From: an uncultured Bacilli bacterium
Lineage (GTDB): Bacteria; Bacillota_I; Bacilli_A; RF39; UBA660
Direction: 5' to 3'
NCBI GenBank assembly: GCA_944359085.1
Contig: CALVSQ010000007.1
Span: 1-42,558, forward strand
DNA length: 42,558 nucleotides
In this document: positions 1 to 42,558 of the stretch, piece by piece
How the letters are laid out: each line of letters opens with the position of its first letter
Position numbering within the stretch: position 1 is the stretch's first letter
Program-made: the position numbers and the translations under genes
Notes under the pieces: model-generated
Told to the model about the DNA's origin: nothing
The model's input: only the letters and a program-made list of their open reading frames with translations
Databases searched by the model: none

Positions 1-789
<789 letters not shown>

Positions 790-798
790 GTGGTTTAT

Positions 799-2343
799 AT
801 GAAAAAAATATTTTATTTAGTATTTTTTATAAGTTTGTGTTTTTTAGTAAATGTTAATTTTGTAAATGCTGCAGAAGGATATTGTGAATATTCTTTAACA
901 AATTTTTCTGAAGGAAATAAAATTGAAGATTTAGGTGAGGCATCAATTAAATTTAAAATTGATACTAATAAGAAAAATCATGTAGATATTGAATGGAATA
1001 TTAATTATAAAAATCAAATTAATAATAACAAACAGTATTATATTACGTTATCTTTTAAAAATATTAAATATATAGTAGATTTTGATGAAAACATACTTTA
1101 TGATAAAATGATTAAAGGAAGTGAGTTTTCTTGTCCTAATTTATATGGTCTTCTTCTTAATACTGGTGATTTAACATCTTTAACAATTAACACAACATCT
1201 TTGGTTGGTGATGGGTCACAAATACAATTAAATTTATTAAAAGAGCAAAAGCCTTCAAATTTAGAACAAGAAAAATTAATAAATCAATGTGGAGTAGGAA
1301 TTACTGCTGAAAAATATGGATTACCAGAAAATATGACAGTAACTTTTAAAAAATATACAAGTAGAAATGAAGTTTGTGTAAAGTATTTTAAAGGAGCCTC
1401 ATTTTGTAAGAATTATATAGCAGGAAATGAATTAAATATATCAACTGAAACAGGTTCTATAACTAAATCATTTATTTTTGAAGATAAAGATTTAAAAAAG
1501 ATATTTAATAACATAACAGCAAATTCAGCAGAATGTATTGATCTTTGGGTAGATAGTAGTCAAATTAATGAGGGAGTTTTTAGAATTTCAACTGAAAAAT
1601 CAAATAATGGACTCGATACCGAAATCACAACTGGCGGATATGAAGAAACAGTTAAAATTCAACAAATTTTAGATGGAACACAATTTAAAAATTTATTGGG
1701 TTCGTTAAGGCCACCATTAGAAACTTTATCAAAAGAAAAATTGGGAGACTCTTTTAATGTACTTGCTCTGCCTTTAACGATTGATGGCAAATCAGCTACT
1801 TTAAATGATGTTACAGCTAATGATAAATTATGTAGTGGTAATGATTGTAGTAGTAATGCTTTAGGATATACGGAGCAGGGATTAAAAAATGTTGTACAAT
1901 ATTGTAATATTTTATATGAAAAATATCCATCTTATAAAAATGAACAAAATATTCAAAAAAGAATGGATGAATGTAGTGATTTTTATCAATTTTATGGCGA
2001 ATTAATTGCCAATGGGATTGTAGAAGATTTTAGTCAAGGCTGTGCAATATTTTCAACTAAATTAAAAGAAAAATTAGTTTGGATATTAGATATAATAAAA
2101 ATAGCGGGTCCTATACTTGCTTTAGGATTAGGAACTTTAGATTTTGTAAAAGTATTAGCTAACGGAGATGCTGATAAAGAAATGAAAACAGCATTTAAGA
2201 GATTTATGACTAGATTAGGTGCTGCAGCGTTATTATTTATAATACCTCTTATCCTAGCTTTCCTTTTAGATGTATTTTTAGGAAATAAAGATGGATATGA
2301 TCCTGATAATCCATTTTGTGTATATATAGATTGGAATGAGTAA
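799..2343 (+). CDS. Secreted Cys-rich protein with VirB2/TrbC-like C-terminal membrane region
   Basis: I do not recognise the bulk of this protein. The start is ATG 799, preceded by TAGGTGG at 787-793; an upstream in-frame GTG at 790 overlaps that SD and is unlikely. Residues 1-24 form a clear signal peptide (MKKIFYLVFFISLCF, cleavage near NAA). About 390 extracytoplasmic residues follow with around a dozen cysteines, which suggests disulfide bonds. The last ~90 residues hold two hydrophobic segments separated by a short basic loop with a GLGTLDFVKVLANGD-type sequence, then a short tail. This two-helix layout resembles TrbC/VirB2-like pilin subunits of Firmicute type IV secretion systems, but that is inference from pattern, not a firm match. 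It lies between lysS and a phosphatase gene with no gap, so it is probably co-transcribed with housekeeping genes rather than carried on a mobile element. Confidence 0.75.
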   Translation: MKKIFYLVFFISLCFLVNVNFVNAAEGYCEYSLTNFSEGNKIEDLGEASIKFKIDTNKKNHVDIEWNINYKNQINNNKQYYITLSFKNIKYIVDFDENILYDKMIKGSEFSCPNLYGLLLNTGDLTSLTINTTSLVGDGSQIQLNLLKEQKPSNLEQEKLINQCGVGITAEKYGLPENMTVTFKKYTSRNEVCVKYFKGASFCKNYIAGNELNISTETGSITKSFIFEDKDLKKIFNNITANSAECIDLWVDSSQINEGVFRISTEKSNNGLDTEITTGGYEETVKIQQILDGTQFKNLLGSLRPPLETLSKEKLGDSFNVLALPLTIDGKSATLNDVTANDKLCSGNDCSSNALGYTEQGLKNVVQYCNILYEKYPSYKNEQNIQKRMDECSDFYQFYGELIANGIVEDFSQGCAIFSTKLKEKLVWILDIIKIAGPILALGLGTLDFVKVLANGDADKEMKTAFKRFMTRLGAAALLFIIPLILAFLLDVFLGNKDGYDPDNPFCVYIDWNE

Positions 2344-2874
2344 ATGAAATTATATGTTGTAAGACACGGCGAAACTATGGAAAATGCTAATAACTGTTTA
2401 GTAGGTAGAATAAATAGTTCATTAACTATAAAAGGGAGAGAACAAGCTAAACAAGTAAGTAATTATTTCAAAGACAAAAAAATAGATTTGATAGTAAGTT
2501 CACCTTTAGATAGATGTAAAGAAACAGCTCAAATATTAAGTGATAATATACCAATTATATACTCAGATAAATTGTTAGGAAGAGATCATGGTGAATTTAC
2601 TGGAAAGCCTAGAAATTCTATTAATTTTGATGAATATTGGAATTATAATAAAAATATTCAGTATGAAAAAGCCGAAAGTGTAAAAGATTTATATAATAGA
2701 GTTGCTACTTTAATAGAAGAATTAAAAGAAAAATACAAAGATAAAAATATAATTATTGTAACTCATAGTGGAATAATGCGAGTACTTTATTATTATTTTA
2801 AAGGAATACCTGATGATGGAATATTAAGTGAAATAACAATAAGAAATTGTGAAGTATTTGAATATGATATATAA
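2344..2874 (+). CDS. Histidine phosphatase family protein (phosphoglycerate mutase-like)
   Basis: A 176-residue member of the histidine phosphatase superfamily. The N-terminal RHGET motif (residues 7-11) supplies the catalytic phosphohistidine. The second conserved arginine is in SSPLDRCKETA, and the second catalytic histidine is in VTHSGIMR near residue 141. The protein is shorter than glycolytic cofactor-dependent mutases (about 230-250 aa) and fits the small broad-specificity phosphatase group (CobC/PhoE/GpmB-like), so the substrate cannot be named. ATG follows the previous stop directly, and the SD is weak (GGAATGAG), suggesting translational coupling. ackA starts 11 bases after the stop behind a strong AGGAGG. 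No promoter is visible between these genes, so lysS, the Cys-rich protein, this gene and ackA probably form one transcript. Confidence 0.88.
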   Translation: MKLYVVRHGETMENANNCLVGRINSSLTIKGREQAKQVSNYFKDKKIDLIVSSPLDRCKETAQILSDNIPIIYSDKLLGRDHGEFTGKPRNSINFDEYWNYNKNIQYEKAESVKDLYNRVATLIEELKEKYKDKNIIIVTHSGIMRVLYYYFKGIPDDGILSEITIRNCEVFEYDI

Positions 2875-2885
2875 GGAGGAAAAAT

Positions 2886-4067
2886 ATGAAAATATTATCA
2901 GTTAATGCAGGAAGTTCATCATTAAAATTTCAAATGTATGAAATGCCTGAAGAAAAAGTTTTAATTTCTGGAGTATTTGAAAGAATAGGTATAAATGGTA
3001 GTTGTTATACAATTAAATTAAATGGTGAAAAGGTAAGTAAAGATGCAATATTAAATAGTCATAAAGATGCGGTTAAAATATTAGTTGAAGAATTAATTGC
3101 TAATAATATAATTGCTGATTTAAATGAAATAAAAGGAATAGGTCACAGAATTGTTCAAGGAGCAGACAAATTTGAAAGTTCTGTTGTTATTAATGATGAA
3201 GTTTTAAAAACTATTTCTGATTTAAGTTCTTTAGCGCCTTTACATAATCCAGCTGCTGTAATTGGTATTGAGGCGTTTAAAGAAATGATTCCTAATGCTG
3301 TAGCTGTTGCAGTATTTGATACTTCATTTCATCAAACTATGGAAGAAGAAACTTATTTATATGCTTTACCTTATGAATGGTATACTGATTATCAGGTAAG
3401 AAAATATGGAGCACATGGAACAAGTCATAAATATGTAGCAAATAGACTAAGTGATATATTAAATAAAAAAGATAGTAAAGTTATAGTTTGTCATTTAGGT
3501 AATGGTGGAAGTATCACTGCTGTTAAAAATGGTAAATGTGTAGATACTTCAATGGGATTTACTCCTAATGCTGGACTTGTTATGGGAACTAGATGTGGTG
3601 ATATAGATGCAAGCATAATTCCTTATATGATGCAAAAAACTAATATGACTCCACAAGATATTGATAATGTAATTAATAAAAAAAGTGGATTGTTAGGCAT
3701 AAGTGGTGTCAGTAGTGATTCTAGAGATGTTGAAAATGGAATTAAAGAAGGAAATAAAAGATGTCTTTTAGCAGAAAAAATATTTGTTAGAAGAGTAGTT
3801 GATTATATTGCTAAGTATTATGTACTTTTAAATGGTGTTGATGCGATTGCTTTTACGGCAGGAATTGGCGAAAATTCTATAACTATAAGAAAACAAATAA
3901 TAGAAAAATTATCTATTTTAGGTGTAGAATTAGATGAGGAAAGAAACAATGTTAGAGGGAAAGAACAATTAATAACTGCTGATAACTCTAAGATTGCTTG
4001 TTATGTAATTCCTACTGATGAAGAAGTAATGATTGCTAGAGATACATACAGTTTTATTGAAGGTTAA
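2886..4067 (+). CDS. ackA: Acetate kinase
   Basis: Acetate kinase interconverts acetyl phosphate + ADP and acetate + ATP, the energy-yielding step of fermentation to acetate. The 393 residues match the usual ~400. The ASKHA signatures are clear: the N-terminal VNAGSSSLKFQ phosphate-binding loop, GHRIVQGAD, DTSFHQT, GAHGTSHKYV, VCHLGNGGSIT with the catalytic and adenosine-binding segments, DTSMGFTPNAGLVMGTRCGD, and FTAGIGENS. SD AAGGAGGA precedes ATG 2886 at good spacing. No pta gene lies nearby in the window, although the two often pair. A rho-independent terminator begins inside the last codons and closes the operon. Confidence 0.98.
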   Translation: MKILSVNAGSSSLKFQMYEMPEEKVLISGVFERIGINGSCYTIKLNGEKVSKDAILNSHKDAVKILVEELIANNIIADLNEIKGIGHRIVQGADKFESSVVINDEVLKTISDLSSLAPLHNPAAVIGIEAFKEMIPNAVAVAVFDTSFHQTMEEETYLYALPYEWYTDYQVRKYGAHGTSHKYVANRLSDILNKKDSKVIVCHLGNGGSITAVKNGKCVDTSMGFTPNAGLVMGTRCGDIDASIIPYMMQKTNMTPQDIDNVINKKSGLLGISGVSSDSRDVENGIKEGNKRCLLAEKIFVRRVVDYIAKYYVLLNGVDAIAFTAGIGENSITIRKQIIEKLSILGVELDEERNNVRGKEQLITADNSKIACYVIPTDEEVMIARDTYSFIEG

Positions 4068-4081
4068 TCCTTCTTTTTTTC
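4059..4081 (+). terminator. Rho-independent terminator after ackA
   Basis: The stem GAAGG/CCTTC (4059-4063 with 4069-4073) with loop TTAAT is followed by a run of T. The ackA stop codon TAA lies in the loop, so the terminator uses the last coding bases. Confidence 0.75.
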
Positions 4082-4110
4082 TAGACATAATTAATTAAAT
4101 ATAGTATAAT
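4082..4110 (+). promoter_or_regulatory. Sigma-A promoter of nrnA-dnaD-nth
   Basis: TAGACA (4082-4087), a 17-base spacer and TATAAT (4105-4110). Transcription would start near 4117, about 18 bases before the start codon. It directly follows the ackA terminator and opens a new operon. Confidence 0.75.
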
Positions 4111-4134
4111 TATTGCAGTAGAAAGTGTGATTGT

Positions 4135-5076
4135 ATGAGTTTTAAAAGAATATATAAAGCAATAAAAAAATATGATACAATTGTTATTGCAAGACATGTT
4201 GGACCTGATCCTGATGCTTTAGGGAGTTCCATCGGATTAAAGGAAGTAATATTATATAATTTTCCAAATAAAAGAGTTTATGTGGTTGGATCTCCTGCCA
4301 GTAGATTTCGTTATATAGGAAATATTGATAAATTAGATGAGATAGATTATGAAAAAAGTTTATTAATAGTAACTGACACACCTGACATAAAGAGAATAGA
4401 TGGTGTCAATATAAATAATTTTAATTATATAATTAAAATAGATCATCATCCTTTTGTAGAAAAATATGGAAATATTGAATTAATTGATGATAAAGCTAGT
4501 AGTGCTAGTCAGTTAATAATTGAATTAATTAAAAATAATAATATGAAAATAAATTCTGAAATAGCATCAAAATTATATATTGGTCTTATTGCAGATACTA
4601 ATAGATTTTTGTATAGTTATACATCATATAAAACTTTTGAATTAGTAGCATGGTTAATTAAAAAGACTAAATTAGATTTTACTGATTTGTATGGTAATTT
4701 ATATAATAGACCATTAAGAGAAATAAGATTTTCTGGTTATCTTTCATCTAATTTAGTAGTAACTGAAAATGGATTAGGTTATTTAAAAATAACTGATGAA
4801 ATTTTAAAACAGTACGAAGTTGATCCATCAACTGCAGGTAATTTAATTGAAAATTTTAACAATATTCAAGAAGTAAAAGTTATTGCTTTTTGTAGTGAAG
4901 ATAAAGGAAATAACTATATTAAATGTTCTATTAGATCTAAAGGACCTATTATTAATGAAGTTACATCTAATTATAATGGTGGTGGGCATATCTATGCTTG
5001 TGGGGCTCGACCAAAAACATTTGCTGAAGTTGATAATATGTTAAAAGATTTAGATGAATTATGTAAAAATTATTAA
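4135..5076 (+). CDS. nrnA: DHH/DHHA1 phosphoesterase, NrnA-like (nanoRNase / pAp phosphatase)
   Basis: A 313-residue DHH-family phosphoesterase. In Bacillus, NrnA degrades very short RNA oligomers and removes the 3' phosphate of pAp, a toxic by-product of sulfur and acyl-carrier metabolism. Seen here: the first metal site RHVGPDPDALGS (H21, D25, D27), D81 in VTDTPD, the DHH signature DHHPF (D103-H105), GLIADTNRF, and the DHHA1 GGGHIYACG motif near the C-terminus that binds nucleotide. The length is typical. ATG 4135 has only a weak SD. dnaD follows 14 bases later. The exact substrate within the family (oligoRNA, pAp or c-di-AMP products) cannot be read from sequence, although the lack of N-terminal membrane or PAS domains excludes GdpP. 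Confidence 0.88.
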   Translation: MSFKRIYKAIKKYDTIVIARHVGPDPDALGSSIGLKEVILYNFPNKRVYVVGSPASRFRYIGNIDKLDEIDYEKSLLIVTDTPDIKRIDGVNINNFNYIIKIDHHPFVEKYGNIELIDDKASSASQLIIELIKNNNMKINSEIASKLYIGLIADTNRFLYSYTSYKTFELVAWLIKKTKLDFTDLYGNLYNRPLREIRFSGYLSSNLVVTENGLGYLKITDEILKQYEVDPSTAGNLIENFNNIQEVKVIAFCSEDKGNNYIKCSIRSKGPIINEVTSNYNGGGHIYACGARPKTFAEVDNMLKDLDELCKNY

Positions 5077-5090
5077 GGGAGGTTATATTT

Positions 5091-5720
5091 ATGTTAGGAA
5101 AATTAACAGATATCTTAAAAAACGAACCATTTTATGTTCCTAATATTTTATTTAAAAATTATCGGAAATTAAATATAACAGATTCAGAATTAATAATTTT
5201 AATATATTTAATAAATGCTGATAACACATTTAATCCAAAACAAATAGCTAAAGATTTAAATTTTAAGTTAAATGAAACCATGGATTTAATCAATTCTTTA
5301 ATAGAAAAAAATATAATAAAAATAGATATTATAAATAAAAAAGTAAGAGAGGAAATAATTAATTTAGATGAATTATATAATAAATTAGCTTTTATTGTAA
5401 TAGATGGCAAAGAAAAAAAATCAAATAATTTATTTGATATATTTGAAAAAGAATTTGGAAGAACTTTATCTCCTATGGATTATGAAATAATAAGTGATTG
5501 GCAAAAAGATTTTGATGATAAATTAATTTTATTAGCGTTAAAAGAAGCAGTATTTAATAATGTAACAAATTTAAGATATATAGATAAAATTATTAGAGAT
5601 TGGAATAAAAAAGGTATTAAAACAGAAGAAGATGTTATAAATGACAAAAAAAAATTTGAAAGTAAAAAATCAAATAAAAAATTATTTGATTATGATTGGT
5701 TAAATGAAAGAGATAATTGA
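5091..5720 (+). CDS. dnaD: DnaD-like replication initiation/primosome protein
   Basis: A 209-residue protein fitting DnaD, which helps remodel oriC and load the helicase DnaB(DnaC) in Firmicutes. The N-terminal part (about 1-95) is a winged-helix domain that starts with YVPNILFKNYRKLNITDSE. The C-terminal part (about 115-180) is a DnaB_2/DnaD domain with FEKEFGRTLSPMDYEIISDW and the YIDKIIRDWNKKGI signature close to the end. SD AAGGGAGG precedes ATG 5091. It overlaps nth by 17 bases; the dnaD-nth pair is also conserved in Bacillus, which supports both assignments. Confidence 0.9.
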   Translation: MLGKLTDILKNEPFYVPNILFKNYRKLNITDSELIILIYLINADNTFNPKQIAKDLNFKLNETMDLINSLIEKNIIKIDIINKKVREEIINLDELYNKLAFIVIDGKEKKSNNLFDIFEKEFGRTLSPMDYEIISDWQKDFDDKLILLALKEAVFNNVTNLRYIDKIIRDWNKKGIKTEEDVINDKKKFESKKSNKKLFDYDWLNERDN

Positions 5721-6312
5721 TTATTTAGATGAATTAATACCTAATCCAAAATGTGAATTAAATTATAATAAAGATTATGAATTATTGATTGCTACTATGT
5801 TAAGTGCTCAAACGACTGATAAAAGAGTAAATGAAGTAACTGAAGTATTATTCAAAAAATATCCAAATTTAGAAGCTTTAAGAAAATCTGATATTAATGA
5901 TATAATAAAGATCATTAAACCGATTGGAACTTATAATAAGAAAGCTAAAAATATAATAGATATAGCTAATAAATTAAAAGAAAAAAATGATATTGTTCCC
6001 AATGATAGAGAATTTCTAGAAAGTTTACCTGGAGTAGGTAGAAAAACTACTAATGTTGTTTTAAGTAATATTTATAATGTTCCTTGTATTGCGGTTGATA
6101 CTCATGTTCATCGCGTAAGTATTAGATTAGGAATAGCTAATAAAAATGATGATGTATATACTACTGAAAAAAAATTATCTAAAAAATTTAAAGACTATGA
6201 TTTATGTAGACTACATCATCAATTAGTTTTGTTTGGTCGTTATTATTGTAAAGCTATTAATCCAAACTGTGAAAATTGTAAATTAAAAAATATATGTAAA
6301 AAAGAAGGGTAA
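5704..6312 (+). CDS. nth: Endonuclease III
   Basis: Bifunctional DNA glycosylase/AP lyase of base excision repair that removes oxidised pyrimidines. The 202 residues match the usual length. Seen: MLSAQTTDKRVN, the helix-hairpin-helix LPGVGRKTTNVVL with the catalytic lysine, VDTHVHRV with the catalytic aspartate, and a C-terminal [4Fe-4S] cluster with the classic C-x6-C-x2-C-x5-C spacing. The start lies inside the end of dnaD, so translation is probably coupled. The 3' end folds into a terminator shared with the convergent PBP gene. Confidence 0.97.
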   Translation: MKEIIDYLDELIPNPKCELNYNKDYELLIATMLSAQTTDKRVNEVTEVLFKKYPNLEALRKSDINDIIKIIKPIGTYNKKAKNIIDIANKLKEKNDIVPNDREFLESLPGVGRKTTNVVLSNIYNVPCIAVDTHVHRVSIRLGIANKNDDVYTTEKKLSKKFKDYDLCRLHHQLVLFGRYYCKAINPNCENCKLKNICKKEG

Positions 6313-6323
6313 TTCCTTCTTTT
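6297..6323. terminator. Bidirectional terminator between nth and the PBP gene
   Basis: Stem AAAGAAGG (6301-6308) pairs with CCTTCTTT (6315-6322). The nth stop TAA is in the loop and the PBP stop (minus strand, 6322-6324) touches the stem. U-tracts follow in both directions, the longer on the minus strand. Confidence 0.7.
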
Positions 6324-9129
6324 AATTTATTTGAACTAATTTAATTAACGTATCACTATAACTTCCATATTTAATATGATAAGTTATTGTATATGTATCT
6401 GGGGTATCTGTATTTATGTAAGATGTACTGTTAAATACTTGATTATCTGAATTTCGCATAACTGTACATGTGATAGTGGCTAAATTGGTAATATCAGTAG
6501 TTCCATTTAATAAAACGATAACTGGTTTTTCAGGTTCATTATATTTTTGACCAACAGATAATGTAATTGTTGAATTACCATTTAACTGACTACTAACAAT
6601 TGAACTATCACTAGTTTCTACTGTAAATTCTGCACCACTACTAGCATTACTTTTAAATATACTATAACTTGATTTAACAACAAATGTAGTTGATTCAGTA
6701 ACTGGATAAACAAAACTTGTATTACTTGTAGTTGTAATTAATTTTAAATTTCCTGTACTATCTTTTATATAAACATTATAAACAACAGAACCAATATTTT
6801 TTTGATTGTAACTTAAATGAGAATTAAGTTGTTCTTGTCTAGTTTTTTCATCAGTATATAATTTTGTGTATAATTGATTAAGATAATTATTATCAATAAA
6901 ATCAGGTGTACTAATAGGGTCCCAAGATAGAGTATTATTAGTATAATTTAAATTAGAAACGTTAGCTAATTGACTATATCTAGTAGATACTTCAGTGGGC
7001 TCAAAACCTTTTTTAAAATAAGCTGTAACTTTTTGTGATTCAGGTGTATATTCACTTGCTAACATAGCAGTAGGTAATCCATATTCAACTTCTAATTTAA
7101 CAACACTATCGGGTTGTTCCCAAGTTGATTTTTCTGTATAAACAGATTTAGCTATAGTTTGGAATACATCTTTAATATTATAGTTATTGACAGTCATATA
7201 ATGTTCTTTACTTAATTCTTCATAACCATACCAAACTGTTATTGCATATGAATCATTAAAGCTTGCGATTAATTTATCTTTTATAGCATTTGATGGATAA
7301 TCATATTTATCAATAATATTAGAAGGTAAGTTATTGGTTCCAGACTTACCTGCATAGTTAACTCCATTAACATTTCTTCCGATTGCATAACTTGATGTAT
7401 CTTCTAATATTTTAGTAATCATATATGCTGTAGATTCACTCATTGCTTTTCTAGTAACTGGTTTAACTTCATATGTTTTACCAGATTCAGTAAATTCAAC
7501 TTTTGTAAAACTATGAGGTTCAATATAATAACCACCATTTGAGAATGCAGCATAAGCAGTAGCTAAAGTAACTAAAGTATCTCCTTCATAACCACCAAGT
7601 GCATGGGTTTCATACATTGTTCCAGGATTTAATCCTAAATTAGTTACAAATTTTGTTATATTAGATTGATTATTTTGTTGGAAAGCTTTGACTGCTGGGA
7701 TATTTCTTGAATGTTTTAAAGCTTCATGTAATGTTTGAAAGTTATAATATTTACCATCCCAGTTTTTTAAAGTAGTACCATCTGAATAAGCGTAAGGTTC
7801 ATCAGTAAATGGTGTATAAGTAGACCAATTATTATACTCAATACCAGGTCCATAATCATATAAAGGTTTAGCTGTAGAACCAATTTGTCGAGGAATATTA
7901 GTAAAGTTAACTCCTTTTGCAACACGGTTTCTTCCGCCACCAACAGCTTTGATTTCACCTGTATTAACATCTATAACAACGCTTGCAGCTTGTACTTCAT
8001 CATTTTCCCATTTATACAATGACCCATTCATAACACCAGACATTGTGTCTTGCATATTTTTATCCATTGTTGTATATATTTTCATTGGAACTTCATAAGG
8101 ATCTTGACCAGTTCTTTCAATAACTTCTTCTACAACTGTATTAATGAAATCAATATATGTATTTGAATCACTTTCTACTTCTTTATCAACTAATAATTCT
8201 TCAACGGTAAGTTCTTTAGCAATATTATATTCTTCTTCATTAATGTAACCATGTCTTAACATCAAACTTAAAACAGTTTGTCTTCTTTGTTCACATGCTT
8301 CAGGGTAGATATATGGATTATAAGCATTAGGAGCTTGGAATAAACCGGCAATCATAGCTGCTTCAGCAATATTCAATTCACTAGCATGTTTACCAAAGTA
8401 ATCCATACTTGCTTGTTCAACACCACGATTTCTACTTCCTAAATTGTTAGAATTGACATAAAATTCAATTATTTGTTCTTTGGTATAATGTGTTTCAATT
8501 TCAAAAACTGAAACATAAATATCTGTAAATTTACGAATGATACCTTCAATACCTTCAGCTTCTGTTGATGTAAATGCATTTTTAGATACTTGCATAGTTA
8601 AAGTTGAAGCACCACCGCCACCTTTACCTAAAAGTTGAGTGAAAGATGCTTTTAAAAATCTTGGTAAGTCAACACCACTATGTTGGAAAAATCTTGAATC
8701 TTCTGTAGCAATAATTGCATCGATTAAAGATTGTGATAATTGATCATAAGTAACTTTTTCTCTTAATTCATCACCGATTTTAGCAAATTCATCACCATTA
8801 GCTAAATACAATATAGAGGCATCTTTGTTATATAATTTTTCTTCAGTAAATTTTGGAGCAGTCATAATTATATAAACACCAAATGACATACCTAAAATTA
8901 AACAGAATATAGCAAAAGAAAAGCCAAAAATCATTAATGATTTAAATATTTCTATTTTACTTGTTTTTTTCTTTTTTTTCTTAGTTACAAAGAAATATAT
9001 CATTCCTATAAATAACATTAATAATATAGTTGGAACAAAACTTATTGTTAATGATCCTATGATTAAAATTATTAGGCTAATTAAAGCAGTAATAATTATT
9101 TTTTTATTTTTTTTAAAGAATTTTTTCAT
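6322..9129 (-). CDS. ponA: Class A penicillin-binding protein (transglycosylase/transpeptidase, PBP1-like)
   Basis: A 935-residue bifunctional peptidoglycan synthase. The N-terminus is strongly hydrophobic: two close helices (about 11-48), a poly-Lys stretch (50-55), then a third helix (about 63-90). Most class A PBPs have a single anchor here. The GT51 transglycosylase domain follows, with ATEDSRFFQHSGVD (catalytic Glu143) and GGASTLTMQ. The transpeptidase domain has SxxK (GSTAKP, S418-K421), SxN (SRN, 474-476) and KSGT (595-598). The last ~270 residues look like fibronectin/Ig-type beta domains and an extracellular tail. SD AAGGAGAG lies inside the end of recU, two bases before which the pair is separated; recU-ponA is the Bacillus arrangement. 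All catalytic residues are present. Confidence 0.95.
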   Translation of the reverse strand: MKKFFKKNKKIIITALISLIILIIGSLTISFVPTILLMLFIGMIYFFVTKKKKKKTSKIEIFKSLMIFGFSFAIFCLILGMSFGVYIIMTAPKFTEEKLYNKDASILYLANGDEFAKIGDELREKVTYDQLSQSLIDAIIATEDSRFFQHSGVDLPRFLKASFTQLLGKGGGGASTLTMQVSKNAFTSTEAEGIEGIIRKFTDIYVSVFEIETHYTKEQIIEFYVNSNNLGSRNRGVEQASMDYFGKHASELNIAEAAMIAGLFQAPNAYNPYIYPEACEQRRQTVLSLMLRHGYINEEEYNIAKELTVEELLVDKEVESDSNTYIDFINTVVEEVIERTGQDPYEVPMKIYTTMDKNMQDTMSGVMNGSLYKWENDEVQAASVVIDVNTGEIKAVGGGRNRVAKGVNFTNIPRQIGSTAKPLYDYGPGIEYNNWSTYTPFTDEPYAYSDGTTLKNWDGKYYNFQTLHEALKHSRNIPAVKAFQQNNQSNITKFVTNLGLNPGTMYETHALGGYEGDTLVTLATAYAAFSNGGYYIEPHSFTKVEFTESGKTYEVKPVTRKAMSESTAYMITKILEDTSSYAIGRNVNGVNYAGKSGTNNLPSNIIDKYDYPSNAIKDKLIASFNDSYAITVWYGYEELSKEHYMTVNNYNIKDVFQTIAKSVYTEKSTWEQPDSVVKLEVEYGLPTAMLASEYTPESQKVTAYFKKGFEPTEVSTRYSQLANVSNLNYTNNTLSWDPISTPDFIDNNYLNQLYTKLYTDEKTRQEQLNSHLSYNQKNIGSVVYNVYIKDSTGNLKLITTTSNTSFVYPVTESTTFVVKSSYSIFKSNASSGAEFTVETSDSSIVSSQLNGNSTITLSVGQKYNEPEKPVIVLLNGTTDITNLATITCTVMRNSDNQVFNSTSYINTDTPDTYTITYHIKYGSYSDTLIKLVQIN

Positions 9130-9131
9130 TT

Positions 9132-9686
9132 TTATCTCTCCTTAATTACATCTATTATTTTTAAATAATCTAAGTATGGGTTATATCCTTGTTTAATTAA
9201 ATAACCATTTTGTATAAAATATTCTTTTGGAATAGATTTACGCTTATTATTATCTAAAAAATTTTCTAATTTGTCAATTTCTAACAAATATGTTTCTTTA
9301 TCAAGTATAAATCTAACAATAATAAATCCGATTCCACCACATTTTTTAATTTTTTTTAAATGTTCTATTTGATGAGCATGAATATTAGCTAGAGGAAAAT
9401 AACTTTTTCTTGTTTCTTTTGCTTCGAAATCGATATATTTACCTTTATATATTCCATTGTAATCAGTAGTTGAAGGTGTCATAAAGTGTGCTTCTTTTAT
9501 GACTGCATCTTTTCTATTTTTATAATCTACTTTATTGATTACAATAGGGGTAGGCTTTTTATAAATAACGGCCATATCATTATTACGATAATAAAGGTTA
9601 GTATCATTTAATTCTTGTTCTAAAGTCATACCACGGTTACTAGCGCTTATTTTAAATGTTTTTTTAATACCGTTTGGATAATTCAT
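9132..9686 (-). CDS. recU: Holliday junction resolvase RecU
   Basis: A 184-residue RecU resolvase, which cuts Holliday junctions during recombination and chromosome segregation in Firmicutes. The metal-binding nuclease signature is visible: TTDYNG (D75), then YIDFEAKET (D86, E88, K90). The N-terminal NRGMTLEQELNDTN also fits the family. ATG at 9684-9686 has SD GGTGAG, and a TATAAT-like -10 lies just upstream on the minus strand. The downstream PBP gene starts two bases after the stop and shares the transcript. The length is slightly shorter than Bacillus RecU (about 206 aa), mostly at the N-terminus. Confidence 0.95.
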   Translation of the reverse strand: MNYPNGIKKTFKISASNRGMTLEQELNDTNLYYRNNDMAVIYKKPTPIVINKVDYKNRKDAVIKEAHFMTPSTTDYNGIYKGKYIDFEAKETRKSYFPLANIHAHQIEHLKKIKKCGGIGFIIVRFILDKETYLLEIDKLENFLDNNKRKSIPKEYFIQNGYLIKQGYNPYLDYLKIIDVIKER

Positions 9687-9702
9687 CTATCTCACCATTA
9701 TT

Positions 9703-9708
9703 ATTATA
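9703..9708 (-). promoter_or_regulatory. Probable -10 element of recU-PBP operon
   Basis: Minus-strand TATAAT at 9708-9703, 17 bases upstream of the recU start codon. The -35 region is poorly conserved (TTTAAA), so only the -10 is confident. Confidence 0.5.
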
Positions 9709-9737
9709 CTATATTTATAAAATAATTTAAACTAATT

Positions 9738-9753
9738 TTGACATGTTTTGTCG
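9738..9753. promoter_or_regulatory. Imperfect inverted repeat between recU and gpsB
   Basis: TTGACATGTTTTGTCG contains the half-sites TGACA and TGTCG around five bases. It also carries a perfect -35 hexamer TTGACA on the plus strand but no good -10 at 17 bases. It could be an operator or a weak promoter for the small ORF at 9805; unproven. Confidence 0.25.
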
Positions 9754-9804
9754 AATTTAATGCATTATTTACATATGTGTGGTTTAATAAAAATAGGTGA
9801 GATT

Positions 9805-9894
9805 ATGGATCATATAGAAGGCATTTTTAATAATATGATAGAGGATATTAAGTTCATCAAATTAGCTACTTATTTTAAAAATATAAGAAAATAA
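9805..9894 (+). CDS. Possible small ORF, 29 aa
   Basis: ATG 9805 stands six bases after a good SD (AGGTGAG, 9794-9800) and opens 29 codons ending at TAA 9892-9894. The predicted peptide (MDHIEGIFNNMIEDIKFIKL...) is amphipathic with a basic end and has no known domain. It sits just before the gpsB promoter. The ribosome binding site is the main evidence; it may be chance. Confidence 0.35.
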   Translation: MDHIEGIFNNMIEDIKFIKLATYFKNIRK

Positions 9895-9899
9895 TTTGG

Positions 9900-9929
9900 T
9901 TGACAAAATATCCTTTTTTGTTATATAAT
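9900..9929 (+). promoter_or_regulatory. Sigma-A promoter of gpsB-rnpB
   Basis: Perfect TTGACA (9900-9905), an 18-base spacer and perfect TATAAT (9924-9929). The start site near 9936 leaves a leader of about 12 bases carrying GGGTGAT. Confidence 0.85.
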
Positions 9930-9947
9930 CTATTTGGGTGATATTAG

Positions 9948-10277
9948 ATGTATCAAGATCGAATAATGTTGACCGTTAAAGATATATTTGAAAAAGAATT
10001 TAAGTTGGATACAAGGGGGTATCGTCCACAAGAGGTGGACAAATTCTTAGATATAATCATGCGTGATTATGAAGAATTTATGGCTATTAATAAAGAACTT
10101 TCTAATGAAATAAGAGATTTAACTAATGATAATATGAAGTTAAAGCAAGAAATTAGAAGTTTAAAAATGAAATTAGATATTTTAAAAGAAAATGCTGATA
10201 GTGATTCTGGAAGTAATAGTGTCGATGTTTTAAAAAGATTATCTAATTTAGAAAAAATTATATATGGTAAAGAATAA
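9948..10277 (+). CDS. gpsB: Cell cycle protein GpsB (DivIVA family)
   Basis: A 109-residue DivIVA-domain protein. GpsB shuttles between septum and side wall and coordinates PBP1 in cell division. The N-terminal half holds the membrane-binding DivIVA signature (LTVKDIFEKEFKLDTRGYRPQEVDKFLD), followed by a heptad coiled coil (about 40-75), a Ser/Asp-rich linker, and a short C-terminal trimerisation helix (VDVLKRLSNLEKIIYG). Its short length separates it from full DivIVA. It lies directly upstream of RNase P RNA as in Bacillus, which supports GpsB. Its stop codon lies inside the P1 helix of that RNA. Confidence 0.93.
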   Translation: MYQDRIMLTVKDIFEKEFKLDTRGYRPQEVDKFLDIIMRDYEEFMAINKELSNEIRDLTNDNMKLKQEIRSLKMKLDILKENADSDSGSNSVDVLKRLSNLEKIIYGKE

Positions 10278-10615
10278 TACTTGACAAACGCTGCATTTGA
10301 TGTAGAGGAAAGTCCATGCTTGCACTATCCTGAGATGGTAGTAGTGATTGTGCATAGGGAAAAAATAACCTATGGTAGGTTTTAACCTAACGGCATCGAA
10401 ATAATCCTATAAGGATTAAATTAGATATAAAGTGCCACAGAAACGATGCTTCTAGTAATAGAAGAATGAAACGCGGTAAACCCCACAAGCAAGAAACCCA
10501 AATTATGGTAGGGGAGTTTAAATAAGGGAATTAAACTTTATTTAGAACCAATTTATTGGTAGATAGATGTTTGTCGCTCTATTTAGAGTACAGAACATGG
10601 CTTATAAGTATTATT
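10273..10615 (+). ncRNA. rnpB: RNase P RNA (type B)
   Basis: The catalytic RNA of RNase P, which matures tRNA 5' ends. The universally conserved blocks are present: GAGGAAAGTCCATGC near 10304, AGTGCCACAG near 10431, GAAACGCGGTAAACCCC near 10468, GCAAGAAACCCAAAT near 10488, GGTAGGGGAG near 10506, and ACATGGCTTA near 10595. Block order and the 3' region resemble the Bacillus type B architecture. The ends were placed by a perfect 10-bp P1 helix, AATAATACTT (10273-10282) with AAGTATTATT (10606-10615), followed by a T-run (10614-10621) that also makes P1 a terminator. The 5' strand overlaps the gpsB stop codon, so the RNA must be cut from the gpsB transcript or start within gpsB. Confidence 0.95.
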
Positions 10616-10637
10616 TTTTTTATTTATGAGGTGACTT

Positions 10638-11111
10638 ATGAAAGAAATAGGTGAAAAATTAAAAGAGGCTAGGGAAAGCATAGGAGTTTCTGTTGAAGAA
10701 GCAGCTGAAGATTTAAAAATATCTGCCTCACAAATTACAGATATAGAAAATGGTAATGTAGAACATTTTCAAGATGTATTTAATTTAAAATATTTTATTA
10801 GAGATTACGCTAAATATTTAGGATTGAATAAAGAAGAAATTGTTGATGATTTTAATGAATATTTATTTGATTATACCTCAAAGTTATCTTTAGATGATAT
10901 AAAAAAAGAAAGTAAAAGTAAACAAGAAAATAAAATAAAATCGCCTTATACTATTGAAAGAAAAAGTGAAAAAATATATCAAAATATTATTTATATAGCA
11001 ATAGTAGTAATATTTTTAACTATAGTAGTGTTACTTTATACAATAATAAAAGAAGACGATAAAAATAATGATAATTTAGTTTATGGAGGTATATATGAGC
11101 TTACCAAATAA
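10638..11111 (+). CDS. RodZ-like helix-turn-helix membrane protein
   Basis: A 157-residue protein with an N-terminal XRE-type HTH_25 domain (IGEKLKEARESIGVSVEEAA ... SQITDIENGN, about 4-70), a basic Ser/Lys-rich juxtamembrane linker, one transmembrane helix (about 114-137) and only a short external tail. RodZ links MreB to the cell-wall elongation machinery. The protein is much shorter than usual RodZ (about 290-330 aa), lacking the large extracytoplasmic beta domain. The order rodZ(ymfM)-pgsA-recA matches Bacillus. SD GAGGTGA precedes ATG 10638. The 3' end overlaps pgsA by 17 bases. Confidence 0.82.
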   Translation: MKEIGEKLKEARESIGVSVEEAAEDLKISASQITDIENGNVEHFQDVFNLKYFIRDYAKYLGLNKEEIVDDFNEYLFDYTSKLSLDDIKKESKSKQENKIKSPYTIERKSEKIYQNIIYIAIVVIFLTIVVLLYTIIKEDDKNNDNLVYGGIYELTK

Positions 11112-11685
11112 AATAACTAGTTTAAGAATTTTTATGACTATTTTAATAGTTTTAATTTTAATTTTTCCATTTGATGCAGTAGGATTAACCGCAACAAAAT
11201 TATTTATAAATGAATCAATTGTTATTGATGTTAAATATTTTATTGCAGGAATTTTATTTATTTTAGCATCATTAACAGATTTTTTAGATGGATATATTGC
11301 TAGAAAATATAATATGATTACTGATTTAGGTAAAATGTTAGATGCAATAGCTGATAAGTTCTTGGTAAATTCTGTTTTGATTATATTGGCTAGTCAAGGA
11401 TTGATTCATCCAATAATTCCAGTTATTGTTGTTACTAGGGATACAGTTGTTGATATTATTAAAATGATTGTTGGTAGTAAAAAAGAAGTTGTAGCTGCAA
11501 TTAAATCAGGAAAGTTTAAAACTGCATTTTTAATGTTAGGTATTGTTTTAACATTATTTAATAATTTACCTTTTGAACTATATAATATAAAAGTTTCAGA
11601 TGTATTATTAATTATTGCTACTGTACTTAGTGTATATTCTGGAATGCAATATTATCAAATGAATAAAAAAATAATTTTAAGTTAA
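11095..11685 (+). CDS. pgsA: CDP-diacylglycerol--glycerol-3-phosphate 3-phosphatidyltransferase
   Basis: Membrane enzyme that makes phosphatidylglycerol phosphate, the committed step to phosphatidylglycerol. The CDP-alcohol phosphotransferase signature D-G-x2-A-R-x8-G-x3-D-x3-D is complete (LDGYIARKYNMITDLGKMLD plus AIAD). Five to six hydrophobic helices are visible, and the N-terminus begins MSLPNKITSLRIF as in the family. The start is ATG 11095, preceded by GGAGGT at 11085-11090; the in-frame ATG 11083 lies upstream of this SD and is not likely. It overlaps the rodZ-like gene in the conserved order. cinA, which usually sits between pgsA and recA, is absent. Confidence 0.95.
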   Translation: MSLPNKITSLRIFMTILIVLILIFPFDAVGLTATKLFINESIVIDVKYFIAGILFILASLTDFLDGYIARKYNMITDLGKMLDAIADKFLVNSVLIILASQGLIHPIIPVIVVTRDTVVDIIKMIVGSKKEVVAAIKSGKFKTAFLMLGIVLTLFNNLPFELYNIKVSDVLLIIATVLSVYSGMQYYQMNKKIILS

Positions 11686-11697
11686 ATTATTTTTTTT
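11670..11697 (+). terminator. AT-only terminator after pgsA
   Basis: Stem AATAATTT (11670-11677) with AAATTATT (11684-11691), loop TAAGTT, then a T-run. The stop TAA begins in the loop. The stem is weak because it is all A/T. Confidence 0.5.
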
Positions 11698-11708
11698 ATT
11701 ATTAAATA

Positions 11709-11722
11709 CAAATTTTTGTTCG
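11709..11722. promoter_or_regulatory. LexA(DinR)-like box upstream of recA
   Basis: Read on the minus strand this is CGAACAAAAATTTG, matching 12 of 14 positions of the Bacillus LexA consensus CGAACRNRYGTTYG. It lies nine bases upstream of the recA -35. Position and match suggest SOS control; no other box is seen to compare. Confidence 0.45.
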
Positions 11723-11730
11723 CTTTTGTA

Positions 11731-11759
11731 TTGACTTTTGTTTTTTTTTAGTTTATAAT
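11731..11759 (+). promoter_or_regulatory. Sigma-A promoter of recA
   Basis: TTGACT (11731-11736), 17-base spacer, TATAAT (11754-11759). The start site is near 11766, with SD AGGAGG ahead of ATG 11792. Confidence 0.8.
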
Positions 11760-11791
11760 GTGATTGTAGGAGTTAAAATTAGGAGGAAATT

Positions 11792-12805
11792 ATGACAAAA
11801 AGTAATGACAAAACTTTAGATCAAGTTTTACAAGATATAGAAAAACAATTTGGAAAAGGATCTGTTATGAAATTAGGTTCTAATGAAGTTAGACAAATAG
11901 ATGTTATTCCAAGTGGTTCAATAGCTTTAGATATGATATTAGGAATAGGTGGATATCCTAAAGGAAGAATAATTGAAATATATGGTCCAGAATCAAGTGG
12001 TAAAACTACTTTTGCTTTACATGCTATAGCTGAAGCTCAAAAATTAGGTGGAAGAGTAGCTTTTATTGATGCTGAAAATTCATTAGACCCACAATATGCT
12101 CAAAAACTAGGCGTTAATATAGATGAATTATTATTATCACAACCAGATAATGGTGAACAAGCATTAGAAATATGTGAAGCATTAGTTAGAAGTGGTGCTA
12201 TTAGTGTTATTGTTATTGATTCAGTAGCAGCATTAGTACCACAAGCTGAAATTGAAGGTGAAATGGGAGATTCTCATGTCGGATTACAAGCTAGACTTAT
12301 GAGTCAAGCATTACGCAAATTAGCAGGTGTCATAAATAAAACAAATACTGTTGCTATATTTATTAATCAATTAAGAGAAAAAGTTGGTGTAATGTTTGGA
12401 AATCCTGAAGTAACACCAGGTGGAAGAGCATTAAAATTTTATTCTTCAATTAGATTAGAAATAAGAAGAGCAGAACAATTAAAATTAGGTACTGATATAG
12501 TTGGTAATAAAACTACTATTAAAGTAGTTAAAAATAAAATGGCTCCACCTTTTAAATCATGCACAGTTGATATAATGTATGGCGAAGGTGTATCTCATGA
12601 AGGTGAATTAGTTGATTTAGCAACAGAAGCAAATATAATTGAAAAAAGTGGTGCTTGGTATTCTTATAAAGGTGAAAAAATAGGCCAAGGTAAAGAAAAC
12701 GTTAAAGAATTGTTAAAGAAAAATAAAGAGTTGGCTAATGAAATAGAAGATAAAGTTAGAATACATTATGGGTTAAAGAAAGAAATAAAAAAAAGTAATG
12801 CTTGA
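11792..12805 (+). CDS. recA: Recombinase RecA
   Basis: The central homologous recombination and SOS coprotease ATPase. The 337 residues are close to the usual 340-350. Seen: Walker A GPESSGKT (65-72), the catalytic region [10 protein letters not shown], Walker [11 protein letters not shown], the L1/L2 DNA-binding region with [10 protein letters not shown] and [22 protein letters not shown], and the C-terminal lysine-rich domain. The first residues ([23 protein letters not shown]) are typical. It has its own promoter with an upstream LexA-like site, and its own terminator, so it is monocistronic. Confidence 0.98.
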
Positions 12806-12814
12806 TATTATTTT

Positions 12815-12852
12815 AAACTATTTACTAATTAATTTTGTAAATAGTTTTTTTA
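12815..12852 (+). terminator. Rho-independent terminator after recA
   Basis: An 11-bp stem AAACTATTTAC (12815-12825) with GTAAATAGTTT (12837-12847), then a T-run. Confidence 0.85.
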
Positions 12853-12881
12853 TTAAATTAACCAAATATTTTTTATATTAA

Positions 12882-12910
12882 TTGACATTTTATTTTGTTT
12901 ATTATAAAAT
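12882..12910 (+). promoter_or_regulatory. Sigma-A promoter of the large pseudopilin gene
   Basis: TTGACA (12882-12887), 17-base spacer, TAAAAT (12905-12910), about 30 bases before the start codon. Confidence 0.65.
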
Positions 12911-12939
12911 TGTTATATATATAAGATAGGGTGTGGAAT

Positions 12940-14772
12940 ATGAAATTAAAAATAAAAAAAGGATTTACTCTTGCTGAATTATTAGGAATTATAATTATTT
13001 TAGGCGTAATTACATTAATTACATTTCCTATAATTAATAAAAATATTAAAGATAGTAAACTTGATGCATATAATGCTCAAGTCAAGATAATAATAGAAGC
13101 TGCAAAAAATTGGGCAATAAATAATTCTAATAGATTGCCGGAAATAAGTAGTGCAAAAGAAGAATATGTTTCTGTTTTAGAATTAATTTCAACAGGATAT
13201 TTAAAAGATACGAATGATAATAAAATAATAAATCCTATAGACGAAACAAAGACTATGGATGGTTGTGTTGTGATAAACTATAGTGAAACCTATAATCAAT
13301 ATATTTACAATTACAATGAAGAATGTACTTCTAAAGAAGAAGTAAACGATTTAATAGTTTTTAATGGCGAGGAAAATGATAAAGTTTTAATTGGTAATGA
13401 ATATATAGATTTAGGGGTAACTGTAACAGACAAATTTAAAGATGAACAAGTAAATATATTTACTGAAATTTTTTGTGAAGGTGAAGTAGTTGATAAAATA
13501 AATACTAATTCATTTAAAGTTTATCAAATTAAATATTATGCTACCTCAGGGATGTATGAACAAACTTTAATAAGAAATGTTGAAGTATACGATGATATAG
13601 CGCCAGTTATAATGGTAAATGGCAAAACTGAAAATCAAACAATAACATTAGAATTAAATTCAGAATTTACGGTACCAGAAGCTGTAGTAACGGATAATAG
13701 TGTATTTGAAGGAAGTCCTTATATAACAACTGTAAATGTTGATAACAAGTTGAACGTTGGACAAGAAGGTACTTATCAAATAATTTATACTGCTTATGAT
13801 TATAAAGGTAACTCATCTACTTTGATATTAGAAGTAAAAGTATTTAAAGTATATTTTTCTATATCAGTACAGCAAACAGCAGGTGGAACTATTTCAGTTT
13901 CTAAAAATACTGCTAGAAAGGGCGAAACAGTAACAATTACTGCTGTGCCTTCCCCAAATTATTTATATTCCGGTGCAGTTGTATTAAATACTAAAGGTGA
14001 AACAGTAATGAATTTATTGGCAAACCAAAAATCAATTCAAGTTCCTGATTTTGATATTATCATTAGGCCAAATTGGATAATAGCACCAGAAATTACAAAA
14101 CAACCTAGTGATGTTTCTGTTACTTATAATGTTAATAGCGCTGTTTCTTCAGCAACGTTTGAAGTTGCATTAAACAATGTTCCAGGAGCAACTTATCAAT
14201 GGTATAAAACAACTAATACAACTGCAACAGGTGGAACACCAATATCCGGTGCTACTGGTAGAATATATACTATTGCTAAAGAATCAATTTCTCCTGCAAT
14301 TCATAAGACATATTATTATTGTGAAATTAGATTACCTTCTGGTGCCATTCTTACTTCACGCGCTGCAAAGTTATCAGTTCCTTATTATTTTATGAGTGGT
14401 TGTGTAACCGCATCTACAGGAGCTAATTCTGAAAATTCTAGGACATCAAGTAGTTATAATTTAAATACATATTTTACTAATTATCGTTATACAAATTTAC
14501 ATGCAAACTCATCTGGAGCATATAATGATTCATGCAGTGGCACTAATGAATGTGGAGCTAATTGTAATGGATCTGCAGGTGGAATTGCACAAGCTAATAT
14601 TGGCGGTCAAACAACAAATTTTAATGGTAATTTAAATTTAAATATTTCAGGTTATTCTAATAAAACAGTTTATTTCTATGTTTATGCACGCGCAAGTGGA
14701 ACTTGTCATTCTGGATGTTCTTGTTATGATCTTACTTGGAAAACTTCTGTTTGTAGTGCTTATATCGATTAA
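12940..14772 (+). CDS. Large modular pseudopilin-like surface protein
   Basis: A 610-residue protein with a type IV prepilin leader: KIKKG, then FTLAELLGIIIILG, with the Gly before Phe as the prepilin peptidase cut site and Glu at +5. The start is ATG 12940 with GGGTG ahead; an in-frame GTG at 12931 is part of the SD. After a pilin-type helix, beta modules follow: DUF5011-like segments (about 135-305, with IGNEYIDLGVTV and APVIMVNGK), a divergent InlB B-repeat-like segment (about 310-385), an Ig-like domain with a QWYK Trp and a YYYCEI Cys (about 388-485), and a Ser/Asn-rich C-terminal domain with about ten cysteines. The layout suggests a tip or minor pilin with an adhesive head. No pilus assembly genes are in the window. 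Domain names are inferred by eye. Confidence 0.85.
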   Translation: MKLKIKKGFTLAELLGIIIILGVITLITFPIINKNIKDSKLDAYNAQVKIIIEAAKNWAINNSNRLPEISSAKEEYVSVLELISTGYLKDTNDNKIINPIDETKTMDGCVVINYSETYNQYIYNYNEECTSKEEVNDLIVFNGEENDKVLIGNEYIDLGVTVTDKFKDEQVNIFTEIFCEGEVVDKINTNSFKVYQIKYYATSGMYEQTLIRNVEVYDDIAPVIMVNGKTENQTITLELNSEFTVPEAVVTDNSVFEGSPYITTVNVDNKLNVGQEGTYQIIYTAYDYKGNSSTLILEVKVFKVYFSISVQQTAGGTISVSKNTARKGETVTITAVPSPNYLYSGAVVLNTKGETVMNLLANQKSIQVPDFDIIIRPNWIIAPEITKQPSDVSVTYNVNSAVSSATFEVALNNVPGATYQWYKTTNTTATGGTPISGATGRIYTIAKESISPAIHKTYYYCEIRLPSGAILTSRAAKLSVPYYFMSGCVTASTGANSENSRTSSSYNLNTYFTNYRYTNLHANSSGAYNDSCSGTNECGANCNGSAGGIAQANIGGQTTNFNGNLNLNISGYSNKTVYFYVYARASGTCHSGCSCYDLTWKTSVCSAYID

Positions 14773-14785
14773 AATAATTTATATT

Positions 14786-14812
14786 AAGTAAGTGATATCT
14801 ACTTACTTTTTT
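14786..14812 (+). terminator. Terminator after the large pseudopilin gene
   Basis: Stem AAGTAAGT (14786-14793) with ACTTACTT (14801-14808), 7-base loop, then T-run. Confidence 0.8.
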
Positions 14813-14831
14813 GTAAATTCTTATAATACAT

Positions 14832-14870
14832 AAAAAAACTATTAACCAAAATACTTTGTTAATAGTTTTT
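14832..14870 (-). terminator. Terminator of herA (can act in both directions)
   Basis: Stem ACTATTAAC (14838-14846) with GTTAATAGT (14858-14866), flanked by A-run and T-run on opposite sides. It lies seven bases after the herA stop. Confidence 0.75.
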
Positions 14871-14876
14871 AATTTT

Positions 14877-16622
14877 TTACCATGTTCCCAATATATTACA
14901 GTTGCTACTTTCTGGCATTGGATTAGGCATTTGCATTCTTACAATCATAGGAATTTTAAATGCTCGTCCGAAGGCCATACATGTACCGGGTTGTAAACTT
15001 TTTTGCTTTTCAATTATATCCATACTAATATTTGGTAACATTTTTTGAATATATTCAACATCTAATGGGTGAGTGATTTTAAATATTAAGAAATTAGCCA
15101 TTTGTGATATAACAGTATCTGATAATTCAACTGGTCTTTGAGAAATCAAATCTAATATAAGACCATATTTTCTTCCTTCTTTGGCAACTCTATCAAATAT
15201 ATTATAACCAATTAAGAAGGTATCATTATCTTTTTGAACATATCTATGAGCTTCTTCTAAGAATATATGAAATGGAATAGTTGCACGATTACTCATACCT
15301 TTAACATAATTAAATAATAATTTAGTGTATGCTTTAGTTACAAATTTAGCAAACCAATCTTCTACATCTTCTAAATTAAAGTTTACAATTTGAGCCTTAC
15401 GATTATTACTTGTTATCAAACTAGCTATAAACTGATCTCTTGTCATAAATTGTGGAACAGCAAAATATCTAGAATATTCACTAATTAAAATGGAATGTAG
15501 TCTAACTTTTAATGCAATAGCTCCACTATAAGCTTTTTCGTTACGTAATAATCCTTCTGATATTAAAGTGAAATTTAGAGCCTTTTCTAAATCTTCTAAT
15601 GTAAAATAATTTATTTTTTCTTCTTCATATTGATCTAAATTTTCATCAATAAAACTTGAAACATATTCAGATAGTAAAACACTTTCTGAAAAATTATCTT
15701 GATCATTAATTAAAAAGCAATCTCTAAATTTTCTGGTATATCCAACACCTTGAACTACAGCATCTGGATTAAATTGTGGAGTAGAACAAGAATTGAAAAT
15801 AGCAAAAACATCATTTCTTTTACTACTAGCACTTTGGTTAGTGTATAAAATAGTCATTATAGCTTTGGCTATTAAATGATTTTTATATTTTAAAGACATA
15901 TCATCACTAGAGGCAAATATTTTAACTAATTTTACCATTCGTTCAATTATTGGTAATTGTGAATGATCATCAGCACTTAATAAAATTGCAAAGTCATCAT
16001 TATCTAGTAACCAGAGTGGTATTTGTAAAGGTTGTCCATTTTTATCTTGTTTATTTGTAGTATAATACTTAAATTGATAATTAGGATTAATTTGATTAAA
16101 ATTGGTGAATGCATTATGATATTCTCCATAAGCATCAAATATAAAAATATTTGCTTTATATGGTTGAAAATTAGGATTAGCAAATACATTTTGTAAAAGT
16201 CTTGCTACACCACATGATTTACCAGAACCACTATTACCAAATATAGCCATATGATTAGAAAATAAATCATTAATATTTACCATAATTGGATAGTTATCAT
16301 ATAAAGCACTAGTTCCTAGCATAAATGTTTCTTTACTATTTTCGCCAACTATTATTTTTAATTCTTCGGCGTTAATCATTCGTACTTTAGATTCCATAGT
16401 AGGTTTTCTTATAACACCACCAACAAATTGATTATTAACAATTTCTCCTAAAAATCTAATTCTAATTAAATCGTTGCTAATATCGTCAATTTCTCCTAAA
16501 ACTTTTTTGTTTGTATCTTCAAAAATAACGTGCATATTCATTAAACTAGTAGGAATCTTAACATTTTGAGGTACTTGAACATTCGCACTATTATTACTTA
16601 TATATACTATTTTTCCTAGCAT
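14877..16622 (-). CDS. herA: HerA-like ATPase (DUF87 domain)
   Basis: A 581-residue HerA/FtsK-superfamily ATPase. An N-terminal beta-barrel (HAS) domain (about 1-90, VYISNNSANVQVPQNV) precedes the motor, with Walker A GNSGSGKS (129-136), Walker B FHIFLEEAHRY, the RKYGLILDLISQRP segment containing sensor/arginine-finger residues, and a C-terminal brace. HerA hexamers translocate DNA, in archaea with the nuclease NurA and in bacteria often with other nucleases or antiphage effectors. No NurA, SIR2 or nuclease gene is adjacent, so its partner is unknown. ATG is at 16620-16622 with SD GGGTGATT. It is monocistronic between two terminators and is divergent from rny. Codon use looks like its neighbours, so there is no sign of recent transfer. 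Confidence 0.88.
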   Translation of the reverse strand: MLGKIVYISNNSANVQVPQNVKIPTSLMNMHVIFEDTNKKVLGEIDDISNDLIRIRFLGEIVNNQFVGGVIRKPTMESKVRMINAEELKIIVGENSKETFMLGTSALYDNYPIMVNINDLFSNHMAIFGNSGSGKSCGVARLLQNVFANPNFQPYKANIFIFDAYGEYHNAFTNFNQINPNYQFKYYTTNKQDKNGQPLQIPLWLLDNDDFAILLSADDHSQLPIIERMVKLVKIFASSDDMSLKYKNHLIAKAIMTILYTNQSASSKRNDVFAIFNSCSTPQFNPDAVVQGVGYTRKFRDCFLINDQDNFSESVLLSEYVSSFIDENLDQYEEEKINYFTLEDLEKALNFTLISEGLLRNEKAYSGAIALKVRLHSILISEYSRYFAVPQFMTRDQFIASLITSNNRKAQIVNFNLEDVEDWFAKFVTKAYTKLLFNYVKGMSNRATIPFHIFLEEAHRYVQKDNDTFLIGYNIFDRVAKEGRKYGLILDLISQRPVELSDTVISQMANFLIFKITHPLDVEYIQKMLPNISMDIIEKQKSLQPGTCMAFGRAFKIPMIVRMQMPNPMPESSNCNILGTW

Positions 16623-16650
16623 ATTTAATCACCCTTCTATTCTAGAAATA

Positions 16651-16656
16651 ATTATA
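16651..16656 (-). promoter_or_regulatory. Probable -10 element of herA
   Basis: Minus-strand TATAAT at 16656-16651, preceded by TTG; a -35 is not obvious (TAGATT 17 bases upstream). Confidence 0.45.
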
Positions 16657-16690
16657 CAATATTTTAGAAAAAAAATCTACTATTTTTTGC

Positions 16691-16719
16691 TTGACTTATT
16701 GTTGTTTAAATATTAAAAT
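16691..16719 (+). promoter_or_regulatory. Sigma-A promoter of rny
   Basis: TTGACT (16691-16696), 17-base spacer, TAAAAT (16714-16719); SD GTGGAGGT stands before ATG 16759. Confidence 0.75.
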
Positions 16720-16758
16720 AATAATAGAGTGAATAACTCTAGAAAGTGGAGGTAATAT

Positions 16759-18312
16759 ATGAACGATGTTATACTCTCCATTTTATTGATAATATTGGGA
16801 CTTTTTGTCGGAATCATAATAATGATTGTACTAAATTATGTTAAAAATAATTTATCAGGTAAGAAAGCAGAATCTATTATAGATAAAGCAAATAAAGAAG
16901 CTGATAAAATAAAAAGAAATTATTTATTAGATGCTAAAGAAGAAGCACATAAATTAAAAATAGAAACAGAAAAAGAAATAAAAGAGAAAAAAAATGAAAT
17001 AAAGGAATCTGAAGAAAGATTACTTTTAAGAGAAAGTAATATTGATAAAAGAGATCAAACATTACAAAATAGAGAACAAATGTTAGAAGAAAGAGAAAAT
17101 AATTTAGTAAATAAACAAAGAGAAATTCAAAAAGAACAAGATAAAGTGGAGGATATTAAAAAACAACAAGTTGAATTGCTAGAAAAAATAGCAGGATATT
17201 CTAAAAATGAAGCAAGAGATCTAGTACTTAAAAAAGTAGAAGAAATGATGAATTTAGAAATTGCTGCTTACATTAAAGATAGGGAAGTAGAAGCAAAATT
17301 AGAAGTTGATAAAAAAGCTAAAAGTTTATTAATAAGTGCTATGCAAAAATATGCTGGTGATGTAGCGGGTGATCAAACTGTTACAGTTGTTAATTTACCA
17401 AGTGATGATATGAAAGGTAGATTAATAGGTAGAGAAGGTAGAAATATTAGATCTATTGAAGCTGTAACTGGAGTTGATTTAATAATTGATGATACACCAG
17501 AAGCTATTGTTTTATCAAGTTTTGATCCATATCGAAGAGAAATTGCAAGAGTTGCAATTGAAGCTTTAATTAAAGATGGAAGAATTCACCCTGGAAGAAT
17601 TGAAGAAATATATGATAAAACAGTAAAAGAAATGAAATTAAAATTATTGGAATATGGCGAAGAAGCTTTATTTGAATTAGGTATAACTAAAGTTGATCCT
17701 GAATTACAAGAATTATTGGGTAAGTTATATTTTAGAACAAGTTTTGGTCAAAATGCTTTAAAACATTCAATTGAAGTTGCCCATTTAGCTGGTATTATGG
17801 CTGGTGAATTAGGAGAAAATGTTGCTTTAGCTAAAAGAGCAGGATTATTCCATGATATTGGTAAAGCTATTGATCATGAAGTAGAAGGATCACATGTTGA
17901 TTTAGGTGCTTCTTTAGCTAAAAAATATAAAGAAAATGACATTGTAATTAATGCCATTGAATCACATCATGGTGATAAAGATGCAACAAGTATTATTTCT
18001 GTTTTAGTTGCAATAGCTGATGCTTTATCCGCATCACGTCCTGGTGCTAGAAATGATTCATTAGAAAATTATGTTCAAAGATTACAAGAATTAGAAAGCA
18101 TTGGAAATGAAATACCAGGTGTAGACAAATCATATGCTATGCAAGCTGGTAGAGAATTAAGAGTAATCGTTAAACCTGATAAAATTGATGATGCAGCAAG
18201 TTATAAAGTTGCTCGTGATATTAAAAATAAAATTGAAGAAACTTTACAATATCCAGGAACTATTAAAGTTATTGTAATTAGAGAAACAAGAGCTCAAGAA
18301 GAAGCAAAATAG
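16759..18312 (+). CDS. rny: Ribonuclease Y
   Basis: The membrane-anchored endoribonuclease that initiates mRNA decay in Firmicutes. The 517 residues match Bacillus RNase Y (520). Order of parts: N-terminal membrane helix (about 4-26), long charged coiled coil (about 30-165), KH domain with [15 protein letters not shown] (about 205-260), HD phosphohydrolase domain with FHDIGKAID (metal-binding HD) and ESHHGDK (about 330-430), and a conserved C-terminal domain ending near [16 protein letters not shown]. It has its own promoter, and a terminator that starts in its stop codon. Confidence 0.98.
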
Positions 18313-18336
18313 TAGAAATTAATCTACTATTTTTTT
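18310..18336. terminator. Terminator of rny, shared with the facing small gene
   Basis: Stem TAGTAGA (18310-18316) with TCTACTA (18323-18329), then seven T. The rny stop TAG forms the foot of the stem. The minus-strand gene stops at 18335-18337, so the hairpin can serve both. Confidence 0.8.
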
Positions 18337-18544
18337 ATCGATAATATGGTCCAGGTCCATAGTATGGATATGGTGGGTATGGATAAATAGGACGGTTATA
18401 TGGTGGACGCCAGAAATTAGGTGCTAATGCAGCTCCGGTTACACCACCTAATAAGAATGGAAATGCAAATCCACCAATAAATCTTTCATCTGTTGGATAT
18501 TGTGAATTATTTTTATAATTCATATTTTGATAATTAGGATACAT
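18335..18544 (-). CDS. Small Tyr/Pro-rich protein, putative spore coat component
   Basis: A 69-residue protein with no family I can name. The N-terminal third is Asn/Tyr-rich and polar, the middle is a Gly/Phe-rich hydrophobic stretch (FIGGFAFPFLLGGVTGAAL), and the end is Pro/Tyr repeats (PIYPYPPYPYYGPGPYY). This composition is common in small spore coat and cortex-associated proteins of Firmicutes, which are often tyrosine cross-linked. ATG at 18542-18544 has a strong SD (AAAGGAGT). A sequence fitting a sigma-K promoter (AC-N16-CATAGACTA) stands directly upstream, pointing to late mother-cell expression. Function is inferred only from composition and promoter. Confidence 0.72.
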   Translation of the reverse strand: MYPNYQNMNYKNNSQYPTDERFIGGFAFPFLLGGVTGAALAPNFWRPPYNRPIYPYPPYPYYGPGPYYR

Positions 18545-18563
18545 AATAAAACTCCTTTCAATT

Positions 18564-18590
18564 TAGTCTATGAAATATAGAAAAAAAAGT
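18564..18590 (-). promoter_or_regulatory. Sigma-K-like promoter of the small coat-like gene
   Basis: Read on the minus strand: TTTCAC with the -35 AC at 18590-18589, exactly 16 bases, then CATAGACTA (18572-18564), a full match to CATAnnnTA. The predicted start falls at the SD, so the leader would be very short. The same pattern stands before gerE at 33456-33482. Confidence 0.55.
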
Positions 18591-18622
18591 GAAATATTTC
18601 ATATATTTAAATAGGTGAAAAA

Positions 18623-19462
18623 ATGAAAAAAATATTTGAAAGTATTGGTTTTATAACTTTAATATTATTTAGTTTTGTTTATACTAATAAAATAACAACT
18701 GTTATAAAAGAAAATGATGATATTTTAGAACAAATAAAAAGTATTGAAAATCAATATAAAACAGAACCAATAAACGCTATAATAAATGAAAATACTATTA
18801 TAACAGGAGTGTCTGGTAGTCAAATTGATATCCAAGAAAGTTATAAAAAAATGAAAAAAACTAATCAATTTAATACTAATTTATTAGTATATGAAAAAAT
18901 AAAACCAACAATAAGTGTTAAAAATAATTATGATAAATATATAATTAAAAGTAGTAAAAATGCTGTTAGTTTGATATTTTTAGTTGAACAACATAATGAT
19001 ATAAATAAAGTACTTACTATTTTAGATAAATACGATATAAAAGCTAATTTTTTTACTGATGGTAATTGGTTTGAAGATAATAATAACAAAGTAATTTCAT
19101 TAATTGAAGAAGGACACATAGTTGGTAATTTAGGTTATAATTATGATTATAAAGTAAATGGCGTTAGTTGGATGAATACAATTGTTACCAAAATTGGTAA
19201 TCAAAATGATTCTTATTGTTATGTTGAAGAAGAAAATGAGGAAGCCTTAAATATATGTAAACAAAACAAAAGTTATACTATTATGCCTAATATAATAGTG
19301 AAAAATAATCCTTTAATTACAATTAAACAAAATTTAATTAATGGAAGCATTATTTCTTTAAAAATAAATGATAATGTAATTAATGAATTACCACTTATAA
19401 TTCAATATATTAATTCAAAAGATTTAAAGATTTTAAATATTGCAGAATTATTGGATGAATAA
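18623..19462 (+). CDS. Membrane-anchored NodB-like pseudoenzyme (polysaccharide deacetylase fold, catalytic residues lost)
   Basis: A 279-residue protein with an N-terminal membrane helix (about 5-22), a linker with coiled tendency, then a region from residue 113 that follows the polysaccharide deacetylase (NodB) pattern: hydrophobic strand, helix LTILDKYDIKANFFTDGNWF, and VISLIEEGHIVGN. In active enzymes the first strand ends in TFDDG and the GN is followed by HTxxH. Here these are IFLVEQ (118-123) and GNLGYNYD (168-175), so both catalytic Asp and both metal His are gone. The gene is otherwise intact, with SD TAGGTGA and a terminator, so it may be a binding or regulatory protein. It stands near genes with sporulation character. 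Confidence 0.78.
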   Translation: MKKIFESIGFITLILFSFVYTNKITTVIKENDDILEQIKSIENQYKTEPINAIINENTIITGVSGSQIDIQESYKKMKKTNQFNTNLLVYEKIKPTISVKNNYDKYIIKSSKNAVSLIFLVEQHNDINKVLTILDKYDIKANFFTDGNWFEDNNNKVISLIEEGHIVGNLGYNYDYKVNGVSWMNTIVTKIGNQNDSYCYVEEENEEALNICKQNKSYTIMPNIIVKNNPLITIKQNLINGSIISLKINDNVINELPLIIQYINSKDLKILNIAELLDE

Positions 19463-19472
19463 TTCTTTTTTT
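19445..19472 (+). terminator. Terminator after the NodB-like gene
   Basis: Stem GAATTATT (19445-19452) with AATAATTC (19458-19465), loop GGATG, then seven T. The stop codon TAA (19460-19462) is part of the stem. Confidence 0.8.
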
Positions 19473-19473
19473 G

Positions 19474-19482
19474 TGTTATAAT
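19474..19482 (+). promoter_or_regulatory. Extended -10 promoter of lon
   Basis: TGT-TATAAT (19474-19482), an extended -10 with no good -35. It lies immediately after the terminator and about 30 bases upstream of the lon start. Confidence 0.55.
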
Positions 19483-19511
19483 AGGTAACAGTTTTGAAGG
19501 AAGTGGTTTTT

Positions 19512-21806
19512 TTGAAAAAATATAACTTGCCAGTAATTCTCTTGAATGGGATAATTTTATTACCTAATAATAAATTAAAGTTAGAATTTGATTCAAAGAA
19601 CACTGATAATAACGTAATTGATATGTCAGTTTTGTTTCATAACAATAATATATTAGTTGTTAGCGAATATAGTACAAACAAAGAAATAGGCGTTTTAGCT
19701 AAAATAAAAAATAATTTAGAACTTCCTAATGGTAATACTAGAATAGAGATAGTAGGAATAAAACGAGTAAAGATTGTAGAATTTTTAAATCTTTCTAAAA
19801 CCAACGAACCATTAGAATCAATTGTTAGTGAATTTAATATTTCAAAAATAGAAAATGAAGATATAATAATATCTAAATTGAAAAAGGAATTAAAAGAATA
19901 TATAAAATTAATTCCTTATGTTAGTAATAGTGTTTTAGATGTAATTGAAAAGGAAAAAGACTTAAGTAAATTTGTTGATATAATCACTTCTAATGTAATT
20001 ACTGATAGAAAAAGAATTATGGAATATTTAAAAACTGTTGAACCTTTAAAACGTGCGGAAATGTTATTGCAAGATATTTATTTAGAAAAAGAAAGATTTC
20101 AAATAGAAAGAAATTTGGATTTAAAGGTAAAAAAGGAATTAGATGACAATCAAAAGGAATTTATTTTAAAAGAAAAATTAAAGTTTATAAAAGAAGAATT
20201 AGGTGAATATTCTTCTAAAGATGTAGAAATTGAAAATTTAAAGAAAAAAATTGAACAATTAGATTGTCCTAAAAAAATAAAAGAAAGATTAAAATATGAA
20301 TTAGACAGATATGAAAAAAATAGTAATCTTTCACCTGAATCTAATGTAATAAGAGATTATATAGATTGGCTATTAAATTTACCTTGGAATAATTTTACTA
20401 CTGATAATAAAGACTTAAAAAAAGTAAAAGAAATTTTAGATAATTCTCATTATGGGTTAAAAGAAGTAAAGGAAAGAATAATAGAGTATTTAGCAGTTAG
20501 GCAAATGAATAGTAATTCTAATGGACCAGTTATATGTTTAGTTGGGCCACCAGGTGTAGGAAAAACATCATTAGCTATTTCTATAGCTAATGCAATTAAT
20601 AGAAATTTTGTAAAAATATCAGTTGGTGGTATAAGTGATGAGGCTGAAATAATAGGTCATCGAAAAACATATATCGGAGCTAGTCCAGGACGAATAATAA
20701 CATCATTGAAAAAAGCTAAAACAAATAATCCTTTGATATTAATAGATGAAATTGATAAAATGAATAAGAATTATCATGGTGATCCTGCAAGTACATTATT
20801 AAATATTTTAGATAAAGAGCAAAATAAATATTTTAGTGATAATTATATTGAAGAAGAATTTGATTTATCTAATGTTTTATTTATTTTGACAGCTAATTAT
20901 ATTGAAGATATTCCAGAAGCTTTAAAAGATAGATTAGAAATAGTTAATATATCAGGATATACAGAATTAGAAAAAATAGATATTGCTTATAAGTATTTAT
21001 TACCAAAAATATTAAAAAATAATGGATTAAAAGAAAATTTTGTTAATATTAATCAAGACACTATTTTAAAAATAATAAGAAATTATACTAAAGAAGCAGG
21101 AGTAAGAGAACTAGAGCGACAATTAGATAAAATAATAAGAAAAATAGTTACACAAATAGTTTTAAATAATATTAAAATTAATAAAATTAATATAGATAGT
21201 AAAAGTTTATTAAAATATTTAGGTAATGAAAAATATAAATATAATAAAAAATCTAAATCTCAGGTTGGTGTAGTAAATGGATTGGCTTATACAATTTATG
21301 GTGGAGACATTTTACCTATAGAAGTAAATTATTTTAAAGGTAAAGGTAATTTAGTTTTGACAGGAAATTTGGGTAATGTTATGAAAGAAAGTGCAACCAT
21401 AGCTTTAAATTATGTAAAAGCTAATTATAAAAAATATGGCATTAATTATGAAGTTTTAACTAATAATGATATTCATATCCATGTTCCTGAAGGTGCAATA
21501 AAAAAAGATGGCCCAAGTGCAGGTATTGCTTTAACATTAGCTATTATTAGTGCGTTAACTAATAAAAAAATATCTAGTGATATAGCTTTAACGGGAGAAA
21601 TAACTTTAAGGGGTCATGTTTTAGCGATAGGTGGTTTAAAAGAAAAAGTTATTGGTGCATTACGAGCTGGTATAAAAACAATAATTATACCTAAAGATAA
21701 TTTAGATCAACTAAATGATATTCCAAAAGAAGTAACAGAAAATATTAAATTTATAATGGTAAAAGAATTTAAAGAAGTTTATGAGGTGATAAAAAATGGA
21801 AAATGA
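19512..21806 (+). CDS. lon: ATP-dependent protease La (Lon)
   Basis: A 764-residue LonA-type protease that degrades misfolded and regulatory proteins. The start is most likely TTG 19512 (MKKYNLPVILLNG), because the AAGGAAGTGG SD (19497-19506) lies between it and the in-frame TTG 19494. Order: Lon N-terminal domain (about 1-190), coiled-coil helical part, AAA+ module with Walker A GPPGVGKT (from about 345) and Walker B LILIDEIDK, and the proteolytic domain with catalytic Ser in KDGPSAG (about 669) and Lys in GGLKEKVIGA (about 712). The N-terminal domain is present, so this is LonA, not the membrane-bound LonB of sporulation. It overlaps the next gene by 11 bases. Confidence 0.95.
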   Translation: MKKYNLPVILLNGIILLPNNKLKLEFDSKNTDNNVIDMSVLFHNNNILVVSEYSTNKEIGVLAKIKNNLELPNGNTRIEIVGIKRVKIVEFLNLSKTNEPLESIVSEFNISKIENEDIIISKLKKELKEYIKLIPYVSNSVLDVIEKEKDLSKFVDIITSNVITDRKRIMEYLKTVEPLKRAEMLLQDIYLEKERFQIERNLDLKVKKELDDNQKEFILKEKLKFIKEELGEYSSKDVEIENLKKKIEQLDCPKKIKERLKYELDRYEKNSNLSPESNVIRDYIDWLLNLPWNNFTTDNKDLKKVKEILDNSHYGLKEVKERIIEYLAVRQMNSNSNGPVICLVGPPGVGKTSLAISIANAINRNFVKISVGGISDEAEIIGHRKTYIGASPGRIITSLKKAKTNNPLILIDEIDKMNKNYHGDPASTLLNILDKEQNKYFSDNYIEEEFDLSNVLFILTANYIEDIPEALKDRLEIVNISGYTELEKIDIAYKYLLPKILKNNGLKENFVNINQDTILKIIRNYTKEAGVRELERQLDKIIRKIVTQIVLNNIKINKINIDSKSLLKYLGNEKYKYNKKSKSQVGVVNGLAYTIYGGDILPIEVNYFKGKGNLVLTGNLGNVMKESATIALNYVKANYKKYGINYEVLTNNDIHIHVPEGAIKKDGPSAGIALTLAIISALTNKKISSDIALTGEITLRGHVLAIGGLKEKVIGALRAGIKTIIIPKDNLDQLNDIPKEVTENIKFIMVKEFKEVYEVIKNGK

Positions 21807-22503
21807 CAAAAATTTTGAACATTATTTTTATATCAAACTTATTCAGGGGATTTTATTCAATGAAAAAATGTATGATGATTTTTTAAATCATAAATATGAT
21901 GAGTACACTAGAAACATCAAGTTTGTTGATATGTTTGCTGATTATGTTGATATGTGCATTCAATCACAACTATTAGAATCTGAAGAAAAACAAAGAGTTT
22001 ATACAATAATATCTAGAATTAGAAATTTTATTTCTGATGATGATTTAGAATTTAAAAATAGTTGTATAAAAATGTATAATATAATAATTAAATCTTTAAA
22101 TAGTTTTATAAATGTTACAAATAATCGTTTTTATCTTAATGAAATAAATAAAAGATATGGTTTAAAAAATTCTAGTGAAAGATATATAAATAAATTTAAA
22201 ACATTTATAAAAAGATCAATTGGATTTGATTTTCCTATATTGATGTTTCATTTAAATGAATTAGATGAACAATCATTTTTGGAAAAAGCAAATGAATTAA
22301 TAATGAATGAATATTATTTTGCTAGTGTAAATGCAATAATTCATGAATATCCTGAAATTTTAAAAAATAAAACATTTATTGAAAGATTAAAGAAAATTAT
22401 TATGTTGAATAAGAAAAATGCAGCTATGTTGTTAGAAAAAAGTTTTGATGACAAATTATTTGTATTAAGAAGTAATGCGTCTTATGAAAAAAGATTTTTA
22501 TAA
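21796..22503 (+). CDS. Hypothetical protein between lon and spoVID
   Basis: A 235-residue protein that I do not recognise. It appears all-helical, charged, with no signal peptide or membrane helix. Features include an acidic N-terminal part (residues 1-75), a basic middle (SSERYINKFKTFIKRSIGF, about 130-150) and a helix-rich end. SD GAGGTGAT lies inside the end of lon, and the two genes overlap by 11 bases, so it is translated from the lon transcript. In Bacillus the gene after lonA is engB(ysxC), a GTPase; this protein has no G-motifs and is not EngB. Confidence 0.8.
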   Translation: MENDKNFEHYFYIKLIQGILFNEKMYDDFLNHKYDEYTRNIKFVDMFADYVDMCIQSQLLESEEKQRVYTIISRIRNFISDDDLEFKNSCIKMYNIIIKSLNSFINVTNNRFYLNEINKRYGLKNSSERYINKFKTFIKRSIGFDFPILMFHLNELDEQSFLEKANELIMNEYYFASVNAIIHEYPEILKNKTFIERLKKIIMLNKKNAAMLLEKSFDDKLFVLRSNASYEKRFL

Positions 22504-22538
22504 AAATAAATTAAATAAGACTAAAACTTCTTTTTTTT

Positions 22539-22546
22539 CATATACT
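22539..22546 (+). promoter_or_regulatory. Possible -10 element of spoVID-ysxE
   Basis: CATATACT matches seven of eight positions of the sigma-E -10 consensus CATACAHT, but no sigma-E -35 is found at 14-15 bases. TATACT within it could also be a sigma-A -10. The SD TAGGAGTGAT follows. Confidence 0.3.
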
Positions 22547-22563
22547 TAATTAGGAGTGATAAT

Positions 22564-23181
22564 ATGAAAAAAACAGTACCTTTAAAAAAAGAATTGAATT
22601 TTAAAAATCATTTAGCTGAAATAGTAAGTATTGCTTTAGATCATGAATTAAATTTAGAAGATAGAGTTATTAAGGGAAATCTAATTGTAAGTGGTAGTTA
22701 TAAAATTAATGATACAAGTGTTAATACAGAAGAATTTAAGTTTAATATACCTGTTAATATTGAAATGAGTGATAGGTATAATTTAGAAAATATGACTATT
22801 GATATTGACGATTTTTATTATGAGATAATAAATAATAATATTTTAAGTGTAGCTATTGAAATAGGATTAGATAATTTAGAAGAAACGCTACCACCTTTTA
22901 AGTATGAGAAAGAAAAAGTAGAGGCAGTTGTTAAAGAAGATGATAAAGAAGAAATGTCAAGAATTGATACAGAAGATGTAAAAAATTTGTTTGATAGCTT
23001 TGATGATAGTAATGAAACATATTCAACATATCGTGTTTGTATTGTTAAAGAAAATGATACGATTGAAAGTATAATTTTAAAATATAATATATCTAAAGAA
23101 GTATTAGAACAATATAATGATATTAGTGATATTAAAATAGGCGATAAATTAATAATTCCATCTTTAAATGAAACAAATTAG
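22564..23181 (+). CDS. SpoVID-like spore coat morphogenesis protein (LysM)
   Basis: A 205-residue protein with an N-terminal beta-rich domain (about 1-115, including LKKELNFKNHLAEIVSIALDHEL) resembling the SpoVID N-terminus, an acidic linker, and a C-terminal LysM domain (about 158-201: YRVCIVKENDTIESIILKYNIS ... DKLIIPS). SpoVID drives encasement of the forespore by the coat. Bacillus SpoVID is much longer (575 aa) because of a large acidic middle, which here is only about 40 residues. The following gene is YsxE-like and the lon gene lies upstream, as in the Bacillus lonA ... spoVID-ysxE region, which supports the call. Another LysM spore protein such as SafA is the alternative. Confidence 0.75.
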   Translation: MKKTVPLKKELNFKNHLAEIVSIALDHELNLEDRVIKGNLIVSGSYKINDTSVNTEEFKFNIPVNIEMSDRYNLENMTIDIDDFYYEIINNNILSVAIEIGLDNLEETLPPFKYEKEKVEAVVKEDDKEEMSRIDTEDVKNLFDSFDDSNETYSTYRVCIVKENDTIESIILKYNISKEVLEQYNDISDIKIGDKLIIPSLNETN

Positions 23182-24049
23182 CGAAATATTAAAAAAATAT
23201 AATATAAAACCCCATCGCTATATTAAAAATGGCAAAGCTACCATTATTGATACAGAGATGGGGCGATTTGTAGTTAAGAAAAATAATAAAAATAAAAAAA
23301 TTTTCGACTATTTAAAGTCACGTAGTTTTAATTATTATCCTAAAATAATTAGTGATGAAGATGAAGAATATGAAATATCTGAATACATTGAAGAATTAGA
23401 CTATCCAAATGAACAAAAAATGTTAGATTTAATAAATTTAATTAGTTTATTACATAATAAAACAACACATTATAAAGAAATAGACTATGATGATTATAAA
23501 CAAATATATGAAGATATAAAAAATAATATTGAATATTTAGAAAGTTATTATAATGATATAATTACGTTAATTGAGTCACATATTTATATGAGTCCAAGTG
23601 AATATTTATTAGCTCGTAATATATCAAGAATATTTATTGCGTTAAACTTTTGTAAAGAGGAAATAGAAAATTGGTATGAATTAATAAAAGATAAAACAAA
23701 ACAAAGAGTAGTAGTTTTACATAATAATTTAGATTTAAGTCATTTTTTTAAAATGGATAGTTCCTATTTGATTAGTTGGGACAAATCAAAAATAGGAATT
23801 CCTATCTTTGATTTATATATTTTATATAAAAGGCATGCACTAGATTTTGATTTTAGCGAAGTATTAAAACAATATGAACAAAATTATCCTCTTCAAAAAG
23901 ATGAAAAAAAATTATTTTTTATTTTGATTGCACTACCTCCTAAAATAGATTTTGATAAATCTATTTATGAGCAAACAAAAGAAATAAGTAATCAAATGGA
24001 TATTATGTATAAAACTGAAAAATTAATTTCACCATATTACTCTAAATAA
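23168..24049 (+). CDS. ysxE: YsxE/CotS-like spore coat kinase-fold protein
   Basis: A 293-residue protein with the aminoglycoside-phosphotransferase/CotS fold: an N-terminal lobe with FVVKKNNKNKKIFDYLKSR, a long helical insert, the catalytic-loop position VVLHNNLDLSHFF (canonical HGDLxxxN is only partly kept), and the metal loop position LISWDKSKIGIPIFDLYILYKRH. In Bacillus, ysxE lies directly after spoVID and encodes a coat-associated protein of this family. The ATG lies within the end of the upstream gene (14-base overlap) without a good SD, so translation is coupled. The catalytic loop reads HNNLD instead of HGDL, so kinase activity is doubtful. Confidence 0.78.
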   Translation: MKQISEILKKYNIKPHRYIKNGKATIIDTEMGRFVVKKNNKNKKIFDYLKSRSFNYYPKIISDEDEEYEISEYIEELDYPNEQKMLDLINLISLLHNKTTHYKEIDYDDYKQIYEDIKNNIEYLESYYNDIITLIESHIYMSPSEYLLARNISRIFIALNFCKEEIENWYELIKDKTKQRVVVLHNNLDLSHFFKMDSSYLISWDKSKIGIPIFDLYILYKRHALDFDFSEVLKQYEQNYPLQKDEKKLFFILIALPPKIDFDKSIYEQTKEISNQMDIMYKTEKLISPYYSK

Positions 24050-24199
24050 TGTATATAAAATGAATAACCATAATAAAAATAATAAAAACAAATTAAATCT
24101 AGTAATTATGAAAAAAGTAATAATTACTTGCCAACAAAATACAATAATTAATCCAATTAAGCATAAACACCAAGTTCCATGATTCCATCTTCTAAACAT
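24029..24199 (-). CDS. Possible small membrane protein, 56 aa
   Basis: A minus-strand ORF from ATG 24199-24197 to TGA 24031-24029 with SD AGGTGAT (24210-24204) just upstream. The peptide begins MFRRWNHGTWCLCLIGLIIVF and continues with a second hydrophobic helix rich in Leu/Phe, so it would be a two-helix membrane protein with a basic N-terminus. Four Trp and three Cys are present. Its 3' end is antisense to the last 21 bases of ysxE. No family is recognised. The good SD, the length and the otherwise empty 220-base gap support it; AT-rich sequence can produce such hydrophobic ORFs by chance. Confidence 0.5.
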   Translation of the reverse strand: MFRRWNHGTWCLCLIGLIIVFCWQVIITFFIITRFNLFLLFLLWLFILYTLFRVIW

Positions 24200-24248
24200 T
24201 TTAATCACCTATAATAGTTTATGTATTTATAAATTTAATGATTGGGTG

Positions 24249-24254
24249 TATAAT
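24249..24254 (+). promoter_or_regulatory. Probable -10 of the PASTA-deacetylase gene
   Basis: TATAAT preceded by GTG; the -35 is weak. Transcription would begin about 10 bases before ATG 24271. Confidence 0.45.
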
Positions 24255-24270
24255 ATATATTGGTGGTAAG

Positions 24271-25488
24271 ATGAAAAAAATAAATAAAGTTTTAATATTA
24301 TTAATAGTATTGGTTATTTTGGTCTTTATAGCAATATATTTTCTAATTTCTAAAAGTGATTCTAAAAATTTAATGATTGATTTAGTAGGTAAAACTAAAG
24401 AAGAAGCTATTATTTTTGCTGATGAACACAATTTAAATTTAGAATTTAAAGAAGAAAGTAATAGTTATGAAAAAGATAAAATATTTAAACAAAGTATTGA
24501 AGTAAATAGTGAAATAAATGAAAATGATAATTTGATTATTTATATTTCAAAAGGCATTAATTATGAAGAATTAAAAGTTGATGAATCTGGTAATGTTCCT
24601 ATTATGATGTATCATGGAATTCATAATATAACTGATAATGAATATACAGGTGGAAATGTTGATAAAGATGGTTATCAAAGAACTACTGAAGCTTTCATAA
24701 AAGATTTAGAATTTTACTATAATTCTGGTTATCGTATGATTAGATTAGAAGATTATGTTAATGGTATAATTGATGTAGAAGCAGGTTATAGTCCTATTAT
24801 AATTACTTTTGATGATGGTTTATCCAATAATTTAAAAGTTACAGGATTGGATTCTGATGGTAATATAATAATTGATCCTAATTGTGCTGTTGGTGTATTA
24901 GAATCATTTAAACAAAAATATCCTGATTACAATGTAACAGCAACTTTCTTTATAAATGGTGGATTATTTAATCAAAGTGAATATAATGAAAAAATATTAA
25001 ATTGGTTAATAGATAATGGTTATGACATAGGTAATCATACTTATTCACATGTTGACTTTACAACTGTTTCTAAAGATAAATCAGTTCAAGAAGTAGGAAG
25101 TATGTATAATTTATTAGATAAATATATTCCTGGTAAATATGTTAATATTGTAGCACTTCCTTTTGGTTCACCTTATGATAAAGATCATGAAAACTTTAAT
25201 TCTATTTTAAGTGGCGTTTATAACGATAAAGAATATAATACAATAGCTACTTTAAGAGTAGGATGGGAAGCTGATTATTCACCATTTAATAAAAATTTTG
25301 ATAAAACTTTTTTGAAAAGAATTCGTGCTTATGATAATAATGGTAAAGAATTTGATATTGAAATGAATTTTGATATATTAGAAAATAATCGTTATATATC
25401 TGATGGTGATAAGAATACAATAACAATTCCTAAAGATAAAGAAGATAAAATTAATAATTTATATAATTTAAATGTTAAAACTTATTGA
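24271..25488 (+). CDS. Membrane-anchored PASTA-polysaccharide deacetylase
   Basis: A 405-residue cell-surface enzyme. An N-terminal signal anchor (about 7-27) is followed by one PASTA domain (about 33-97, DLVGKTKEEAIIFADEHNLNL), then a NodB polysaccharide deacetylase domain. Catalytic features are intact: TFDDG (D181, D182), the metal pair GNHTYSH (H256, H260), and PFGSPYD as the later motif. The likely substrate is peptidoglycan GlcNAc or MurNAc, since PASTA domains bind wall or beta-lactam-like ligands, but this is inference. The start ATG 24271 has TGGTGG ahead; the in-frame ATG 24238 lies upstream of the -10 and is excluded. Its stop codon TGA is inside the -35 of the next promoter. A PASTA plus NodB pairing is uncommon. 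Confidence 0.88.
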   Translation: MKKINKVLILLIVLVILVFIAIYFLISKSDSKNLMIDLVGKTKEEAIIFADEHNLNLEFKEESNSYEKDKIFKQSIEVNSEINENDNLIIYISKGINYEELKVDESGNVPIMMYHGIHNITDNEYTGGNVDKDGYQRTTEAFIKDLEFYYNSGYRMIRLEDYVNGIIDVEAGYSPIIITFDDGLSNNLKVTGLDSDGNIIIDPNCAVGVLESFKQKYPDYNVTATFFINGGLFNQSEYNEKILNWLIDNGYDIGNHTYSHVDFTTVSKDKSVQEVGSMYNLLDKYIPGKYVNIVALPFGSPYDKDHENFNSILSGVYNDKEYNTIATLRVGWEADYSPFNKNFDKTFLKRIRAYDNNGKEFDIEMNFDILENNRYISDGDKNTITIPKDKEDKINNLYNLNVKTY

Positions 25489-25512
25489 CAAATAAGAGTT
25501 ATGTGTTAAAAT
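25485..25512 (+). promoter_or_regulatory. Sigma-A promoter of the T-box thrS operon
   Basis: TTGACA (25485-25490), 16-base spacer, TAAAAT (25507-25512) with an extended TGT. The -35 contains the stop codon of the previous gene. Confidence 0.75.
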
Positions 25513-25518
25513 ATAGTT

Positions 25519-25721
25519 AAATACGTTGATTAGGACATGACTTTTAATAATCTATTTAAAGCGAGTTGGTGATGGTGTAAGACCAATAAATAAGAGTTAG
25601 AAGTTACTACCTATAAGTAGAGCTCGAAAGAGATTTCCGGGTAATGCCGTTATTTTAATTAAGTCCAAAATAGGATGGTACCGTGTTTATAACACTCCTT
25701 TATAGTAAGGAGTGTTTTTTT
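25519..25721 (+). promoter_or_regulatory. T-box riboswitch, threonine-specific
   Basis: Leader RNA that reads the charging state of tRNA-Thr and lets transcription continue when it is uncharged. The T-box core is AGGATGGTACCGTG (25672-25685), which pairs with the tRNA acceptor end. Stem I features include GCGAGTTGGTGATGGTG (25561 on). The specifier region GTTACTACCTATAAG holds two tandem Thr codons, ACT (25606-25608) and ACC (25609-25611); ACC is the likelier specifier by position. The terminator is a 10-bp stem AACACTCCTT/AAGGAGTGTT (25691-25700 with 25707-25716) plus T-run. The downstream thrS gene fits threonine. Confidence 0.93.
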
Positions 25722-25738
25722 AGTGGGGAGTATGTAGT

Positions 25739-26224
25739 ATGGGGAAAAGAAATTTAGATTATGTAGACAAAGTTAAAAATACAATAAGAATGGAGGATTT
25801 TATTACATTATATCTAAATGATGGCAATTTTATTGATTGCAAAAATTTAACGCACAAAGAATTAAAATCATTTAATATACCTTATGTAATATGTGTATCA
25901 TATGATTTTGCTGATGCAAATAGAGAGATGGTGTTAAGTGGTAAAATAATTTTAGTTAGAGATAAGCATGGGAATATGGCACCTTATATTAATCCATTTT
26001 TATTAAAGAAAATTGGTACTTTAGATGATATCAATGAACAAATAAATGTTTTAAGAAAAATGAAAGTAAAAAATTGTGCAAAGTTAGTTGGTATGTGGAA
26101 TGAATTGCAGGTTTTATTGCATCATCAATATGAAATCTTAGATACTATAACAATTTTAGAAGAAGTTAATAGGAAATCGTCTATTGAAGAATTAGGAGGA
26201 AAAAGTTATGTTAAAAAATATTAA
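25739..26224 (+). CDS. Hypothetical protein in the T-box thrS operon
   Basis: A 161-residue protein that I do not recognise. It is soluble, mixed alpha/beta: an N-terminal part (about 10-75) with FITLYLNDGNFIDCKNL and YVICVSYDFADANREMV, then KIILVRDKHGNMAPYINPFLLKK, and a C-terminal helical half with IGTLDDINEQINVLRKMKVKNCAKLVGMWNEL. SD GGGGAG precedes ATG 25739. It is the first gene after the threonine T-box, and its end overlaps the thrS start by 17 bases, so it is made under threonine starvation together with ThrRS. No TGS, editing or transporter motif is seen. A role connected with threonine or ThrRS is inferred from context only. Confidence 0.85.
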   Translation: MGKRNLDYVDKVKNTIRMEDFITLYLNDGNFIDCKNLTHKELKSFNIPYVICVSYDFADANREMVLSGKIILVRDKHGNMAPYINPFLLKKIGTLDDINEQINVLRKMKVKNCAKLVGMWNELQVLLHHQYEILDTITILEEVNRKSSIEELGGKSYVKKY

Positions 26225-27953
26225 AGAAGATGAAAAATTAAATGTAATGAATCATAGTTGTGCTCATCTTTTAGCGCAAGCAGTTAAACATTTATATCCA
26301 AAAGCCTTATTTTGGGTAGGACCGGTAATAGAAGAAGGATTTTATTACGATATTGATTTAGGTGAAGATGTTATTAAAGAAGAAGATTTAGAAAAAATAG
26401 AAAAAGAAATGAAAAAAATTTCTAAAGATGGTAAAAGAATTTATCGTAAAGAATTAAGTAGAGAAGAAGCTTTAGAAAAATTTAAAAATGATCCATATAA
26501 AATAGATTTAATTAATAATATGTCAGATGATACAGTTATATCATGTTATACTCAAGGCGATTTTACTGATCTTTGTCGCGGACCACATGTTGAATCTGTT
26601 AAACAATTAAAATATTTTAAATTACTTAAAGTAAGTGGTGCTTATTTTAAAGGCGATTCTAAAAATAAAATGTTACAAAGAATATATGGTGTTTGTTTTG
26701 AAAATGAAGAAGATTTAGTAGAATATTTAAATTATATTGAAGAAGCAAAACAAAGAGATCATAGAAAAATTGGCAAAGAACAAGAAATATTTATGAATCA
26801 TGATTTAGTAGGTGCTGGTATGCCACTATGGTTACCTAATGGTGCAGTTGTTAGAAAACAATTAGAAAATTATATTTATGCTAAAGAAAGAAAGTTAGGT
26901 TACAATCATGTATATACTCCTTGTGTAGGTACAGTTGATTTATATAAAACAAGTGGACATTGGGATCATTATAAAGAAAATATGTTTCCGATGATGAAAG
27001 TAGATGATGAAGAATTTGTTTTAAGGCCAATGAATTGTCCACATCATATGTTAGTATATAAAAATAAACTTCATTCATATCGTGATTTACCTATTAGAAT
27101 AGGTGAATTCGCTACTGATTTTAGATATGAAGCTTCTGGTGCTGTTAAAGGATTAGAAAGAGTAAGATGTATGTGTCAAAATGATGCTCATTTATTTGTA
27201 ACACCAGAACAAATTAAAGATGAATTTAAATCAGTTGTAAATTTAATTTTAGAAGTTTATAAAGATTTTGGTATTAAAGATTATAAATTTAGATTATCAT
27301 TAAGAGATCCAGAAGATAAAGAAAAATATTTTGATGATGATGAAATGTGGAATAATGCTGAAAACAAATTAAGAGAAGTTTTAAATGAATTAAAAATACC
27401 TTATTTTGAAGCAATAGGTGAAGCTGCTTTTTATGGCCCTAAATTAGATGTTGAAGTAAAACCAGCAGTAGGTCCAGAAGTAACTTTATCAACATGTCAA
27501 TTAGACTTTTTATTACCTAGAAGATTTGATTTAACTTATATTGATAATAAAGGAGAAAAACAAGTACCGGTTGTTATTCATAGAGCTATATTTGGTACTT
27601 TTGATAGATTTACCGCATTTTTAATGGAAGAAACAAAAGGTGCTTTTCCAACTTGGTTAGCTCCTGTTCAAATAAACGTAATACCAGTTAATAATGAATA
27701 TCATTTAGAATATTCTAAAAAGATATATAACTTATTATTAGAAAATAATTTTAGAGTTAATTTGGATGATAGAGAAGAAAAAGTTGGATATAGAATGAGA
27801 GAGAGTGTAGTTAAAAAATATCCTTATACTTTAATTTTCGGTCAAAAAGAAGTAGATAATAATACTATTAGTTATAGAAAACATGGTAGTGAAGAAACTA
27901 TTTCAGTTTCAATTGATGAATTTATTAGTTTAATTAAAAAGGAGATCATTTGA
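26208..27953 (+). CDS. thrS: Threonine--tRNA ligase lacking the TGS domain
   Basis: Threonyl-tRNA synthetase, 581 residues against about 640 in Bacillus. The protein begins directly at the editing (TAA/SAD) domain: HSCAH (H16, H20) and CRGPH (C123, H127) form the zinc/editing site. The class II catalytic core follows with motif 1, PMNCPHH, motif 2 (RIGEFATDFRYEASG) and motif 3 (HRAIFGTFDRF), then the C-terminal anticodon-binding domain (PVQINVIPVNN ... VNLDDREEKVGYRMRE). The ~60-residue N-terminal TGS domain is absent. The start ATG has SD AGGAGG within the preceding gene. Expression is under the T-box. The 3' end overlaps convergent galU by 8 bases. Confidence 0.97.
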   Translation: MLKNIKEDEKLNVMNHSCAHLLAQAVKHLYPKALFWVGPVIEEGFYYDIDLGEDVIKEEDLEKIEKEMKKISKDGKRIYRKELSREEALEKFKNDPYKIDLINNMSDDTVISCYTQGDFTDLCRGPHVESVKQLKYFKLLKVSGAYFKGDSKNKMLQRIYGVCFENEEDLVEYLNYIEEAKQRDHRKIGKEQEIFMNHDLVGAGMPLWLPNGAVVRKQLENYIYAKERKLGYNHVYTPCVGTVDLYKTSGHWDHYKENMFPMMKVDDEEFVLRPMNCPHHMLVYKNKLHSYRDLPIRIGEFATDFRYEASGAVKGLERVRCMCQNDAHLFVTPEQIKDEFKSVVNLILEVYKDFGIKDYKFRLSLRDPEDKEKYFDDDEMWNNAENKLREVLNELKIPYFEAIGEAAFYGPKLDVEVKPAVGPEVTLSTCQLDFLLPRRFDLTYIDNKGEKQVPVVIHRAIFGTFDRFTAFLMEETKGAFPTWLAPVQINVIPVNNEYHLEYSKKIYNLLLENNFRVNLDDREEKVGYRMRESVVKKYPYTLIFGQKEVDNNTISYRKHGSEETISVSIDEFISLIKKEII

Positions 27954-27962
27954 TCTCCTTTA
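27938..27962. terminator. Palindromic bidirectional terminator between thrS and galU
   Basis: Perfect 11-bp inverted repeat AAAGGAGATCA / TGATCTCCTTT with a two-base loop. Both stop codons (thrS TGA 27951-27953; galU TGA 27948-27946) are inside it. U-richness is better on the minus strand. Confidence 0.75.
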
Positions 27963-28797
27963 AATATTGTTTTAAATCATCTTTTAAGTCATCTCTATCT
28001 AGAGCAAAAGCAATATTGGCTTTTAAATAACCTAATTGATTTCCAATATCATAATATGTTCCATTAAATTTACAAGCATAAAAATCTTGTCTTTTCATTA
28101 AATTTAACATACCATCAGTAAATTGATATTCATTTCCTTTACCTTTATCTAGTTTATCTAATTCATCAAATATTTCTGGCTTAACAATATATCTACCTAA
28201 ACCTGCAAAATTACTTGGTGCTTCTTCAACACTAGGTTTTTCAATAATACTTTTAATTTTGTCACCATTTTCAAATTCAATAATTCCATATTTATAAACT
28301 AAGTTTCTATCAACTTCTTGAACACCTATTACATTAGCATCATATTTTTCGTAAACTTCAATTAATTGTTTTAAAACTGGTGTTTCAGATTTCATTAAAT
28401 CATCACCATATAAAACAGCAAATGGTTCATCGCCTATGAATGATTTGGCTAACTTAATAGCATGTCCACTACCTAGTGGTTCTCCTTGTCTAGTATAATA
28501 TATTTTACACATTTTAGAAATATTTTTAACTATTTCTAATTCTTTTAATTTATTATTTCTTTCTAATCTAGTTTCTAATTCAAAACTTTGATCAAAATGA
28601 TCTTCTACGTTTCTTTTATATGGACTTGTGATAAATAATATTTCTTCAATTCCACTATTAACGCATTCTTCTACAATGTATTGTAAAGTTGGTTTATCAA
28701 TAATTGGTAGCATTTCCTTTGGAACCGATTTTGTAACTGGTAAAAATCTAGTTCCCATACCTGCTACTGGTATGACAGCTTTTTTAACTTTTTTCAA
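27946..28797 (-). CDS. galU: UTP--glucose-1-phosphate uridylyltransferase
   Basis: Makes UDP-glucose for glycolipids and wall polymers. About 283 residues, usual for GalU. Seen: the nucleotidyltransferase signature AVIPVAGMGTRFLPVTKSVPKEMLPI, then DKPTLQYIVEECVNSGIEEILFIT, the FAVLYGDDL metal-binding loop, GIIEFE, IIEKP, and the NEYQFTDGM segment. The start is placed at TTG 28797 because AAAGGTGAT (28807-28799) is a well-spaced SD for it; the upstream GTG (28806) is inside that SD. It runs convergent to thrS with an 8-base overlap. Confidence 0.96.
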   Translation of the reverse strand: MKKVKKAVIPVAGMGTRFLPVTKSVPKEMLPIIDKPTLQYIVEECVNSGIEEILFITSPYKRNVEDHFDQSFELETRLERNNKLKELEIVKNISKMCKIYYTRQGEPLGSGHAIKLAKSFIGDEPFAVLYGDDLMKSETPVLKQLIEVYEKYDANVIGVQEVDRNLVYKYGIIEFENGDKIKSIIEKPSVEEAPSNFAGLGRYIVKPEIFDELDKLDKGKGNEYQFTDGMLNLMKRQDFYACKFNGTYYDIGNQLGYLKANIAFALDRDDLKDDLKQYLKEIK

Positions 28798-28819
28798 AAT
28801 AATCACCTTTCTTTAATTA

Positions 28820-28850
28820 ATTATATCAAAAATTTTAAAAAAATAAACAA
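28820..28850 (-). promoter_or_regulatory. Probable sigma-A promoter of galU
   Basis: Minus strand TATAAT (28825-28820) with TTGTTT (28850-28845) at a long 19-base spacing. Confidence 0.45.
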
Positions 28851-28856
28851 AAATAC

Positions 28857-28885
28857 TTGAATATTCTAAAATTATGTAGTATAAT
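28857..28885 (+). promoter_or_regulatory. Sigma-A promoter of tRNA-Arg
   Basis: TTGAAT (28857-28862), 17-base spacer, TATAAT (28880-28885), 12 bases before the tRNA. Confidence 0.8.
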
Positions 28886-28897
28886 GAATACGTACTC

Positions 28898-28974
28898 GTC
28901 TCAGTAGCTCAGTTGGATAGAGCAATGCCCTTCTAAGGCAGCGGTCAGGGGTTCGAATCCCTTCTGGGACACCA
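28898..28974 (+). tRNA. tRNA-Arg (anticodon TCT)
   Basis: A 77-base cloverleaf with encoded CCA. Acceptor GTCTCAG pairs with CTGGGAC (one G-T wobble). The anticodon loop is CTTCTAA with anticodon TCT, which reads AGA, the main Arg codon here. The T-arm contains GTTCGAATC. A terminator follows at once. Confidence 0.96.
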
Positions 28975-28984
28975 TATTGAAAAT

Positions 28985-29009
28985 AACTCGATTAATTTCG
29001 AGTTTTTTT
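28985..29009 (+). terminator. Terminator after tRNA-Arg
   Basis: Stem AACTCGA (28985-28991) with TCGAGTT (28998-29004), then T-run. Confidence 0.85.
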
Positions 29010-29086
29010 GTTGTTTATTATAGATAATATAATTATTCATTGTTATAAAACATCTCATAATATATTGATATAGAAAGAGGTGAAAT

Positions 29087-29941
29087 ATGAAACAAAATGA
29101 AATAATATATTTTAAATTTCCATGGGATAGAATAGGTATTACTCAATATTTTTCAAGCAAACATCAAGCAATTGATAATGCTGGAAATGTTTCAGGAAAA
29201 GTAAATAAATATGCTTATTTACCTTGTGAAGCTAAAATATTAAAAAATACATATTATTCGGATTATGGGTATGCTGTGGAATATCAAGCAAAGGATAAAA
29301 GAGGTACTTTTGTAATGGCTGATGGTCATTTAAAAAAACAAAGTAGTTTAGTTATAGGTAAAACTTATCCAATGGGAACTATTATAGGTGAAATAGGATC
29401 AACTGGTACTTCGACAGCTAATCATGATCACTTTAGAATGTCGTTAAATGGTACTAGAGTTAATCCTTTAGATTATTTATATGTATATGATGGACAATTT
29501 GTTCATAATGATGATATAAAAAAAGTAAAATATTTAAAACAAATTACAAAAACATATGAAATAATTGTAGATAAAATATTAATTTATAACAATGCTAGTG
29601 ATGCTAAAAATAATAAAAACTCAAGAGGATATTATTCAAAAGGTGTTTATTATATTTTTAATGAGGCAAATGGTATGATTAATATTACTAAAACAATAGG
29701 TGTTGCAGGAGCTTGGATAAATCCAAATGATAATAAAAAAATAAATAATTTACCATCTGAAGAAATAGATGAAAAAGAAGATGTTGTAGAAGAAATTCCA
29801 GTTAAAGATGATGATCCTGTTATAGATAAACCTTCAGAAGAAATAACACAACCTATAGAAGAAGTTATAAAAAAAGAAAATATATTTATCAGAATTATGA
29901 AATCAATTGTTAATTTTATATTAAAAATATTTAAAAGGTGA
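29087..29941 (+). CDS. M23 (LytM) peptidase, endolysin-like
   Basis: A 284-residue zinc metallopeptidase of the M23 family, predicted to cut peptidoglycan peptides. The catalytic set is complete: HxxxD (H26, D30), H81, and HxH (H113, H115). There is no signal peptide, which is typical for phage endolysins rather than exported autolysins. After the peptidase (about 1-130) comes a ~90-residue possible binding module (VKYLKQITKTYEIIVDKILIYN), an acidic Glu/Pro linker (about 225-265), and a basic amphipathic C-terminal helix (FIRIMKSIVNFILKIFKR). The next gene, 11 bases on, is holin-like. The pair lies just downstream of tRNA-Arg, a common integration target, but no other phage gene is present. 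Confidence 0.83.
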   Translation: MKQNEIIYFKFPWDRIGITQYFSSKHQAIDNAGNVSGKVNKYAYLPCEAKILKNTYYSDYGYAVEYQAKDKRGTFVMADGHLKKQSSLVIGKTYPMGTIIGEIGSTGTSTANHDHFRMSLNGTRVNPLDYLYVYDGQFVHNDDIKKVKYLKQITKTYEIIVDKILIYNNASDAKNNKNSRGYYSKGVYYIFNEANGMINITKTIGVAGAWINPNDNKKINNLPSEEIDEKEDVVEEIPVKDDDPVIDKPSEEITQPIEEVIKKENIFIRIMKSIVNFILKIFKR

Positions 29942-29952
29942 GGTGATATATA

Positions 29953-30180
29953 ATGTTAGAAAAAATGAAGTCTAGAAAATTTATTGCAACTATATTAACT
30001 AATATTATTGCAGTTGCTACTTTATTTACGGCTAATGAAAATGTTACAATTCAGATAATTGCACTAGTAACAATTGGAATTGCTAATATAGTTTATGGAA
30101 TTGTTCAAGGTGCCATTGATGCAAAAGCAATTGCTACTCAAGTAAGTAAAACAGTAGATGAAATAGAATCAAAATTATAA
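29953..30180 (+). CDS. Holin-like small membrane protein
   Basis: A 75-residue protein with a basic N-terminus (MLEKMKSRKF), two membrane helices (about 9-28 and 32-53) and a charged C-terminal tail (IATQVSKTVDEIESKL). Length, topology and position behind an unsecreted endolysin fit a phage-type holin, which makes membrane holes that release the lysin. SD GAGGTGAT precedes the ATG. A terminator closes the two-gene unit. Alternatives are a small toxin-like or lysin-anchoring membrane protein. Confidence 0.7.
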   Translation: MLEKMKSRKFIATILTNIIAVATLFTANENVTIQIIALVTIGIANIVYGIVQGAIDAKAIATQVSKTVDEIESKL

Positions 30181-30186
30181 AGTATT

Positions 30187-30213
30187 AAAAGAATAGATAA
30201 AACTATTCTTTTA
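30187..30213 (+). terminator. Terminator after the holin-like gene
   Basis: A 10-bp stem AAAAGAATAG (30187-30196) with CTATTCTTTT (30203-30212). Confidence 0.7.
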
Positions 30214-30232
30214 ATTATGACAAATTTGTAAT

Positions 30233-30261
30233 TTGTTATTTTAGATAATATATAGTATAAT
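30233..30261 (+). promoter_or_regulatory. Sigma-A promoter of the CmpB-like/glycosyltransferase operon
   Basis: TTGTTA (30233-30238), 17-base spacer, TATAAT (30256-30261). Confidence 0.7.
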
Positions 30262-30283
30262 AATACCAGAAGTGGTTGGTTAT

Positions 30284-30970
30284 ATGAAATATTTTAAAGA
30301 AAATAAAAATATTTTTGCAAAAGGAATTTGTTTTGACAAATTGTTTGCGATTTTTATTATAGGATCAATTATAGGATCTTTTTATGAAGAAATATTAAAT
30401 TTATTATTGGTTTACTCAAAAACGGGTAATATTGTTTGGGAATATAGAAGAGGAGTAATATATGGCCCATTTAATGTTATTTATGGTTTTGGAGCAGTTA
30501 TAATTGTAAGTTTGTTAGCTGATAAAAATCATAAATGGTATCAGACTATTCTTTATGGCGCTTTATTAGGTGGCGGAATTGAATATTTTATTGGTTTTTT
30601 ACAAGAAACTTTTACAAATTCTATATCGTGGGATTATTCTAATAGATTTTTAAATATTCATGGAAGAACAACAATTCCGTTTATGGTAGTTTGGGGATTA
30701 TTTAGTTTTTTATTTGTTAAATATTTATATCCTTTTTTATCTTCTAAAATAGAAAAAATACCATATAATTTAGGTAAGTTATTGACTAATATTTTAATTG
30801 TTTTTATGGCTATTAATATGACTATTTCTTGGTCTGCTATAATAAGGCAAAATTTAAGAAATAATAACATACCACCTTTTACACCATATGGTAGATTTTT
30901 GGATAAACATTATCCTGATGAATTTTTGGAAAAATATTTTCCTAATATGTCATTTACAAAAGGAGATTAA
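30284..30970 (+). CDS. Putative ABC-transporter type IV (CmpB-like) membrane protein
   Basis: A 228-residue multi-helix membrane protein. Five or six hydrophobic segments are visible. The motifs FIIGSIIGSFYEEILNLL, RRGVIYGPFNVIYGFGA and ALLGGGIEYFIGFLQE ... WDYSN match the family annotated as putative ABC-transporter type IV / CmpB (PF06541). The true function of that family is unknown and no ATPase gene is adjacent. Start ATG 30284 is preferred over in-frame GTG 30272, which lies in the SD region (AAGTGG). It is followed after three bases by a glycosyltransferase gene, so the pair may act together at the cell envelope. Confidence 0.78.
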   Translation: MKYFKENKNIFAKGICFDKLFAIFIIGSIIGSFYEEILNLLLVYSKTGNIVWEYRRGVIYGPFNVIYGFGAVIIVSLLADKNHKWYQTILYGALLGGGIEYFIGFLQETFTNSISWDYSNRFLNIHGRTTIPFMVVWGLFSFLFVKYLYPFLSSKIEKIPYNLGKLLTNILIVFMAINMTISWSAIIRQNLRNNNIPPFTPYGRFLDKHYPDEFLEKYFPNMSFTKGD

Positions 30971-30973
30971 AAA

Positions 30974-32149
30974 ATGATTGATTTAATATGTTTAGTGTTT
31001 ATATCTTTAGGTATTATTTTATTAATATTAGGTAATATAAACATTAGAAGAAATAAAAATACAGTAATTAAAAAAGATGATGATTATGATTTCTGTGTTT
31101 TAATTCCTGCTAGAGATGAAAGTAAAGTTATAGAAGGATTATTAAAAAGTTTAGAGTTATCAGTAAATATGCATGATGTTTATGTTATAGTCGAAGATAT
31201 GAAAGATAAAACTGTGGATATTTGTAATAAATATCAAGCAAATGTAATATTAAGAACAACTAAAAGACAAAGAAAAGGTTATGCTTTAGATGAAGCTATT
31301 AAACAAATAAAAGATTATAATTTATATTTTATCTTTGATGCTGATAATATTGTAGATAAAAATTTCTTTAAAGAAATGAAAAAAACTTATGAACAAGGTT
31401 ATGATATTGGAGTAGGGTATAGAAATTGTAAAAATGGTAACGATAATATAATATCTGCTTGTTCAAGTTTAACATTTTCAATGATTAATACTTTAGGTAA
31501 TGATTTTAGAAATAAACATAATGCTAATATATTAATATCTGGGACTGGGTTTTATATTAGAGGTTCTTGGATAAAAAAATGGCAAGGCTATCCTTTTCAT
31601 ACATTAACTGAAGATTATGAATTAAGCCTATATTCTATTTTAAATAATATGACTTCATATTATAATGATAAGGCAATATTTTACGATGAGCAACCAACTA
31701 AATTTAATCAAACAATAAAGCAAAGAGTAAGATGGATAAAAGGTTATTTTGAGTCAAGAAAAAAATATATTCCTTTAATTTTAAAAGATTTAAAGCAGCC
31801 TAATTATGGATCTAAATATAGTATATGTTTAGGTGTTAGAGCGTTTATATATATAATTATTGGTATAGTTATATTTATGATAAAAAATATAATATTATTA
31901 TTTATTAATTATAATGCTATTTCACTTATTAGTTTAATATCAATAATATTATTATCTTATTTGATTATGATGATAGTAACATATAAAATGATAAAAAAAG
32001 ATAAATTAGATTTAAGTAGAAAAATGAAAATTAAAACTATATTTTATAATCCTATATATCTAACTACTTATGTTTATTGCGCTTTAATAGCTTTATTTAA
32101 AAAGAATATATCTTGGGATAAAATAGAACATAAAGTTAATAAAAAATAG
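30974..32149 (+). CDS. Membrane glycosyltransferase family 2
   Basis: A 391-residue processive-type GT2 enzyme. An N-terminal membrane helix (about 2-22) is followed by the GT-A domain: VLIPARDES, the metal-binding FDADN, HTLTEDYEL as the acceptor-site TED, and the QRVRW motif (KQRVRWIKGY) typical of processive or cellulose-synthase-like members. Two or three C-terminal membrane helices follow (about 285-365). The product is probably an envelope polysaccharide or glycolipid; the sugar cannot be told. It resembles the gene at 38465 throughout (FDADN-, GTGF-, TLTED-, DEQPT-, QRxRW-blocks), so the two are paralogues. A terminator starts in its stop codon. Confidence 0.9.
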   Translation: MIDLICLVFISLGIILLILGNINIRRNKNTVIKKDDDYDFCVLIPARDESKVIEGLLKSLELSVNMHDVYVIVEDMKDKTVDICNKYQANVILRTTKRQRKGYALDEAIKQIKDYNLYFIFDADNIVDKNFFKEMKKTYEQGYDIGVGYRNCKNGNDNIISACSSLTFSMINTLGNDFRNKHNANILISGTGFYIRGSWIKKWQGYPFHTLTEDYELSLYSILNNMTSYYNDKAIFYDEQPTKFNQTIKQRVRWIKGYFESRKKYIPLILKDLKQPNYGSKYSICLGVRAFIYIIIGIVIFMIKNIILLFINYNAISLISLISIILLSYLIMMIVTYKMIKKDKLDLSRKMKIKTIFYNPIYLTTYVYCALIALFKKNISWDKIEHKVNKK

Positions 32150-32171
32150 TTATTTTAGATAACTATTTTTT
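32141..32171 (+). terminator. Terminator after the first glycosyltransferase gene
   Basis: Stem ATAGTTAT (32146-32153) with ATAACTAT (32159-32166), extended by A-T pairs, then T-run. The stop TAG is within the stem. Confidence 0.75.
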
Positions 32172-32209
32172 GATAATTAATTATATTTTTTCACATTAAT
32201 AAAATTAAA

Positions 32210-33160
32210 TTATTTTATTTCTTTTAAAACATTTTTTAATATTTCTTCATCTTCAGTTTTTATAACAACTTCACTAACATCATAATTATCTTTAACAGAT
32301 AAACAAATAGTATAAACTACTTCTTCTAAAATATCTTTACTGCCAACATCAGAAAATATATAGGAATTAAATGTTAATTCTAAAATATCAGGTTGTTCTT
32401 CTATAGCTAAAAGCTCGGTATTACTATTTAAATAGCTTAATAAGTTAGTATTATAAGTATTGGTACTAGTTAATTCATCAATTATTATTTTTATTTTGTC
32501 TCTATTATCATTTAAATATTTAGTAACTGGAACGTAATAATAATCATCATTATGTTTATTTAAATAGTAAATTGTTACTTGGTTAATATCTTTAGTATTT
32601 GTAAAATCATAAGTTTTGTTAATACCAAAATTTCTATCTAAAGTACTAGGTAAGGTTATATTTGTTTGAGGTAATTTAGTTAAAATATTTCCTTCAACAT
32701 AGATTATTACTTTTTCTACTTCATCAACTGAAGTTATTGTATAAACTAAAGCTTCAATCATTTTCTCTTCTAATTCTTTACTAATATTTAATAAATCTTT
32801 AGAAAAATCTATCTTAATTAAATTATCTTCATATTTAATACTTAATATTTTAGTTTCACTAGGCAATATTGATTTAAATCCATTTGGTATTTTATTTTCC
32901 CCAACACCACCATTTATTAAAACTTCGACTAACTCTTTAACTTTATCTTCAGTTGTTTTACTATTTACAACAACTTCAGTTTTACCTAAATAACTATATT
33001 CATCTAATAAATAGATATTATTCGTAGTAACATCTAAATCAATATATTCTAAACTTTGTTTTATATCTAATTCTTCGTTAGGTATTAAATAAATTAAAAA
33101 TAATGCGAATAAAGCAGATGTGGAGATAATAATTTTTCTTATCATCTTTTTCTTTAACAT
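32210..33160 (-). CDS. gerM: GerM-like sporulation/germination protein with two GerMN domains
   Basis: A 316-residue protein with an N-terminal membrane anchor (about 8-25) and two GerMN domains (about 40-165 and 185-316), recognisable by the repeated strand-helix pattern ending in SVDEVEKVIIYVEG and DVSEVVIKTED. In Bacillus GerM is made in the mother cell, lies in the intermembrane space around the forespore and stabilises the SpoIIQ-SpoIIIAH channel. The gene sits next to gerE and spoIIIAH here, which supports the role. ATG 33158-33160 has SD AGGTGAT. Bacillus GerM is a lipoprotein of about 366 aa; no lipobox Cys is visible here. Confidence 0.9.
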   Translation of the reverse strand: MLKKKMIRKIIISTSALFALFLIYLIPNEELDIKQSLEYIDLDVTTNNIYLLDEYSYLGKTEVVVNSKTTEDKVKELVEVLINGGVGENKIPNGFKSILPSETKILSIKYEDNLIKIDFSKDLLNISKELEEKMIEALVYTITSVDEVEKVIIYVEGNILTKLPQTNITLPSTLDRNFGINKTYDFTNTKDINQVTIYYLNKHNDDYYYVPVTKYLNDNRDKIKIIIDELTSTNTYNTNLLSYLNSNTELLAIEEQPDILELTFNSYIFSDVGSKDILEEVVYTICLSVKDNYDVSEVVIKTEDEEILKNVLKEIK

Positions 33161-33183
33161 ACGATCACCTAATTAATATTATG

Positions 33184-33210
33184 AAAAAAAAGGTTATATA
33201 TACCTTTTTA
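33184..33210 (-). terminator. Terminator after gerE
   Basis: Minus strand stem AAAAAGGT with ACCTTTTT and a 7-base loop, then T-run. The gerE stop (33210-33208) lies at its foot. A CATAATAT box just downstream could serve as a sigma-E-type -10 for gerM, weakly. Confidence 0.55.
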
Positions 33211-33414
33211 TAATGAAATTTCCTTTAATTTTAAAAGTTCTATGACAGCACCAGCACGTCCTTTAACACCAAGTTTTTGCATAACATTAGAAATATGATT
33301 TCTAACTGTTTTTTCGCTTATACCTAATTTTTTTGCTATTTGATCAGTTGATTTATTTAATACTAACAAATCAAAAACTTGTTTTTCTCTTTTTGTCAAA
33401 ACACTTTTAGACAT
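33208..33414 (-). CDS. gerE: GerE-like LuxR-family sporulation regulator
   Basis: A 68-residue stand-alone LuxR-type helix-turn-helix: LTKREKQVFDLLVLNKSTDQIAKKLGISEKTVRNHISNVMQKLGVKGRAGAVIELLK covers nearly the whole protein, with no receiver domain. Bacillus GerE has 74 residues and the same form, and controls late spore coat genes in the mother cell with sigma-K. A promoter matching the sigma-K consensus stands upstream. ATG 33412-33414 has SD AAGTGAGGG. Neighbours are gerM and spoIIIAH, so GerE is the best call; other small LuxR-type regulators are the alternative. Confidence 0.9.
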   Translation of the reverse strand: MSKSVLTKREKQVFDLLVLNKSTDQIAKKLGISEKTVRNHISNVMQKLGVKGRAGAVIELLKLKEISL

Positions 33415-33428
33415 AATTCCCTCACTTC

Positions 33429-33473
33429 CTTAAGGTGGTTTATAGTTCTTCATATTATTCTATGTACCTTAAG
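33429..33473. repeat. Inverted repeat around the gerE promoter
   Basis: CTTAAGGT (33429-33436) and ACCTTAAG (33466-33473) form an 8-bp inverted repeat separated by 29 bases that contain the -10. It may be an operator for autoregulation. Confidence 0.4.
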
Positions 33474-33482
33474 AAAATAAGT
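33456..33482 (-). promoter_or_regulatory. Sigma-K-like promoter of gerE
   Basis: Minus strand TTTCAC with AC at 33482-33481, exactly 16 bases, then CATAGAATA (33464-33456), matching CATAnnnTA. In Bacillus gerE is a sigma-K gene. Confidence 0.65.
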
Positions 33483-33494
33483 GAAATAAAAAGC

Positions 33495-33986
33495 CTATTT
33501 AACAAACTTAACCGTTATATATTTTTCTTCTTCATATAATTCTTGAATAGTTCGCATTATATTGTTAGCTAAGGTTGAATCATTTTCTTCTTTTTTTACA
33601 ACAACTTCAATTTGACCATTTCTTATTTTTACAAAACTTTCTAAATTATAAACTTCTTTTATTTTATTTTCTAATTTTTCTTCTTCACCTTTATTCATAT
33701 TTAATTCTTTCATTTTGTCAAAAGCTTTATTTTTTTCTTCAATAGTTCCATCTCCATTTAATATTAATTGTAGATTTTCCATCTCTTTTAATAATTCTTC
33801 TTCTGCTTCTACTCTTAATGCTACTAAAACAGTACTTTCGGTAACATTAGTGGTTGGCTCTTCTTCTTTTGTATAATTACCATTTGTACTAATTAATAAT
33901 TCACTTGGCATAGTGATATAATAAACACTTAATACTAAAATAAGACTAAATAAAGTTAAAAACCAAATACTTTTTTTATTTATCAT
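33495..33986 (-). CDS. spoIIIAH: SpoIIIAH-like sporulation channel protein
   Basis: A 163-residue protein with an N-terminal membrane helix (about 7-25), a Glu/Thr-rich linker, a helical stretch (about 50-105, RVEAEEELLKEMENLQLIL) and a C-terminal beta-alpha EscJ/PrgK-like ring-building domain (LENKIKEVYNLESFVKIRNGQIEVVVKK). SpoIIIAH on the mother-cell side joins forespore SpoIIQ to form the feeding channel. Usually spoIIIAH is the last gene of the spoIIIA operon; here it stands apart, upstream of gerE and gerM. ATG 33984-33986 has SD AGGTGAAT. No clear terminator follows, so read-through to gerE is possible. Confidence 0.87.
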   Translation of the reverse strand: MINKKSIWFLTLFSLILVLSVYYITMPSELLISTNGNYTKEEEPTTNVTESTVLVALRVEAEEELLKEMENLQLILNGDGTIEEKNKAFDKMKELNMNKGEEEKLENKIKEVYNLESFVKIRNGQIEVVVKKEENDSTLANNIMRTIQELYEEEKYITVKFVK

Positions 33987-34036
33987 AAATATTCACCTAT
34001 CAAATTATATTCATAAATAATTAAAATATTAATCAA

Positions 34037-34066
34037 TTGACAATTAAATAGAAATTATTGTATAAT
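34037..34066 (+). promoter_or_regulatory. Sigma-A promoter of the poly-G pilin-like gene
   Basis: Perfect TTGACA (34037-34042), 18-base spacer, perfect TATAAT (34061-34066). The start site near 34073 places AGGAG (34081-34085) in the leader. Confidence 0.85.
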
Positions 34067-34094
34067 TTAAATATAAGAATAGGAGTTAGATAGT

Positions 34095-34145
34095 ATGAAT
34101 AAAATAGCAAATAGCAAAAATGGGGGGGGGGCATTTACAAAATAA
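34095..34145 (+). other. True start segment of the pilin-like gene, out of frame in this sequence
   Basis: ATG 34095 follows AGGAG (34081-34085) by nine bases and is the only start here with an SD. It reads MNKIANSKNGGG through the G-run, then AFTK and stops at TAA 34143-34145. With one G less in the run it would continue into the pilin frame (next feature). Confidence 0.65.
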
Positions 34146-35781
34146 TGCTTTTACCTTAACAGAATTAATTGGTGTAGTAATTATATTAGGTATAATATCT
34201 TTACTAGCATTCCCACCAATATTAAATGCAATAAGAAGTACTAAAGGTAAGATAAGTGATGCTAGTAAAGAAATACTTTATAACGCAGTAGGATTATATG
34301 TTAGTGACAATATCAATAATTATCCAAAATATAATGGAAATAAATATTGTGTAACTGTAAATGAATTAGTTAAAGGAGAATACTTACCAACTAAAGTATA
34401 TGATTCAGTAACAGGAAATGAAATACCACAAGATAGTAAAATTGAAATAAATATAGAGAATGATATTTATAGTTACAATTTAAATAATGAATGTAAAGAA
34501 TATTATAAATATGGTCCATTAATAAAAGTTTTATTAGGTCAATATAATGAATCAAATACAACTGGATTAGTAAAAGACACAACAAATGAAAATATATATT
34601 ATTATAAAGGAACTAATGAAGAAGTAAGTAATAACTTTTTATGGTATGGAGGACATCAATGGCGAGTAATAGAATTTGATACAAATGAAAATACATTAAC
34701 ACTTATAACGCAACAACCATTAACAGCAATTCAACCCGCAAGTAGTGTATGGACAAATGAAGAAACATATAATTCAAGTCATGTAAACACATGGTTAAAT
34801 GAATATTTTTGGAATAGTTTAGATAGTAAAATTCAAAAAAATATAATAGATAGTACATTTAATGTAGGAATATACACAAATGTTAATGAAATAACAACGA
34901 TTAAAAAAGTGGGTTTATTAAATGAAAATCAATATAAAAGAGCTGGCGGAATAAATTCTTTTTTAAATATTGATGAATATTTTTGGCTGGGAAATAGATA
35001 TGATAATAGTCAAACTAGAATTGTTAGTGGATTGGATTATGTAAATGTTCCTACTACACATAATTATGGTGTTCGATCAATAATAAAAATAAATAATATT
35101 ATTGTAACTGAAGGAGAAGGGACTTTAACTTCAAGTTATAAAAGTTCAATTAGAGTAACAAATATTAATGAAATACAAGTTGGGGAATATATAAATGTTC
35201 CATATAATGGTAATGATAATGCATGTGGAAGTGATAATATGTGTTCGTTTAGAGTAGTAAGTAAAGATAATGACAGTGTAAAAGTAATATTAAATGGATT
35301 ATTACCAAATACATCTTCATATGGTAGTACATCTACTATTACTACAAATCACACAATTTATACAGTTCTTAATAATTTTGCTAGTAATATAAGTAATATG
35401 TATCGTTATGGTCAAAATAAAACGTTTTATATAGGTGATTATCCATCAAGTTCAAATTATGTATCCATTAAAGATGAAACATTGTTAGCTAATGTTGGAT
35501 TACCATCAGTTGGAGAAATGTTTTGCAGTAATGATATTGATATGAATCTAATTAAAAATTTTGTAGATGATGATACTATAGAAAATTCAAATCTATATGG
35601 AAATTTTTGGACAATGAATAGAACAAATTCAACTAGTGTTCGCGTTATTGGACAATCTGGAGGTTTAGGAGCTGAAACTATTACAAATAATGGTTATGTT
35701 CGACCTGTAATATTTTTAAAAAACAATTTAGAATTTACAGGTGGAGATGGAACAGCTCAAAATCCTTATACGTTAGATTAA
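34120..35781 (+). CDS. Pilin-like surface protein, probably phase-variable (frame broken at a poly-G run)
   Basis: The open frame gives 553 residues with a prepilin N-terminal segment AFTLTELIGVVIILGIISLLAFPPI (Glu at +5 after the Ala-Phe cut point). The large extracellular part contains two related domains: about 155-350 (WYGGHQWRVIEFDTNENTLTLIT ... GVRSIIKINN) and about 360-553 (CSFRVVSKDNDSVKVILN ... GYVRPVIFLKNN), each with a similar end; the last is GGDGTAQNPYTL. The frame opens with ATG 34120, which has no SD and sits in the G-run; the likely real start is ATG 34095, out of frame by one base. The protein is therefore probably OFF in this sequence and ON with nine G. Function: pilus-type or adhesive surface protein, inferred. 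Confidence 0.8.
   Translation: MGGGHLQNNAFTLTELIGVVIILGIISLLAFPPILNAIRSTKGKISDASKEILYNAVGLYVSDNINNYPKYNGNKYCVTVNELVKGEYLPTKVYDSVTGNEIPQDSKIEINIENDIYSYNLNNECKEYYKYGPLIKVLLGQYNESNTTGLVKDTTNENIYYYKGTNEEVSNNFLWYGGHQWRVIEFDTNENTLTLITQQPLTAIQPASSVWTNEETYNSSHVNTWLNEYFWNSLDSKIQKNIIDSTFNVGIYTNVNEITTIKKVGLLNENQYKRAGGINSFLNIDEYFWLGNRYDNSQTRIVSGLDYVNVPTTHNYGVRSIIKINNIIVTEGEGTLTSSYKSSIRVTNINEIQVGEYINVPYNGNDNACGSDNMCSFRVVSKDNDSVKVILNGLLPNTSSYGSTSTITTNHTIYTVLNNFASNISNMYRYGQNKTFYIGDYPSSSNYVSIKDETLLANVGLPSVGEMFCSNDIDMNLIKNFVDDDTIENSNLYGNFWTMNRTNSTSVRVIGQSGGLGAETITNNGYVRPVIFLKNNLEFTGGDGTAQNPYTLD
34122..34131 (+). repeat. Homopolymer run of ten G
   Basis: Ten consecutive G in an otherwise very AT-rich sequence, a few codons after the start of a surface protein gene. 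The run length sets the frame, as in known slipped-strand contingency loci. No other G or C run of this kind is present in the window. A homopolymer sequencing error is the alternative. Confidence 0.8.
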
Positions 35782-35782
35782 T

Positions 35783-35804
35783 AGAAACGAAAGTTTCTTT
35801 TTTT
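35783..35804 (+). terminator. Terminator after the poly-G pilin-like gene
   Basis: Stem AGAAAC (35783-35788) with GTTTCT (35793-35798), GAAA tetraloop, then T-run. Confidence 0.85.
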
Positions 35805-35865
35805 ATAAAAAAATATATAAAATATATATAATTATAAAAAAATATGTTTATTTTTAAAAACTTTA

Positions 35866-35874
35866 TGATATAAT
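35866..35874 (+). promoter_or_regulatory. Extended -10 promoter of rpsB-tsf
   Basis: TGA-TATAAT (35866-35874). The -35 is weak (GTTTAT). The start site would be near 35881. Confidence 0.6.
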
Positions 35875-35880
35875 ATTAAT

Positions 35881-36025
35881 GGCTTTTTTAAACCGCTTAC
35901 ATTCGGGGATTGCTATATTAGAAAATGTAAATATACACAGATATGGATTTTTATGCCTAGTGCTTAATATTAAGTGGTGTAATTTTGAAATATCTCGAAG
36001 TAATAACAAAAGGAGGAATTAAATA
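35881..36025 (+). promoter_or_regulatory. Structured leader of rpsB, possible S2 autoregulation site
   Basis: A leader of about 145 bases before rpsB. It contains TTACATT (35896-35902) pairing with AATGTAA around 35925, and a stem around the CTTAATATTAAG palindrome (near 35962-35976) inside AGTG/GTGG-type flanks. This is more G/C-rich than typical intergenic DNA here. Ribosomal protein operons often bind their own product in the leader; that is inference. Confidence 0.45.
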
Positions 36026-37027
36026 ATGGCAGTTGTGTCAATGAGTTATTTACTTGAAGCTGGTGTTCATTTTGGACATCAAACAAAAAGATGGAATCCT
36101 AAAATGAAGGAATACATCTATACTTCTAGAGATGAAATCTATATTATCGATTTACAAAAAACAGCTAAAAAAATCGATGAAGCTTATGCAGCTTTAAAAG
36201 AAATCGTGGCAAATGGTGGTAAAGTTTTATTTGTTGGTACTAGAAAACAAGCTCAAGAAGCTATTAAAGAAGAAGCAATTAGATCAAATTCTTATTATGT
36301 AACTGAAAGATGGTTAGGGGGAACTTTAACTAATTTCAAAACAATTAGAAGAAGAATTAGAAGATTAGAAGAAATTGAAAAAATGGAAGCTGATGGAACA
36401 TTTGATTTATTACCTAAAAAAGAAGTTATTGGATTAAAGAAAGAATATGCTAAATTAGATAACTTATTATGTGGTATTAGAGAAATGACTAAATTACCTC
36501 AAGCTTTATATATTGTAGACCCTTCTAAAGAAGAAATTGCTATAAGAGAAGCAAGAAAATTAAATATTCCAGTATTTGGAATTGTTGATACTAATTGTGA
36601 TCCTGATATGGTTGATTATGTAATACCTGCTAATGATGATGCTATTAGAGCTGTAAAATTAATTACAAGTGCTATGGCTAATGCAGTTATCGAAGCAAAT
36701 GGTGGAGAAATAATTGATTATGCCAATGATAAAAAAGAAGAAAATGCTACTGAAGTTATGCAAAAAGCTTTAGAAACAGTTAAAAAAAGAGAAGAAAGAC
36801 CAAGAAAAGAAAATAAACCATTAAAAAAAGCTTTTAACAAAAAAGATTTCAAAAAAGAAGAAAAAAAACAAGTAAAAGAAGAAGTAAAAAATGAAACTAA
36901 AGTTGAAGAAAAAAAAGTTGATTTAGAATCTTTAACTGTAGCTGAATTAAGAGATTTAGCTAAAGAAAAAGAAATCAAAGGTTATTCAACTATGAAAAAA
37001 GCTGAATTATTAGAAGCTTTAAAATAA
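36026..37027 (+). CDS. rpsB: Ribosomal protein S2 with C-terminal Rho_N-like extension
   Basis: 30S subunit protein uS2. Residues 1 to about 235 are a normal S2 ([57 protein letters not shown]). The protein is 333 residues, about 80-100 longer than usual. Residues about 236-297 are a Lys/Glu-rich, probably unstructured linker, and 298-333 form a domain ([20 protein letters not shown] then [13 protein letters not shown]) that looks like the Rho N-terminal/SAP-like nucleic-acid-binding fold. SD AAAGGAGG precedes ATG 36026. tsf follows 12 bases later, the classic rpsB-tsf pair. Confidence 0.97.
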
Positions 37028-37039
37028 GGAGAGATAATA

Positions 37040-37912
37040 ATGATAAGTGCTAGTTTAGTAAAAGAATTAAGAGAAGCAACTGGTGCTGGTATGCTTGATT
37101 GTAAAAAAGCCTTAGAAGCCACAAATGGTTCTATAGATGAAGCTATCAACTGGTTAAGAGAAAAAGGAATTAGTAAAGCTGCTAAAAAAGCAGATAGAAT
37201 TGCTGCAGAAGGTTTAGCTGCTACTTTAATAGATGGTAATAAAGCTGTTATTGTTGAAGTAAATTCAGAAACAGATTTTGTTGCTAAAAACGAAGAATTC
37301 AAATCATTAGTAGATACTATTTTAAAAGCTATCATTAACAATGATGTTAAAACTAATGAAGATGTTTTAAAATTAAATGTTGATGGAGAAACTATCGAAG
37401 ATTTAATTGTTAGTAAAACAGCTAAAATTGGTGAAAAATTATCTTTCAGAAGATTTGAAAAATTAACTAAAGAAGATAATCAAGTATTTGGTTCTTATTT
37501 ACACATGGGTGGAAAAATTGCTGTATTAGTAACTTTATCTAATACAACAGAAGAAGTTGCTAAAGATGTTGCAATGCATGCAGCAGCTATGAGACCTACT
37601 GTTGTAAGAAGAGATGAGTTAGCTAAAGAATTAGTTGATAATGAAAGAGAAGTACTTAAAAAACAAGCTATGGAAGAAGGAAAACCTGCTAATATAGCTG
37701 AAAAAATGGTTGAAGGTAGATTATTAAAATTCTATCAAGAATCATGTTTAGAAGAACAATCTTTCGTTAAAGATGATAGTATCAATGTTTTAACTTATGT
37801 TAAAAATAATGGTGGTACTATTGATAATATGGTAAGATTTGAAGTTGGCGAAGGAATGGAAAAAAGAGAAGAAGATTTCGCTAGCGAAGTTGCAAAACAA
37901 ATTGGTGCTTAA
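37040..37912 (+). CDS. tsf: Elongation factor Ts
   Basis: Nucleotide exchange factor for EF-Tu. The 290 residues match the family. N-terminal UBA-like domain with LVKELREATGAGMLDCKKAL, the core with EVNSETDFVAKN (the TDFVAKN exchange motif), MHAAAMRPTVV, and a C-terminal KFYQESCLEEQSFVKDD segment. SD AAGGAGAG precedes ATG 37040. It is co-transcribed with rpsB and ends in a terminator that overlaps the stop codon. Confidence 0.98.
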   Translation: MISASLVKELREATGAGMLDCKKALEATNGSIDEAINWLREKGISKAAKKADRIAAEGLAATLIDGNKAVIVEVNSETDFVAKNEEFKSLVDTILKAIINNDVKTNEDVLKLNVDGETIEDLIVSKTAKIGEKLSFRRFEKLTKEDNQVFGSYLHMGGKIAVLVTLSNTTEEVAKDVAMHAAAMRPTVVRRDELAKELVDNEREVLKKQAMEEGKPANIAEKMVEGRLLKFYQESCLEEQSFVKDDSINVLTYVKNNGGTIDNMVRFEVGEGMEKREEDFASEVAKQIGA

Positions 37913-37924
37913 TGCACCTTTTTT
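37904..37924 (+). terminator. Terminator after tsf
   Basis: Stem GGTGC (37904-37908) with GCACC (37914-37918), loop TTAAT containing the stop TAA, then six T. Confidence 0.8.
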
Positions 37925-37953
37925 GTATAAAATAATTATTTAATTCCATAATA
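37924..37953 (+). promoter_or_regulatory. Sigma-G/F-like promoter before the 143-aa gene
   Basis: TGTATA (37924-37929) fits TGHATR, followed by 17 bases and CATAATA (37947-37953), which fits CATAHTA. No good sigma-A pair exists here. In AT-rich DNA a chance match is possible. Confidence 0.45.
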
Positions 37954-37970
37954 TAGTTGGAGATGATATT

Positions 37971-38402
37971 ATGAATGAAAATAATGAATTATTAGAATAT
38001 ATTTACCAAGATAGTGAAATGGCAAAATATTCAATAGAAAAATTAATTAATGAATTAAAAGGTAAAGATAATAAAATTATTAAAACATTAGAAGATATAT
38101 TAAAAAAATATGAAGAGTATTATAAAAGTATTAAAAAGCAATTGAAAGGTGTAAAGGCAAAGCCAATCGGTATGATGGCTAAAATAGGATCAAGTTTAGG
38201 GATAAAAAAAGAAGTTATTAGTGATAATAGTGATGCTAGTATTGCTGATATGTTAATAAAAGGTATATCAATGGGAACATTAGATATGGAAAAGAAAATT
38301 AGTCAATATGATGAAATTGCTGATAAAAAAACTATTAAACTAGCAAAAGAATTTTTAGAATTTCAAAATGAAACTATAAATGGTTTGAAAAAATATTTAT
38401 AG
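37971..38402 (+). CDS. Hypothetical helical protein, possible forespore gene
   Basis: A 143-residue protein that seems to be a four-helix bundle: helix 1 (about 5-30, YIYQDSEMAKYSIEKLINEL), helix 2 (about 35-58), a Gly/Met-rich turn (KPIGMMAKIGSSLGI), helix 3 (about 87-110, ASIADMLIKGISMGTLDMEKKI) and helix 4 (about 118-143). This layout recalls ferritin-like/PA2169-type four-helix proteins, but no iron-binding Glu/His pattern is complete. SD TTGGAGATGAT precedes ATG 37971. A sigma-G-like promoter lies upstream and suggests expression in the forespore. Function unknown. Confidence 0.75.
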   Translation: MNENNELLEYIYQDSEMAKYSIEKLINELKGKDNKIIKTLEDILKKYEEYYKSIKKQLKGVKAKPIGMMAKIGSSLGIKKEVISDNSDASIADMLIKGISMGTLDMEKKISQYDEIADKKTIKLAKEFLEFQNETINGLKKYL

Positions 38403-38405
38403 TTT

Positions 38406-38434
38406 TTTACTATTTTAGTAAAATATGGTATAAT
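38406..38434 (+). promoter_or_regulatory. Sigma-A promoter of the second glycosyltransferase gene
   Basis: TTTACT (38406-38411), 17-base spacer, TATAAT (38429-38434) with an extended TGG. An 8-bp hairpin TTTTACTA/TAGTAAAA lies inside the spacer and may be the end of the previous transcript. Confidence 0.65.
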
Positions 38435-38464
38435 GTAAATATAAGTTTTAGGAGTGAAATTTTA

Positions 38465-39694
38465 ATGATACAATTTATTTATTATATTTTATTTATTATG
38501 TCTTTGGCATATGGTTTATATTTTTTATTAACTGGTTTTTTTGCGTTTAAAAATATTAATAAAAAATTAATAAAAAAACATAAACCAAAACACAAATTTG
38601 CTATTTTAATTGCTTCAAGAAATGAAGAAGGAGTTATTGGAAATTTAGTTAAAAGTTTATTAAAACAAGATTATCCAGAAGATTTATATGATGTTTATGT
38701 AATACCTAATAATTGTACTGATGATACAGAAAAAGCTGCTAAGAAAGCTGGAGCTAAAATTATTAAATGTACTGTACCAACAAAATCAAAAGGTGAAGTT
38801 TTAAAATTTACATTTGATAAATTATCTAAAAATAAAGATATCGATGCATATATAATATTTGATGCTGATAATGTTGTTCATCCAGAATTTTTAGCAAGAA
38901 TGAATGATGCATTATGTGAAGGTCATAAAGTTGCACAAGGATTTAGAGATAGTAAAAACCCAAGTGATAACTGGATAAGTGGAAGTTATTCTATATTTTA
39001 TTGGATTCAAAATTTCTTTTTTAGTAAAGCACGTATGCAAATGGGTGGAGCTGCTAGTATAAATGGTACAGGATTTATGATAAAAAAAGAAGTTATTGAC
39101 GAATATGGATTTAATACATACACTTTAACTGAAGATGTTGAATTTACAGCTCAATGTGCTTTAAGAGGAATAAAAGTTATGTTTGTTGAAGATGCACTTA
39201 CATATGATGAACAACCAACAGAATTTAAGCAATCTTGGAAGCAAAGAAAAAGATGGTCAATGGGTAATATGCAATGTTTTAAAAGATATTATAAAGATTT
39301 ATTTAGAACATATAGTAAAACAGGTTATATTGCTTGTTTAGATATGTTATTATCTTTTATGGCACCATACGTTCAAGTTTTAGCAACTTTATTAACAGTT
39401 GTATTAATATTATTTAGAATATTTGATGTACAATTATATGATGTATTCTCATATATGTATTCATATGGTATATTATTTTTCATAGTTACTTATTTAGCTA
39501 ATGTTGTAATTAATATATTTGTTATTAGATATAATAAGAAAAGCGTTAAAGATATAATGTCAGGTATATTATTATTCTCACTTTTCATGTTAACATGGAT
39601 ACCAATTAACTTTATCTGTTTATTTAAAAAAGATTTAGCTTGGGAACCAATAAAACATAAAAGAAGTATGGATATTGAAGAAATAAAAAAATAA
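38465..39694 (+). CDS. Membrane glycosyltransferase family 2
   Basis: A 409-residue processive-type GT2. Parts in order: N-terminal membrane helix (about 4-27), GT-A domain with ILIASRNEEGVIGNLVKSLL, IPNNCTDDT, the FDADN metal motif, GGAASINGTGF, TLTEDVEFTAQCALRG, DEQPTEF and QRKRW, then three or four C-terminal membrane helices (about 285-390). All catalytic motifs are kept. It is a paralogue of the gene at 30974; this one has stronger similarity to beta-1,6/1,3-type N-acetylglucosamine and glucan synthases, but the sugar cannot be assigned. SD TAGGAGTGA precedes ATG 38465. Confidence 0.92.
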   Translation: MIQFIYYILFIMSLAYGLYFLLTGFFAFKNINKKLIKKHKPKHKFAILIASRNEEGVIGNLVKSLLKQDYPEDLYDVYVIPNNCTDDTEKAAKKAGAKIIKCTVPTKSKGEVLKFTFDKLSKNKDIDAYIIFDADNVVHPEFLARMNDALCEGHKVAQGFRDSKNPSDNWISGSYSIFYWIQNFFFSKARMQMGGAASINGTGFMIKKEVIDEYGFNTYTLTEDVEFTAQCALRGIKVMFVEDALTYDEQPTEFKQSWKQRKRWSMGNMQCFKRYYKDLFRTYSKTGYIACLDMLLSFMAPYVQVLATLLTVVLILFRIFDVQLYDVFSYMYSYGILFFIVTYLANVVINIFVIRYNKKSVKDIMSGILLFSLFMLTWIPINFICLFKKDLAWEPIKHKRSMDIEEIKK

Positions 39695-39732
39695 TTTAAA
39701 TAAAAAAGGACAAAATACAAATGGTGAGTTTT

Positions 39733-40128
39733 ATGAAAAAATTTATTCTATTTGTATTTTTTTTATTATTTATAAATAATCCTTCTATGCCTGTTTTTAA
39801 TGAGATAAAATTAGAATCTAATACATATATTTTAGAATTTCCTAATCAAAATATATCTACTAATAATTTTTATTTATATTTTAATGATATAAATGTTGTA
39901 TGGATTGAACCATATATTAATGATTTATATAAGATAAAAAAAAGATATCAATTTAAAGATGTTCAAACATTTAAAAATGATGTTATTAATGAATTAATAA
40001 AAAACAATTATAAAAATGAATCAATAAATCTTAATATTTCTGGAATTATAATAAAAAAAATAAAAGTTAATTGTGATTTAGATAAAATAAAAAAATTAAA
40101 CATTGAAAATATTATTATAAATCAATAA
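39733..40128 (+). CDS. Hypothetical secreted or membrane-anchored protein
   Basis: A 131-residue protein that I do not recognise. Start ATG 39733 is chosen because GGTGAG (39723-39728) is the SD; the in-frame ATG 39721 precedes it. Residues 1-17 are a hydrophobic signal or anchor (MKKFILFVFFLLFINN). The rest is a small beta-strand-rich domain with aromatic stretches (NFYLYFNDINVVWIEPYI) and a Lys/Asn-rich end. It lies 38 bases after the glycosyltransferase gene with no visible terminator, so it may be co-transcribed and act with it outside the membrane. Confidence 0.7.
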   Translation: MKKFILFVFFLLFINNPSMPVFNEIKLESNTYILEFPNQNISTNNFYLYFNDINVVWIEPYINDLYKIKKRYQFKDVQTFKNDVINELIKNNYKNESINLNISGIIIKKIKVNCDLDKIKKLNIENIIINQ

Positions 40129-40133
40129 ATTGT

Positions 40134-40161
40134 TTGAAAAATATGAAAAAAATGGTATAAT
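40134..40161 (+). promoter_or_regulatory. Sigma-A promoter of the hydrolase-ddl operon
   Basis: TTGAAA (40134-40139), 16-base spacer, TATAAT (40156-40161) with an extended TGG; SD AAGGTGAG follows. Confidence 0.7.
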
Positions 40162-40176
40162 TAAGAAGGTGAGAAC

Positions 40177-40917
40177 ATGGTAATAAAAGATGTAGATATT
40201 AATTATGTAGATTATGGTACAAAGAGTAATCCAATTGTTTTGTTACATGGTTGGGGACAAAATATAGAAATGATGCAAGGACTTGGGAATCAATTTATTA
40301 ATACTAATAGAATTATAATAGTTGATTTACCAGGTTATGGCAAAAGCGAAGAACCGAAAGAAGTATGGACTGTTGATGATTATGTTTTATTTTTAAAAGA
40401 ATTGTTAGATAAATTGAATGTTGATAATCCTATAATAATTGGTCATTCATTTGGTGGGAAAATAGGGTTATTATATGCTACAAAATATAATGTAAAAAAA
40501 TTAATTTGTTTAGCTAGTCCTTATAAAAAGAATGTTAAAAAATTATCTTTAAAAACTAAATTATTAAAAACTGCTAAAAAGATACCAGTTTTAAATAAAT
40601 TAGAAGGATTTGCTAAAAGACATATTGGTTCAACTGATTATAAGAATGCCAGTGATATGATGCGTAAAATATTAGTTGAAACAGTAAATTATGATATATC
40701 TGATCAATTATATAAAATTAAATGTCCAACTTTACTTATTTGGGGAACCATGGACCAAGCAGTTAGTATCAATGATGCATATGAATTAGAAAAATTGATT
40801 GATAATTGTGGATTAGTTACTTATGAAGGCTGTTCTCATTATGCTTATTTAGAAAGATTTGATCAAACAGTAAGAGTACTTAAAAGTTTTATAGGAGATG
40901 ATAATAATGAAAATTAA
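40177..40917 (+). CDS. Alpha/beta hydrolase
   Basis: A 246-residue alpha/beta-hydrolase fold enzyme. Seen: the oxyanion region LLHGWGQN, VDLPGYGKSEEP, the nucleophile elbow GHSFGG (Ser), the acid in LLIWGTMDQAV (Asp), and the catalytic His in YEGCSHYAYLE. The triad is complete. A short cap with basic Lys-rich helices (about 120-160) sits between strand 6 and the acid. The substrate is unknown; esterase or lipase-like activity is probable. Its end overlaps the start of ddl by 11 bases, so both are made from the same transcript. Confidence 0.9.
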   Translation: MVIKDVDINYVDYGTKSNPIVLLHGWGQNIEMMQGLGNQFINTNRIIIVDLPGYGKSEEPKEVWTVDDYVLFLKELLDKLNVDNPIIIGHSFGGKIGLLYATKYNVKKLICLASPYKKNVKKLSLKTKLLKTAKKIPVLNKLEGFAKRHIGSTDYKNASDMMRKILVETVNYDISDQLYKIKCPTLLIWGTMDQAVSINDAYELEKLIDNCGLVTYEGCSHYAYLERFDQTVRVLKSFIGDDNNEN

Positions 40918-42100
40918 AGTAGGAGTAATATTTGGTGGTGTGACTGTTGAACATGAAGTAAGTATTATTTCAGCAGTTCAAGCAATGAATCATTTAAATA
41001 AGGAAAAATATGATATTTATCCAATTTATGTAGCAAAAGATAGAACATGGTACACAGGTAAAATGTTAATGGATATCGATATCTATCGTGATTTTGAAAC
41101 ATTAAAAAAATATGCAAAAAAAGTAGTATTATATAATCATAATGGAGCATTTAGATTACAAGCTTTAAATCTTTTTAGAACAGTAGTAGCTGATTTGGAT
41201 ATAGTTCTTCCTGTTGTTCATGGTAATAATATGGAAGATGGTACTATTCAAGGTTATTTAGAGATGGTAGGAGTTCCATATGTTGGAAGTAATGTTTTAG
41301 GATCAAGTTTAGGTCAAGATAAAGTAATAATGAAACAAGTATTTCAAAGTTTAAATTTACCTGTTGTAGATTATACTTGGTTTTTTGATAATGAATATTT
41401 TGAAGAAAAAGAAGAAATACTTAAAAAGATCAAAAAAATTGGCTATCCAGTTATAGTTAAACCGGCTTCATTAGGAAGTAGTGTAGGAATTACTTTTGTA
41501 AAAGATAGTGAAGGAATTGAAAATGCTATTGAGGAAGCTATTAAATATGATACTAAAATTGTAGTAGAAAAAGCTGTAGAAAATTTAGTTGAAGTTAATT
41601 GTAGTGTATTAGGTAATTATGTTAATCAACAAACAAGTACTTTAGAAGAAGTAATGAGTACAGCTGAATTTTTGACTTATCAAGATAAGTATTTGAGTGG
41701 TGGAAAAGGGAAGTTAGGTTCTAAAGGTAGCAAAGGAATGGCTGGAGCTAGCAGAATTATTCCTGCTAGGTTAGATGAAAAAACTACTGAAAAAGTAAAA
41801 GAAATAGCTAAAGAAGCATTTAAAGCTTTAAATTTAAGTGGTGTTTGTCGTATTGATTTCTTAATTGATGGCAAGACTAAAAAAATGTATATTAATGAAC
41901 CTAATACAATACCTGGTAGTTTATCATTCTACTTATGGGAAAAGACTGATAAATCTTATGAACAATTATTAGATGAAATGATTACATTAGCTATTAAACA
42001 GTATAAATTACGTCATCAAAAAACATTCTCATTCGATACTAATATTTTAAGTAATTTTGGTGGTAGTAAAGGTGTTAAAGGAAAATTAGGAAAACTATAA
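40907..42100 (+). CDS. ddl: D-alanine--D-alanine ligase family protein
   Basis: Joins two D-Ala (or D-Ala and another D-residue) for the end of the peptidoglycan stem peptide. ATP-grasp motifs: GVIFGGVTVEHEVSIIS at the N-terminus, LPVVHGNNMEDGTIQGYLE, DKVIMKQ, YPVIVKPASLGSSVGI, and YINEPNTIPGSLSFYLWEKT. Start ATG 40907 is taken because AGGAG (40893-40897) is too close to the in-frame ATG 40898. The 397 residues exceed the usual 310-360. The omega-loop region after QDKY contains a Gly/Lys-rich insert (SGGKGKLGSKGSKGMAGASR), and the tail ends in a similar Gly/Lys-rich sequence (GGSKGVKGKLGKL). Specificity for D-Ala, D-Lac or D-Ser cannot be read with certainty. Confidence 0.93.
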   Translation: MKIKVGVIFGGVTVEHEVSIISAVQAMNHLNKEKYDIYPIYVAKDRTWYTGKMLMDIDIYRDFETLKKYAKKVVLYNHNGAFRLQALNLFRTVVADLDIVLPVVHGNNMEDGTIQGYLEMVGVPYVGSNVLGSSLGQDKVIMKQVFQSLNLPVVDYTWFFDNEYFEEKEEILKKIKKIGYPVIVKPASLGSSVGITFVKDSEGIENAIEEAIKYDTKIVVEKAVENLVEVNCSVLGNYVNQQTSTLEEVMSTAEFLTYQDKYLSGGKGKLGSKGSKGMAGASRIIPARLDEKTTEKVKEIAKEAFKALNLSGVCRIDFLIDGKTKKMYINEPNTIPGSLSFYLWEKTDKSYEQLLDEMITLAIKQYKLRHQKTFSFDTNILSNFGGSKGVKGKLGKL

Positions 42101-42124
42101 AAACAGAATTTAATTCTGTTTTTA
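42099..42124 (+). terminator. Terminator after ddl
   Basis: Stem AAACAGAAT (42101-42109) with ATTCTGTTT (42113-42121), then T-run; it begins at the ddl stop codon. Confidence 0.8.
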
Positions 42125-42126
42125 TT

Positions 42127-42153
42127 ATAAAAAAAACTAACATATAGTTAGTT
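42127..42153 (-). terminator. Terminator of the tRNA cluster
   Basis: Minus strand stem AACTAAC with GTTAGTT and loop TATAT, followed by eight T on the minus strand (A-run 42129-42136 on the plus strand). Confidence 0.85.
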
Positions 42154-42164
42154 ACTTATATATT

Positions 42165-42241
42165 TGGTGACCAGTACGGGATTCGAACCCGTGAATGCTG
42201 CCGTGAAAGGGCAGTGTGTTAAGCCACTTCACCAACTGGCC
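42165..42241 (-). tRNA. tRNA-Glu (anticodon TTC)
   Basis: Minus-strand 77-base cloverleaf with encoded CCA. Acceptor GGCCAGT/ACTGGTC, anticodon loop CTTTCAC (TTC), T-arm ACGGGTTCGAATCCCGT. Close to Bacillus tRNA-Glu in all arms. Last gene of a three-tRNA transcript. Confidence 0.97.
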
Positions 42242-42243
42242 AA

Positions 42244-42320
42244 TGGCGCCTCAAGTAGGACTCGAACCTACGACCCCTTGATTAACAGTCAAGTGCTCTA
42301 ACCGACTGAGCTATTAAGGC
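42244..42320 (-). tRNA. tRNA-Asn (anticodon GTT)
   Basis: Minus-strand 77-base cloverleaf with encoded CCA. Acceptor GCCTTAA/TTGAGGC, anticodon loop CTGTTAA (GTT), T-arm TAGGTTCGAGTCCTA. Two bases separate it from tRNA-Glu. Confidence 0.97.
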
Positions 42321-42323
42321 GTA

Positions 42324-42400
<77 letters not shown>

Positions 42401-42420
42401 ATCTTTCGAAACGCATATTA

Positions 42421-42449
42421 AGTATATCGTATTTTTTTTGTTTTGGCAA
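42421..42449 (-). promoter_or_regulatory. Sigma-A promoter of the tRNA-Ile/Asn/Glu operon
   Basis: Minus strand TTGCCA (42449-42444), 17-base spacer, TATACT (42426-42421), about 20 bases upstream of tRNA-Ile. Confidence 0.8.
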
Positions 42450-42499
42450 GTATTTTTATGAAATTTTTTAAAATTTTTATCATTTGTGAATTGAAAAAG

Positions 42500-42558
42500 T
42501 AAATTCCAGTTTCAATATTTGAAAACTGAATTTAGTCTTACATCAAATTCCAGTTATA
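42500..42558 (+). other. End of window, possible rRNA operon leader
   Basis: No gene is seen. AAATTCCAGTT occurs twice (42501-42511 and 42545-42555). Between them is TTTGAAAACTGAATTTAG; the TTGAAAACTGAA string is typical of the region just upstream of 16S or 23S rRNA in Bacilli. An rRNA gene may begin beyond the right edge. Confidence 0.35.

Follow-up and report, generated by a model that had tools for sequence, protein, structure and literature searches.

The window analysed here, a stretch of 42,558 nucleotides, carries two copies of the pattern TTTCAC-N16-CATAGAMTA, both on the minus strand. One of them (18564-18594, full site TTTCACTTTTTTTTCTATATTTCATAGACTA), with the -35 element TTTCAC at 18589-18594 and the -10 element CATAGACTA at 18564-18572, lies upstream of an open reading frame for a 69-aa Tyr/Pro-rich protein (18335-18544, minus strand). 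The Shine-Dalgarno sequence of this gene, AAAGGAG (18552-18558, minus strand), is kept as GAAAGGAG in relatives. The other copy (33456-33486, full site TTTCACTTATTTTCTTAAGGTACATAGAATA; -35 TTTCAC at 33481-33486, -10 CATAGAATA at 33456-33464) precedes gerE (33208-33414), which codes for a 68-aa protein with a LuxR/GerE-type HTH (Pfam GerE, 8.7e-21). On the same strand, gerE is followed by a GerM-like gene with two Germane domains (32210-33160; Pfam Germane, 1.3e-26) and preceded by spoIIIAH (33495-33986; Pfam SpoIIIAH, 8.2e-10), the stop codon of which is placed 80 nt before the gerE ATG and the transcript of which can read into gerE. An earlier note on this DNA had reported the pattern in front of the 69-aa gene and gerE, and both copies were found there; the sites are real, but the ranges given for them cover AC..TA alone and leave off the first four bases of TTTCAC. 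The order of spoIIIAH and gerE, a hairpin that overlaps the gerE promoter and a position-locked TRGGY element were not part of that note.

The full pattern had an expected count of 0.00 in shuffled windows. Exactly two copies were present in the 1,125,979-base assembly (68% complete), and the reversed control pattern was found 0 times. As a bare consensus, AC-N16-CATAnnnTA turns up in the AT-rich window about as often as chance predicts (3 found vs. 2.9 expected); what supports sigma-K is therefore the longer match together with conservation. Conservation was followed in the UBA660 family, sampled in 148 genera with genomes of about 1.1 Mb. AC-N16/17-CATAnnnTA was detected upstream of gerE in 111 of 133 family relatives, compared with 1.2% of shuffles, with spacers of 16 nt in 96 promoters and of 17 nt in 15. 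Upstream of the 69-aa gene it was present in 22 of 28 homologues (0.26 expected), and in all homologues having it the promoter is located 45-48 nt before the ATG. The distance between motif and ATG is nearly fixed for both genes throughout the genus, and the motif also occurs in other genera of the family. Outside it, the sigma-K consensus was seen at gerE in six of seven genomes from other Bacilli families (L244-L250). The long ORF upstream of gerE in these genomes is presumably uvrC, as recognised by its N-terminus, and in several of them the consensus is situated at or very near the 3′ end of this ORF. The sites described here have the same -35, spacing and -10 as the sigma-K promoters of Bacillus, exemplified by bclA of B. 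thuringiensis, CAC-N16-CATATGTTA (PMC4750369), and by the B. subtilis regulon (PMC517825). They differ from them in a longer shared YTCAC, and the extended form stands at two genes only in the genome of the window.

The assembly contains a sigK gene (G000:C30), which scored 302 bits against a curated cut-off of 298.65. The helix that reads the -35 element is ISRSYVSR in this sigK and ISQSYISR in the sigE of the same genome. Whether C or T is read at the fourth base of the -35 element depends, in B. subtilis, on this Arg/Gln difference (PMC517825), and the split between the two sigma factors is matched by the same C/T split in the family's own promoters: gerE and the 69-aa gene have C as the discriminating base, and spoIIIAH has T (ATA). 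Among the UBA660 family genomes, the regions upstream of gerE were of the sigma-K type in 111/133 cases and of the sigma-E type in 1/133, and those upstream of the 69-aa gene in 22/28 and 0/28 cases, respectively. The regions upstream of spoIIIAH gave the opposite picture, with 0/37 of the sigma-K type and 13/37 of the sigma-E type (0.18 expected by chance); the spoIIIAH promoter of the window species itself showed no clear sigma-E match. The -10 sequence is common to sigma-E and sigma-K, and there are B. subtilis promoters recognised by both factors (PMC517825), which would allow the two sites to be sigma-E promoters or to be used by both sigma factors. Against the C at their -35 elements, the T at spoIIIAH, and the Arg and Gln of the genome's own sigK and sigE, we regard this as highly improbable. 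With sigK present, its -35-reading residue right and the motif conserved across genera, the earlier assignment to sigma-K holds, and both sites are almost certainly sigma-K promoters, as judged from sequence.

The sigK gene is uninterrupted in the genome of the window and in that of G009. In the genus-mates G013 and G001 (L238:2652-5568 and L239) it is interrupted at about codon 110, and the ~1.8 kb before the full sigK contains two zinc-ribbon ORFs and a truncated 111-aa second copy of the 5′ half of sigK. The direct repeat in L238 is 342 bp long and 95% identical. No recombinase was visible at the insertion of L238 and L239, the position of which recalls that of skin elements.

The pattern had also been put forward as a means of finding the whole regulon, and in this role it failed, since the genome scan returned just the 69-aa gene and gerE. 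Relaxed patterns gave 13 matches vs. 12 controls in the same genome and 54 matches vs. 43 controls in four genomes, and TCAC-N15-17-CATAnnnTA was equal to its reversed control. When YTCAC-N16-CATARNMTA was searched for in 18 genomes of the genus, mainly the same two genes were recovered. The remaining sigma-K genes must have weaker promoters, require GerE, or lie in the third of the genome that the assembly lacks. Near sigE in the same genome, a gene for a small Gly/Tyr-rich protein (MYYYGGYSGYGYGQ...) was noted (L237:196-378, minus strand), which we take to resemble YjcZ-type sporulation proteins; no sigma-K consensus was seen upstream of it.

The 69-aa protein has homologues in the genus and scattered ones in the family, with 51-100% identity over the best segments in named genomes. 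It is composed of a conserved core, FPFLLGG(V/I)TGxxLAP, and a Tyr/Pro-rich tail. The conserved sigma-K-type promoter indicates that its gene is very probably a late mother-cell gene, which agrees with one half of the earlier description as a probable late mother-cell coat protein. The other half found no backing in homology to a known coat family. As no Pfam or NCBIfam family matches the protein, a place in the coat stays a guess drawn from composition and timing. Divergent from this gene, at 18623-19462, there is a polysaccharide deacetylase gene, the product of which is similar to YlxY, a sporulation protein, with a match (2.4e-27) that falls short of the family cut-off.

The arrangement upstream of gerE is common in the family: the C-terminal motif of SpoIIIAH is encoded upstream of gerE in 110 of 133 genomes. 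No terminator-like hairpin was found between spoIIIAH and the gerE -35 element in 85 of 93 genomes, nor in the window. The RNA running from spoIIIAH into gerE was predicted to fold in the window into a 21-pair stem with one bulged base (-25.6 kcal/mol, z -3.3). The 5′ arm (33466-33487, minus strand), called from the fold and from covariation, overlaps the -35 element and spacer of the gerE promoter. The 3′ arm (ACCTTAAGGAAGTGAGGGAAT, 33416-33436, minus strand), called from the fold and the predicted unpaired probabilities, lies downstream of the -10 element and holds the gerE Shine-Dalgarno sequence AGGAAGTGA. In the window species, the predicted openness of the Shine-Dalgarno sequence was 0.05 in the read-through RNA, 0.43 with shuffled 5′ regions and 0.47 in the sigma-K RNA. 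The corresponding values for genomes outside the genus were 0.25, 0.39 and 0.51, and the difference between read-through and sigma-K RNA was significant (p 2e-14). In 61 of 94 genomes, 7 or more of the 10 bases in the Shine-Dalgarno window paired with upstream sequence; when the 5′ regions were shuffled, the figure was 30.5. Within the genus, two types of gerE leader pair in different registers, and the Shine-Dalgarno sequence is covered in both. In the eight genomes with a terminator-like hairpin after spoIIIAH the arms pair about equally strongly, though the pairing is less needed there; neither a terminator nor the distance from spoIIIAH predicts the strength of the hairpin. No Rfam family covers the gerE hairpin, and our literature search found no description of a gerE-spoIIIAH arrangement with such a hairpin.

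The complementarity of the two arms is partly generic, since the TCAC of the -35 element faces the GTGA of the Shine-Dalgarno sequence, and it could be a functionless by-product of consensus sequences, with only the promoters being real. The pairing was examined in a permutation test, in which the 5′ region of each genome was combined with its own leader and with the leaders of other genomes; this design takes out the effects of shared consensus sequence, but as phylogeny was ignored beyond dropping the own genus, some phylogenetic dependence is left in it. Permuted partners already out-paired shuffles (-10.70 vs. -9.30 kcal/mol), and pairing was weak or absent in about one fifth of genomes, e.g., L062, L065, L068, L116 and L122, and some genera lack it, as a by-product would permit. 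However, own partners reached -12.98 kcal/mol against the -10.70 kcal/mol of foreign ones (z -9.6 for the 94 genomes that belong to other genera), and the spacer alone, which is free to vary under the promoter constraint, gave a z of -4.1; control regions gave +1.4 and -2.3. The promoter of the 69-aa gene, which has the same -35 element, showed no pairing in this test (-6.38 own vs. -6.83), and the long genus-specific stems CACTTTCTT/AAGAAAGTG (L071) and CCTTTATTTTT/AAAAATAAAGG (L072) are not consensus sequence. A by-product is thus rather unlikely in our opinion. The inverted repeat might also serve at the DNA level as an operator for a protein, GerE or SpoIIID, rather than as an RNA structure. 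What speaks for it is a TRGGY element, which begins 15-17 nt before the -35 AC in 60 of 111 gerE promoters, is nearly absent from the rest of the 60 nt upstream, and is found in 0 of the 22 promoters of the 69-aa gene. In the window this is the candidate GerE box AAATAGGCTTTT (33489-33500, minus strand), with the core TAGGC at 33493-33497, and it overlaps the spoIIIAH stop codon. The position of TRGGY is locked to that of the promoter, which makes the action of a DNA-binding protein there probable. Nevertheless, the element lies outside the stem, and the arms change their sequence between genera yet stay complementary, while an operator should keep its sequence; this explanation of the repeat is therefore very unlikely. 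TRGGY fits the core of the GerE box, going by the B. subtilis consensus RWWTRGGYNNYY, and its place next to the -35 element suggests that GerE may regulate its own gene.

We consider it likely that the two sites are sigma-K promoters and that the one at gerE doubles as the template for the 5′ arm of a hairpin that masks the Shine-Dalgarno sequence and thereby times GerE. Under this reading, spoIIIAH would be transcribed early, presumably by sigma-E, and the transcription would continue into gerE. No GerE would be made early because the Shine-Dalgarno sequence would be buried in the hairpin of the read-through RNA. Once sigma-K is active, transcription would begin inside the predicted hairpin loop, and the resulting RNA, devoid of the 5′ arm, would have an open Shine-Dalgarno sequence and be translated. 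With the sigma-K promoter placed in the 5′ arm, only the late RNA would be free of the stem. The TRGGY element beside the -35 may then let GerE act on its own promoter. In B. subtilis, sigK itself and half of the sigma-K genes are targets of GerE repression (PMC517825), and premature GerE would for this reason plausibly be harmful. We also lean towards a family-wide lock, proposed on comparative sequence grounds, in which spoIIIAH and gerE are co-transcribed early, GerE is translated only after sigma-K, and GerE adds autoregulation; this would be a convergent counterpart, in the opposite compartment of the sporulating cell, of the lock proposed for sigG.

In B. subtilis, sigG (spoIIIG) is located behind spoIIGA-sigE, and a hairpin of 20 or more pairs, which cannot form in the RNA from its own promoter, has been proposed to keep the read-through transcript from being translated (PMC5942855). 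Both cases would have the gene of a late sporulation regulator behind an earlier sporulation gene and a hairpin masking it on read-through RNA. They differ in that sigG is a forespore sigma factor, whereas here, in a different lineage, the gene following spoIIIAH is the mother-cell regulator gerE, and the 5′ arm contains a sigma-K promoter. A similar arrangement is known from phage T4, in which the long early RNAs of gene e (lysozyme) and of I-TevI sequester the ribosome site in a helix, and late promoters starting in or near its 5′ strand yield translatable RNA (PMC3014915). Those are phage genes with T4 late promoters and were tested experimentally, while the gerE hairpin is a prediction. 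These data suggest that hiding the ribosome site in read-through RNA, as proposed for sigG, evolved independently in the case of gerE lying behind spoIIIAH. They also indicate that the mother-cell step of sigma-K and gerE, with the same promoter code, persists in uncultured gut Bacilli with small genomes that are close to mycoplasmas. Elsewhere in the window, a class B RNase P RNA was detected at 10276-10609 (272.6 bits).
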